A program made the position numbers and the translations under genes. Shown here one piece after another: positions 1-64,000 of a stretch of DNA of 64,000 bases. The notes beneath the pieces were generated by a model. The model saw only the letters and a list, made by a program, of their open reading frames with translations, ran no database searches and was not told the DNA's origin. Numbering within the stretch: the stretch's first letter is position 1; each line of letters opens with the position of its first letter. This DNA is from Morchella semilibera (taxonomy: Eukaryota; Ascomycota; Pezizomycetes; Pezizales; Morchellaceae), in NCBI GenBank assembly GCA_009192285.1, contig WBVU01000004.1, positions 186,001 through 250,000 on the forward strand, read 5' to 3'.

Positions 1-139
1 AAGAAAAAAGTGAAAGGAAATGATCGTTGCCGGAACGAGTGAGTGATGAAGTGAATGTAGAAGTGAGTGAGGATGGAAGAAAAAAAGAAGTCGGATTCGG
101 GGAGTTGGACGTCGTATATAAACCATTGTGAGCAACATA

Positions 140-406
140 TCATTTCCATATCCCTTTACCGTAGGGCAATATTGCATCTCCGGAGGTTGGGATGGAATCT
201 TTGCTCTCCGCATTCGGGCCCGGTGAGGACTGTAATGCGGCGTGGAGAAGTTCAAGGGTGCTGTACCACACGAACGCCACACCGCAAATAGTACCGATTA
301 TGAGAGGTACAAACAGGATTACTGCGCCCGGCCATGGAGTCTTTCTATAGTGAAAGAGAAGCGAGATGCTCAGCTTCTGTAGTGCAGTAGATCTCCGATG
401 CACCAT
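140..406 (-). CDS. Possible small single-pass membrane protein (88 aa), tentative
   Basis: This minus-strand ORF begins with a basic stretch (MVHRRSTALQKL), followed by a hydrophobic segment of about 20 residues (from WPGAVILFVP, around residues 26-50) and a polar tail. That is the layout of a signal-anchored or mitochondrial inner-membrane small protein. I do not recognise a family. The start at 406 is the first ATG-type Met; an in-frame extension to 424 is possible. A possible splice donor (ACG then GTAAAG) lies near the 3' end, so the true gene could continue below position 140 and off the window. It could equally be a chance ORF. Confidence 0.25.
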   Translation of the reverse strand: MVHRRSTALQKLSISLLFHYRKTPWPGAVILFVPLIIGTICGVAFVWYSTLELLHAALQSSPGPNAESKDSIPTSGDAILPYGKGIWK

Positions 407-3169
407 TTTGGTTATGTACCCCACATGGAGCAGCAGAATTCGAGATGAACTGAGAGTGTCTGTTGTATGTATCTAGACACATAAACCAGGAGCTCGATCC
501 CATGTTTTCGGTAATATAATCCTCTCCATGAAGAATTACTGTCCATGGTAGTCGCTACCAATTGCTCGAGGCCCAATTTCATAACCCGTGTCATATCTCA
601 TCGGTTCTTCACGCCTCTAGTTAGCCAGGTACTATTCACCTCTATGCACGTACGTACCTTTCCCCGGTGTCTCCATCCAAAGCCGTACGGTTTATCCGGT
701 CTGGAGGCCCACCTTCAATCCTGTGTCAGCATTTTGATGTGAGGTGTTTACCTAACTCACCCACCGGCGGGGCAGGAGGTTGCATGGATAGAAGCGGTTC
801 AAGGCTGTTGTTGTTGCTGTTGTCGCTGTAGGTTAAAAAGGTTAAATGAAAGTGCACAGTAAGTAAGGCTGAGCCCCCCCCCTCGGTCGGTAAGTAGACC
901 CCCGAACCCCAACCCCTGCCGGCGGGACCGCACTCGCTTGAGACCCCGCGCTATGAATAGCAGCACCCCGAAGAGTCCCCCCCGAGGATGTTTCGTGCCC
1001 TACATCTATGTGGGTGGCTGGGGGTGTTTAGTTTCCAGCTTCTAGAAGGAAGAAAATCGGATAATGAGATGCGATCGGCTGGGCCGGATGTAAGGCGTTG
1101 TGCTGTGCCGCATGGCACAAGACGGCGCCGCATCATGGGTACCTCTACATGTAATTTGATCGCGCGGTGGAATGCAGATAATTTTAGATTGAAAACTGTG
1201 CAGTGATGATGGTGACAGCATAGGCTCTCACTCGAGACCGGTTCTTCCTGCGACTTGAGCGGGTTCTGGTGAGTTACCGATGGGTGTGTAATCGGTACCG
1301 GGAATTCTATACAGCAGTAGTATGCTAGGGCGCCCGTTTACCTGGGCGAGTAATAATTTCTTTACGGATGGATTGTTCAGAGTTAACGGTTGGGGTGTCA
1401 TGGAGGTCTTCTATGCTATGGTGACATTGGTTCATTTCATGAAGCCAAGACGGAAAATCGAGTGATCATCTATGATTGTGACTGGGCGCCACAATGGGGG
1501 TAAGGCATGTCCTCCCCCTTATCTGCAGCCACATAGGCTGCGCATGCCTAGCGCACACCACTTATCAGTCCCCATGGGATTCAAGGTAATTATCATCACT
1601 GGGGCTGTGTTTGGCGGTAGATCTTTTAATTTAGCCACAAGTACCAAGGCCTTTTATCTTAGAGTAGGTGTGGCCCTGGCCATGTAGATTGATAAGATGC
1701 ACAGGCAGACACACTGACCTGTATTGTAGATACCCTTAAGCTTGCTCTTGATTGATAGTACAACACCCATACGTCTCCCCATACAAGTCTATCCATGTCT
1801 GCTTCACGAATTGGCCTTGAAGAGGCCAGCTGGTTCGTGAACTCGCAGACTCCGCCCGTGGGGAAGAACACCTACAGCGACGTTATCTCGAGAGCCCTTT
1901 TAACACAGTGCGTGTTACTCACTCGTTCCGTTGGCAGTAGGGTGACCATTTCTAGCCCATAGCAGTGATCATAAATTCGAGTGAGAAACCATGATGGCAC
2001 CAAAAGATACGGTTAGAGAAACCATCCGGTGCTACCCTTTACCAGCAAAAACGATTCTCTGTCTCGCCGCAAGAGCTCGCATGTGTAAGCACGTTCAGCG
2101 GGCAGACCATAGATCTTCTGTGCGCCCTTCGTGGTGTTTTGGGGGCTTGTTAGGGGCCAGTTGGTGCTAACTCGTTAGATGGCGTCGATAAAGGAAACTC
2201 GTGGGGTTTAGATTATGGGTAATTAATAGGTGCGGGCAATACCTGATAGCAGAGCTGGGTGGTGGTTCGCCGGGAGCCATGCGTCCCCGCTAGCGATGTA
2301 TATGTGGCTCTTTTCTTTAGCCACCCGCTCTAGTCCCGGCCTCCATCCCGTTCCCCCGCTCAGGAATTATGCACTTAATCTTTTAGGGCCCACGGAAATC
2401 ACGGTTTTAGATGGCCAACTCATGGCCCTGAGCTAGATTGGAATCTGGCCAGGTTTAATACAGTTAGTTGAACTGTGTGGTTCACTAGGTCATGGTTTGA
2501 ACGGATTGTGGTTTTCTTGATCTAAATCACAATTTGAGCAGATTATTGTGCCGTTAGCCTTAGGGTTTTTGCGGTCCACTGGAAGGGCCTTTACCACGGT
2601 TTAGTTAAGCTCGGATTGCGATCCACTGTTCCGACCGTTATCACTCACGATGTATATATCAGTCCGTAACCAGAAAAGCACACACATCGAGGGGACGTAA
2701 CCGAGTGACATTCCATGACAACGCCCACACACCAACCGAGCCAATCAGACAACACCCCTTACTCACCCGCAGATCTGCACAACCTCGGTTAGATCCACAC
2801 GCACGCACACTGCTTACTCTGCTGAACAAAGAATTACAAGAAGTATGATGCTCCGTTCTAACCAATCCTTACGAACTCCTGATCACGGAGGGTCTAACCT
2901 CCACAACCCGCGGCTACTGCTTCCTACTCTGGCCTGCAACCCCTGCAACTCCCCGCACTTTTTCTGCTTCGTGCGTCATTACCAATGGGGGGGTAATCAT
3001 ATATCATCAAAACTACAATCAACACCATTATCTTAGAACGCAGAGAGCCGAGACCTTTTTTTTTTTTCGTTCTTCCCTTTCGAGGGGTAGGGGGTTCTAG
3101 TTTGAGAGCTAGGCTGGGGGCTTGCCGAGGCTCTCTCTGTGTAGTGTTGCTGGATTGAAATATCGAATG

Positions 3170-3256
3170 TATATATATATATATATATATATATACGCCA
3201 GAGAATTCTTCTTTTTTTCTCTATTCTTCATCATCTTCTTCTTTTCTTCTTCCGAC
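3170..3256 (+). promoter_or_regulatory. (TA)13 tract and pyrimidine-rich core promoter region
   Basis: A TA dinucleotide run (3170-3195) is followed by a CT-rich tract (about 3207-3253). Together they lie 125-210 nt upstream of the phenol monooxygenase ATG. CT-rich blocks just upstream of the transcription start are common in filamentous-fungal promoters, so the assignment is inferred from position and composition only. Confidence 0.35.
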
Positions 3257-3380
3257 TACTATACTATCGATATCAGCTGCAATTGAGTAGTAATAGTTGT
3301 TAGCTGAGCCACCAGAGGACCAAATACATATATATACACATACACACACACGATATTCACTTCACTCACATATCACCATA

Positions 3381-5512
3381 ATGCCAGTCTTTGTCGAGCA
3401 ATCCGGTGAGGGACGAGACTCCCGTGTCAATCCAGCGCACCTCAACCCACTTCCCCGCCTCAACCCCGCCCCCCCAGCCCGTCCCACAGGGCATGAGCAG
3501 GAGCGCTATGAAGTGGTCATTGTCGGCTCGTAAGTCCCCCCCCCCCTGGGGGTCCAACCAACCAGCTAGCCAGTCCATTCTAACCCCAATTCACAGTGGC
3601 CCAGCAGGAATCATGACCTCCGTCTGCCTCGCCCGCTACGGCATAACCAGCGTCCTCACCGTCGACGAGAAGAGCGCGCAGATCCACGCCGGCCAAGCGG
3701 ACGGCATCCAGCCACGGACGCTGGAGGTGCTGCAGTCGCTGGACCTCGCCCACGAGGTGCTCACCCAGGGCTGCCAGATGCACGAGGTCGGCTTCTGGAA
3801 CCCCACGCCCGACGGCGCGGGGATCGTCAGGACGTCGTTTGTGCCCGATGTGTCGGTGCCGGCGAGGTACCCGTTCGAGGTCACGATACACCAAGGGCGC
3901 ATTGAGAGGATCCTGAACGAGGACCTGGAGAAGAATGGGAATAGGGTGCAGAGGGGGTGGAAGGTGAAGGAGTGGCAGTTTGACTATGCGGATGAGGAGT
4001 TCCCCGTGCTGGTCAAGATGAGTGGGCTGGAGGGCGGTGAGAGGGTGGTGAGGGCAAAGTACTTGGTGGGTGCAGATGGTGCACATAGTACTGTGAGAGA
4101 GGGGATGGGGTTGAAGCTCGATGGTGACCATACAGATCACGTTTGGTAGGTCACTTCCTCAGAATCAGTATGGCAATATACTAACCAGTCATCTATGGGT
4201 TATAGGGGTGTAATGGATTCTGTCGTCAAGACAGACTTTCCGGATATCAGGAAAAGATGTGCAATTGTAAGTTCACTTCCCCCCTAGATCTCCAAAAGAA
4301 AAAAGGAATATACTTACCACATTCCATCTGCAGCACTCCAGCACCGGGTCGATCATGGTGATCCCCCGCGAGCGCATCTCTGGTAACCAAGTCCTGACCC
4401 GCATCTACTGCCAAATGGAAGACGAAGTCGAGCGCGACCCGACTATCGCTGCCGGTCCCACCACCATTGACCCCTCCGCTGCCAAACAGCATGCCAAAAA
4501 GCGCCGCGAGAAGGTCACCCTCGAGCGCATCATCGCGCAGAGCCAAAAGGTCCTCGCCCCCTACACCATCAGCTTTGACGACGTCGACTGGTGGGCCGCC
4601 TACCAGATCGGCCAGCGCGTCACCAAGCAGTTCTCCACCGCCGACAAGAACGGCGTCCTGCGCGTTCACATTGCCGGCGACGCCTGCCACACCCACTCCC
4701 CCAAGGCCGGCCAAGGCATGAATGTCTCAATGATGGACGGTTTCAACATCTCCTGGAAGCTCGCGCATGTCCTGAACGGCCTCGCCCCAGACAGCGCAGA
4801 TCTGATGGCCACGTACGAGCACGAGCGCCTCGACATCGCCCGCCAGCTGATCGCCTTCGACACCGAGTTCTCCGGAATGTTCTCTGGCAAGATCGGCGCC
4901 GAGACAGGCCTAACGCACGAGCAATTCGTCAAGGTCTTCCGCACAGGCAGCGGCTTCACAAGCGGCTGCGGAATCCAGTACGGCGAGGGCCCCCTCGTCG
5001 CCCCCTTCACCCCCACCTCCACCGCCCTCCCAGAGAGCGGCATCTTAATACCCGGGCGCCGCCTCCTAAACGTCCGCACCAAGCGCTTCGCCGACGCCAG
5101 CCCCCGCGACATCCACGACGACCTCGTGACGTCCGGCCGCTACCGGATCATTGCCGCCCTGCCCACGGCCTTCAAGACAAACCCGGCCTCGCTCTCGCCA
5201 ATCATCACACAGCTCGTCGAGACGCTTCCGGGGCGGTTCCCCGCGGGCGTGGTCGAGACTGTGGTCGTGTTCCCGGGCGAGAGGGGCGCCCTCGAGTGGT
5301 CGGACCTTCCCGCCTGCGTCAAGGAGCGCAGCGAGTGGCTGCTGCTGGGCGACCACTACGGCACGCTGTATAAGACATGGGGCATCGATGAGGGCGCCGG
5401 CGCAGTGGTCGTCGTGAGGCCAGATGGGTATGTAGGTGCTGTTTTGCCCGGCGTGGAGGGCGCGGAGGCCCGCGTGGGAGCATATCTTGAGGGCGTGCTG
5501 AGGACCGTCTGA
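3381..5512 (+). CDS. Phenol 2-monooxygenase-type FAD-dependent aromatic hydroxylase
   Basis: Four exons: 3381-3529, 3597-4145, 4206-4266, 4334-5512. They splice to 646 codons (645 aa), close to the roughly 650-665 aa usual for fungal phenol hydroxylases. The FAD fold shows GSGPAG at residues 49-54, a DG motif (GADGAHSTVR, Asp210) and the FAD-contacting GD motif (GDACHTHSPKAGQG, Gly368-Asp369). After about residue 480 comes the C-terminal thioredoxin-like dimerisation domain of this family, ending in a conserved RPDGYVG-type stretch. The family uses NADPH and O2 to ortho-hydroxylate phenols to catechols in the cytosol. The true substrate could be another simple phenol, or a secondary-metabolite intermediate. 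All three introns have GT..AG ends and join frames exactly, including the codon split inside GSGPAG. The gene is GC-rich at third positions. It has no pathway neighbours such as a catechol dioxygenase. Confidence 0.92.
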
Positions 5513-5681
5513 GGAGGAGAAGGTGGAGGAGGAGAATGTGGGTGGGTGGGTGGGTGGGTGGATAGAGTTTTCTCTATCTATCTATTAATCTATCTACCTG
5601 CCTCCTATCTCTCACTCTCTATCTCTCTTTTTCTTTCCTTTTTTTCCTTTTTTTTTTATTCCCTTCCATGTGCTATATATG

Positions 5682-5807
5682 TACTCGCAACTTCATAGCG
5701 TTTCTGAACACAACCGCTATTACATGCCATACAAAAATGTAGTCTTGGCGGTTTTTTGGGTGTATGCAATATTAGTCGTGTTCAAAAACGCTATGAACTT
5801 GCGAGTA
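5682..5807. mobile_element. Mariner-like MITE, copy 1
   Basis: A short non-coding element with terminal inverted repeats of about 30 nt. The left end reads TACTCGCAACTTCATAGCG and the right end reads, on the other strand, TACTCGCAAGTTCATAGCG. The outermost TA on both sides fits a TA target-site duplication of the Tc1/mariner type, leaving an element of about 122 bp beginning CTCGCAA. It has no transposase. A second copy lies 74 bp downstream in the same orientation. Confidence 0.82.
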
Positions 5808-5881
5808 TGTAGGCTTAAATATATAAGTAGTTAGTATCAGAGTACAAAAAAAATACCATCCACAACATCAATTGATAAATC

Positions 5882-6009
5882 TACTCGCAACTTCATAGCG
5901 TTTCTGAACACAACCGCTATTACATGCCATATAAAAATGTAGTCTTGGCGGTTTTTTGTGTGTGTATGCAATATTAGTCGTGTTCAAAAACGCAATGAAA
6001 TTGCGAGTA
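5882..6009. mobile_element. Mariner-like MITE, copy 2
   Basis: A near-identical direct copy of the element at 5682-5807. It differs by a few substitutions and a 2-bp insertion in a GT run near 5960, and it is again bounded by TA. The terminal repeats retain the same CTCGCAA ends with mismatches in the inner part (cgcaatgaaattgcgag on the right). Mobilisation would require a transposase encoded elsewhere. Confidence 0.8.
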
Positions 6010-6163
6010 CAAATACCATAACCTGACCAAGGCGAAGAAGAAAACCCCACTCCCCACCTTAATCCGCGGCGGGCCTGACCCCAAAATATATACCCACCCG
6101 TATAGTAATGCCCCCGCGCATGCGAACCCCACGCACCGCACAGATCTACCCATCTGTCTGCCT

Positions 6164-6210
6164 ACCTTACCTTACCTTACATTACCTTACCTTACCTTAC
6201 CTTACATTAC
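6164..6210. repeat. (CCTTA)n pentanucleotide microsatellite
   Basis: About nine units of a CCTTA/ACCTT pentamer, with two units reading ACATT instead. It is intergenic. Confidence 0.85.
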
Positions 6211-9200
6211 ATACCCCATACCCCCACAGCATAACGGAAAAAAGAAAAACAAAACAAAACCCCAAAGAAACAAAGAAACAGACCAGACCAGACAGCCCGC
6301 CTTGATGATGTCCCCCATCCGTCCGCTCCTCGGCCCGCGCGCGCACACATAAAAAATGGGTAGAGCAGAAAACTTGAGTCATGCATGATATCATCCTCCC
6401 CCCGCCGGCAGAAACGGTATTTAATACGTAACTGCTAAGAAGTACAATATGTATGTATGATGCGCGCACATCCGCACAATGCCGCAGTAGATTACGAGCA
6501 CGTGAATGGGTTGGGGTTGAGGGGGGGGTGATGAATCTTGTAATACCCTCATTGTTTTTTTTCTGGAAGATTTCTTCTTCTCCTCCCACGCGAATGTATA
6601 ATGTACCTGTCTACAACCGGCAAATTTGTAAGTTAGGCAGGTGAGTTGTCAATTATTTGCAGATTATTGTTTTTTTTTTCTCGACACGATCCTTGCTTTC
6701 CATTCTTTCTTTTTTTTTGCATCATACACGAGCTCGCTTTTCCTTTTTCCCCTTGCTTCATCCCCCCCCGCATCTATCCTGCATCGCTGCTGTCTACTCT
6801 GCGCAGCGCAGGAGGAAAGCTTATAAGCCTTACGCATGCTGTGGTTGTTTTGGGAGACAGCTGCCGCTCTTCACTGCTTATGGAAACCCTAACCCTGGTA
6901 GCCGAGTGAGAACATATGATGTGGATGGTTTGGGTGGATGGAAAACGGATGGAGAGAAAAGGATTGGGTAAGGGAGATGGAAGTACATACGTATACGTAT
7001 GGATACCATTGAAAGCGATGGACAGATGTTCATGGGTGATCTAGAAACTCTCGATTGCGCATCATGGGCATCGTGGTGATCCAGGAACCGGCCATGTTCC
7101 GAGGAGGATGAGGAAGAGGAGCCACTACCCGGTCTAGTCGGCAGGGGAGTGCATGGATCATCTTGGTGAATTTTTGTTTTAGGTCGACCATGATAATCCG
7201 TGGCGATGATTCAATGAGATCTATTCTGCCTCGTTGTCAGTCTTAGGTGTGACAGGGACCTACCTAGATACTGCGCACCTGCCAGTCCGAGGGAGAGAGG
7301 AAAAATCAACTCTTGAAAGACCAGGTCTAGGTCGAGTCAGATTGTGGGCTCGGGAAAGGGGGTGGGGGGGGAGGTTCGAGGGCATTCTACCTCCCTCTGT
7401 GGTCTTAAGCTTCGGTGCCATGACCTTCCTTGCAATCGCCCTGCTTCAGCCTGCTTCAGCCTGCTGTGACCCAAGCCTTTGCTTCCTATGTCGTACGTAT
7501 ACGCCGGAGCTGCACTATTACTCACTTCCAAGAGATATTCGTGGAGTGACGGGACGTAGACTGCTGCTGCTGTTGGTTACGCCTGTAGGCAGCGATATCT
7601 ATGGATTCATGGTTTCGGTGCACTAATCAGTTTTTCAAGGAAGGAAGGCCAGAAGAGGGGGGGAGGGGGGACAGGTGTGTCATGTATATTCGTAACCCAT
7701 ACGGAGTATGTGTATGAAGTGGGCGTGGTGAAGTTTCAAGACAGGGGATAGGGAGATTTTTTTTCTCTCCCACGTCTCATGCTGGCTGGCGGATATGGTT
7801 GTTGTTGGCTGTAATGGTGTTGTTGTTGGTAGTGTACGTCGGTGGTGGTGGGTTAATAGGATCATGTAGGGAAGTACATGATACATGTAGATAGGGATAG
7901 TCATCATGACCATGATCATGAGTATATCAGTCGATTATCTGGCCAGATAGCTAGCGAGCCTTGGAAATAGAGTTTTTGTGCGAGTACAGTAATCAGGATA
8001 GAAGCTGCCGTAGTACTGAGTACAAGGACATTAAGCCTTAATCCTAAGAAGAAGAACAAGAAAAACGAATATACTCTATAAAAGAAGAAAACTAAGCCGT
8101 GATGATGCCATAAATCCCGGGCCAAGAATTCGGACGTCGTAATGCTTTCCTGCACGGGCAAAAAAACTCAAATTGAAAACTCAGATCATACTCTAGTCTC
8201 TACATATTCTATCGCCCAATCAGTTCCCTCTGGAGATACGTACGTTGATCGAATGTAACATCCCTCCCATTGATATACCATGGTACCAAGACAACTGCCG
8301 CCGGGCCAAGAAGAGACGAGTTCTGCCCCACCCCCTTCTCCCCCAAAAGCAAATCTGGCAAGCAATCTGGTACTTGGCCTTCCCAATCAGGGACCAATCC
8401 ATTACTTAAAAAAAGCAAATATGAACCCGGGTCCACCCCTCCCAAACCTCTGATCTATCATCTATGTATGTATGCTTCTCGGACCAAGACTCGGCCAAGC
8501 CCTAACATTACGTGGGCCAGCAGTACCTCCGCCACAGCTGCGGTTCAGGCTGGGCATTTCTCGGCTTACTTTGTCTAGCATTACGTGGAACGGACCAAGA
8601 GCCAAGAGCGTACAACATATCATGGCCAGCTTGGAATGTGGCAGTGTAAAAGTACTACTTACGTAGTATATGTAATCACAGTCGTTGTTACTAACTAATT
8701 AAGTATTTAGTTAGTACCTACATGTAGGTACTCTAGTAGTAGCGCCAGTACTGACTGGCGTTGAAAGAAAGTCAGTCAGGGTCTCATCTGCCCTGTTCCA
8801 CAACGATAAGGCTCCTCCACACCCGCCGCCCACGGCGCATCGGTGGAACTCACGGAAGAATCTCCCCTACCACAATCTACGCCCACCCTACCACCCCAAC
8901 ACGTCAAAATCTTTCCCTATATTTCTTTTTTCTCTCTCTCTCTCTTTTTAATTCTCTTTCCCGCGCGCTCTCGTTAAAAATAGTGTAACGGCCTTTGCTC
9001 GCTGCACGCACGGAGAAACGTTGACAACATCTATGTACATATTTCCCATGTCCATTTTTTTTTCCCTTGAGATGGGACAATATAATAGGATCACACGACG
9101 CATGCATGCGTCACTCCGTGTGATTGGATTTATCATTTGATATATCAAAGCAAGCAAGAACAAGCAGTATAGTAGCAACACCCTTTTTCAACCTTCTCCG

Positions 9201-9726
9201 TCTGCTTGATTGCTTGGTACTGCCTTGCCTTGTTCTTTTTTTTTTCTTTTTCCTTTTCTATAATTTACTCTACTCCAAACGCCCTCCTGCTCCTCCGAAG
9301 GGGAGGGTGGCTTGGAATGATTCTCTTCGGAGCAAGCCTACAAATGCAGGTTCACTTAAGGCCAAGACGCGAATGACGATAGTCGATAACTTGGCGCGGC
9401 GAGTGATTCGCTGTGACGGGTTGTCTCTCGGATGCAGGCGAGGATGGGCCCGGGTGATGGGTATCGATCTTGAATGATACTCTGGATTTACCCAGGGTGG
9501 CTCGGCGGTGTTTGATTAACCTAGATTGTTTCCATGATCAGGATCAGCAGGGAAGGAGGGGGAGAAGAGGTCTTGGTATATGGTTTTCATGATCAGCAGG
9601 GAGTGGTAGTTGAAACAAATTTGAGATTGAAGTGATCAAGTGACGTGGTCCCTATCATTGGTTACAGGGAGAGAGAGAGGGAGAGAAGAATAGTAGCCAG
9701 GTATGTGTCTGTTTGATTGTTTGTTT

Positions 9727-9747
9727 CTAGAGTATTGAATACTCTAG
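9727..9747. repeat. Perfect 10-bp inverted repeat (1-nt spacer)
   Basis: CTAGAGTATT, a single G, then AATACTCTAG. It is a perfect palindromic hairpin in intergenic DNA with no adjacent gene. Its function is unknown. Confidence 0.7.
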
Positions 9748-10363
9748 AGATATATAGTAGGTAGTGTGAAGTAGTGTAACTAGAGTACATGTTCCCCGAA
9801 CTCCCCTTCCTGGATAAAAATCAAGCCAAAGGAAAAGAAAATAGTCGTTGACAGGTTGTGTGTCATGGTATCAATAGAACTAGTAAGAGTGGTAAAAAAA
9901 AAAGGAAAAGGAAAAGGAAAAGCAACTCAACAAAGGAAAAGTGGCCCCCCGGGCAAAGAAGGTAAAGTGAGGAAGAGCACCAATAGGAACCTTCTCCACA
10001 TGAAAGTAAAGCAAATAATACCCCCCAACCAGAACAGAACAAAAAAAGCGAAAGAAAAGAAAAAAAACTCCGCGAAACCCCGTATTCCCAACCCCCAAAG
10101 CAAATCCAGCTTAAAAAATCAAAACCCGTTCGCTCCGTTAAAAGGACACCGAAAAACACTAGGAGATGGTTAAAGAAAAGATGGATGGAAAAAACGCCGC
10201 GCTGTAAAAATAGAATTGTATCCGCTCCGTAAAGTAAGGGGAAAAGGTAAGGAAAAGGCGAGAAAAATTTAAAAGACTGCGAAAAAGAAGACGTTAGTTA
10301 AACTTCTTAATGCGCACACTTAGTAGGAATAGAGACATACTTTATAATAACGCCTAATATCGG

Positions 10364-10824
10364 TTATGAATCCATAGAGGAAACTCTCTTTGCTTTCTCA
10401 GTGCTATACTTCTTGAGAAGCTTTGACGGCTTCCATCTCTTTGAGAGACTCCTCGGCCTGTTTCTCCTCTCAACTTCTTCATTCGAGCTGGCAATACTTG
10501 TCTGTGAAGCCTGTATCCATCACCATTAGCCGCGGCCCCAACAAACACAAAAGCAATTTCTTGAAAAGAACTTACCGAGCTGGCAGCAGACAGAGTCGTT
10601 TCCGTCTTGACAATAAACCCATAATTTGTCGACTCCATGCGCATCATCTCCTCATCGCGACAACGCTGGCGATATAGATCCCCCTCGGGCCCAGGCATAT
10701 ACCATTCCTGCGCAGCGCGGCGAGCATGCAGGGTCTCCATGAAAGCGCTGAATCCTGGGTCGTTGTCGTCCTCGTTATTTGAGTCGCTATCGCGAAACAG
10801 ACGGGTGATTAGGTTGGTGAGCAT
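10364..10824 (-). CDS. Small hypothetical protein (131 aa), two exons
   Basis: Exon 1 (10576-10824) and exon 2 (10364-10510) flank a 65-nt intron with a GTAAGT donor and a TACAG acceptor. The spliced ORF is 132 codons, starting MLTNLITRLFRDSDS. The N-terminal half is acidic, then comes an aromatic and charged segment (EWYMPGPEGDLYRQRCRDEE, about residues 40-60). The C-terminus after the intron is very basic and Ser-rich (RRNRPRSLSKRWKPSKLLKK), as in a nuclear or nucleic-acid-binding tail. I do not recognise a family. Without splicing the ORF reads on into a frame-shifted tail of similar length, so the exact C-terminus depends on the intron, which is supported by strong consensus sites. It stands alone, with more than 2 kb to the next gene. 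Confidence 0.6.
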
Positions 10825-13433
10825 TTCGGATTAATTACTTTGGAGACTTTTTTTTTTTTTAGACTGTACGAGAATAACTAGCGATGATGAGCTAGATGAG
10901 AGGCGTTAATGAGGCGCTTTGATCTGGATGAGCGTTGCTGATAGATGTGTGTAAGGGTTGTGGGGGTAGAAGGTATCGTGAGATTTAGATCGTAAGGTTT
11001 TTTATTTCCTTTTTGTTGATGGCTAGTGGGTTCGTGATCGTGGGGCGTGAAGCAGGATGTGGGTTTTATTATTGCTGCGGAGTAAGTAGTGCGTTGCTAC
11101 TAGTAGTGATGGGATGATATTATTGTGTGGTTGGCTGGTCGTGGTCCGATTAATTGTATCGGTGCGATCTGTAGAGCAAGAAAGTAGAAGGGCGGTCAGA
11201 AGTTAGCTATATACTCCAGCCAGGTGGGACACTACCGATCGATTGTGTGCAGTATCAACAGACGGTTTCGAGAGCGCAGCCCATATGGTGGTTGACCATC
11301 CATATTTCATTCAAGAGCCAGTGAGTGAGGCTCGTGAGGCATTTTCCGTCTCACTCACTTCTTCTGGTTATAGTACACCCGTCTCAACCTCGCGTGTTCG
11401 GAAATGTCCATAAGTGTTTTTTTAGAGCCATATTTCCCTGTTTCTGGGTGAAGGGGAGCGACAAAAAAAATAAAAAAAAAAAAGGGAGGGTGGCATGGCA
11501 TGGGCGAGCAAGAGAGTGCGTGAGCGAGTGAGTGGGTGTGAGAGGGTGACAGGCCTCATTACTGGTCACGAAGGGGGAGAAGAAATGATATCAAAGTTAG
11601 GCTTCCTTTTCCTCAAAGAACCGGGGTATTGGAACGAACCACATAGTGGGGTAACTATATACGTGGCACGGTAGTGGTCTAACGATACTGAACGGGGGAC
11701 GTTGGATTTTTTACTGAACTCCTAAAGAGATAATTTCTACTCCTCTAACTCACCCTCCTGAGTACCTTTGTTCGTGAGGAGATTTCTTTGGTGAGGTGCC
11801 CTTTTTTCCCACAAAAGACACTTTAGGAGCACAAGGCAGTGAAAGAGGCGGCAGTGGGTGGTGGTGGTGGGTGGAAACCTAGAATAAGGTCGATTTACCT
11901 CTGCACAAAGCCCCAACTAGAAAAGAGTAAACATGCTCTGGAACGAACATCATGAAATCCATTTTAAGAATGCATCCCTCAGTGTCCTAAGCTCGTGTGC
12001 TGTGCTATCGTGAAACATAGTAAGAGAAATGCTGTGAGGTAAGGCATTGGTATGGTATCAGCTCAGATAGGATGTATGCAATACAACCAAACGCACTCCA
12101 AAGGGGTTAGATTTCCCCCCCAATGCGGACCTGATCAATTGCGAAGCATAAGGGACCCACGTGTGATGTCCTCCACTGCGAGGTTACAAGTACATATGTG
12201 AGCGTATTTGTGAGTTGAGAGCCCTTCTAAATTCTGCCTACTTGGAGTAGGTATCTACTCTATCTACTCTATCTACTCTAGCTGCTCTAGAGTAGAGTAG
12301 AGAGTTAGATCATACTGTAATGCAACGGCACGCCATAATAATTTTGGGCACCGGTATATGATCTTCGGCAAATGATATCTCTGAAAGTTTTCTTGGCCCC
12401 TTTACTCCACCCCTCAGCTGCAGCAGCTGGCTCAAGCTTCCTTCCCCTCCCCTCAACCCAGGCGGATTGGAAACTGGAATTTTATCAGCCAAACTATGAC
12501 CACGTGCATGAAGTCCCTCTAGCCAGATGAAAAACAAGTTACATAATAGATGATTCGTTCCTCCTGCCCGCTCCAGGGAAAAAGGAGGAAGAAAAGAAAA
12601 GACTACATGGACCCAGCGGCTATTCGGAAATTATTTGGCCTGGCTTATGATGATGATTGTTGCGTAATGTATGATTCGTTCTTGCTACGTACAAAATATA
12701 CCTATGTATTTCGATTATTGATCTCTTCAGGCTTTTCAAGACGGATCTTCGGGTCACTCCCCCTGGCTTTAGAAGTCAAATTCGTCGAGAACTAGGGTAG
12801 CTGGTAGACATATTGCCGTTTTCTTTTCTCTGGACCCTGCCTAAGAAACCTGGCTAGTTACTGGCAATGTAATAGGACAGGTTATCCTTGGTACGAACAA
12901 AGGTACCGAAATCTGTGTAATGTTTCACCCCCCCTTGCGCCCCCGCGCGGAGCCCTGGACCCGCGACAGCAGCATTCATGCTGCGGGACCCGATCATATC
13001 GGGGAGCCGGGAAGTTGATAGGCTGGGCCAAGTCGGATCAACGGTAATAAGCAAATAGCGAGAAAAGAAAATAATAAAAGGGTCCTCCATACTTTGCCGA
13101 GGTGATATATACTCTAGAATGTAGGCAGGAACGCAACTTATTGGAATTTGGAAACCATCGGTTTCGACGCTGTCCATCTGAACTTAGCGAATCAATTCGG
13201 TACTGGTGGAAAAAATCCTTGTAGGTTCTTGCCAATAGCCCTTATCTCGGCTTCCCAAAGATTCCCCGTTACCCAACGGCAACGCCGAGATCCCCGTCGT
13301 ACCGAAATTTTGGGCAGTTTTAGACTCTGGCTGATGTGGGGGTTAGAAACAAAACTTATCAAAAAAAAAAACCCTTTAAACGAAACATATTTCTCTTGAC
13401 CACGCACCACAACCCTCAACACATCCCACAGCT
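10825..13433. other. Intergenic between the small orphan and DeoC
   Basis: No gene is supported in these 2.6 kb. An imperfect (TCTAC)n block at about 12248-12305 is followed by its inverse (AGAGTAGAGTAG) and could fold into a hairpin. Short ORFs on both strands lack family features. Confidence 0.55.
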
Positions 13434-14198
13434 ATGGCCACCCCAACGAAGATCAATGTCTCACTCCCTCAGCTCGCTAAAATGATTGATCATTCCCTCC
13501 TCCACCCCACAATGACTGATGCGGAAATTCGCGAGGGTCTTGAGATTAGTAAAAAGTTCAAGGTCGCAACTGCCTGCGTCAAGCCTTACTCAATTCCATT
13601 GGCTCGTGAGATCCTCTCCGGCAGTGGAGTTCTGGTCTGTCCTGTCATCGGTTTCCCTCACGGAAACAGCACCACCGCCATCAAAGTTCAAGAGGCAGCA
13701 GCTGCCGTGGAAGCTGGAGGAGATGAGATAGACATGGTTGTGAATGTCGGAAAAGTATTGGGCGGTGACTGGGACTACGTTACAGAAGAAATCCGTCAGA
13801 TAAACCAAACGGTTGTGGAGAAAGGTGCTATCCTGAAGGTTATCTTCGAAAACGATTACCTGAACGAAGAACATATCGCCAGCCTATGTGGGGTCTGCTC
13901 CGACCTTGGCGTTGCATTCGTCAAGACATCGACGGGGTACGGCTTCGTCAAACAATCGAATGGGTTTTACTCATATGATGGTGCAACGTTTCCGCATTTG
14001 AAGCTGATGCGGGAGAAGTCGGCACCGGGAGTGCAAATTAAGGCGGCCGGGGGAGTGCGGACGTTGGATGATCTGTTGAGGGTTATGGCCCTTGGTGTGA
14101 CGAGGGTTGGGGCTACTGCAACAGCATCAATTCTGGGAGAGGCAGAAAGGCGAGGTATTGGAGAGGAGCCAGTAGAAGTTGAGGTTAAGTTTAATTGA
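13434..14198 (+). CDS. deoC: Deoxyribose-phosphate aldolase (DeoC)
   Basis: Intronless, 254 aa, matching the family length. It is a class I aldolase of TIM-barrel fold that reversibly cleaves 2-deoxy-D-ribose 5-phosphate to glyceraldehyde 3-phosphate and acetaldehyde in the cytosol, the last step in salvage of deoxynucleosides for carbon. The Schiff-base lysine sits in FVKTSTGYG (Lys164), the second active-site lysine in IKAAGGVRT (Lys203), and the catalytic Asp in EIDMVVNVG (Asp100). The N-terminal IDHSLLHPTMT matches the usual start of the barrel (IDHTLL-type motif). The ATG at 13434 lies directly upstream of the conserved region, with an A/C-rich leader. The gene is less GC-rich at third positions than the neighbouring monooxygenase. 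No other deoxynucleoside-catabolic gene lies nearby. Confidence 0.96.
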   Translation: MATPTKINVSLPQLAKMIDHSLLHPTMTDAEIREGLEISKKFKVATACVKPYSIPLAREILSGSGVLVCPVIGFPHGNSTTAIKVQEAAAAVEAGGDEIDMVVNVGKVLGGDWDYVTEEIRQINQTVVEKGAILKVIFENDYLNEEHIASLCGVCSDLGVAFVKTSTGYGFVKQSNGFYSYDGATFPHLKLMREKSAPGVQIKAAGGVRTLDDLLRVMALGVTRVGATATASILGEAERRGIGEEPVEVEVKFN

Positions 14199-17140
14199 TA
14201 GGAGTGGGTTGTAAGAGCCTCTGTGTTCCTGAGCGGCACAGATGCCCATGGGAGATATGTAATGATAGTATTTCTTTTGCAGTCGGTGCCGATAGATATT
14301 TCACGGCAGGGGCCCAGGAGCTTTAGGATGGTACTGGAAATAGCAAGATCCCAGTCTCCGAGTCTTGTGATCTTTGAGGTATGTCCTTAGGAGTTCGTGG
14401 GTATGACAAGCCTGAATAGAGGATGCCTTAATCAGATGAGCACCTGGAAGAATTGTAGGTCACAGTATATGTAAATGAGACTTGTGGAAGATGGATGACC
14501 TAAGGGTAAGGTTTGACGTCGGACACTGATGGCCTTATCCTAAAAATTGACTGTACCCTTAATTATAATTACATGATGTAGTTTTAGTACTCTTCCTGAT
14601 GGACCGTAGAACAAACTTCCAATGGCATTGTGAGAGTAGCATTTTTCTAATGCCTAATTTACCCACTTCACAGAATCCCATATCATTTTCTGTGATTATG
14701 TTTCACTTCTGCATTCTTGCTTGTAAACATGAGGGGTAGGGCGTTTGGGATTTTGCGCATGTTCAGGGGAGCATATTGGCGTAGTACAGCCGGACGGAAT
14801 ATAAAAAGCATTTAAATATTTACTCACACGCTGTCACTCGGCAACCACCAACCAGCTGGTTGAGCTATCATGTCAATACAATTCATCTAATATGCACACT
14901 TGCAACAGGTAAAATAGAATACTCTTAATTAAAAAGAAAAAGATCCATTGCTACAACCCCCGCTTTTGTGCATGGTTTGGATACGGCGCCGTCATGTGGA
15001 GATGCTGGTGTCAATTTACCCACCGCAGGTAGATATACCGTGGACCTCTAAGTAATGCAGACAGCCCTATGAACCCTAGACTGGGTTTCTGTTGAGGACA
15101 GTAATAACCTAGTAATTGGATGCCCTGAGGTCAAGTTGGTAAAGTGAAGCGTATTGTTGATCATTTCCCTGCATGCCGATCTCTTTAGTCTTTAGTAATG
15201 GGCAACAAAGGCTGCCCATTCACACAGAACAAGTGTGTAACTCAAACCATTTCTTTTTTTCAATTCCTTAATTAGTTTCGCCTACTACCCAATTGTATAT
15301 CCATGGTTTGAGTACAGGCAACCGAGAATCTGGGGTTCTAGTTCAGTTGTGAATCAAACCGTGAATCTCATGTAAGAAATACTCCCAAGCGGCTTCTGCT
15401 GCCGTACAGGAAGCTTCAGTGTGAAGGTTCCTTTGCTCTGGGTACGGTACATACAGCTCAGTTCAACACCATGGGTTTTTTCGTGGGAAAGTTTCGTGGC
15501 TCGATAGACTGATGAGAACGTTCTCTAGGTATCTTTTGGGACTGAGGTATCCGTCCGCCTGGGACCATTCCAGGCTTCTGGCAATGTCCACGAAGTCAAA
15601 GCTAATCCGTACTTACTTTCCTGTACTCATGGTAATCTATCCAAAGTGATTTCCCTCCTTATGCGTCTACCTGCTATGTTTCTTGATGTCTTTCTTTGCT
15701 TTTAGCTATCCATCAGATTGGCTCGCGTTTTTTTTTTGTCGTAGTGGCAGCCGGCGTCAGCTGCATGACGAAATATCCAGCTGGCTGTTTACCATGGGAG
15801 AGTAATCAACGGTTGTACGAGGCCTTTCCCTTCAAATTTTTTTTTCAAATAAAGGTTTTTTCTTGTCCTTGCATTCGCGTTTTGCTTAGAACTAATATCA
15901 CAAATAGGCACCTACGCGATAAAATGATAAGAATGTATCCTAGCCTTCCCCATGCATTAAAGCACATAGCCAAAAGAAATTCTATACCTCGAGGGATAGG
16001 TATGTACCTACAGATAGCGAACTGATTCAGTCACGATATCATTGGCTAGAGTAGTAGATAGAGCTCGAACACCTACCTTAAGTGAAAACACTGTGTAAAT
16101 TTTTCTTTTTTCTCGCCGCTTGCTTTGGTCTTTTGCAGAAGAAGAAAAGTCTATGACGTTCAGGTACAGTCCTCAAATTGTGGCTTGGTCTCGTGTTGAA
16201 TTCTTGTCCCTGGAATGTTCCGCGGCGCATCTGATCAGATCACATCATGAAGTGGCCGTGATTCAAACTCTTGATAGGTATCAAAACTGTCTGGTCAGCA
16301 TTGAGTCGAACCGAACTGTATATAAACACTTCTTGTTATCGCTGGCCACCCACGATATCTAGCCACAGTGATTTTTTGATTATGAGGGTTTAATCATAGT
16401 CAACTACTGAGCACATACTCTACAACCTGGCTCGAGGGACATAAATATATGAGTATTGCCTATCCGCTTTTTGCCAAAACCGGAACTCGGAACTGAGTTT
16501 TTCCTTTTTTCCCCCCCCCCATTCCCCAGCTTTTTTCTACCGGCTGGCCTCGGGTGCATGCATCAATTTACCCCCGCCCAATGCTGATCCACCATGAACT
16601 AGCCTCTGTAACCTTTGGGCTCTCCCACCTACGCGAGTGTTTTCACCGAGATACCTTTCGCCAGAAAGCTTGGTTTGAACCTCATGCAGGGGTACTTCTA
16701 GAAGGATTACGTTGTCGAACCGAATAACTTTCTCCTACTCTAGGTACTCTAGCAAAGTAGTAAAACTGGTATGTGGGTTCTCGATTTCCGGGGTATCATC
16801 ATCCCGAAGTTGCGCTTCGGTTGGCAATTCTGATATTTATCCAACCCGTACCAGGCCTCGAGCCTCGCTACCTTTCCCCGCAAAGAAAGTATTTATCGCT
16901 AAAATGAAATCCGGGGGCGGAGAGTACTCCAGATTGACTGGTGACACTGACTAACTAGGTACTATATTGTTATCATGAGATGAGCTCGAGGATGAAGACT
17001 TGATGGAAAGGGTTAGGAGATGAGATGAGCAAGGATTTTTTTTTTGCTTTAAATTCAGACATAGACTCCTTTTTATAACTCTATTATACGGTACCTCAAT
17101 TCTCCTTAATACCGCCGGTTTTTCATTGTTGATTTGAAGG
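14199..17140. other. Intergenic, AT-rich
   Basis: About 2.9 kb with no ORF that looks coding. It contains homopolymer runs (T9 at about 15729, C10 at about 16511) and one of the ATCACTCG-like motifs (TCACTCG near 14835). Confidence 0.55.
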
Positions 17141-19057
17141 ATGAAGTTTACTCTCGGTGTCGGTGCCTGTTTGGTCGCGTTCGCAGCATCTTCTCCTACC
17201 ACTAGGAGCTCAAAGCAGTCGCCATTATCGCTAGTAATACATAACGATGGAACGAATGGCACCTTTTCGTCCACTATTGCGAGTGACAAGATCTCCATGC
17301 ATATTGGTCAGCAATATGGTATGTGAACTGAACTAATCAGGAGCTCATGGGAAAGAGGGGCGGAAGGCTGACTATATGTTCAGGCACAAAGTTGATGTAC
17401 AAGGGCGAAGACCTAGTCAAGAATGCCACAGGTGCTTATGCAAGCTATGGTAATACTCCCCCACAATTTTAAGGTTTGATGGTCTGTCTAACAATTTTCT
17501 AGCCGGGCGCTACTTCGACTTAAACTATACTTCTGCCGCCATCTACTCCGAGACCCAGGACATGCTTGACATTGGCTTCACAGCCAAAGAAGGTGTTGTC
17601 CACTTCGTTCTGAAAACGGGTCTCGATGGCTTCTACTCCTACTTCGTCAATAAAGCTCTCGGTGTACAAGGGGAGTTCAGAACCCTCTACCGCCTCGACC
17701 CTGGTCTATTTCCAAACGGCCGAACGTATCTCAAGAATGAACCATTGCCTCTATTTTCAGATATCTTGAACGGAACCAACGTTCAAGATGAAACCTGGCA
17801 GCGTCCAGACGGTACCTACATCACCAAATATGACTGGTCGCTTTTCATGCGTGAAAGTGACTTTTACGGCGTGTATGGGGATAAGTTTGGGTGCTGGCTT
17901 ATAAACCCTGGAAAGGACTACTATAATGGAGATCAGTTGAAGCAAGAATTGAGCTTGCACAGAGAGAGTCAGACAAATGACGCTGTATTGCTTAATATGC
18001 TCCATGGGACTCATTTTCAGGCGGCTTTCAGCAATGTAATTCCGGACGGGAAGGTTTTTGGGCCCTGGCTTGTGTAAGTTTTCAGTACCCCTCCACTTGA
18101 ATTGCACTCGAGAGATTTACTAACTTGATTATCAGCTATCTTAACGACGGCTCCGTGGATGACGCTGTGAAGCGCAATAAAGCCGAAGAAAAGGCATGGC
18201 CCTACGAGTGGTTCGCCGACCCCCTCTACCAATCACGGGGCTCTATCTCCGGAAAGCTTATACTCGACACCGGAAAGCCTGCTGCCGGTGCTGCCGTCTT
18301 CCTCGGTGAGCCAGGGAGAACCATCGCTCAGGGAACTACCTTCCAGTACACCACCTACGCAGATAGTAAGGGTAACTTTAAGATCGAGAATGTACGCACT
18401 GAACAGCCGTGGACAATTCAGGCCTGGTCGAACGGTGGTGAAATTGGAGGCGTGACCACTGTTTTCCAGGCAGGAAACTACACACTCACAAAAGGGAAGA
18501 ATCTCAATGTCGGCAAGTTAACATGGAAGACTCAGGGGAGAACTGGGATATGGCAGATCGGAGATTTTGATAGAAAGAGTCTTGGTTTTGCGTACGGTGG
18601 TGCTCCGTACACTCATGGTCTGGTTGATAACTGTCCAGCGAACCTAACGTATACCATCGGTACCAACTCTGCCGAAGATTGGTGCTTTGGGAAGAGTGCG
18701 AAAGGAACCTGGTCTGTAGTGTTTGACATTAATTCCCTTCCAAGTAGCAACTCATCTGCTATACTTTCTCTTTCTATCGCCGGATTTTCGGGATCTGGGA
18801 CGGCTATTGGAGGCTCCGGGTCTGCGCTTGAGATTGTAGTGAATGGGAATGCATTGGGTAACCATGCCACACCCATTGCGACTGATCCATCGCTTTATAG
18901 ATCTGGAACCACAGCGGGGGAGTGGCATTACTACGAGTTTGTTGTGCCAAAGTCGTGGTTAGTTGCTGGAACGAATACGTTGGGCCTGACTACGAACAAG
19001 ACAGCCACCAGATGGAGGGGTATTATGTGGGATATGGTGAAGATGGAATGGAGCTAG
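17141..19057 (+). CDS. Secreted rhamnogalacturonate lyase (polysaccharide lyase family 4)
   Basis: Four exons: 17141-17318, 17384-17449, 17503-18073, 18136-19057. They splice to 579 codons (578 aa) with exact frame joins. The start gives a typical signal peptide (MKFTLGVGACLVAFAASS). The catalytic beta-sandwich domain occupies roughly residues 25-345. A fibronectin-III-like module follows (RGSISGKLILDTGKPAAGAA...; prealbumin-like PL4 middle domain, about 355-430), then a carbohydrate-binding-like jelly-roll (about 440-578, starting GRTGIWQIGDFDRKSLGF and ending WRGIMWDMVKMEWS). These three modules in this order are the PL4 architecture. The enzyme cuts the rhamnose-galacturonate backbone of pectin rhamnogalacturonan I by beta-elimination outside the cell. 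Whether it is closer to the RglA or RglB type cannot be decided by eye; its length lies between the two. It indicates growth on plant cell walls. Confidence 0.93.
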
Positions 19058-20324
19058 AGCTGTTGTTTAATTTTAATTTTTAGAAATAAAAATGTATGTA
19101 CAGGTTAAAGAGGCTAGAACATATGTATGTAACACTCCGAATGTTAGTGATTAGATAATATAACTCTTGCCTCAACGGTTTATTCAAGATTGAGGTAAGA
19201 GTGAATGTGCTAGTGATTTTTTCTCACCAGCATCACCCGCTCCCGCCACCTAAATCTGTACAGAGCTATGATCACCAGAACGCACGCGCGCGGCAAGTTT
19301 GTCGATCAAATCACAGTATATCACTCGGTATATACTGTATATCGATATATAAATAATTAAATAATCGATTGATGTTTGTTTGTTTGTTACCTCATTAATA
19401 GTATGCATCTAGCCACAAGGCTATTGAATAACTGATTTATTAAGACGCCACTAAATTTTAATTCTTTGGGCTATTGCACCCAGCCAGTTCCTGTTACCTC
19501 CAGTTCATCCACAAAAAAGTATTCATATTGTGTGACCAGCTCTATAACTATATTTATATATGTCTCAATCCCCTTTGATTAGTACTATAAGCGTGTTGTT
19601 TTAACTCGAGAACTAATGCTAAGGAGATTCATGGAAGCCAGCTTGTTAGAAATGACCTTATATAAGATGAAGAAACAATGGAACTATTAGATGCGAAATT
19701 GCTATAACTACAATACATGTAATTTTCAAATGACTTGGGTGTTGAGAGACGTACATGGCCCACAAACTCCCACTAGTAACAGTATTTGCGGTTACGGGCG
19801 CGCCCGTATCGATTGGTTCTTTGATAATATACAGCTAGTTTTACTCCAAATAGATGATATTATTATACGCGCTGTTATACAGTCCCAATTGAGGGTTAAA
19901 GGCGAGAACTTTCTAAGTTTAGCTTGTGGTACGGTACAGTTGCTTCAGGCATTATAACGAACCTGGGGTAAAGGAAAAGTGGATTTTAGCGAATTAAGAT
20001 ACTTGATATCAACTCCGAGCACTCTGTTTGACTGTCAATATCCCCTTTTATGATTTGATCAGCTTCCTCGTTGCTCCAGAACTGACCATAAATTGATTTA
20101 TTGTTAAATAAATAAGTTGGCCAATAAAGTTAGACAAATTTTGTCACAGGATATCACTCGATAGTTTTCTACGCCGCAACTCCTTGAAATTGGGTATGCT
20201 GAGGTTTCACATGAAGGATCAATGAATATTATCACTCTCTTTGGTACCTCTGCCTCTGATGAATGTAGCCTAAGGTCTCTTGAAAAATCAAAAGAAAACA
20301 ATAATTAAGTAACAAATGTCTGCT
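19058..20324. other. Intergenic, AT-rich
   Basis: 1.27 kb between convergent genes (lyase on plus, Myb-like on minus). It holds a (GTTT)n run near 19374, TA-rich palindromic sequence at 19318-19350 and two ATCACTCG motifs. No gene is seen. Confidence 0.55.
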
Positions 20325-21120
20325 TTAATTATCCTCTTCCAAAGCTTTATCGGAGGCAGCAGGAACAGAATCAACTGAACTCGTAGCCAGTTCTTTTGCT
20401 TTATGCTCACACATTGCTGCCGTAAATTTTTTTGGGCCCCCTCCCGCCAGCTCTGCTATCCTTATACTCACATTCTCCCACTTACTCGCCTCCACATTTT
20501 CTATCGCCTGCAGCAAGAAACCTACCTCATTCTCCTCCCATACAGTCAACTTTATCAATAGCCGGGAGTAGCGCTTCGCCAATGACCCTTTCGCTACTTT
20601 ACCCCTTCCTTCATTCTCAAAGATCTCGGAGATCTCTTGCCATTGCTTCCCCTCCTGCCTGAGTTTAATAAGGCGAGAGTCATCTGCCGAAAGAGATGCT
20701 GCGCCCAAAGCCTGCGGTTTGGGCTTGATGGTTGTACGTTTGACCGGCGAGGCCCTGGCAGGTGTACCAGAAGCAGGTCGCTTGCGAGACTTGCGGGGTG
20801 TTTTTTGAGGAGTGGAAAGAGTGATAGGCGGGCTGGGAGGAGTGCCTGTGCCACTGGACGATGGCGGGGTAGCAGTGACCACTGGAGATGGAGGGGTAGC
20901 AGTGACCACTGGAGATGGAGGGGTAGCAGTGACCACTGGGAATGGAGGAGCAGTAGGGGCAGAGGGAGGGACGTTTTCATCCTGGCTCATCTGCATGGGC
21001 TCGTTTTCGCTTTGCTGGGAGTCCTATGGGACATCTGTCAGCATCTGCACTAGTTGGAAGGGTTACCTACTGGTAATTATATCCACTTACTTTGGAGGAA
21101 CTCGAGCTGTGTTCTGACAT
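20325..21120 (-). CDS. Myb/SANT-like nuclear protein A (242 aa)
   Basis: Exon 1 (21091-21120, ten codons starting MSEHSSSSSK) and exon 2 (20325-21023) are separated by a 67-nt intron with a GTAAGT donor and a CATAG acceptor; the total is 243 codons. The N-terminal half is Ser/Pro-rich with three 9-residue repeats (PVVTATPPS), then a basic, probably nuclear-localising stretch (TPRKSRKRPASGTPARASPVKR). The C-terminal half carries two helical units with Myb/SANT-like Trp spacing: DDSRLIKLRQEGKQWQEIS..., and WEENEVGFLLQAIENVEASK followed by WENVSIRIAEL. This suggests DNA or chromatin binding, but no target can be inferred. It is clearly paralogous to the next gene on the same strand. An alternative start at the internal Met (20996) would remove only about 20 residues. 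Confidence 0.75.
20866..20946. repeat. 27-bp coding minisatellite, three units
   Basis: Three head-to-tail 27-bp units (20866-20892, 20893-20919, 20920-20946) inside Myb-like gene A. The first two are identical and the third differs by two bases. Each unit encodes nine residues on the minus strand (PVVTATPPS), so changes in copy number keep the frame. Confidence 0.9.
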
Positions 21121-22012
21121 TGTTTGAGGGCGCAAATTGGGGTTTTTTGGTAGCTTGTGAGTATGTGTTTGGTCTTGTACTCTGAAGGTCTTGTCTGGGG
21201 GTCTTCTCTAGAGTTGTGTAGGACGATTCGGTCCAATATATACACAAAAAAATGTCACGATACATCTTCTATCTCCCCCTCCTTTGAGTTTATGTCTCCA
21301 ATTGGGTGCGGGGTCTCCGAGTCCGTGCATTTGCTCGGACCACCCTGTTCTATGTGTTACTCTTCCAGGTTTGTACGCTTGGCCAAATGTGCTGATCGGT
21401 TTGCAATTTGTTGGTTGAGTTCGTGTGAGTTCTGGAATGACGTATAGCTAACTGTAAGAATTATCCCCCAAAGAGAGCCAATGACTAAGGATCATTCATC
21501 AAGACATTGATAATATCTTATGTCTCTTTTTATCCAAATTTACAAACCTTCTGTAGACTTCTACGCGTGAGAAAAAAAAGTGTACACTAAGCAATGGCAT
21601 CAAGAACTCATCTGAAACTTATGTTTGTATAACTTCCAAATATTATTATCAATCGACATGCTTTAGCCCAATTCAGATTTTCTCAGGTGAGAGATCAAGA
21701 ACACCAACTTGTGTGTAAACGCGGTGGCCGCGGAAATCTGCATGTAGTGGCGGCTTTTCAGATGCAGGGACCAATCGGTACCCTCAACTTGCGAAATTAC
21801 CTTTTGCAATTGGCATAGTCAACGCTCTCAGGAGCAGAGATATACAGGGGAGTGAACAAGAAAAGAAAAAAAAAATATTATTTGGCTACATATATGATCA
21901 TGTTCGGGTGAATGATAGCAACACCATAATAATGTTACATGCGATCAGGCTAACTAAATAAGCTCAATTTTGCCAATAGACGATAAGAATATCATTTCCG
22001 TCTCCCCGAATA
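21121..22012. other. Intergenic between the two Myb-like paralogs
   Basis: 892 bp with no supported gene. It should contain the promoter of paralog A (transcribed leftward) and the 3' UTR of paralog B. I see no clear TATA or CCAAT element. Confidence 0.5.
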
Positions 22013-23096
22013 TCAAGACATTGAAACTTCTGCGGGAGCTGCGGGTTCTTCTGAAACTACTGCAACCTCAGCCGCTCCCTTCTTCTCCGCAGCTTTTGCC
22101 TTGAACTTCTTTTCACATGCAGACCCCTGAAACTTTCTACTGGCACCTAGCTCCGCAATCCTCTCCGCTACCTTATCCCACTTTGTCCGCTCATACTCCT
22201 TTTCGACCTCAAAGATCGCTTGATGCAAGAAATCAACCTATTCCCCCCACTTCCATATAATCAGTAGTAAGCAAACCCAGTGTCCATCGAAATATTGTAG
22301 GAAAAGCGGTATCGCATTATCGCAAGGAGGGTGTGGAAGACTTGCATCATCATCTTCCCAGAATATAATTCCTTCTTTAAGACTCCTGTAGCGGTTTTTT
22401 AGGAGTGTTTGCTTTCGACCGGCCCAGCCGTGCTCGCGGAAAGCTTCAACGATATCGGGCCATTTCATGTTTTTTTCATCCTTGAGACTGAGAAGAAGAA
22501 TATTTTCTTCTGCGACGTTTGGTTTCTTTAGTGGGGCAACGATCAGCTTGGCTTTTTTAGTAGGTGTTCCGTCGTCATCCGAGGTTCCATTATCGTCAGT
22601 TGACGTGTGGCGCCGTTTGAAACCCTCGGGCGACTCCTCATTGGAAGGACTAGGAGACGTTTGGGGGCCAGAACTGAATCCCGGCCCTGGAGGCGGGCCG
22701 AAGTAAGTTGCGGGAGATTGCGATAGGCTCTTTGACAAAGTGCCATTATTTCGTTAGTTGACTCGCCCAGATAGGGAGGAAGTGAAGTGGGGAAACAGCA
22801 TATACTACCATTTCGAGTTCTTTCTGTTCTCCAATTTCCTTAACTAGGCAGCTTATAGAATCTATAGACTTAGGCTCAGGTAGTTTTAGTACAGGCAGTT
22901 CAGGCTCAGGAAGTTCAGGGTCAGAGCCTTTTGACCCAAGATTCGTAGATCTAAGCTCAGGTTCAGAGCCCTTAATTTCAAGATCTTTAAGACTTGGTTC
23001 AGATTCAGTATCTGCTTTTGCATTCCTGGGCTGGGAACTTCTTTTCCCCCTCGTTTTTGCTACTGCCGTTTGTTGGGATTGCTTCTTCCGCGCCAT
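22013..23096 (-). CDS. Myb/SANT-like nuclear protein B (298 aa), paralog of A
   Basis: Three exons: 22809-23096, 22346-22729, 22013-22237. All junctions are phase 0 and the total is 299 codons. The start MARKKQSQQTAVAKTRGKRS is basic. An acidic Glu/Pro-Leu-rich stretch with short repeats (GSEPEL, GSDPELPEPEL) follows, then a Ser/Pro-rich linker. The domain region is EENILLLSLKDEKNMKWPDI...KNRYRSLKEGIIFWEDDD joined to VDFLHQAIFEVEKEYERTKW and ERIAELGAS. It aligns collinearly with the two helical units of paralog A. Intron 1 (22730-22808) has a GTAGTA donor with a CTAAC branch site. Intron 2 (22238-22345, 108 nt) has a GC donor (GCAAGT) and is placed by alignment with paralog A, where WEENEVGFLLQ is uninterrupted. 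The role is probably nuclear; no specific function is claimed. Confidence 0.72.
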
Positions 23097-24698
23097 TGAA
23101 ATAAATTTGAAATATGAAAATTGTAAACCCAAACCTTGTAACGCATCCGGAGAAGTGGTTGCTTTGAGAGTAGTTATATGGTAGCAAAGATACATGTATT
23201 TCCCATCAAGAACTCTTTGGTTAGGACTTTGTGTGCACAGACTAGTATGAACCGCTTGAATAGCAAATCAAATATTGAGAGAATGGCATCGTCCAACATG
23301 TCGTTTAGCTTTTGTCGTGATCACAAGCAGATCTGTGCGTTACAATTCAGTTTGGTTAAGTGATTATGAGCGTGACAAACCTCTAGTATGGCCGGCTTGG
23401 TTAGTACCTACATATTAACAGTCTTTTTGATGCAGTAATGCAGGCTGGAAAAATCTAGTTTTACTTACGTTCCAGAACGATCAAACCCAGATCCAACCCA
23501 GATCCAACAAAGTTGCCTACTTTGTGTGTAGAAAAAACAAAAAAATAAGAGGGCACAACATATGATAAGCAGCATCTAGGCAAGCAAAAATTTGAACTCG
23601 GATAGTTTCCTGTTCGTATCGATGAGAATCATATCATAATGCTCTGTGCGCAAAGCTCATCAAGGGTAGGATAATGTTCTCATTTCTATCATGTACACTA
23701 CGGGGAACTGTGGCGAATATTAATATCTGCCGATAGCTATAACCGAGATCATTTCCACTTGGACTTGGACGGGACGTTTGGGAAACAAAACGGATCACAA
23801 AAAGCAAAGAAAAGTAGGCATCCATACTTAGTTACCGTGCTTTGCTTATTTCACTTGCTCCGACAAAAAATGAACTTAGTCACCCAAGCACGTGATCAAC
23901 AGGACTCGCTAAAAAGAAAAGGTGTTCACATTATCATTTACACTGTTCCCACTTCAGAAATGGCACAGGTCCTTAGATCGCCATTTAAAAGAACAAATGA
24001 CCTGCAATCCTTTAACGTGTCAGCTTAGTGGACCTGAAGACGTTCCAATCAACTACATGTATCCCTCTTGTGCCAATGATCATGACGTAGCCAAAAGGGA
24101 AAAAAAGGCCAGACATCTCACAGCCCGTGACCATCCAGTGTTGCCTCAAGGTCACTCGCTAATCGTGCAGGTTTCGCTTACTTGACAGATCCGCTAATAT
24201 CACCCCCGTACTATTACTCGGGTCCAAGATGAGATATTGCCAAGCCAATATTGGGATAAGCAGCACTTACTCTGGATCTCGGAATTAGAGGAATTAGAAG
24301 GGCCGGGGGCCGAGAAAGGTACGATGCACTGAAAGGGCTGTAAGAGATGACGTTGCTCCTACTTGGCCAACCCGATCCGTTAGGCACCTGGGGTTCTGGG
24401 TTCAAAAAGGGGCTCAACGAAGGGATCCTAATTAAAGGTGCATATCATGTAAGAACACTGATTTGTAGTGTAAAATTCGTATGAATCATTGACACGGAAA
24501 TAAAACCCCCAAGAAAATCTTTCCATAAAAAAAAAGGAAAGGAAAGGAAAGAAAGAAGAAAGAAGAGGAGAAGAAGAAGGAAAAGGTATATGTAGCCAGA
24601 AGATAGAAAATAAAAGCAAAAAGACTCCAAAACAAGTGAGAAACTCCGCCAAGAAAATAACCAAGAAATAAATTTAAAAGACCAATAACACCATTTTT
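23097..24698. other. Intergenic
   Basis: 1.6 kb between paralog B (promoter side) and the 3' end of the Zn2Cys6 factor. An A/G-rich purine tract at 24528-24590 lies in the probable 3' UTR of the latter. No gene is seen; short ORFs here lack family features. Confidence 0.55.
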
Positions 24699-27160
24699 CT
24701 ACTGGAACTGAACGTTCAATAAATTCTGCCAAAAATTGTCTCCCATCCCATTCATCATCTGCTGCTCCTCCGCGGCACAACCGCTTTGAGGCGCCCCAAA
24801 CCCGTAAAGTTCTTGCCCATGGCCTTGGGGATTCTGGTCCATAACCGTATGATGAGACGCTGCGGCTGTGTCCCCCATGTTGCCGGAAGATATTTCAGGC
24901 ATTGCGAAGAACTCTTCTAGATCCATTGACATTAGATCCCGGTGTGGAACAACAGCGTTGGTATACGAGGCCCAATCAAAGTCGCTCATCTGTTCTGGTC
25001 TCTGCATTTCTGAACCCCCATGGATGTTCCCTCTTAGTTGTAGTTGCGATGGTAACATGGTTGGAGAATGTGATAATGAACCTGGGAACGACACTGGCGG
25101 CTCTGGGGATCCATTTGATTGACCACAAGTGTATGGAGAGGCTGCGGATGATATTGAAATACCAGAATCAGATTCCGTTGTTGGTGAAATCCTAGATTTA
25201 TTTGAGAGACTGTCAATCCGGTGCACGCTGGAAATTGCTGCTTCCACTTTCGAGATTAGAACTTTCAGTACAGCAGCACCTTTCTCCGCTAGTTTGATCC
25301 TCTGGCCAAGCATTTCTAGTCTTCTTTGGCCTTCTCGAAGAGCTTTGAGACAGGCCTCAATCATTTCAGGGTCTAGTGATGTTGGTGAAGTTATTATTAC
25401 TGCTGCGATGAGAACTGCTGGGTCGAATGTAAAGAAACAGAGAGTGTAGATGGTGTGATGGTGTTCTTTTGTCATCTGGAGTACTCGAGTTTGTGAATCA
25501 AGAATTACCAACGAAGCCTTGACAAGCTCCATCTTCGAGCGGTCTCTTGTGAATACGAATGGCCGATGAAGCCCTACTATCAGGCAGAAAGCTGAAGCTT
25601 TAAGAAGTTCGCACTGAGCTGAAAGGAATGGATATTGTTGGTCATATGAGTTGTCCCTATTTCGAATCGCAAGTGCTGGTGGGAAGAATTCTGTGAATGA
25701 GAGGATCTTTGAGTGCATCAGATCGACCGAAGAGAAGTCCAGTGAAAGTGGTTTATCGACCTTGACCTCCATGTCGTCAATTTCGTTTATGATATGGGCT
25801 AGCTGGTAATCTAGCAAACGCTCTGTGAAAGGATTTGGTGGATCTAGTGGCCCACGAGGAACAGGAGGTACTTTGTTGAGGTCCTGGGGGATTGGGCAAT
25901 CAACTGGCGGCGTTACATTACAATGCCGGTCATTGATCATTGTAGGGCGTCCAAGAATCATAGACATAAACCTAAATAATTAGAAAGGTGAAAGAAATCC
26001 AAGCCAGAACCGAATTCTTACCGATCCCAAACATAAAGGTTGACCCAGACCCGTTTTTCAATCTCTTGCTCCCACACACTGGCTACACTCTCGGCGTACC
26101 TCTTAGGCCTCTCTCGATGTAATCCCATTTCTTGTGCCTCCCTAATGGCCTGTCCAAGGGCGTGCCATGACTCGACAGCTCTTCCCTCACTCTTCAACCA
26201 CGAGCTCCTCAGAAACCATTGTTGAACACGAACAAGTGTAGGGCTGCTTGCTGACAGTAGACTTGCAAGCTCACAGGCAGTGTTGCTGTAAGTCATACTA
26301 AGGTTGTAGAAGTTCTCTTTGCCAAGGTTAAGCTGTGACATAAACTTATAATGTTCGATAGGAAGCATTTGTAACGCAACAGCTAGAACCTGTAGTAGCA
26401 ATGCAGGGAACTGTGAGAGTATTTTCTTCCTCCCATTATTGCCCAATGTATTTGATGCGCATTGATCATACCACTCTTCCATATGTTTGAGGAAAGTTTG
26501 TTCATGTAGGGAGCCGTAAATCCAGTTGCATTCCTGAAAAAATACCTTCACAAGAAGTGAGGTATAAGGCCTAGGCGGTATTTGGCGGATGTGCTTTGTG
26601 TATGGATATAACTCCACACTATCGGATACATCAACAATCTGATGATTTGATCTAACCCAATTGTTGACATTTCCATGACCATCGAGATCGAGCTAGGCCA
26701 AATTAGTCCCATGAAGTTTAAACTTAAAGTTACATGTACTTAGGTGCTTGTAGCCACCATACCTTTTCAAGTACGTTCAATGCCGTGTGTGTATGCCCAC
26801 TCGACCTAATGTACCCAAATCCGCCCGGAACATCCTTTGCGCCCAATACCAAGTCGCCCGGCGCTGCGGGGGACCCACCCTTGGGGCTTCTAGAAACCGG
26901 GGAAACAGAGGAGGACCTGCTATTGTGGTTTGGACCTGATTTGCTTTCGTATTGGCATAAGTGCGACGCGGATCTGAGAGTACAGTTTCCACATGGGTGT
27001 TGCCTATCGCACTATTATACTACAATGAGCGACACAATTATGACCATGTATCAAAGATAATAAGGCAAACCTTTTGCTTCCTGCGATGGCATTCGGTGCA
27101 TGATATAACAGTCCTAGCTCTTTTTCGCTTCCGCTGTTGAGTCAAATCTGTACTAGGCAT
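24699..27160 (-). CDS. Zn2Cys6 fungal-specific transcription factor (760 aa)
   Basis: Four exons: 27071-27160, 26763-27011, 26022-26692, 24699-25971, giving 761 codons with exact frame joins. The binuclear zinc cluster is built across intron 1: Cys21, 24, 31, 37, 40, 49 (C-x2-C-x6-C-x5-C-x2-C-x8-C), preceded by a basic arm (QQRKRKRARTVIS). A Ser/Pro-rich linker follows. From about residue 140 comes the fungal transcription-factor middle homology domain (VELYPYTKHIRQIPPRPYTS, then RRxWxxLYxWDR-like KRVWVNLYVWDR and MILGRPTMINDRH). The C-terminus is polar and Gln/Met-rich, like an activation region. The protein should bind DNA as a dimer at CGG half-sites in the nucleus; the regulon is unknown. 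Intron 1 has a weak GTTTGC donor, but the acceptor after AATAG is required to restore the CDRQHPC motif. Confidence 0.9.
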
Positions 27161-30100
27161 CTTGAGGTGTATGTATTTCGGCGGTATATATCGATGTCTG
27201 CTTGAGATGCTGAAATATCCGGGAGGTTTTCGAAGTTATGAAATACTCACTTCTGACAGGAGGCTCGGCGCGCTAGTGAAACAAGAAATTTGATGTTACT
27301 CGGTTCGTCTTCCTGCAGTGCACCTTTAAAAAACAAATAAGGGTAGCGTGAGAGTTAAAGTCTCAGGGTCCAACGTTTTTTCTCGGGGTCGTTCCGATAG
27401 TGTGTCCCACAAACGAGGGGAAAGCCTTGTGTCAGACAAATAAGGGAAGAAGGGACAAAAAAAGATCCGCACGCCAGGTGCGATGATGTAAAACAACTGA
27501 AATAGTCCCAAGTGTAGCCGGACTATGGCGTACCGTGGGCGTATCGGGGTTAAGGAATGAGAGCCGTTAAGACCCCAGACGAAGCTCGTTGGACCGCAGT
27601 AGGAATAATGAAAGTAAAACAGATGGAAAATCAATCTGTTTCTCTGGTCTATCTACCCGAGTTTCTTCGTTTCTTCTCACACTCTAACTTGCTTTCTGAT
27701 TTGTGGATTGGTAATGTGAACTATGAAAAGAAATTCGACAGTTACGGCATCGAAATATAAGCAGTTTCAATCCGATATAGTAGCAAGGAAGAGAACTAGA
27801 AAAGGTTCACTTCGAGGAGAATTATAGAAGATGGGGAAAGGAGAGCAAATGCAGGGAGTGTGCTTTAATTATCTCGGTTTGCGCGTGTGGAGACCGAATA
27901 TGTCTTGGCCTTTTTTTTGCAGTAAGTACAGTGCAACCCCCCCAATATCTGCATTAAACGGGTTGAGTGTGCATGTATGTAAATTATTTTGTATTCTGCG
28001 GGTTGAGCAGCGTTGGTTTTTTTTTTTACTATTCAAGAGTTTGTGGGTAGAGTGAGGAGTGAGGGTGGTGAGCCTGCACCCGGCTCTCTCAGGTCAGGTA
28101 TGAATTATGTATATTTGGAGGGGTCGTGGATCCTGGTGCTTTCGCTCGACCATGGGAACCCATGCAGGCATGATATCCTTGTTCATGATGTATGTAGGTG
28201 AGAAATTTCTGAGGAGGTCGGTAGGAATCTACTACCTACTTTGCAAAGCAGGAGTTAGCTCTACAGTATTGAGGCACAAGTGTGAGGAGAATGCATGTTG
28301 AGGAGTGATAGAGGGGAAGCTATGAAGGAGACGATGGACCATCGATGATGTGGGTGCTTATCGCAATCTGGTCAAAGCCCATCTGTCTGTTTTGCCAAGG
28401 CGTAAGACGTAATGCGCACAAAGCGCGATGGAGAGGGGATTCCGGTCTGGCAGTCCTAGTGTACTTACCATCGCAATAATAACTACAATGTGCGTTTCCA
28501 GCGCAACGATTGAACAGCTCTCGATCGATGCTTGGTTGGCCGGTTGGCCATTAAGTCGTGACTTTACGATAGGTGTTGTGGGGCATCCTATCTGCAGAGT
28601 AACCGTCTAACTGCCTGAACAACATGAGCCTGAAGCCTCATGTGAGATACGTACGTACCGGGCAACCGAACGAACCTCCCCCCCGGGTCAATATTTTGCA
28701 TATAGAAAAATACCACCCAATTCCGTCTCGGGAGCCCTCCGAAAGTTATTGTTAACAACTATGCCGAATATGAAATTGCTTTCGGAGTGTGGATTTTCTG
28801 ACTGTATGTAGAGTATTGCTCCAACCAAATGTAATGTACCTACATACATGAATGAATATGTAGGCCAATGCATGCACAGCCTAGGTATGTAGATCTACAC
28901 GAGCCCTTTTGAAAGTGCACAAGTATGATCGGGGAGGGGTTCTGTGATCTGCAGCTGGCGGGAGTTTAAATACACCTCCAATGAAATCCAAACCTCAACC
29001 ACATACTTGGCAGATGAGGTTTTTATCCAATGTTGAAAGGTGGGGAAGAGAAGGCTCCTAAAACAACAAGTGAGTTCGGTAATGATGATAATATGGAAAC
29101 AAGGTAAGTTCGCCCCACGCTCATAATTTTCGATGATGCTCAAGTCATATTTTTTATTGTTTATGCAGCTCATGCGTTTTGATTCTCGGGGGCTCCCCGA
29201 AAGTTGCTGCATTTGATCATCCTAGACCTTTGATCAATTGATGAGTTGGAAATATCCTAAGCAAAAATCGAGGTTCGAGCTTGCCTGAGTAAACAATTAC
29301 CCGTGATATCATATCATCGGGAGAGTAGGTTCTGTCCAAATCTGTCAGAATCAGTAAGAAGATGTTCATATTCTAAGGATTCAACGGGGTTCATACCTGA
29401 AACGTATATTGACAGCTGCAGAGGACTCGGGATCAGGGAGTTAAGCAGCGACAGGGCAGTCCACCCAGGACCAGCCACGGGTAGCTAGAGGCTCCTGCCG
29501 CTATCGATAACGAGGGTATTCATCCGCGACTTGTCTGCCTAATTTTCTGTTTATAGGCTACCAGTGTATTCCTCTCCTAGCAGATGGGCGAAGGAACGAA
29601 GGGACTCACCACCTTATTTAAACCTCAAAATTCGTGAAATCCGTTCAGCTTGCGGTGAGCAAGAGATATCTACCTCGGAGTTAAGAGGAAGATGTTTCGG
29701 TGTTCTGCAGAGATAGATCACCTCGCGAGTGATGTTCTATGAAGTCTGTTTATCACAATTCTCACCAAAACCGATAGGTTTGTTGGCCCACCAGTCGTCA
29801 CTCGGACAGAGCGTGTATGTAGCTCTATTCCGTACACGCCTGCAGCGGTTTGGCCGTTGGTTTCACCCCTGTCCCTTATTCTTTCAGTAAAGCTAAGCGC
29901 ATCCTCCTATGCTATGTCGGCGAGTGCACCTCGCGACTCCCACTATTCAACCTTCATCCTTCCTCCTAACCTCATTCTCAGATTCCGCCGCAAATTCTAC
30001 AGGCGCCGTAACATGAGAGTCCCGTCACAATACAACCTTTCTTTTCTGTGCCGTATGCCATAAACTCACCCTTTCGGGCACCATATACTTGTGCCAAACT

Positions 30101-33100
30101 AGCACAGAAGTGGGGAAATACATACATGTATGTATGTTGGAGGCAAGGGGGGATCTATCGCTAGCATTTACCCCCCTCCCCCCTAACCACCTTCACATGG
30201 CAGTGCGGCCTCTTGCAATTTGATTCTACATTAGAACCGAACGTGACTAGCCCCACATAAGGTCCAATTAGAGATCGGATCGCTACAGCTGGGTGCTGGC
30301 CAGCACTACAGATTCTCTCGCTCGCAACACCGAGATAACCCTGGCCCCAAAAAATAGTAGAATGGCAAGGTTCCTTGAGCAAGAGCTATATGCGGTTCCT
30401 GACGCCCCGCTTGAGCCTCAGGGCCGTCTGGGGAATTGTTACCAGGAATATCCTAGGCTTATTCTCTCTTTTAACAATCTAGGGAGATCTCGAGTAAACG
30501 ATCGAAGGGGAACCCAAGTTATGGGAGTCGCAGCAATATAAAAACCGTCTATGGTTATGCGCGATAGAGAGTAGTAAGTACAACTTTAATTTCTTACTCA
30601 GTCTTTGATTCTTCTTGTGCTAAGTCAGAAACAGGTTTGATTTCGTTATATACATGGGTACTCTAAAGCCTTGCGTTTTTGGGTGGGTCCTGCTGACATG
30701 TTCGTAGGTTACAATTGGGCAGTCAAATGATAATACCCATCTGCTGCATCAACCCCGGTGCATTCTTCAATTAGCCCCATCTGGTTATTCCCCATCCTTC
30801 TTATGGCGCTCAAAGCCTCGAAGCCTTGCGGGCCGCGGGGTGGTATTGCAATTGGGAAATCAGATTTCTATGTGAAAGCCTCATAAAACATCGTCAACCT
30901 AAGTGCTCGATGCGTTTGTAATTTAGAAGACAAATCTTTTTGTCACTATGGGTTTATTGGATAGACCTGATAAACCAATTACCTCGCAAGTTTCGCTGTA
31001 TTACATCACGATCACTAGTTTTGATCTAAGAATTAATTCACACCCGCGGAACCCGATTAGTTGGCCAGGGATCGACAGGTTACTCGGGTTACTAAGTACG
31101 TACGTACCCTGCTATTTTTGGTTTAGGGCTGAGATTTTTTAGGGTTTGAATAGAGCATTGAACTTGATACTGCTACCAATAGATGGGCAATGATAATGAT
31201 AAGATGGATGCATGGTACTATTGATTAGTTCTAATGTGATGATCACTGAGTTTCTCGTGCTTCAATTCATAAGGCATGGGGCAGATATCCCTTACTTCTA
31301 AAGACAAAGCCAAAATAAATATAAAAAACAAAACAAAACCCACCAGTCTGCTGATCTGATAGTGTAATCTAGTTGTCTAATAGCCAAATATTCTCGGTAG
31401 TTATCGGGCCGAGAATACCAATCTACACTGCCGCCAGCCGCATATTTACATTCCCAACACTGTTCCAAGGCTTTATTAAGGTTGGCAAGCTCTAGAGTAG
31501 TATTTTTAGCGGTTTCTTTTTCTTCTTTTATTTTCAGTTAGCAAAGCTATCTCTAATAATAGTTAATTGGTTAGTTAGTTTTCTTCATTAGAACAGACGT
31601 CCTACCATGATATCGAGGTTTTAAGCCCGAAATACATAAAGCACTACGGCTTACAACACTGAATTATGCACGATCAACCGCGTTGGTCCTAGGCTCCTGG
31701 TTCATCCTTAATGCTAGATAATTTGCTAACAGGTCGATAAGAGTTGAGACTCTAACTGGGGTTGAATCGATTGGCCCAGTTCTGATAGTACACCCCTCTC
31801 TTCCATGGTGGTCATTGAATAGATAACACATGGCACTTTGAAGAGCACTATTACCATGAGTGATATACTATAAAACCAGCACATAGGTTTAATATACCAC
31901 TTTATCAAATCAATCTCATGTATAGAAAGGAGTCGTGACATCGACACTGACCTTACTCTCGATGAATGCTGAATAAAATAGCTCCTGATGATATCAAAAT
32001 ATATCTTGGCATGTTCAGACTCAGTGTTAAATCCCTTGGCAAATTTAAACAAATGGGCTACTATAGAAATCGTCGATTAACTACACCATATAGGCACTAA
32101 AGGATATATCGAGGAGTGCCTACATATATGCATACTGTAGCGATCCCAAACCGCACCTGAGCTTGTGAGGTAGACTCACTGTGCACCATGAGTGACGTGT
32201 GGCTAGGATATCCAAAACCAGGACTACGCAGCCCGAGAACCCAACACCAACTCAACTCCCGAAACTTCTACGTAACAAAGTCCCGCAAAGCATAACCCAT
32301 AAGAAACCGTGCTGTATCCCCTGGAGCTCGGGACCGAACATCCTCCAAACCAGCAAATGCAGAGAAGGCCTAGCTACCGGACCAGCCTTAGAGCAGAGTG
32401 CATCGAATCCTAACGCCCACCACCACTAAACGCCACCATTCTCGCCTAGTTCATCCAATCGCCATCCATCCCGTCCCCGCGGCACACCCACCAACCAGGC
32501 TCCGATGCTCCGCCGACCCGATCGAGGCAACGACACAACCCGGCGCGCACGGAGACGAGAAGCCTTACTATGGAAACTTAAGAGTCGTGTATAGGGAGCT
32601 GCGGGAGCTAGGCGCCGATAGTATGAGGATGCGGGGTTTTTATGAACCTTTGGAGCTAGGAGGCCGCAGGCCTGATGGGAGAGGTGGTGCGCCTGTTAAG
32701 TACCGCAGAGCTGGAGGGCGTACGTGGTGGGGTTTTACTCGGTGCTGAAGCTACTGGGGGGTGTTCCCTGCATGGTCTGTATGACCCCGGCGCGCAGTTA
32801 ATTGGTATGTTACCATGCCATGGCGATCAAACACGCAAACACAACGGTATGACAGAGTGTGGTCCTAAATCCGAGAGCTCATCGCAGAGGTACGCATGGG
32901 CCTAATCTCCATATTCGCTCTCTACCGTACGAAAGTGAATGCATAAAGGCCGAGCTTGGCAACCGTTGGGGGGGGTGCGTCTTGTTACGTAGTCCGCGGC
33001 CATGGACGGATTGGCTCTGCTGTATAATTGCGTGCGCTGTGCCCCATCCTATCAAGCTTCAAGGCGTTAGGAGAGGAGGCTCAAAACCCGTCAATGTCAA

Positions 33101-34192
33101 GAGCCCGGCCTTGTTCATGACCGGCCACTTATATGAAATAGTAATCATAGTAGCACACATCACGCCCAATGGCCCCACGCACCGTTTATTGAGCAACCCG
33201 CGGACATATGGAGTGCCTCTAGATGTAGGAAATATAATAACCAATTCATAACCATCAACTAAAATCCACAGCGCGTACCCCACCATGAATAAGCATACTA
33301 CGAGTCCCCCGTAAGCTCTCTGCATTTTTTTTTCCCCCTCCTCCCCCTCGATCCTTTGTGCCTCTATGTAAGATTCCGAGTGATTCTTCATGATCCAACC
33401 AAACAAAACAAAACAAAATCCAAAACCCCTGTGTAACCCCAACCCCCCTGGTAATGCTTACCTGCAACGTTGTGGTGCAACAACAACACACGCATCTTTT
33501 CCCCGGCCGGGGATGACGAAAGCCGCAAAGCCGCGACGGGGGATGGATACGGTTAAGCTTAAAGTGCAAGAGGGGAGGGGGGGTGAGGAACTCGGATTAA
33601 GCTTTATTAACTCCGAATGGGGAAGTCGGGTACTCGGGGTTAGGTTTCGCGGTAGGGTTGTGGGTTGCTGTGCCTGGCTGGGTACGGAGATAACGGCCGG
33701 CAATCTATTTTCTGCTGGTAGTAGGTAGATGATGATCATGATGAGGTAGAGGTACGAGTGAGAGTGAGAGCGCAGGGGGCAGGGGAAAAAGGTGAAGCTA
33801 GGAGCACAGAGTATGTGAGGGGCGGGAGTGAGGTGGGATGTTTGTCTATAGTGGGATGAGATAGATGGCGGGGTTGGTTGACAGTACTGGAGATAGTGGA
33901 TAGAGCTCGTACGTGGAAAGTCCGGTGAGAGCGTTACAGGTAAGTACCACGTACTTACTTACTTAGTTAATTCTGTTTAATGAGAGCTAAGAGAGTATAT
34001 AAGTGTTGGTGTCTTCCAGAGAATTAAACATCATTCCACATCACACAAACACATAAAACACAATATAGTACCTCATCCACAGCTGCCTCTACTACACCAC
34101 CACTACTACTACTAGTACAGTACAATACAGTCCCCAAAGCCATATCCCCCACACTTCCAAAAAACAACAATAACAACAATAACAATACAATA
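27161..34192. other. Seven-kilobase gene-poor region
   Basis: I find no gene with recognisable family features. Short ORFs at 32199-32429, 32398-32748 and 32859-33251 are the most GC-rich and could be relics, but their frames overlap and do not join convincingly. A TATA-like element of the downstream dehydrogenase lies at 33996-34003. TACATGTA occurs at 30123, and CGAGTGAT near 29705. Confidence 0.5.
33996..34003 (+). promoter_or_regulatory. Probable TATA box of the short-chain dehydrogenase gene
   Basis: TATATAAG lies 190 nt upstream of the ATG at 34193. The leader just before the ATG is an A/C-rich unstructured stretch of CAA and AAT triplets (34160-34192), typical of well-translated fungal mRNAs. 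The assignment rests on motif and position. Confidence 0.45.
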
Positions 34193-35003
34193 ATGTCTCT
34201 CGCCGGAAAAGTCGCTCTCGTCACTGGTGCCTCCAAGGGCATCGGAAAGTCCATCGTCGAAACCCTCCATGCCTCTGGTGCTTCCGTCGTCATCAACTAC
34301 TCCCGTGACAGCGCCCCCGCTGATGCTCTCGTTTCCCAGTTTGGCGCTGAAAAATCCCACGCCATCCGTGCGGACGTCAGCGACGTTGCAGAGTGCAAGC
34401 GCCTGGTTGGGGAGACTGTGAAGAAATTTGGCAAGATCGATATTCTAGTGCTCAATGCGGGGGTACTACCGATGAAGGATTTGGCGGGCACGACCGAGCA
34501 GGACTTTGATAGGTGTTTTGGAGTCAATGTTAAGGGGCCGTACTTCACTACTCAGGTATTTTATATCCCTCTTTCTGTTTCTTCCTCAGAGCTTGGAACT
34601 TGGAGCTCAAGGCTAACAATCCCGACAGGCAGCAGTACCACATATGCCCGACGGCGGCCGTGTCATCTTCTTCTCCACCACCCTCACCGCTGCAACAACA
34701 GTAACACCAAACTACCTCCTCTACAATTCCACCAAGGGCGCCATCGAGCAGATGACCCGCGTCCTCGCCAAGGACCTCGGCAAGCGCGCCATCACCGTCA
34801 ACGCCGTCTCCCCCGGCCCCACCGGAACAGACCTCTTCTACAACGGCAAGCCTGAGGCCGTCGTCAAGATGATTGCTGGATTCAACCCAATGAACAGGAT
34901 CGGTACGCCCGAGGAGATTGCAAAGGTCGTGGGATTTCTCGCAGGCCCAGAGTCGGGATGGGTCAATGGACAGAACGTTAGGGTGAACGGAGGGATGGCG
35001 TAG
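34193..35003 (+). CDS. Classical short-chain dehydrogenase/reductase (245 aa)
   Basis: Two exons (34193-34555, 34629-35003) with a 73-nt GTATTT..ACAG intron give 246 codons, the normal length for a classical SDR. Visible motifs are the cofactor-binding TGASKGIG (residues 11-18), the NAG structural motif in ILVLNAGVLP, and the catalytic Tyr153-x3-Lys157 in YNSTK. A Ser/Thr cluster (FFSTT, from Ser137) sits where the catalytic serine is expected. The C-terminus SGWVNGQNVRVNGGMA is the standard SDR ending. It is a cytosolic NAD(P)(H)-dependent oxidoreductase, and the basic residue pattern after the glycine motif is compatible with NADP(H). The substrate cannot be inferred, because this subgroup includes 3-oxoacyl reductase-like and polyol or ketone reductases. 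The start MSLAGKVALVTG is typical. Confidence 0.93.
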
Positions 35004-35418
35004 AGTGCAAAAGGGCGTCATGGGGTGTCACTCGGGGTGGGGTTTCTTTTGTAGAGTGGATTACATAGCTAAATAGGGAATAAACGGTTTTTTTTGTTCT
35101 AAACTTTATAGGGGCTTGATTGTGATATCCTGCTTCTTCGCTCTGTCTGTGAAATATGTGGAAGCTGTTAGCTTCCACTTACTGAAGTGAAAAAAGAAAA
35201 AAGGAAATCGTCACGAGAAAACAGATACCAAGTAATTTAGCCCTTTACCACAGTATACCGAAGCCCGAGAACCGCGAACAACACAGTAACGCACGACAGG
35301 AGTAAAACCCCCGTCGTGTAAATAAAGTGTGCAGATCATTGGCGAGTGCGCGCTCATTGGAGCCCGCGACTGGCTTTCTGTGTAGATTGTATTGTGCGGT
35401 TGAAGCCGCGCGGAGTAA

Positions 35419-35490
35419 GGTTCTATAGTGTAATGGTTAGCACCCAGGATTCTGATTCCTGTAATCCCGGTTCGATCCCGGGTAGGACCT
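35419..35490 (+). tRNA. tRNA-Gln (anticodon CTG)
   Basis: 72 nt, no intron. The acceptor stem GGTTCTA pairs with TAGGACC (one T-G wobble). The A-box region reads TAGTGTAATGG. The anticodon stem CAGGA/TCCTG encloses loop TTCTGAT with anticodon CTG, which reads codon CAG. The T arm is CCCGG-TTCGATC-CCGGG. A T-run at about 35499-35506 downstream would terminate RNA polymerase III. Confidence 0.96.
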
Positions 35491-35866
35491 TTTACCCTTT
35501 TTTTTCTCCACACACCCCCCCCCCCCCCACAGCCACACTTTGCCCGCTGAGAAAAATTCCTGTAGTGCTGCCTCGACATAAGTACTTGATGTGTCCGATA
35601 GGGAGGAGAAAATTTTCTTAGGCTAGTTTAGTTCGTTACTCTTAGTTAAACGACATAGGTACATAAAATGAAGAGTAAGGGGGGCATTGGGCTTAAAATC
35701 CGACTGGTATTTTCTAGAATTCTAATTTCTAACTACTTGCACTTTATAACGTAAAAAGGGGCTAATCCTCCTTCATATCGACCGAAATGAAGGCGACCGC
35801 TACAACCTAACAACCATTTTCATGACTCTGCCCAAGTGTGCGGCGCGAGCAAAAATGAGGTTTGAG

Positions 35867-35938
35867 AGGTCTTGCTGGGGATCGAACCCAGATTACGGGA
35901 ATCAAAATCCCGTGTGCTATCCATTACACTACAAAACC
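35867..35938 (-). tRNA. tRNA-Gln (anticodon TTG)
   Basis: 72 nt on the minus strand, no intron. The acceptor stem GGTTTTG pairs with CAAGACC, the anticodon stem CGGGA/TCCCG encloses TTTTGAT (anticodon TTG, codon CAA), and the B box is GGTTCGATCCC. An oligo-T (plus strand AAAAA at 35851-35855) follows as terminator. It is divergent in orientation from the CTG gene 377 bp away. Confidence 0.96.
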
Positions 35939-38165
35939 GTTTTGCGACCGGCAAAAACCAATGAATAATTATGTACCACAAACGTATTAGTACTACTGGA
36001 TTTGGTTAGCCCGGGTCACCCGCAGTCACTCGTTGTGTGGCGGTTTCGGGTGTGGTGGGGCTGGTGGGGGGGGCGGGCGGTCTAGATCAATAACATCTGT
36101 CGGGTTCGGGATGCTGGGTTGGTTGATGGATTACTGGAATAGGTAAGTAATGGGCTGTGATTCGGGGTGCTTTGCTGATCCTGCTATGGGCATGAAAGCT
36201 GCGCGGTTCTGTGCTCTGCTTGTTATCGTTGGTATCGCGCGAGGGTTTGTGTGCGGTGGGCTGATAACATTTGTGTGACCATCAAACATCTACCGCGACC
36301 ACCACACGTCATCGTAGGTCCGTCACGCTCTTAACAAACTCTGGTTATATATGCCTCAATCGAATACCAGCAAACTCATCCCTTGCGTCCGTGAGTGGCT
36401 CCATCCATACACTTTCCGCCATGAGAGTGGGCATGCTAGCTCCCCCCCCCTCCGGGTGTTCAACGGGGTGGTGTATGTTTGGAGGTCTGCGGGAATGAGC
36501 AGTATATATTGCTGATAGTGGATCTCTCCACGGTGGGTGGAGACTATATGAGGTCATTGTTCATACTAGCCCTGTTGCACGCCAGGTTGAAGAATTGATT
36601 GATTGATTGATTTATTGAGTAGTGCAGCCTTCCGGCTAGGGATTAGGCTGTGAGAGAAGCTATCAGAGCAACAAATGATAGTGTTCCATCTTTTGGAGCA
36701 CTAATATGTCACAGGTGGTGATTCGGGGACAGGTAAGTTCTAGTACCGCGGGTAACTACATGCAGAGATTCTAGTTACAGGCGTGCTTTGGCAGGAGAGG
36801 GAGGTTATGGCCTATTAAATTCACTTCCATTGAGATTTATAACTCGGGATAGCCCAGCGAAGACTCTCTTAAGGATACTGCCTGAGGATAAAGCGTGCGC
36901 CGTTGACTCTATACACGGCGATAGTACTCTGGAATGGACGCTATATATGGTCTTTGTTTGGCAGTATGTTTATATTGATATTCTGCCGGGATCAGCGGAG
37001 TTATGTTCTGGTAATGCAGTTGAAATCATGGTTGCATCGGCGGTTCAGACATGTGTCTATAAATGATAGGTTGCTGGAGAACGTACCCCGACTGTTTATG
37101 GACAAGAGGGGATAGACAGCCCTCTTACAGTCTGTAAATACCTCATCAGCGGGCCAATAGTCGCCCCGGATATGATTCTGATGGTGACCCTTATAACTAG
37201 TTCTCGAAGGAGCTCATGTTCTTTCGCGCAAGAGCTGAAACTTTCAAGGCACCTTTGTCTATATCTTCTGGACTACTTTGGAAAAAGCAACTTACGGCAC
37301 CTTATTGCTTGCGGACAGTCTAGGCATCTGAATAACGTTTGTGGGTAGCCAATATCATATCATCGGCCCGCAATTACACTACACATAGCTAAGATTACTC
37401 TAAGATTCCTGCTGTGTGTAGTTTTCATATGTTAGAGCTGAATCTCCCTTACCTACACGCCTAGGTTGCCATAGCTTAAGGGCTGCATACATGTATGAAG
37501 TATAAATAAATAACTAGAGCGCCTATGTGTGTACCCAGCCCTTTAATCATACATTCTCACTCGCTAACAACGATCAAACCACAGTAACACCCACCATAAG
37601 CTCAGATGTCAATACTGGCAGATTAGCATAAATGGGTACATCCATATCCGTCAGTACCATAGCTTTCTCTATTTGTCACCTAAGAATCTGTACTCTCGGG
37701 TTCTTCTAGATGCTTGCGGGGTGGGTTTGAATGTTGTCTTACCTTATCTCACAGGAGCCTATCTTGTTGCATTTCTTGTGGATGCTTTTCAAGCACGTGG
37801 TTAAAAGATATTTTCGGGCTACTCCCGATTTTACGGCGACGGATCATAGCTTATCACTCGACTTTGATTTAACCTGATTAGGTATGGTGGGTACCTCCCA
37901 CGTGACAGCCCATTCTGTCAGTGGAGCAATTACTGAGCCAAATCTGCGTGGTATATCTCGACGTAGAGAACACTTGACTGCCAATTTCACTCGAAACCTC
38001 AGGCTCTGTAGAATGTATCTTCCTGCTACGTCATTTGGAGCATATGGTACCAAAAACAGCCTTCAATTCCCGAAAACTAGGAAAACAACCTTTACTCTCA
38101 GGTACAATTTCTGCGATCATCGCGATCGATTTAGGCTCCAAAATGCGATGTTTTTCTAGTGAAAT
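35939..38165. other. Intergenic, no confident gene
   Basis: About 2.2 kb between the functional TTG tRNA and the tRNA pseudogene. There is a short (ATTG)n run near 36595-36612, TACATGTA at 37488 and one ATCACTCG at 37853. No gene is supported. Confidence 0.5.
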
Positions 38166-38225
38166 GGAGTTGTAGTGCAATGGATTTTGATTCCCGTAAT
38201 CTGGGTTCGATCCCCAGAAAGACCT
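38166..38225 (+). pseudogene. tRNA-Gln(TTG) pseudogene with 12-nt internal deletion
   Basis: Aligned with the intact TTG gene at 35867-35938, this copy retains the acceptor-stem ends (GGAGTTG/AAAGACC, now mismatched), most of the D arm, the anticodon TTG with the 3' anticodon stem, and a perfect T arm and B box. Twelve nucleotides, covering the 3' D-arm and the 5' anticodon stem, are missing. The break lies between two GGA triplets (GGA-TAGCACACG-GGA in the intact gene). Without the 5' half of the anticodon stem it cannot fold as a tRNA. T-runs at 38241-38251 remain downstream. Confidence 0.9.
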
Positions 38226-39034
38226 GGTCTGTCTTCACTCTTTTTGTTTTTGCCCAAATACGCCCTCACCTTTGGTATTATATTGACTTCAAAACCCTAC
38301 ACATGTAACAGCCCCCCCTCCCTCAAGCAGGATTCGCCAACCAGCACGGCTTGAGCATGATACTAATGTTTCTTTTTGTTTGGCTCTGTCTTTTCTTTTT
38401 AGCCGGTCAATTCTTGGGCCATACTAAACCAATTCTGGAAACCTTGATCCGACCCCTCTCGTTCACTACATGTAGCTTGTTGGTTTGCTTGGCTCGAAGA
38501 ATAGAGTATAACGTTACACTTCTGGGTAGATAAATGTTGGATTTTATATACTTGCTAGCTAATATTCTAAATAACATGTTGCAATAAGGGAGGTTAATTT
38601 TATAATTTATCTTTATATCATCATCCGCAGACTCGTGTGATGAAAAGTGTCAGGCGGTATCGATGTGTCATGTGAATGGAGACAACGAGTGACAACAGCT
38701 AAAAGTGAGACAAATATGTATAATTACAAAACCTCCCAGTCCTCTCCTCTCTGCCCCCTTTTCATTTGTTTATTTGTTCACCCCCCTAGCTTCGTTTTTG
38801 CACTCACGGCTTGGAGTTACTTATCAGTTATCTGTCGAAATCTAATCTATAATCTCTGTAATCTGCACCATCCCATCTCATCTAATCTCCTGTACCTGCC
38901 TCTCTGAAGTGCACGCAGCACGGCAACTCCCGCATCCGGCCGAACACAACGCGTTCCCCATAAATCATTGATACCAACACCTATCAATCATCTGACGATA
39001 TCATTCCATCAGTTCACAACTATAGCCTCCAGCG
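38226..39034. other. Intergenic upstream of the kinetochore gene
   Basis: No gene is seen. The C/T-rich stretch at 38740-38770 and the C/A-rich leader up to 39034 fit the promoter and leader of the following gene. Confidence 0.5.
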
Positions 39035-39937
39035 ATGACATCCCCACTCTACAACACAACATATACTCTCCATCGTCTCTCACCTCTCACCTCCTTCCCA
39101 CCAGTCTCCCCCAGCTCTCCTCCGGCGCCCGGCTCCCTTCAGGACCCTAAGCTTCACACACGCTCGCTCCTCTCCCTCCTCCGTGGGGATGTCTTACGAA
39201 ATGTCCGAGTCGATGACCAGTCCGACACAACTCTTACACGCGCAGGCCGCCCAAAATCAGTAACCTGGACACCTTTCTCCCATAACGATGAGGACACCAC
39301 CCGTGGTGTCGCAATTGAGTTCATATATGAGAACATAACCTACACCTCCCTCCTGCTTTCGCCGCCTCCCGGGCGAAAAATCACCGCATCTGATACAACC
39401 ACAATCCTCCCACTCCTGCTGACCCGTCTACCTAAGCTGCTTCGTGAGATACTAATCAACTATCTCTCGACGACCTTCGATACCCTTGCACTGCCGCTTC
39501 CGCTTGACTCCGAGACATTAAAGTCGCTTCTAGAAACATGGCTTGAAACTACCATGGCTGCGGGTGGAACAGGCGGGAGGACGAGCATACAGCTTGTGTT
39601 TTCACCTCCACCACCGGCCGGGGCATCATTAAAGGCTATCACAGTAACGGTGGAGCGTACGGATATAGAGGGTTTTTATAGACGTGGGCTAAAACTTCTA
39701 GCCAGCGGCGTTGGCGTAAATGGGGCCTTTTTTGAGGGCCTGGGATGGTATATGAGAGGGAACATGGGAATCGAGGTTGACGCGTTGCGCTTACTGAAGA
39801 TCGCATGTGGAGGCTTTGTGATTGGCGGGGGTGTGGGCGGGGGTGCGGGGAAGCTCAAGATTTTTGAGAATGGTGAGGAGGGCGCAGGTATTGATGTAGT
39901 AATGGGAGTGGTGGAGGCGTGTTTGGTTGGGGTTTGA
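39035..39937 (+). CDS. Kinetochore Sim4-complex subunit Fta1 / CENP-L-like
   Basis: Intronless, 300 aa. The opening LYNTTYTLHRLSPL, then LLRGDVLRNVRVD, SVTWTPFSH-like and IEFIYENITYTSLLLSPPPG, followed by LPLLLTRLPKLLREILINYL, is the pattern I associate with fungal Fta1 proteins, orthologs of CENP-L. In the inner kinetochore (CCAN, Sim4 in fission yeast) CENP-L pairs with CENP-N and helps read CENP-A nucleosomes. The second half (IQLVFSPPPPAGASLKAITVTVERTDIEGFYRRG) and the Gly-rich C-terminus are consistent with the same fold. The identification rests on remembered sequence patterns in a fast-evolving family, so it is less certain than for the enzymes. The start at 39035 places the conserved motif at residue 5. 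Confidence 0.75.
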   Translation: MTSPLYNTTYTLHRLSPLTSFPPVSPSSPPAPGSLQDPKLHTRSLLSLLRGDVLRNVRVDDQSDTTLTRAGRPKSVTWTPFSHNDEDTTRGVAIEFIYENITYTSLLLSPPPGRKITASDTTTILPLLLTRLPKLLREILINYLSTTFDTLALPLPLDSETLKSLLETWLETTMAAGGTGGRTSIQLVFSPPPPAGASLKAITVTVERTDIEGFYRRGLKLLASGVGVNGAFFEGLGWYMRGNMGIEVDALRLLKIACGGFVIGGGVGGGAGKLKIFENGEEGAGIDVVMGVVEACLVGV

Positions 39938-40554
39938 AGTGGGGTGGGTGGTGTATTCCTTCTTTTTTTCTTTCCGTTTTTTTGTTATGTCTTTGGGATG
40001 GGGTGGGTTAGGTCGGCGTAATTGAATTGGGAACTTGAGGAAGGATATTAATTAAACTGGACCTGGGTGTGGGATATCAGCTCGTAGCCTGTCAGGGCCA
40101 TTATCTTACGGGCTGTACTATAGAGCTTAATCTATCTACGTATAGAATGTTGATAAGTGCTCGAGTATTAAAATAAATAAGTAATCAATCAAATTAGATA
40201 TGTGTTTCTATCTACCTTCATCTTTCTATTGCTGACCATTTATAAATGTGCTTCACTTTAGCCTGAGCCTAGAAAAACACGTCCTGCCCTGGATGTTCAT
40301 ATGTTATCACTCGTCACAGTATGCCATAGCCAGACATGCGTTCTCTAACGTAAGCTGGCCATACAGATCTTTCGGTATAAGTCTTCTTCTGGATGTCTAT
40401 GTAATTGTTCGAAGCTTAAATGTCTTATATATATATAAGCCATATATCGTCTTAGCCCTATATAAACCCCCACAACATCCCCTATTCTTAAACCGATATA
40501 AAACTCTTAATGAATCAACCTCTTAACCATTTATCTACTTAACCCTTATTCATC
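39938..40554. other. Intergenic, increasingly AT-rich
   Basis: The T-rich 3' UTR of the kinetochore gene is followed by TA-rich sequence that begins the 3 kb AT-rich zone. One ATCACTCG lies at 40306. A C/T-rich and A-rich leader precedes the small secreted ORF at 40555. Confidence 0.5.
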
Positions 40555-40909
40555 ATGGTCGCTCTTTGTATAGTGGTTCTTTTAGCCTACACTTGTCTCT
40601 TTGTGAATGTAGTTCACTCCTTTGTTTCCACTGTGGCGTTTATTCCATCACGCTCATCCACCGATAAAACAAACATCATACATTCAACCAAAAATCCGGT
40701 GTCCATCCAACCTACGGGTCTTCTAAATACTCCGCTTAAAAATGATGCGGGACTGCAAACGCATGATGGTCAAGGTAAGCTCTTAACTTCTGACAAAGGA
40801 AAAGCCACTTCTGACAAGTCTGATACACAATATAGCAGGAAGCCTTGGAAATAGTGAGGCCCAAAGATGGAGGTGGTTAATGGATGGGGATATATTGAAT
40901 CATGACTAG
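40555..40909 (+). CDS. Candidate small secreted orphan protein (about 96-99 aa)
   Basis: The ORF opens with a strong signal-peptide-like segment (MVALCIVVLLAYTCLFVNVV, probable cleavage near HS-FVS) followed by a polar Ser/Thr/Lys-rich mature part. Unspliced it is 99 codons, ending at 40854. A good donor (CAAG then GTAAGC at 40775) and acceptor (ATAGCAG ending 40838) would instead give 40555-40774 joined to 40839-40909, 97 codons, ending WLMDGDILNHD. Both forms keep the signal peptide. There are no paired cysteines and no known family. It could be an effector-like or surface peptide, or a chance ORF in AT-rich DNA. Confidence 0.35.
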
Positions 40910-42236
40910 GCCTATCAATTTGCTGACGGTAGCTAGAAATCCCTCCCCGGGGTGTTGCCACCGCTGTTGTTACATACATGTATTTATTCTTATCAGTACG
41001 GCCATTAGGCAAGCAAATGTTTCAAATATGATTACCTACTTCAAACACGGCTCCCCAAAGACGGCTACTTCACTCTTAACACGATTACATGAACACCAAC
41101 CTGAAACAAAACAGAACACACAGACTTTTACAAAATACGCAGGGCTAAGTTTCAATGTCAAGCAAAATCAGATAAATCGGATTATCCTAAATGCGGTGCT
41201 GTGCTTGATGCTTGTTTGGTCTGTTCCTGCTCATGCGCAGGGCAGTTTCACTTACTATACCAGCGGGCAATTTAATTCTGTTGGTCAGAATGAAAGCACC
41301 ACATCTATGGGTACACTTGGTTTAGTTCTCAATTCTAAACATCCTCAGACGATTAGGATTACACCATGGTAGATGCATAATACTCAGCAATATTTATAGG
41401 TAACTGGACCGAATACCAAGCGCCACGATTTTACTAGTGCTGTAATCCACTGATAACAGATCTTTAGTATGTATTCCTCAGCTTGGCCGCATCTCTAATC
41501 ATCTAATTGATTAGGCTAACCGCCATATTGTATAGTAACCTTCCTACAATATCACCGCCTTAAATAATAGTCGACTGGCCTCTTCGAACGATAATTATAA
41601 AGCCCTCCATAATTAGCAGCGCCGATTACCCAGCAATAATGCAAACCGAGATTGGCCCTCTACTAGCAAGAGATAAAATTACCGGGTTAGAGGCCTTATC
41701 GACCTAGTCATTTGCGTTATGGCGTTTATAGCTACTTAGGTCTCAGCCCTATCTATGACTAGTAGATATTCCACTAGGATGGGCTATGAAGATCTAGCTA
41801 AGTCAGGCTGCGGTAGTACTTTTGGCCCGCGATCCGGGTCACTATTCAAGTGGTATACCTTGAGCTTATGTCTATATAATACGTGTCAATACGAATGTTT
41901 TAAACATTTGGGCATGTCTTTGAACAAGAATTACCATACAGGGTGCAAGACCAAACGAGAAAGGGCCGTCCAGCGGCATCCTAGTTATATGTAACTCATG
42001 CACACGACTATAAATCTTCATCGCACTCTACAATATCTATGCAGATTGGGTTCAACCTTAATCAGGCTCCTTTGGACCACAGGGCAATAAGGCAACAACA
42101 ACCCCGCCCCCACTTCCCAAGAAATATCTCATATTTAATCTACTATGTAGGTTAAAATGTAGATATTTATCGCCACGTTAAAAAGATAATCGGATAAGCC
42201 CTTTAACGTTACTGAAGTGACTACTAATAATTTGTA

Positions 42237-42695
42237 ATGAACACACCAGTCCACAGTACGTCCGACAGTAACTATCAATATAGATTGGCTCAGTGCTTGC
42301 TTTTTCTCATCCGTTCTATGACAGCCTCAGCCGCTCAAAAAGACCAGAAGGCATCAATTCCGAAACTAGTCTCCCCTTCGATATTTTTTAACCAAGTCAT
42401 GTCCAACGAACCTCTGAGCTGCCGCGATGGGAAATGGACCGATGGGGAGTTCTTTTTTCCTGTGAATATCTTAGCCCATATAGCAACTATCCCGGCTTCT
42501 CCTGGAATCAGCGTTGCGGAATATCTGGAGGTGGCAGTATTCCCACCGATATTGCCATATTATGAAACCGGCGCAGTCTGGGGAGCCCCTTCAACAAGCG
42601 GCAAGAGCAGAAGATCTTTGTGCTGTCGGAAGAAATTTAAGAAACCAGTTCGCCGGATAGTGAAAATGAGTGTAGGTGAAGTGCCCCATTATTAA
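42237..42695 (+). CDS. Hypothetical ORF (152 aa), low confidence
   Basis: An uninterrupted ORF of 152 codons in an otherwise stop-rich region. The middle part (EPLSCRDGKWTDGEFFFPVN, then LAHIATIPASPGISVAEYLE) has ordinary protein composition. The C-terminus is basic with adjacent cysteines (RRSLCCRKKFKKPVRR). I do not recognise it. It could be an exon of a larger decayed gene. Confidence 0.3.
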   Translation: MNTPVHSTSDSNYQYRLAQCLLFLIRSMTASAAQKDQKASIPKLVSPSIFFNQVMSNEPLSCRDGKWTDGEFFFPVNILAHIATIPASPGISVAEYLEVAVFPPILPYYETGAVWGAPSTSGKSRRSLCCRKKFKKPVRRIVKMSVGEVPHY

Positions 42696-43623
42696 CAGAG
42701 CGTTGAGATTCTGACGTTGGAAACCTTTTCTGTAAGTCTACAATTAAATTGTCAATACCCAGCTACATACTATAGACTTAAATACTATTAACTCTATGGA
42801 AAAGCTTTTAGGCTATTCACTCTAGAGCCCAACTACTACAAAATCAATAAGGACTGTCTACGAAAAACTGATGCTTGACGGATAACTACGCCCTTTACTA
42901 GGCCGAAGCTGGATCCTATTCAAGTATATTCTGACTATAGGCTCGTACTCTGTGATAGGTCACAAGGGGATCATCGTGAATTGTGTGGTGGATCAAGCGC
43001 CTGCGTGCCATGGAGACGCTCAAGTCTTTCAAACTCGTCTTTCCTGTATCAACAATCTCCTTTGTTCTTGCGGGCCCAGTTATCTTAGTTTTTGGGTTAC
43101 TGGGGGGTCCGTTGTGGAGCATCAGATATAAACCTGAAGATATCCGGATCAGTAATCGCGCAGCTTATCATAGTAGTTACTATGAACGAGATTATATGTA
43201 AGATCCGGCACGGAATATCACTCGGTCATTTATTTATGCTGGCCGTGTAGATCACCAATCATCACTAACCACCGTCAGTGTGCACGGCCCAGAAACTTTA
43301 CTGCTGTTTCAATCCCCCTACCTTTGATCCATAATTGCCCGTCGATCACACATCTCAAATGATTTGACTAAAAGAGTCCGTGGATAGAATCAGATAACTA
43401 GATAATCAATATCCTCCTCAAACCCTAGCTAATTCAATTTCTTACATCCTCTCGCCAAACCCATCGGCTCAACAAAGTCAAATAGTCGAATTAGGCAGCG
43501 TGACCACTTTTACATTACAAAACAAGCCTTGATAATTAATACCTCCCATAATAAACATCGTATATTCCCTCTACAAGCACTGATCACAGTAGGGCTCGGC
43601 CCCCCAGAGGAAAGGAAGGAGGG

Positions 43624-43650
43624 AAAAAAAAAAAAAAAAAAAAAAAAAAA
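43624..43650. repeat. Poly-A tract (27 nt)
   Basis: A run of 27 consecutive A residues in intergenic DNA. It could be the tail of an old retroposed sequence or simple slippage; no flanking duplication is obvious. Confidence 0.85.
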
Positions 43651-44264
43651 GAGACCGAGAGAAACACTAAACTTTAAAAATACGAATTTTTGCTAATTGT
43701 ATTCAACTTTCCCACCCTTAACCTACAACACGCCCCGGCCATCCCGTCCACATATCCAAACATAAACTCTGCTCAACACAACTCGACTATCCACCGTGCA
43801 GTTATTTGCTCAACGCTTGCATAGATAGTTTCAACACACAAAGATGACAAAGGAGAATTGAGAGTTCTGATTCAACACTACAAAGAAATAGTAATATTCA
43901 AATAAGAGCACGGTTTTAAATCCAGCGACGAAGAGAAGAAAAGGAAAAGGAAAAACGAGGGTGGCATTCGAGGCTAGATCGGATCAAGGGGGAAATAAAG
44001 ACCGAGAAAAAAAAAACAAAGGACAAGGAAAGGTAAATAGCCCCTCCTCAGGCTGCGGAGAAGGGGTTAGGTTTGTAAACAGCATAAAAAAATAACAGAA
44101 GAAAGGCTTTCGTAGAATTTTAAAGTTCCCCGCTTCGCTATCGATCAGCTCTCTCTTGGAGAAGACAAAAGACAAGAGGCTACAATTACTACCGCCACCA
44201 ATCCCCCACCCAACTTCCCCCCGAACTAACCGGGTATCTGAACAAAGTAGGCGATTAGTTCTTT

Positions 44265-45860
44265 TTAACGCAGTGAGAAACCCTTCCTCTTTCCCTTTTC
44301 TTCCAGAGGTCTTCCACTCTCGACCCTGGACTTCTTTTCCTCGAGCTCGATTCTCTGTCTCTCGAGCTGCTCCTTCATCTCTCTGTGACGATCGTATAGT
44401 TCCTGTTCTGATTGTCGAAGCTTGCTTTCCTTCTCCGCAACCTTCTGCTGGAATACCATCTTCATCTCTGCCTCCATCTTTGCGAGTTTTTGCTCGTGGA
44501 GTGTTCGCTCCTCTTCCTGCTTAACAGCTGGGTTGACTTCTTTGAACACGCTGGGGTCTTGGGCAACACCCATAGCGGTAAGCTTCTCTGAGCGGTAGTT
44601 CTCGTAAAGGAAGTTGTTTGTGTGCTCCTTGAGCTCCTCCATGTGTGTGCGAATCAACATTTGGCGAAGCTTGACAAAGTCACAGTGCTCCTCGTTGTCC
44701 ACCTCAATAATACCCCAAGGGTAGCGACGACCGCGGACTTTGCGACCATCGGCGCCTGTAACCTCGCTGTTGGCGCCGACCACCGCGAAGGGGACCTTGG
44801 ACATGATCTCGTTGTTTTCGGCAATTGTCTCATCATCATCGAGCTCGTAACGGGGGCCCTCGAAAATCTGGATCTGATGGTGGTTGATATCCGCAAGAAT
44901 CTATGAGGCCATTAGATAAAGCTTCCGGATATAAATTAAAATAAAACATACCCTCTTCTTAAAATCGGCAATCTCCTCATCGGTTAAAGTATCGGCCTTC
45001 GCAATAACAGGAATCAAGTTGACCTTGGTATGTAGTCTCCTCATAACCTCGATGTCCAAAGGCTTCAACGCATGCCCAGTAGGTTGAATGAAGTAAACAC
45101 AGGCGTGTACCCTGTTATCTATGATGTTAGAACGGTTGACCTTGTTCTCGGCATCTAGATAAGCATCGAATCGCTGCTCAATGTTATCAACAATAGGGCG
45201 CCATGACTCGTCATTGTTAACGAAATCTCCGAAACCGGGGGTATCCACGACAGTGAGGCGTAGGCGAACACCATTCTCCTCGATATCGGCAGAGATGGAT
45301 TGGATCGACACAGTCTTTGGGATGATATCGAGTGAAGGCCCCTTGCGCTCCTTTGGTGGGTAGAGGGAGGTGTTGAATAAGGTGTTTACGAGGGTAGATT
45401 TACCCAATCCAGATTCACCTGCAGTCAACCGAATTAGCATTATTGTTCCTCGTTGGTGGCGCGAGTAGCCGAGGGCATCTTGTTCTGCCTTTTCTCTTTT
45501 TTTCTCGAAAATGTCCAGGGGGTGCCCAAAAGGGGCCACCACTAAAATTAAGCTTAAATGAAGAAAAAAATGACACGTACCAACAACCATAACATTAAAG
45601 TTGAATCCTTTACGGACACTCTTTCGGTGCCACTGGTTGGGCAAGTTGGCGAAGCCAACGTAGCCGGTCAACTTCCGCCTGACAATGTTCTTGCCATCCG
45701 CCTGGGCGGCAGCCTGGGCTGCTAGCTTAGGGTTTGTGGACTGAGCTGCAACTGGGATAGGTGGAGGTGATCCAGTAGGAGACTGAACGGGGGACTCTGG
45801 GAGCGATGTTTCACTTTCGACAGCTATAGCTCGCAAAGGGGACTTTATTAGCTTTGACAT
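44265..45860 (-). CDS. Septin, Cdc3/AspB class (460 aa)
   Basis: Exons 45581-45860, 44952-45418 and 44265-44900 splice to 461 codons. The N-terminus is Ser/Pro- and Ala-rich. Then comes the septin polybasic and P-loop region: [28 protein letters not shown] (residues 94-101, codon for Gly94 split by intron 1), the switch DTPGFGD, and AKADTLT for guanine specificity. The septin unique element is followed by a long coiled coil (roughly residues 360-450, [20 protein letters not shown] onward) and a basic end ([10 protein letters not shown]). Septins polymerise as GTP-binding hetero-octamers at septa, hyphal tips and bud necks. The coiled coil and [10 protein letters not shown] wording fit the Cdc3 (A. 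nidulans AspB) class. Intron 1 is unusually long (162 nt) and has no in-frame stop; intron 2 is 51 nt. Confidence 0.95.
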
Positions 45861-48800
45861 TTCCTTTATTTGAACACAGCTTGAGAAAACGAAGCAACAG
45901 CGGGGTAAGACTGCAGATGAGGAAGTAAGATCAAGATATATTGGTATGATGATGGTGATGATGTCAAGTAGATGCCAGGCGATGCTCAGATGCAGCTCGA
46001 AGCGGGATTGGCTGATGTTTATCAAGAAACCTCATCGGATCGCGTTTCTGTCCACATTCATCCATTCATCCACTGAACATCCACCTGACATCCATCAACA
46101 TGATCTCCAACCTACATCTATATCCCTATTTCCTCTACGCCCCTGCCGCTGCTGCTTCTAGTCTTTTGCTGTTGAATCCCGGGGGTGGGATACACTCACC
46201 CATGGTGTGCTGTAGTTTTGTCCTTTGTGCTTATGCGGGCGAAGGAAGGTAAAGTGGGGGGGGGGAGGAATCTGTAGATCAGAGTTTATTGTTAGCTATA
46301 GACACAACACGCGGTAGATAAATGGAAAGACTGAGTACAGGTAATCAATCTAGCAAATAAAAGATAGACTATGGAGCCCCAGTACAATTAGGGAGGGGAA
46401 ACAACACTCAAAAAAAAAAATGAGGTACAAGTGGAAGTAGGTCAGGAGACACCACGTAGACAACACGGGAAAGCAGTGTATGTAGTACCTACAAAAAATG
46501 AACAATTGCCGGAATGTTATAGGGAAGTGAATGTGAGAAGGGAAAGAAAGAAAAACAAGGTAATAAACAAATTTTGGAAATGAAGAAGGTAGGTAAGCAG
46601 TACCAGGAAGCTACCTTTTCAATTAAGGACCGAAGAAGCTAAAAGAAATGTCAAAATGTTACCTTCGTGCGTTGCCGGGATCTGGTATATAACGAAGCAA
46701 GAAAAAATAACCGGCAGCCCAAAACCAGTATGCTGGGAGGTGCGGAGACGAGCGAGGGAGGGAGTGAAAGGAAGAAGGGAGGGGGGTGGGTTAGAGAGAG
46801 GTGGCAGAGATGGAGAGTAAGGGAGCGAAAGCACCGAACGAAGGCGTGCAGAGAGAGTGAGGTTAGAAAAGGAAAGGGGAGAGAAGTCAGGCTTAGAAAG
46901 AAAGGGCCACAGGCGGGTGCAACCGATCAATCGCGCGTTCGGTTCTCCCACCACAAAAAGGGGGGGGGGATTCTGCGCTTGGAAAGAGAGGAAAGGGGGG
47001 GCTGCCAGTTCCCAAGCCCATTCAAGCCTCACCCACAAGAAAATTAAAAGTAAACACACCTTGGCAGATGGGCACCGGACGGACAGCAACAGGACTGAGC
47101 GACTCCCCCCCTCCCAACAGAGAGTACCACCCCCTGGCAAACTGGCAACTGGAATTGGAACTGACTCGCGGTGTATCCAATCAAACTCCTACACGCGGGA
47201 CCTGTCCTCTTTTCTTTTGAGGAGGAGAGGTAGAATTAGGTATGGTAGATATTGATAGTATGGGAAAGAGGAAAAGGACCGAACGGTCCTAACTGATCAT
47301 GATAGGTCAATTGCATATCCTCGAATTTCAAGGTTATTCAGGGTTGTACTTTTCGTTTCTTTTTGTTTTACACGCGTTTGTGGGCCCCCAAAGTCAAGGA
47401 CGGCGCTCAAAATCTGAGACAATACAATTGACACCCTGACCCTGACGGCCTAGCCCAAATATTTCAGCCTCTTGTCTTCGCTTCTGCACAATGGACCCCG
47501 GTCCTCGCACGGGGTAAAGGATCATCAATGCAGCTTCCATAAGCCAGGAGATGAGCTCTATATTTGTCTTGAATGGCCCTCCTGCTCTGTACTCAAAGCT
47601 TGCGGGGTCTTTCAACGACCTCCTCATCGTCAAAGTTCAACATCTATCAAGTCCTTCATTCAACAACCGCCAAGATGCGTTGACCATAACCGACAACGTT
47701 TACAGCGCAACGTGCGCTATCAACGAGCTGCACCCTGAACCGCTTATCTGCCAGGGTTTTTTCTGCAACGTTTGCATGTCACTGACACCGAGTGATCTAG
47801 AGTGATGCAACGACTACCACCCATCACCTTCACCTACAACCACAATAATTAAATACCATGGATGTATTAAGAGCGCCGCATGCATTTGCAATCAGGTTTC
47901 CCGTTGACGTGTTAACCACCCATCCTACAGATAACATTTCGTCCGTCCTCGCACCGGTAAGGCGTTCCGTCCATCAGCCAACCTCACCAAGTATAATCTC
48001 GCACCACAACGTTTCTGGAGAATCTTGAAGCTAAGATCTCAAAGAGCACATATCATCTGTTTACACCAAGTTAGTATTCTCAGTCATTGAGTTCCCGCGG
48101 ATGAGGCTCAAGTCATAGATACACATAATATACATGTACAACGAAAATAACTGAAATCGAGTTAAGCCAGTGGGGATCGCCGGTAGGAATCATTTTGTCA
48201 ATCTCAGTCCCGATCACAGGTGTGCATGACTGTAACGCAGAACTTCACCAAATCTCCTTTGGATTCTGCAGGGTGACGACAGCCCATAATATTACCTGGC
48301 ACGATCTCTTACCGCACGATTGTAATGCACTCAATTCCGTTGCTCATGGCCGTTAGCTATCAAACAAACCTTTAAGTTCTTGGCATGCAAATGTTGTGGG
48401 GCAAGGTCTAGCTAGAGTGTCCCGGTATTATACGATGTCGTTTCGAACAATCACTATGACTTGCATCCTGCACAAAATATTCTGATAACTGGTGTTGTCC
48501 TACCCACCTTCGATAAGTGTTACTATATTTAAGAAGGTGCAGGAACCCTCTTCTACTAGCTAGGGATTGGTACTTGAGTTTTAGGCAAACCCTAAGTGGA
48601 TGGAGGTGTGAATAGAAAATCACGGGTTAAATAAAACTATGGCAACTATTACCCTAATGGATAGATATGTACGGTATGCGGGCCGCTGTAGAACAAGATA
48701 TCAGGGTATATATCGAGGGAACACGGCGCTCCACCAAGACTAATCATTACAGATTTCGTTACCAGACGCAACACCCACGCAACATCCTAGATTATATTTA

Positions 48801-49143
48801 TTTCCAAATTTAGAATTACGGCGCCCCGCAAATCTCAAAGCCGAGGCACTATCTACCTGCGGCTAACTACATACAGTTCCCATACAATTAAATTAAGTCT
48901 ACACTGGGCTCGAGCTTAGATGATCTTCTCTGCATACATAACGCAGAGTCAGCCGTCATAAACTGCAGACATCGAACACCCGGGCCCTAGTCAAGACATA
49001 TCACATTGCATACATACGAGCATAAACCCGCACTAACCAATACAATCAGGGATCAAGAAATGTTCTACAATATTTACAACAATAATTCTCCATAGCAACT
49101 ATTTGGATCCATCATATATTCTATAGTAGTCAAGCCCAACGAA
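45861..49143. other. Intergenic between the septin and the P5A ATPase
   Basis: About 3.3 kb. The septin promoter side (46200-47100) contains G- and GA-rich tracts (G9 at 46257, purine-rich 46730-47000). At 47551-47805 a plus-strand ORF of 84 codons (MSSIFVLNGPPALYSKLAGS) has ordinary composition but no recognisable family, and a stop lies directly upstream in frame. TACATGTA is at 48131. Nothing else is supported. Confidence 0.5.
47551..47805 (+). CDS. Hypothetical small ORF (84 aa), low confidence
   Basis: The ORF opens MSSIFVLNGPPALYSKLAGS and contains FNDLLIVKVQHLSSP and LICQGFFCNVCMSLTPSDLE. The alternation of hydrophobic and polar residues is protein-like, and an overlapping minus-strand ORF of similar length is equally open. 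I cannot assign a family or find splice partners. Confidence 0.25.
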   Translation: MSSIFVLNGPPALYSKLAGSFNDLLIVKVQHLSSPSFNNRQDALTITDNVYSATCAINELHPEPLICQGFFCNVCMSLTPSDLE

Positions 49144-52100
49144 TCATCTCGGTGCCGCAAAGCCGGGCTTTGCCCCCGGAACAAGTAATCCCTTCTCTTT
49201 AGCTTCCAAGGCCTCCTGCTCTTCCTTCAGTAATCTAGCTGCCTCTCTTTTGTCCTGGTCCTCTCTCCTGACCGCGATGTCTTTTGGTCTAAAATCACTA
49301 AACGCACGCTTCAGGCCCTTTTCAATAATCCAGCAACCAACATAGTCGAGTATCATAACGGTTGTCATGGTAGTCTTGAACTCGGTGGTGAACGGGACAA
49401 GGCGAAGCTTCTCGTTAATTTCGGGAATAAACTCAGTTGAGCAAGAGAAAGCAACGGCAGCAACACCAATGAGCCCGTAGTACATCCCCTTATTCTCACG
49501 GATAGATTCGCGGAAAGGCCGTCCCTGGTAGTTGATTGCAAAGGTAGAGATTTGCTGAATTAACTGGAGAAGGTAGATTGCAGAATTGAGAAGACTGGGA
49601 GCAAACTCCCCTTCAAGGTCAACGTTCTCATCACGCCTGTTCATACTTGGTTAGCAGCTACTTGGGAGTAGTATCAAGGACGAGCAAGACTTACGGTTCA
49701 AGCCTGGCAACGAATCTAGAGATGTAAATCAGAGTAACTATGTGGATTGCAAATTGCCCCAAAACAGAGCCAATGATATAAAAGTTGAAGATATTTGGCT
49801 GTGGCCGCTCTTTTCCAAGCCTCTCAACAGGCTTTGCCCTTGATAAACTCAAAAAGCACACACTCATCAACATTCCGGAAATCGTAACTTGTCCATCGCC
49901 AAATTTGATTCCCTCCAGATACAAGACTGACAGAGAGTAGGCTGAGATTAAACAATTCAACGCGAGGATTTTGTACATTTGAATAGTAGCAACCAGGGTG
50001 CATCTTCCTTGACGAATAATGTTGGCGATAGCAACGACATTGGCGAGTTTACTAGTGAAGGGTGCAGCAACAGAAGCGTCACCAAGCTTGATAGTAGGCG
50101 GTTCAGCGTCATCTTCCATCTCCATCATGGAACTCATCATCTTATCTGCCATAGCAGCAGCAGCGTTTGCATTTGCCTGGTTCTTATTGGGCTGGTTCTG
50201 TGATTGCTGCAAGGCTCTGGCGCCAGGGGTAACAATGGTCTGGATGGTATTGGCCTCTTGCTTTGCAGCGAGGCTTGCGGCAGAAACACCCTTCTTGGTC
50301 GCTTCTCGTTCAATGGCCTTTTCGTAATGCGGGTTGCCGGGTCCTGGAGGATAGAGGTGCGCAATGTGAATTGGTGGTGGTGGAGCTGGCTGATTAAATC
50401 GCTTGGTGAAGGATACCTGCTTTTCGTACATTTCCTTGAATTTTGTGATGCGATAATGCTCTGCGATCCTCCTGAGATCCTCTTCGGAGCCGTTCAAGAG
50501 TGCCACGCCAATATGAGCCTGTTTCAAGGCACCGACATCGTTGGTCCCGTCACCACACATGAGAGTTGTGTAACCGGCAGATTTCAGTCCGTTGAGAATA
50601 AATTCCTGCACTCAATATTAACATCTCGCACATATAAAAATTTATGTATAGTTTGGGATCTGGTACCTTCTGAATTGGTGAAACACGAGCATAGACCCAG
50701 GTGTGTCTCAATAAATCAACGACACCCGGCTGGTCCTGCATCTTCCCAAGAGCATAACCCGTGATGCAGATATCCTTATTCTTCAAAATTTCCTTATCGA
50801 GAGGATCGCTTGGGTTAACGGGGATGATGACAGTTTCCTCAACGTTTCTCCAGACCAACTCTATCTAGATATTAGAATCCTGTCTTTAGATGTGTATTTG
50901 GTCAAACTTACCATGATCACCAGCAGTACCTTCCTCAGGAGCGTCCAAAATCAACACGTCCCTATCAACAATCTCCACCTCACGAGCAACATGGACAGCA
51001 GTTAACGGATTATCACCAGTAATCATAACAACTCTGTGAGAACTCTCATTCAACATCCTAACGGTGCTCTTTGCATCGTCCTTAAGTGGGCATTGCAAAA
51101 CAAGGAATCCAGCGAAGTGAAGTTGAGACTCAACATCCTCTCTTTTCAGGGCATTGATCTTAGTTTGGCCCCATTCACCATCCGCCGAAAGATACTTGTA
51201 TCCGAGAGCAAGAACACGGGAGCCACGACGAGTGAAGTATTTGAAGGTCTCCTCGTAGTTGGGGGGAACCTCTACAAGCATTTTTCTGACTGTTTCTGGA
51301 GCACCCTTGACACCAACAAATGTAGCCTTGGATCTTTTCCCATCGCGATTTATCATGACTGAAGCAATTGAGCTCTGTCGCTTGAGGACCGAAGAAAACT
51401 GGAATCGCCTCTTGATCTGGACAGTCCCTGCTGGGCTTGAGAAACCGCTTCCGGGGGCAGCACTAGTAGCCTTACTGGTGAGAATATCACCGCGCCCAAG
51501 AGTCCATCCAAGTGCAGTAAGTGTAGCCTTCTCCATGGGATCACCAACGACCTCGCCCTCATCGAGCTTGACGAGTGCATGTGCGGTAGCTAAAACAAGT
51601 GTAGTTTCTCCTCCAACTTGTCCAACCTTTCTCAGCTTTGACATTCCATCCTTTCCTGGGTTTAATCCAGCAATTCCATCAACAACCAAATCCTCGCCGG
51701 TAAGAGTTCCAGTCTTGTCAAAACAGCAGACGTCAACCCTTCCAGCATATGGAATTCTGAAAGGCTCCGTGCAGTAAATGGCATATTTGCTCAAAGCGGC
51801 CAAAGAGGTGTTCACAGCCAAGCTGAGTTCCATGGGGAGCTCCGGGGGTACAACGGAGGTGATAATCAGGACACAGTCTAGCAAAAGTTTGCTTCTCTTG
51901 CGATCCTTCTGCACACCCTCGGTCCAGACATACCAACTTGCAGCAATGGCAAACATAAGTAAGAATAGAATAAATAACAAAGCTTCAGCATTGTTGGCGG
52001 AAACACGTTCAGTGGAGTAAATCATGGTGCGAACCAAAGATCCCTGGCTGGTCTCGAACCCGGTACGTGTAACAACAGCAAGGGCACCATTATCCGGAGG

Positions 52101-53433
52101 AGGTGCGACACCAGATTTGTTCTCAAAAGTGGCGTCGTCGGGATTGGCGGTGTTGTGTGTGATCTGCAAAACCTTGGTTCCCCCATAAAGCATTGCGTTC
52201 TTGTCCAAACCCTCGATGTCTAGGTCAGCTTCGCCAGGCCTAAGTGCAACAGAATCTTTCAACAGAGGCGTGGATTCCCCAGACAACATAGCCTCGTTGA
52301 CAATCGCAGTTCCTGAGATCAAAATCATATCGCATGCAACACCAGAGTCTTCTTTAGTTCGCCCGACGGAAACAAGGTCGCCGGGAAGTAGGTGGTCAGA
52401 CTGAATTTCCGCCCATTTTCCAGAGCGATGGACATAAATCGGGTAAGGCTTAATACTCATGCCACGGAACTCGGTAAGGGTCCTCTGGCGCTGCCAAACA
52501 ACGGTAGACTCGAAAGCGACAAGCATAACCAGTGTGAAGATTGAGTAGTACCAGTATTCATCTAGACACCATAGACCAACACAGAATAGCTGGAAAACGA
52601 AGAACGGGGCGACGGCGTGTTCCTGAAAGAGCTCGGTAAAGGTTGGCACGGGAATATCGAAGGAGTTGAGGCCATAGTGATGCTTCAAGTGGTCGACCAC
52701 CTTTTCGCTCTTCAAACCCTTGGTGAGTTGGTAATCGGCCAATTTGGGTTTTTCGTCAACAGGGTAGACAAGTGGCGAGAACGAGCCGGTTTCGGGGGAG
52801 TATAGGAAGCGGCGCTTTTGGAACAAGAACGAAATCTCTTCTTTCTCGCCGGTCTGTAGAATTCCTAGTCAGCAAATATGAATCCTCGTAGAGACAATGA
52901 TTACTCACCCTGTCGCGAACAATTTTACAGATATCCGGAGCTCCTGCATTTTCAACGGGCATGATTCGAATTAATGTTGCGTCCTCAACTCTCGATGCCT
53001 AGTTGTAAATTAGCGCTGACACTCCCGTAAGTTCCACATATTAGAGAAAAACCCACCTTAATCCCGGTAATAAAAGCCCTCCAGCCCATGCTCCAATGAC
53101 ACCCGAGCCAGATCAAACTCTGCAACCCAAACGTCGACAAAAAGTACAGGACCGTCCATTCCTGACTCTGGAAATATTTGTCGTAGCTCTCCTGCCTCAT
53201 CCATAGTGAGAAGATCGCCGGATAAGCTGCCAAGAATGGCCATGTGTATAATCGCAGAAGAACCGGAAGAGGGTTTAGAAGTGTAGAAGAGGCAACTTGG
53301 GGGGAATTCACGAGTTGCCGCCTAGCAGTGGGAGCTGGTTAGTTGGACTGTAGTATTGGGAGTAGGAGATAGAACCGGGGGTAGTATACCTGATGGGCGG
53401 CGTTGGAGGATAGGGGGGTGTTGATGAAGACAT
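49144..53433 (-). CDS. SPF1: P5A-type ATPase, ER transmembrane-helix dislocase (Spf1/ATP13A1 family)
   Basis: Seven exons: 53390-53433, 53057-53321, 52909-52998, 50912-52853, 50667-50860, 49695-50605, 49144-49636. Their sum is 1313 codons (1312 aa), slightly longer than yeast Spf1. The P-type core is complete: the P5A hallmark PPELPMELS in the M4 helix, the phosphorylated Asp512 in CCFDKTGTLTGEDLV, and the hinge MCGDGTNDVGALKQAH. An N-terminal membrane domain specific to the family (LNPLPVLLRLYTWPFL) precedes it. This ER pump removes mistargeted mitochondrial tail-anchored and other misinserted transmembrane segments from the ER membrane. An extra low-complexity Gln/Asn/Ala-rich loop (QSQNQPNKNQANANAAAA) lies after the hinge domain. 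The start ATG (MSSSTPPYPPTPPI) sits in a 44-nt first exon, found because a downstream in-frame GTG codon is not a start. Confidence 0.96.
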
Positions 53434-54222
53434 GAAGTGTAAATTAAAGAAGTACCGATGAGGACAGTACGGGCCTCTATATCTATTACTCTTTTATTCC
53501 GATAATGAAAGGAATTGTAGCGGAAGATAGGAAAGGAAGGAAGAGAAGAGGAATCTGAATGAAGAGGAAAGGGTTGGGAAGGGGTGAGTTGATCCCCTTG
53601 AAGGAAAAGAGAGATGATGTCGTGCACCGGCTGAAGCTTGATGGGTTGGGGTATTTACAAGGAACAGAACCCTCTTGGAAGGTTCTCAGCCTCAGGAGTC
53701 TCTGCGCAATCATGTACCTTTGAGTTTCCGCCACTTACAGCTTCAGAAAAAAAAAATTCAACAAATTTCGCAAAAAGGACACATCGCGTCTTACCTATCC
53801 GTTATCGCTGCTTACTGAACACACTAGTAATCAATCCCCCCCCACTCCAATCGTCGCCACACCGCTGATCACTCGGAAACAGAGCCTCCCTGCAGCCCTG
53901 CACCAACCCGAAGTAGAAAAAGAAAAGAAAACATCGATATCAGACCTCGAAAATAACCAAACACCTATAGATATAAGAATTGCAACATATACGACAGATC
54001 CTTCCTGTAATGCAATCGCTCAATGCTACATGAAGAAAAAGAGGAGGGGGGGGGGGATAAAAAATAGAAGAGTTATTGAATTATACACGCCAAACTAAAC
54101 TCGAATTTAAGACAAACATCTTTGTTTTACACGCTGATGCCAGTTTTTTGTCCGTTACCTAACTACCGTCTATATCCCATTCCAATGACTTCCCCATCAA
54201 CAAACGTCAAAGTTGTAGCGTT
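53434..54222. other. Intergenic, promoter of the P5A ATPase
   Basis: 790 bp between the ATPase start and the 3' end of the PDH E2 gene, both on the minus strand. Directly upstream of the ATPase ATG lies a C/T-rich leader on the coding strand (53500-53600). One ATCACTCG lies near 53869. No gene is seen. Confidence 0.5.
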
Positions 54223-56039
54223 TTACAGCAACAGCTCCAGTGGGTTCTCGACAAAGTTCTTCAGAGCCTTCAAGAACTCACCACCGACAGCTCCATCAAC
54301 AACCCTATAGCACATCTGTTAGCTCAAGTCCGTGCGAGCAGATTTAGAAATATCTATGTGATGACTTACCGGTGATCGAAAGATCCAGTGACGACAATCT
54401 GATCGTCCCACTCAATGCCACCATCCTTGCCCTGAACAGCAACCTTCCTGACTGTTCCTACAGCTAAAATACCGGCCTGTGGAGGGTTGATAATAGCTGT
54501 GAATCTCTCAACAGCAGGGTTCATTCCCATGTTGGAGATGGTGAAAGTGCCACCCTGGTACTCCTCCGGCTTCAGCTTACCATCCCTAGCCTTTCCGGAC
54601 AATGACTTGACTTCCTGGGAGATAGAGGCCAATCCCCTTGAGTCGGCATTCTTGACAATGGGGGTCATAAGTCCGACTGGTGTGGCAACAGCAACAGAGA
54701 TGTCGGCGGTGTTAAAGGTGCGGATCACACCTTCATCTTCACGGTAGGATGAGTTGACGGTAGGAACCTTGATAAGCGCTGCGGCAACAGCCTTGATCAT
54801 AAAGTCGTTGACCGAGAGCTTGTACTCGCCATTGGCCGAGGCGTTAAGAGCCTGGCGGAGCTTGAGAAGCTTCCCGACAGAGAGGGTACTGGAAACATAA
54901 TAGTGGGGGTTGGTGTTCTTGGACTGGGTAAGGCGGCTGGCAATGGTCTTGCGCATAGAAGTCAATGGGACATCAGTGCTGCTAGCCGCACTAGGGGTTG
55001 CAGCGGCGGAAACATTGCTGGGTTTGGCCTTCTCAACATCGGCCTTGGTAATGCGTCCGCCCTCACCAGTTCCCTTGATGTCCTTCAAAGGGATTCCCTT
55101 CTCAAGAGCAAGCTTCTTGGCAAGAGGTGATACCGCAATACGTCCCTCGCGGTCAAGAACAGTCTCAAGTCTGCCACCGCTGGAGGTTGGCTCCTCAGAT
55201 TTCACACTTGTAGGGGCAGGCTTTGGCGGCTCAGAAGATTCAGAAGCCTCCTCTTTTGGTGGCGGTGGGGCCTTTGACTCTCCGCCAGCGCTCTCTACAG
55301 TGAAATCGGCAAAGGCACTGATATCTTCACCCTCCTCTACAAGGATGGCAATGGGCTATATCACTGCGATCAGCGCTTCAAAATATTTGTAATAGAGGTT
55401 CTTGCATAGACCTCATAAGCATGAACTTACGTTTCCAACAGCGACATCCTTCGATCCGCTATCCTTCAAGATCTTGGCCAGGACACCATCCTCCTGAAAC
55501 TCAAAGTCCATCTGGGCCTTGTCTGTCTCGATCTCAACCAAAACATCTCCGGGGCTGATAGTATCACCAGGGTTCTTCTGCCATGTCCCAATGTTACCTG
55601 CAGTCATCGTAGGGGAGAGCGCTGGCATGGTAACGACGGTGTGCGGGGGGTATGCTATCCAATCAAGTCAACTCTCCGCACAGGATACTTGTGGACAAAA
55701 GTTTACCTACATTTCGAGGCATAGTATCGAGAGAGCGCGGAAAGGCATTGAGGCTGGTTTCTACTACAGGTAAAGTGTCAGTAATAATCCCTATGATTTT
55801 GAATAAAACATCCATATTTGCGCAGTACTGCAGATCTTAGAAGATAACCCCACTATGCTGATGCTACATCTAAAATTTGCCATCCCCGCAAATCTGCCCA
55901 CCGAAAAAAAAAAAGAAACTCGTAACAGCAAGATTGATACATACACTCTCAGGAAGCCAGCACTCTTAAAACCACTGCTCCTCAGGCACGAAGCCACTCC
56001 ACGAGATGAAGCTCTTGAAAGAACTGCTGAGGCCGACAT
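54223..56039 (-). CDS. Dihydrolipoamide acetyltransferase, E2 of pyruvate dehydrogenase, mitochondrial
   Basis: Five exons: 55945-56039, 55711-55763, 55431-55654, 54370-55355, 54223-54304, giving 480 codons (479 aa), normal for fungal E2. The basic, Ser/Ala/Arg-rich N-terminus ([20 protein letters not shown]) is a mitochondrial targeting sequence, continuing through [10 protein letters not shown]. One lipoyl domain ([18 protein letters not shown]...) carries the lipoyl-lysine in ETDKAQM (Lys95). A Pro/Ala/Glu-rich linker leads to the E1/E3-binding domain ([20 protein letters not shown]). The catalytic acetyltransferase domain ends in [14 protein letters not shown] (His452, Asp456), whose DHR motif is split by intron 4. 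It transfers the acetyl group from E1 to CoA as the core of the mitochondrial pyruvate dehydrogenase complex. Intron 1 (181 nt) ends in TAGTAG, offering two acceptors 3 nt apart. Confidence 0.96.
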
Positions 56040-58024
56040 CGCTGGTATCAATTGGGGGGAGGTAAATGGAGGCAAAAACCTTTCTAGAAAGGATAAAAAG
56101 GGAGCAGAGATGACGAGAGGAGTGGAAAGAAGAGAGGAAGGACCGGCGTTAGTTGTTGTTGAACGGAACGAGGTGAAGTGAAGGGGCCTGCGGTTGAGGT
56201 TTTTCGTTGGGCCAAAATGTTTGGGACGGGGACCTTAACGCGGTGTCCGGAACGACTACCCCGAAATGCATCAACCCTAAAAAATACATTCTAATAAAAT
56301 TTTCGCGCACCTGAAAAGTCTTCCAAAGTGTTTCTTGAACAGAGATCATAGGTTTTTAAGAATACTTTAACATTGTGAAAAAGTACCTCTGGTGCTCGAT
56401 AAGGATAAGAAACCTCACTCGGGACTTCTTGGAAGTGTAACAACCAAGCTCACCGTTCCCGAGTCCATCTTTTTTCTGGGCAAACTCCCCTCCGATATTA
56501 CCTGTTGCACGAGATATGTATATACATGCGTCAAAGTAAACGCCCATGCTGTTGGGTTTTCATGTGAGGGATTCCATGCGTGCAATAGGAACGTGCCTTC
56601 CCCGTTTAGGTATGCAGGGCGAGTGAGTTCTTGCTGTAGGGCTGCATGCTCGAGACGAGTACACATACAAGAGGCTGATGGACATAAAAAATGCCGGTTT
56701 GTTTCCCTGTGAGGAAGATCTCTGACAGCTAGACGTAAACGTTTTTAGTGTGGCCAAGAAACTCTAATGCTGTTCGCTAATTCTCCGAATTCTCGAACAA
56801 CGCCAGTAGCGGAATCGGAGGTTATCCAAAATGCTACTTCTATTCGGGATGGGTTTGTGTTTTGGCTTCAGTCATGGGTTGTGGGCAGACGGAGCTTTTT
56901 TAACACTCGGTTCTATTTATCAACTAAGATGCCATGTAGCCGACTTCTTCACACTAATCCCCATCATCTATACTAGGGTCTCCTTGGACAATTCTCTCCC
57001 AAAACCTTCCCGCACCTGTCAGTTGTATAAATTCAGCGCAATTACGCAATGAGTATGAATTCACATCCTCGAGCTAGGCGAACCCTTCCGTTGAAAGGAC
57101 AGGGTTCTGGCGGCTTTAGATTCGGGGCATCAAGACATCCTGTGGGCACCAGCTAGCAGGACTCATGGCCGTGGAGTTCAAGCTAGTGATCCTTTGAGGT
57201 CCAGAAGCCGCGCAAATATCAGATTCAGGTTTATAAGTTTACAGCCAGTCCTACAATTCGTCTGTTGATGAACGGGAGATAGGATAACCCTAAAGTGATT
57301 TATATCAAACGACTGGAATAAACGATAGATGCACATACCCCAGATCAACTCCCTCTGGTTCTTCCGTCTGAAGCATTAGCTGCCCCTTCAAAGAAGTGGA
57401 TCCTATGTGTATTCTATTTGGCTATGTATCCCCAACTTAGATACTGCGCGGGTTTATGTTATGTTCGGACATCCTCTAGGGACTGGATTCAGAAGCCCTG
57501 GATATGATTGAGGGCTTTAAGGGTAGGGATAAACGAAATGCTTCTGTTAGGGAGCGGTGGATCTGAACTTGCAGATCCGTATCGTATCACTCTACCCCGA
57601 GGCAATTATGGAATTGATGATATTTGTGTGTTCACAAAGCTTTGTGAAAGTCTCGGGATACGTCAGAGCGTCGACAATTGCTACAAATATACTGTGGGCC
57701 TACTACAATCAGTAGTATTGTGGAAAAAAGCTTGCCAGAGGATAATTTCATATGGAATCTTTTCATGTAGGGCTCCCACAGTGCCTCAATGTCTATTACG
57801 CACCACGCCGCCGAGCAATATCCCTTGAAACTAACACCTGTTTTGGCCCCGCCCCCATGGAACTGCAGCTATGGAGTCTCAAATACTTTATTGTATGCTA
57901 TATCTAAAGAAGCGATAAACACAGTTATCTTTGTAAGCATCTAACGGCTGCCCAATCATGCCCATAACTATGGACTCAATTACGGTCGTAATCACAGTCG
58001 GTCACTCGCACCAGCCACAGCCTC
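56040..58024. other. Intergenic
   Basis: About 2 kb with no supported gene. The region holds several unrelated short ORFs. TCACTCG occurs twice in the last 30 bp before, and at the edge of, the RNA-ligase stop. Confidence 0.5.
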
Positions 58025-60634
58025 TCACTCGGCCTCCTCCTCCGCCAGCCTATTATTCTTATACTCATTCTTACTCCAATGTGCGCTCCCAGCGACGAAG
58101 TTTTCTCTGACGACCTTTCCTCTCATGCCGTTCTGCCACCTGACTACCACACCCTCTACTTTCGTTCCAGGTGCAAATAGACTCTCTCTTTCCAAGAACC
58201 CCAATAGCATCCCTCTCCCCTCTAATACACCTCTATATATCTCAGGAACTACGCAGATACCACTGCCCCTCAACAGTGCTACCAAACTGTCTCGTCCGAC
58301 GAACTTTCCTGTCAAACGGTCCAACAAGTCAAAGGCTAAAAACCAACCGGGGAGCCTAGTATACGCAATACTATGTGTTGCCACCATCCACTCTCCAAAC
58401 AGCACATATCTCTCCTTCAACACCTCATCTCTTGCTAACACCTTGTACAGCTTAGGACCATATCTCTCTAGCCACCAATCTAGCTTCGAGAATTGGGCCT
58501 GATCAGAGGAGTTGATATAATGGCTACGGTTCTGTACCAATACCTTCCCTGTGGCATCAAGCGAAAAGCCAAGATTCGCGCCGTCAACCTTCTCTTCCAC
58601 TACCACCATCCTTTGGAATCTTTCCTCTAGATCGCTGCTGTCAAGAACTAGATCGTCTCGTGTTGCGGACCCAAGATCAAGTAAGTGCTTCGTCCTGATG
58701 AACTTTCTCATAGGCACCTCTCCAAACCAGCGATTTGCCAGCTCAACCGCATTCGCAATACACTTTATCCTCACAATACCAGTGAAGCCCTCATTCAGCT
58801 CCGGGGGCTGCAGGAGTTTTGCAGTACTGTCAATGGCATTCTTGACGCGGTACGGCGGCATCGTAGGATGTGGTCCCCGGCTCTCAGCACGGGACTGACA
58901 AAGCTCTGGGTCATAATCGAACCATACTGCGGTTACATTTGCACTGTAACTGAAAATCTTGACCCACTCTCTGCGTTCTGCGGGCGTTGGGTTACATCGG
59001 TCTAGAATAAGCACCTTTTTACTGCCGCGAGCGCCACCCCTCCATTGCCCCACTGCAGCCTCGCAGCTCCTTCTCGCAGACCCCGACCCGACGCCTTCTT
59101 CAGCCACGATCCCATCCGGCGAGAGGACTTCAACATTAGCATTCCGCAGCCTACACATGCTTGAAAACCCGCTCTTCCCGCTCCCCTGCAGCCCCACCAG
59201 CACCACAAAATCCGGCACCGCGATGCTCCCCCAAATCTCCATCTCCAGACCAGCAGGCTCCTCAGCCGCTCCACCATTACCAATCAATGGCTCTCCGCGC
59301 CCATGACGCTTCCATGCAAGAGAAACATAAGAGGAGATAAACCGCTCCTGATTCTCCGTCTCAATGCTCCCGCTCCGCATGCCCCGAACAGCTTTCACCG
59401 CCGCGCCAGCCGACATCATTGGCGGCCCCGCATCGCCGCCTGTCGTGAACCCAAACAGCGCCACATAGCACGCCAGCACTGTCCCAGCCCGTCCTTTCCC
59501 GCCACCGCAGTGCACGAGTGTCACGCCGCGCACGTCGGCGTCGTAGAACGGCTCTTCGAGGATCAAACGCAGGACCCGGTCCATTTGTCCTATCGTGGGC
59601 GCATAGTAGTTCTCCACGGGAACCAACGTGTTCCGTACCCCACCAGCGCTGGGGAACCATAGCGGTTGCAGCGGCGTCTCGGCTGTTAGGGTGATGATAT
59701 GGGTTACCCCGAGCTTGGTATGGAGCGTCTCGATGTCTTCCTGGTTGCGCGGTGTGCTCATAGCGCAGAGGTAATATGGCACCACCCAGGAGAAGAAGCG
59801 TGGGAGCTCGTGCTGTGGGTATAGTATAGTGTACCTAGTTCTTGACTCTAGTGTCCTCGATACCTGGCTCTCAAGCTGCAGCTCTGCGGCCCACGGCGCA
59901 CTGAGCGCCTTTATGAGTGCGGGTGGTAGTGTAGCTCTGATGTGGGACTCTTCGTCCTCGGTGAAGATGGGGCCGTACTCGGTGTATGCGTTACAGGAGA
60001 GGATCTGTTTTGTATAGTACTCTTTGCGCTTCCCTGTATCAGACAGTGTAAATGCATACTGATAGGACAGCATAGCGATCTTCCACCAACCCGCCGCATA
60101 GGAAGTATCCGCAAGCCTGACCCAGCCGCGCTCCAGCGCCGGGTATGAATTTATGATATGGACCACCCACCGCACCTGCCCCTGCACACCCCCCTCACGC
60201 AGGAAAAGCGCATCAAGGAGCTCAACATCGGCATCTATCGGCAGCGGGACACCATTTACCACCACCACCCTCTCCTCCTTCGCCGCCTCCCAGCTCGACA
60301 CCCCTCCCCCGCGTAGCACAAGCTGGAAGTCAGCAGCCCCAAACCCATGCTTGACCCGCCAGACATTCCCCGCCGGCCACAGCACAGGGACCCGCCACTC
60401 CCCTGTCTCCCCGCTCCGCGCAGGCTCCAGCACATAGATCCTCGCCGTGTCCGGCAGCGCCGTGTTCTTCCTCGCAGCGCCGTACACGCGGTACTCGGGC
60501 CCCGTCAGCAGCACCACATCCCCCACATCCCCATCTAGGCCTCGGGGCAGGCCGGAAAGCTTCAGCGCCAGCGCGCCGTCGTCTGTCACCGCTGGCGCAC
60601 CAACGCCCGGGAGCGGCTTGAAGAATTCCGCCAT
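58025..60634 (-). CDS. Tripartite RNA-repair protein: phosphatase - polynucleotide kinase-like - ATP-dependent RNA ligase (869 aa)
   Basis: A single exon of 869 codons. Residues 1-270 have no family I recognise. About 280-425 form a DUSP23-like dual-specificity phosphatase (FFSWVVPYYLCAM, GVTHIITLT, then HCGGGKGRAGT with nucleophile Cys376 and Arg382). About 475-630 form a P-loop kinase (GLQGSGKSGFS, Lys487; LILDRCNPTPAERREW; a basic lid SRAESRGPHP) of the type fused to RNA ligases. About 635-869 form an Rnl-type nucleotidyltransferase: HLLDLGSATRDDL, the adenylated Lys682 in EKVDGAN, FGEWMVATHSIAYTRLPGWF, KVEGVVVRW (motif IV) and RGKVVREN (motif V). Together these could heal and seal RNA breaks: phosphate removal, 5'-phosphorylation, then ligation. 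Trl1-type tRNA ligases have a different order (ligase, kinase, phosphodiesterase), so this is not Trl1. It is GC-rich. The ATG at 60634 has a TATA-like element just upstream. Confidence 0.85.
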   Translation of the reverse strand: MAEFFKPLPGVGAPAVTDDGALALKLSGLPRGLDGDVGDVVLLTGPEYRVYGAARKNTALPDTARIYVLEPARSGETGEWRVPVLWPAGNVWRVKHGFGAADFQLVLRGGGVSSWEAAKEERVVVVNGVPLPIDADVELLDALFLREGGVQGQVRWVVHIINSYPALERGWVRLADTSYAAGWWKIAMLSYQYAFTLSDTGKRKEYYTKQILSCNAYTEYGPIFTEDEESHIRATLPPALIKALSAPWAAELQLESQVSRTLESRTRYTILYPQHELPRFFSWVVPYYLCAMSTPRNQEDIETLHTKLGVTHIITLTAETPLQPLWFPSAGGVRNTLVPVENYYAPTIGQMDRVLRLILEEPFYDADVRGVTLVHCGGGKGRAGTVLACYVALFGFTTGGDAGPPMMSAGAAVKAVRGMRSGSIETENQERFISSYVSLAWKRHGRGEPLIGNGGAAEEPAGLEMEIWGSIAVPDFVVLVGLQGSGKSGFSSMCRLRNANVEVLSPDGIVAEEGVGSGSARRSCEAAVGQWRGGARGSKKVLILDRCNPTPAERREWVKIFSYSANVTAVWFDYDPELCQSRAESRGPHPTMPPYRVKNAIDSTAKLLQPPELNEGFTGIVRIKCIANAVELANRWFGEVPMRKFIRTKHLLDLGSATRDDLVLDSSDLEERFQRMVVVEEKVDGANLGFSLDATGKVLVQNRSHYINSSDQAQFSKLDWWLERYGPKLYKVLARDEVLKERYVLFGEWMVATHSIAYTRLPGWFLAFDLLDRLTGKFVGRDSLVALLRGSGICVVPEIYRGVLEGRGMLLGFLERESLFAPGTKVEGVVVRWQNGMRGKVVRENFVAGSAHWSKNEYKNNRLAEEEAE

Positions 60635-60664
60635 TCTAGCTGTTCAATATAGCGGTCGATACGA

Positions 60665-60672
60665 TATATATA
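60665..60672 (-). promoter_or_regulatory. TATA-like element of the RNA-repair gene
   Basis: On the minus strand a TATATATA tract lies about 30 nt upstream of the ATG at 60634. That distance would leave a very short 5' leader, so either the TATA is not used or transcripts start close to the ATG. Confidence 0.3.
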
Positions 60673-61441
60673 AGGGTGGGGGTAATGATCAGGGCGGCAG
60701 ATTTTGTTTCACGTGTGGGGGTGGAGGGGTAATGATCGGATGGTGCACTTTTTGTGTGTGTTTGTGGCGGCGGGAGCTATGATGGGGAGGTCAAGTTAAG
60801 TAATGGGCATATGTGTGACTCAAGCTCGACTGGGACCCTTCCTCTGAGTCCTCGGTGAGGATTGTACGGGAGAGTCATGCCATGTCATGTCAATCAGCGG
60901 CGCGGATGGCCTGGCCCAGGTATTATTACGTTTAGATAGAAGGTATGTAGTGATGAGAAGAAACAGTACCTACCTACTTACATGGCGTAAGTAGGAAGGT
61001 ACACACATGTATGTACATAGATGTTTGTAGACTTCACGTTCCTATGATAATATCCCCCTCCCTATCCGATCTTCCGGCTCACCCAAACCACCACCACCAA
61101 CCGATGCCCACCTCGGTCATGGCACCCCCCCCCCCTCCTCCCCACCGCATGCGCTTGCGATTGCTACATGGGAATTGTGCCCCGCTATTTGTGTTGGGGG
61201 GGGGCCAAAAAACTACACTTTGTAGTTAAGCACGAGGCGTGGTTGTTACGAGAGGCCAAGCTTTATGTACCTCCTACGACGAGGAGTCTCAGCTGCAGGG
61301 TCTCGTCAGCTGATGGGCCGCGGGTATCGACGTTCAGTTTCGGCAGCTGACAGAAGGCGAGGAAGAGACAGGATGGATCGAAGGGAAGTGTGCCTGTTTA
61401 CCCCATACCTACTGTGTGATGACGCTCGAGACTGTCTCACG

Positions 61442-61443
<2 letters not shown>

Positions 61444-61472
<29 letters not shown>
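61444..61472. repeat. (GA)14 microsatellite
   Basis: An uninterrupted GA dinucleotide run followed by two CTTAGAGATAG units. Confidence 0.88.
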
Positions 61473-61476
<4 letters not shown>

Positions 61477-62008
61477 GAGATAGCTTAGAGATAGCTACAG
61501 TATCTGCCTACATACATGTATAATATCTACCTACATGTTTTTGCAATGTTTCCGGGTCAGGTTCCCAGGCGGACAGAGGATTTCAAATATGGCGGCAGTT
61601 ACCTACCATCAGCAGGGATGAAATGAGTGAATGAATTGATGGGTGTGTGTGTGTGGGGAGGAGCCGCCAAGTATGTCAACAGTCGGTCGCTGCTGCGTGC
61701 AGGGGAAGGGAAAAACCTGACCTGCATAACTGAAGAAGAAGAAACAACAAACGAACGAATGGATTACAATAATTCACTTTTTGGGACCCGCCCGTTTTCT
61801 ATCTAAATACGATCGATAGGAAGGTACTTGCACTTGCCCTTCTTTCCTCTCTTTTCATTCCTTCATTCATTTCTTCCCTTACCACCAGCAACAGAGGTTA
61901 ATTCATTTGCATAGGTAGATAAGCTAGATCGGGATAAACCTGGTCATTGCTTTTTTGCTCCTCCTCCTGCTCCTCCAGTTCCTCTGCTCCTCCAGTTCCT
62001 CTCCTCCA

Positions 62009-62014
<6 letters not shown>

Positions 62015-62044
<30 letters not shown>
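62015..62044. repeat. (CT)n microsatellite in the sulfate permease promoter
   Basis: A CT dinucleotide run about 110 nt upstream of the permease ATG, inside a longer pyrimidine-rich tract from about 61955 that also includes CTCCTC repeats. Confidence 0.85.
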
Positions 62045-62154
62045 CCCCTCCTCTCCCAATTTACCTCTATAAAACATTACCCCCCCACACACACATACAC
62101 TGTCCATGACCAGACCTCTACTGCCCACCTGCTAAAGACTCTCACCACGTACAA

Positions 62155-64000
62155 ATGACAGACCCCACCCCCTCCCGCTCCGAGCCAAACCCATTAACGC
62201 GTCTGCTGGCCCCTCCCCGCTTTGACGGCAACGGCAGCGACCATGGCACCTTCTCGTCCGACGACGACACCCGCCCCACGACCCCGCAGATTCTCGGATC
62301 CACAAGCTCGGAGGTCCGCATGGGCGGGGGAATCCTGCTGAAGCGCAAGACGACCACGGCCCGCATGGCCCAGGAGGCGGGCGTCACGAGGCCCTGGCTC
62401 ATGTATGCGAGCTACTACATCCCGAGTGTTGGGTGGATGAGGAAGTATGATCGCAGCTGTCTGCTGGGGGATGTGGTCGCTGGTGGTAGGTGCTCTCTGT
62501 CTCTCTGTCTCTCTCTCTTTGTTCTGCGGGATTGATATCTGGTGTAGTCACTATGGCGTCATTCTATATTCCCATGGCTCTGTCCCTGTCGGCAAATCTG
62601 GCGCATCTGCCACCAATTCATGGGCTCTACTCGTTCGCCATCCAGCCAATGGTGAGATGGGACCCCCCCCATGGCCTTTTTATAATATCCCGAGCACCAA
62701 ATTAACATATCACAGATCTACGCCCTCCTCGGCTCATGCCCGACCATGGCCGTCGGTCCCGAGGCCGCCGGATCCCTCCTCCTTGGAACCGCAATTCGTA
62801 CGCTGAACCAGCACCACTCCCCCGCCTTTGACGACGGCGACGAGGCCGAGAACAATGCCCGTCTTGCCGGCGTCATAACCGGCATGGCTGGGGCCTTTGC
62901 TTTCATTGCGGGTATTGTGCGTCTCGGATTCCTCGACAGCGTGCTGAGTCGCCCGCTGCTGCGCGGGTTCATCTCTGCTGTTGGCTTCGTCATCTTTGTC
63001 GACCAGTCGATCCCGGAACTGGGGCTCACAGACGCCGCGAGGGATGCGGGTATGCTGCATGGTAGCTCTTTGGGGAAGGCGGTGTGGATCCTGAGGAACC
63101 TGGGAAGCGCGCATAAGCTCACGTTCGCTGTCGCTGCGGTCTCCTTCAGCATTATCATGGTTGGCCGTCACATCAAGAAGGTCTTTGAGAAGCGTGCGCC
63201 CTACATCGCTTTCCTTCCGGACCGCTTCCTCGTCGTCGTGATCTCTGCAATCCTCACCTATAACCTCGACTGGGATTCCAAGGGCCTGCAGGTCCTGGGC
63301 AATGTCGAGGCCCCCAGCGGGTCCCTCTTCCGCTTCAGGTTCCCGTTCCAGCTCTCCCATCTTACAAACCTGCAGGAGACAATGTCCACCGCCTTCCTGA
63401 TCTCAGTCTTGGGCTTCTTCGAGTCCGTCGTGGCCGCAAAATCGCTCGGCACAACTCTCGACGCCAACATCTCCTCGAACCGCGAACTCATCGCTCTCGG
63501 CACCGCAAACATGCTCGGCGGCTGCTTCCAGTCCCTCCCCGCCTTTGGCGGTTACGGGCGCAGCAAGGTCAACAAGGCCACCGGCGGCCGCACCCCAGTC
63601 TCTTCCGTCGTTCTCTCAATCTGCACAATCACCTGCACAATCTTCCTCCTCCCCTACTTCTACTACCTCCCGCGCTGCGTCCTCTGCGCCATGATCTCGG
63701 TCGTCGCCGTCTCCCTCCTCGAGGAGGCACCAGAGGACATCCAGTTCTTCTACCACATCCGCGCCTACGGCGACCTCGCAACAATGCTCCTCGTCTTCCT
63801 CACGACCATCATCTGGTCGCTCGAGACCGGCATTGCCATCGGCGTCGGCATAAGTCTCATCCAGGTCATCCGCCACAGCACCCGCGCGCGCATCCAGATC
63901 CTCGGCCGTGTGCCCGGCACACTCAACACCTTCAAGGCGGCCGAGGAGGTCCCGGCCGAGGAGCTCGAGGACGTGGAGGGCTGCCTCATCGTGAAGCTGA
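62155..64000 (+). CDS. SulP/SLC26-family sulfate permease, 3' end beyond the window
   Basis: Exons 62155-62485, 62548-62651 and 62716-64000 (open at the window edge) give about 573 residues so far. The N-terminus is hydrophilic and Ser/Thr-rich (MTDPTPSRSEPNPLTRLLAP). The transmembrane domain begins at YIPSVGWMRKYDRSCLLGD and shows the SulP signature region (MASFYIPMALSLSANLAHLP, PIHGLYSFAIQPM, GSCPTMAVGPEAAGSLL), split by two introns. Later segments include LSRPLLRGFISAVGF and PAFGGYGRSKVNKATGGRTP. The last residues (RARIQILGRVPGTLNTFK) are the entry to the cytosolic STAS domain. The protein would be a plasma-membrane proton-coupled sulfate transporter, although some fungal SulP members are vacuolar or carry other anions. 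The gene is GC-rich. The C-terminus lies outside the window. Confidence 0.93.

Follow-up and report, generated by a model that had tools for sequence, protein, structure and literature searches.

The gene described here from Morchella semilibera is conserved, and its sequence predicts an RNA-repair enzyme of an already-named kind, the Swiss Army Knife (SAK) type, in a variant form. Its product is best read as five modules: a degenerate 2H domain, TPR-like helices, a PTP-SAK phosphatase, a Pnkp-like kinase, and an RNA ligase (Table 1). We give a probability of roughly 0.65 to the reading that the protein repairs RNA breaks by healing and then sealing the ends.

The gene lies on the minus strand of the window, the 64,000-nucleotide stretch of DNA that was analyzed. 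According to the list of open reading frames and the translation, it is a single open frame of 869 codons from ATG to stop with no internal stops; the plus strand across 58025-60634 carries many stops. An earlier note had placed an intronless chain of 869 residues at these coordinates, and this holds, as the frame is open and no intron is needed; the strand, which it did not give, is added here. Its motifs, HCGGGKGRAGT from residue 375 (Cys376, Arg382), GLQGSGKS from 481 (Lys487), and EKVDGAN from 681 (Lys682), are all exact. When the organism's own genome (56.8 Mb, 23 contigs) was searched with the whole ORF, the one match was the ORF itself. P0002 (865 aa) is 97% identical to the window protein and colinear over its whole length, and the Morchella importuna (P0003) and M. 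snyderi (P0004) proteins are 71% and 70% identical over 99% of the query, again colinear end to end. These full-length relatives speak against two genes or a hidden frameshift, and both ideas were rejected. By protein similarity, the source lies near Morchellaceae in the order Pezizales. A promoter scan with a model built for bacteria led nowhere. Elsewhere in the window, ARAGORN placed three tRNA-Gln genes within 3 kb, at 35418-35491 (+), 35866-35938 (-), and 38148-38226 (+), with anticodons ctg, ttg, and ttg in that order; Rfam confirms the first two only.

Table 1. Coordinates in the window of the open reading frame, its predicted modules, and key residues.
Feature	Position	Strand	Basis or conservation
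Whole ORF, 869 aa	58025..60634	-	Single open frame
Degenerate 2H phosphoesterase-like domain, residues 18-125	60260..60583	-	
First 2H motif place, residues 39-42, reads DVVL (HxT/S in most relatives)	60509..60520	-	Alignment
Second 2H motif place, residues 104-107, reads QLVL	60314..60325	-	Alignment
Helical TPR-like segment, residues 137-244	59903..60226	-	AlphaFold2 secondary structure
PTP-SAK, DUSP23-like cysteine phosphatase, residues 274-441	59312..59815	-	
Phosphatase P-loop HCGGGKGR, Cys376 and Arg382	59489..59512	-	Cys and Arg in 131/131 relatives with a letter there
Asn342, place of DUSP23 general acid Asp65	59609..59611	-	Alignment; Asn 124, Asp 6 of 130
Glu425, place of DUSP23 Glu134 (backup acid, Q-loop)	59360..59362	-	Alignment; Glu in 130/131
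Pnkp-like polynucleotide kinase, residues 464-637	58724..59245	-	
Kinase P-loop GLQGSGKS, Lys487	59171..59194	-	Lys in 124/127
RNA ligase domain, residues 640-869	58028..58717	-	
Ligase motif I EKVDGAN, Lys682	58574..58594	-	Lys in 123/125

The identity of the family is given by Pfam, which matches the phosphatase part to PTP-SAK (PF22784, “Swiss Army Knife protein”; 3.6e-48, 163.9 bits, cut-off 27), with AAA_33 (42.5 bits) and RNA_ligase (101.7 bits), both above cut-off, downstream in the same chain. Three predicted folds are well matched: the phosphatase to DUSP23, the kinase to that of Pnkp, and the ligase to RNA ligases. On these matches, a phosphatase, a kinase, and an RNA ligase do share one chain, as had been claimed; the phosphatase is of the DUSP23 cysteine type, with an HCX5R P-loop and the DUSP23 fold, and the ligase segment belongs to a nucleic-acid family by both Pfam and fold. 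The label “three-domain” does not survive, since there are five modules and a family with this phosphatase had already been named by Pfam. Likewise, the N-terminal 270 residues, formerly unassigned, are readable as the degenerate 2H domain followed by the helical part. RNA repair stands as the best reading of the sequence and fold comparisons.

SAK proteins (PF22784 PTP-SAK, PF22547 2H-SAK) have PTP-SAK followed by a kinase and an RNA ligase in the relatives scanned, as here; the window protein differs in leaving the 2H-SAK model unmatched and in having lost both HxT/S motifs. Our two protein searches yielded 131 relatives (94 and 37), hence 132 proteins with that of the window, and Cys376, Arg382, Lys487, and Lys682 are all present in 118 of them; the other 14 include partial models. 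Some members show other domain sets, which may reflect either truncated gene models or true variation: P0095, P0127, P0128, P0129, and P0131 have no RNA_ligase match (three of these five also no kinase match), and P0130 and P0132 no kinase match. A passage of the jumbo-phage paper PMC7824862 credits “Swiss-army-knife” to Burroughs and Aravind 2016 and applies it to a phage family of stand-alone phosphatases placed with the HAD enzymes; the name may therefore not stand for a single thing. The literature search found no mention of PTP-SAK, 2H-SAK, PF22784, or PF22547.

The variant character of the protein lies in its N-terminal half. The two HxT/S motifs required of 2H phosphoesterases are absent, and 2H-SAK, matched in 6 of 7 relatives scanned, is unmatched; the 2H site is probably dead. 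Loss of this site recurs across the aligned family while the other active sites stay. Both motifs are kept in 78, neither in 14, and one in 6 of the 98 proteins aligned at both places (34 of the 132, lacking one or both places, were left out). Among the “lost” rows are P0090, with a poorly aligned N-terminus, and P0004 and P0097, in which one His remains but the Thr/Ser after it does not. M. importuna reads YIVL and RIPI at the two places and M. snyderi HIVL and CVPI (keeping the first His); Trichophaea and Sphaerosporella have also lost both motifs, while Choiromyces and Tuber aestivum keep both and T. melanosporum reads HIAL and HITL. Mapped onto a quickly built core-domain tree, 35 of whose 118 inner branches stay open, the 2H label changes 8 times when scored strictly and 13 times with partial losses scored as lost.

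The N-terminal half also evolves fast where the 2H site is lost. Between the window protein and that of M. importuna, identity is 50% in both the 2H and helical parts and 80%, 81%, and 87% in the phosphatase, kinase, and ligase, unlike the Tuber pair (T. aestivum and T. melanosporum), for which the five values are 80, 87, 90, 82, and 89%. Nevertheless, across 31 aligned sequences, lost-site ones included, R93 never varies and W86 is conserved in at least 90%; this speaks against plain decay and fits a retained non-catalytic role of the 2H region. A family profile of the helical segment matches designed TPR proteins, with no single stretch significant, and Foldseek with the N-terminal model gave a best E of 0.63. 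In the organism's own genome, PF22547 found no match, but neither did its control, so this silence is no sign of absence; PF13563 gave two matches, identical to each other, both weak, below the cut-off, and containing stops. The 3291 bases near 814.5 kb of C9 equal, letter for letter, those near 814.4 kb of C10 (L088, L089), which suggests that some contigs of the assembly are duplicated or homologous.

The phosphatase is unusual in its acid. Counted along the pairwise alignment with DUSP23, Asn342 takes the place of the Asp general acid expected of this type, and the Q-loop Glu is present as Glu425. Passages of PMC12848742 describe E134 as the catalytic backup in VHZ (DUSP23) and state that Asp-to-Asn variants of most PTPs lose 2 to 3 orders of magnitude. 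We infer that PTP-SAK runs on the glutamate at the Glu134 place instead of Asp. The family departs from DUSP23/VHZ both in replacing its Asp65 by Asn in 124 of 130 members and, for the window protein, in being fused to RNA enzymes. No earlier report of the recurrent 2H-site loss, or of the family-wide Asn for Asp65 with Glu134 kept, was found in the literature search.

That substitution also speaks for an unlikely alternative, in which RNA is sealed but its ends are not dephosphorylated by the phosphatase domain, which would instead be slow, a mere binder of phosphate ends, or active on protein. Its closest solved relatives, DUSP23 and archaeal or bacterial PTPs, include no RNA enzymes. However, the conservation of Cys376 and Arg382 in every relative with a letter there, and of Glu425 in all but one, is hard to explain without catalysis, and the domain is fused with a kinase and a ligase in most relatives. 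At the other extreme, the phosphatase might be specialized for RNA 2' or 3' ends, with the Q-loop Glu replacing Asp, and in morel-type fungi might also open 2',3'-cyclic phosphates, the 2H domain having decayed to a non-catalytic RNA-holding module; we regard this elaboration as doubtful. Capping enzymes trim 5'-triphosphates, and the animal capping enzyme joins a cysteine phosphatase to a nucleotidyltransferase in one chain. The window protein recalls this arrangement and might trim 5'-triphosphates to give the ligase 5'-monophosphate ends, but a 5'-OH kinase would be pointless for such ends and the best matches are to DUSP23 rather than RNA triphosphatases, leaving this idea with very little in its favor.

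The remaining core modules carry the features expected of their types: the P-loop Lys and fold of a Pnkp-type kinase, and the KxDG motif I lysine and fold of an ATP-dependent RNA ligase. Repair of breaks in DNA or RNA/DNA hybrids would suit the kinase match to mammalian PNKP (5e-18) and the “ATP dependent DNA ligase” annotation of some relatives in their source records. We consider it improbable, given that the ligase is Pfam RNA_ligase with an RNA-ligase-like fold and that relatives carry a 2H domain, a sign of 2',3'-cyclic phosphate and hence of RNA ends. Searching the PDB with just the ligase segment led nowhere. The closest solved kinases, PDB 9drz and 9d8a, are fungal and GDP-bound according to their entry titles, which hints that GTP may be the phosphate donor of this kinase type; no paper was found for either entry, nor on Mucorales tRNA splicing with an RNA ligase and kinase.

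RNA break repair by healing and sealing has parallels. T4 Pnkp with Rnl1 and bacterial Pnkp/Rnl/Hen1 likewise combine a kinase, an end phosphatase, and a ligase, with matching kinase and ligase folds, and mammalian PNKP combines a kinase and an end phosphatase; these systems use separate chains, in contrast to the single chain found here. None of their phosphatases is cysteine-based; bacterial Pnkp has a metallophosphatase. That of T4 is a DxDxT enzyme according to a passage of PMC3400036.

The genome has a splicing ligase of its own. Ligase, kinase, and CPD segments of Trl1 follow one another in that order at C6:481423-483649, and Tpt1 lies at C3:1335925-1336678; one of the two PF09511 matches is interrupted by a TGA, presumably the edge of an intron. 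Because both enzymes are present, the SAK-type protein is an additional one, and the idea that it has to serve as the tRNA-splicing ligase of this fungus was rejected. Trl1 is likewise a single chain with a ligase, a kinase, and a 2H-type domain, but in reversed order; the phosphatase-kinase-ligase order here is unlike that of Trl1, as previously claimed, and the cysteine phosphatase is extra. None of the Trl1 Pfam families (PF09511, PF08303, PF08302) is among the window protein's matches. A second splicing-type ligase, joining tRNA or stress-mRNA exons rather than repairing damage, would account for the activities shared with Trl1 and for the fungal Trl1 ligase domain listed by Foldseek. Trl1 and Tpt1 already serve the same genome, and the family is patchy, unlike an essential splicing factor, a point that is not strong with the distribution being a floor; on balance, such a role seems unlikely.

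The distribution is a floor because both searches for relatives scored only candidates sharing exact words. Among the named relatives are Ascomycota, Basidiomycota, and chytrid-grade fungi, together with a moss, a fern, oomycetes, green algae, and one bdelloid rotifer. In a second tree of 51 chosen proteins (50 from named species, some of them named from general record titles, and the window's), the 9 Pezizales proteins form one clade, and monophyly is rejected for Ascomycota (15 proteins, p-AU 8.5e-5), moss and fern (2, 4.4e-6), and Basidiomycota (21, 8.7e-23), values that are optimistic because the groups were picked after the first tree was known. Against the species tree, the ascomycete Aureobasidium clusters with a fern (Adiantum) and a chytrid (Geranomyces), and Pseudogymnoascus sits among Basidiomycota. 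This conflict with taxonomy fits gene transfer between lineages or duplication and loss, with mis-assigned contigs as a further possible source. At least 549 prokaryote loci matched the ligase, and the best segments of the best 80 are 32-43% identical to the window ligase part. These bacterial small RNA ligases (PF09414) resemble the ligase part, but in 79 of the best 80 the stretch covered shows neither a kinase nor a PTP or 2H domain of this type. A bacterial origin of the whole fusion thus finds no support among the best 80 loci of this ligase-led search. The only one of these 80 with a further domain match, a kinase by HMM, is on a Myxococcales contig (L027:3953-5979), where the RNA ligase gene adjoins an ORF that encodes both an HD domain and an AAA_33 kinase; this ORF, unmatched in the other 79 loci, is possibly a bacterial healing partner of another chemistry.

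Taking RNA as the putative substrate, repair by the SAK-type enzyme would proceed stepwise. Opening of a 2',3'-cyclic phosphate would come first, carried out in most relatives by the N-terminal 2H domain. The DUSP23-like phosphatase (Cys376/Arg382) would then take off the resulting 2'- or 3'-monophosphate of the cut RNA, the kinase (Lys487) would phosphorylate the 5'-OH, and the ligase (Lys682) would adenylate and then seal. Since a passage of PMC3400036 states that the 2H domain of Trl1-type ligases leaves a 2'-phosphate needing a further phosphatase step, the four activities together would make a complete healing and sealing set. With both 2H motifs gone from the window protein, opening probably falls to another enzyme, such as the genome's Trl1 with its CPD domain, or the phosphates on the substrates are already linear. 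Any stress or defense role is presumptive, and defense against ribotoxins or killer toxins is conjecture. Passages of PMC10809525 and PMC11258130, which do not name this fusion, report that RNA ligases of bdelloids go up after radiation or an attack by fungi; repair after ribotoxins is suggested in one of the two. No description of the biochemistry of such a fusion was found among titles and abstract openings, with subscription papers mostly uncovered.

If the proposed function is true, one eukaryotic chain would carry the full healing and sealing set, with cysteine chemistry on RNA ends, and a clean junction could result without Tpt1. Family members that have lost the 2H site offer a natural comparison for the separate roles of the 2H and phosphatase domains, and the change from Asp to Asn makes the backup-acid idea of DUSP23 testable in a natural family.
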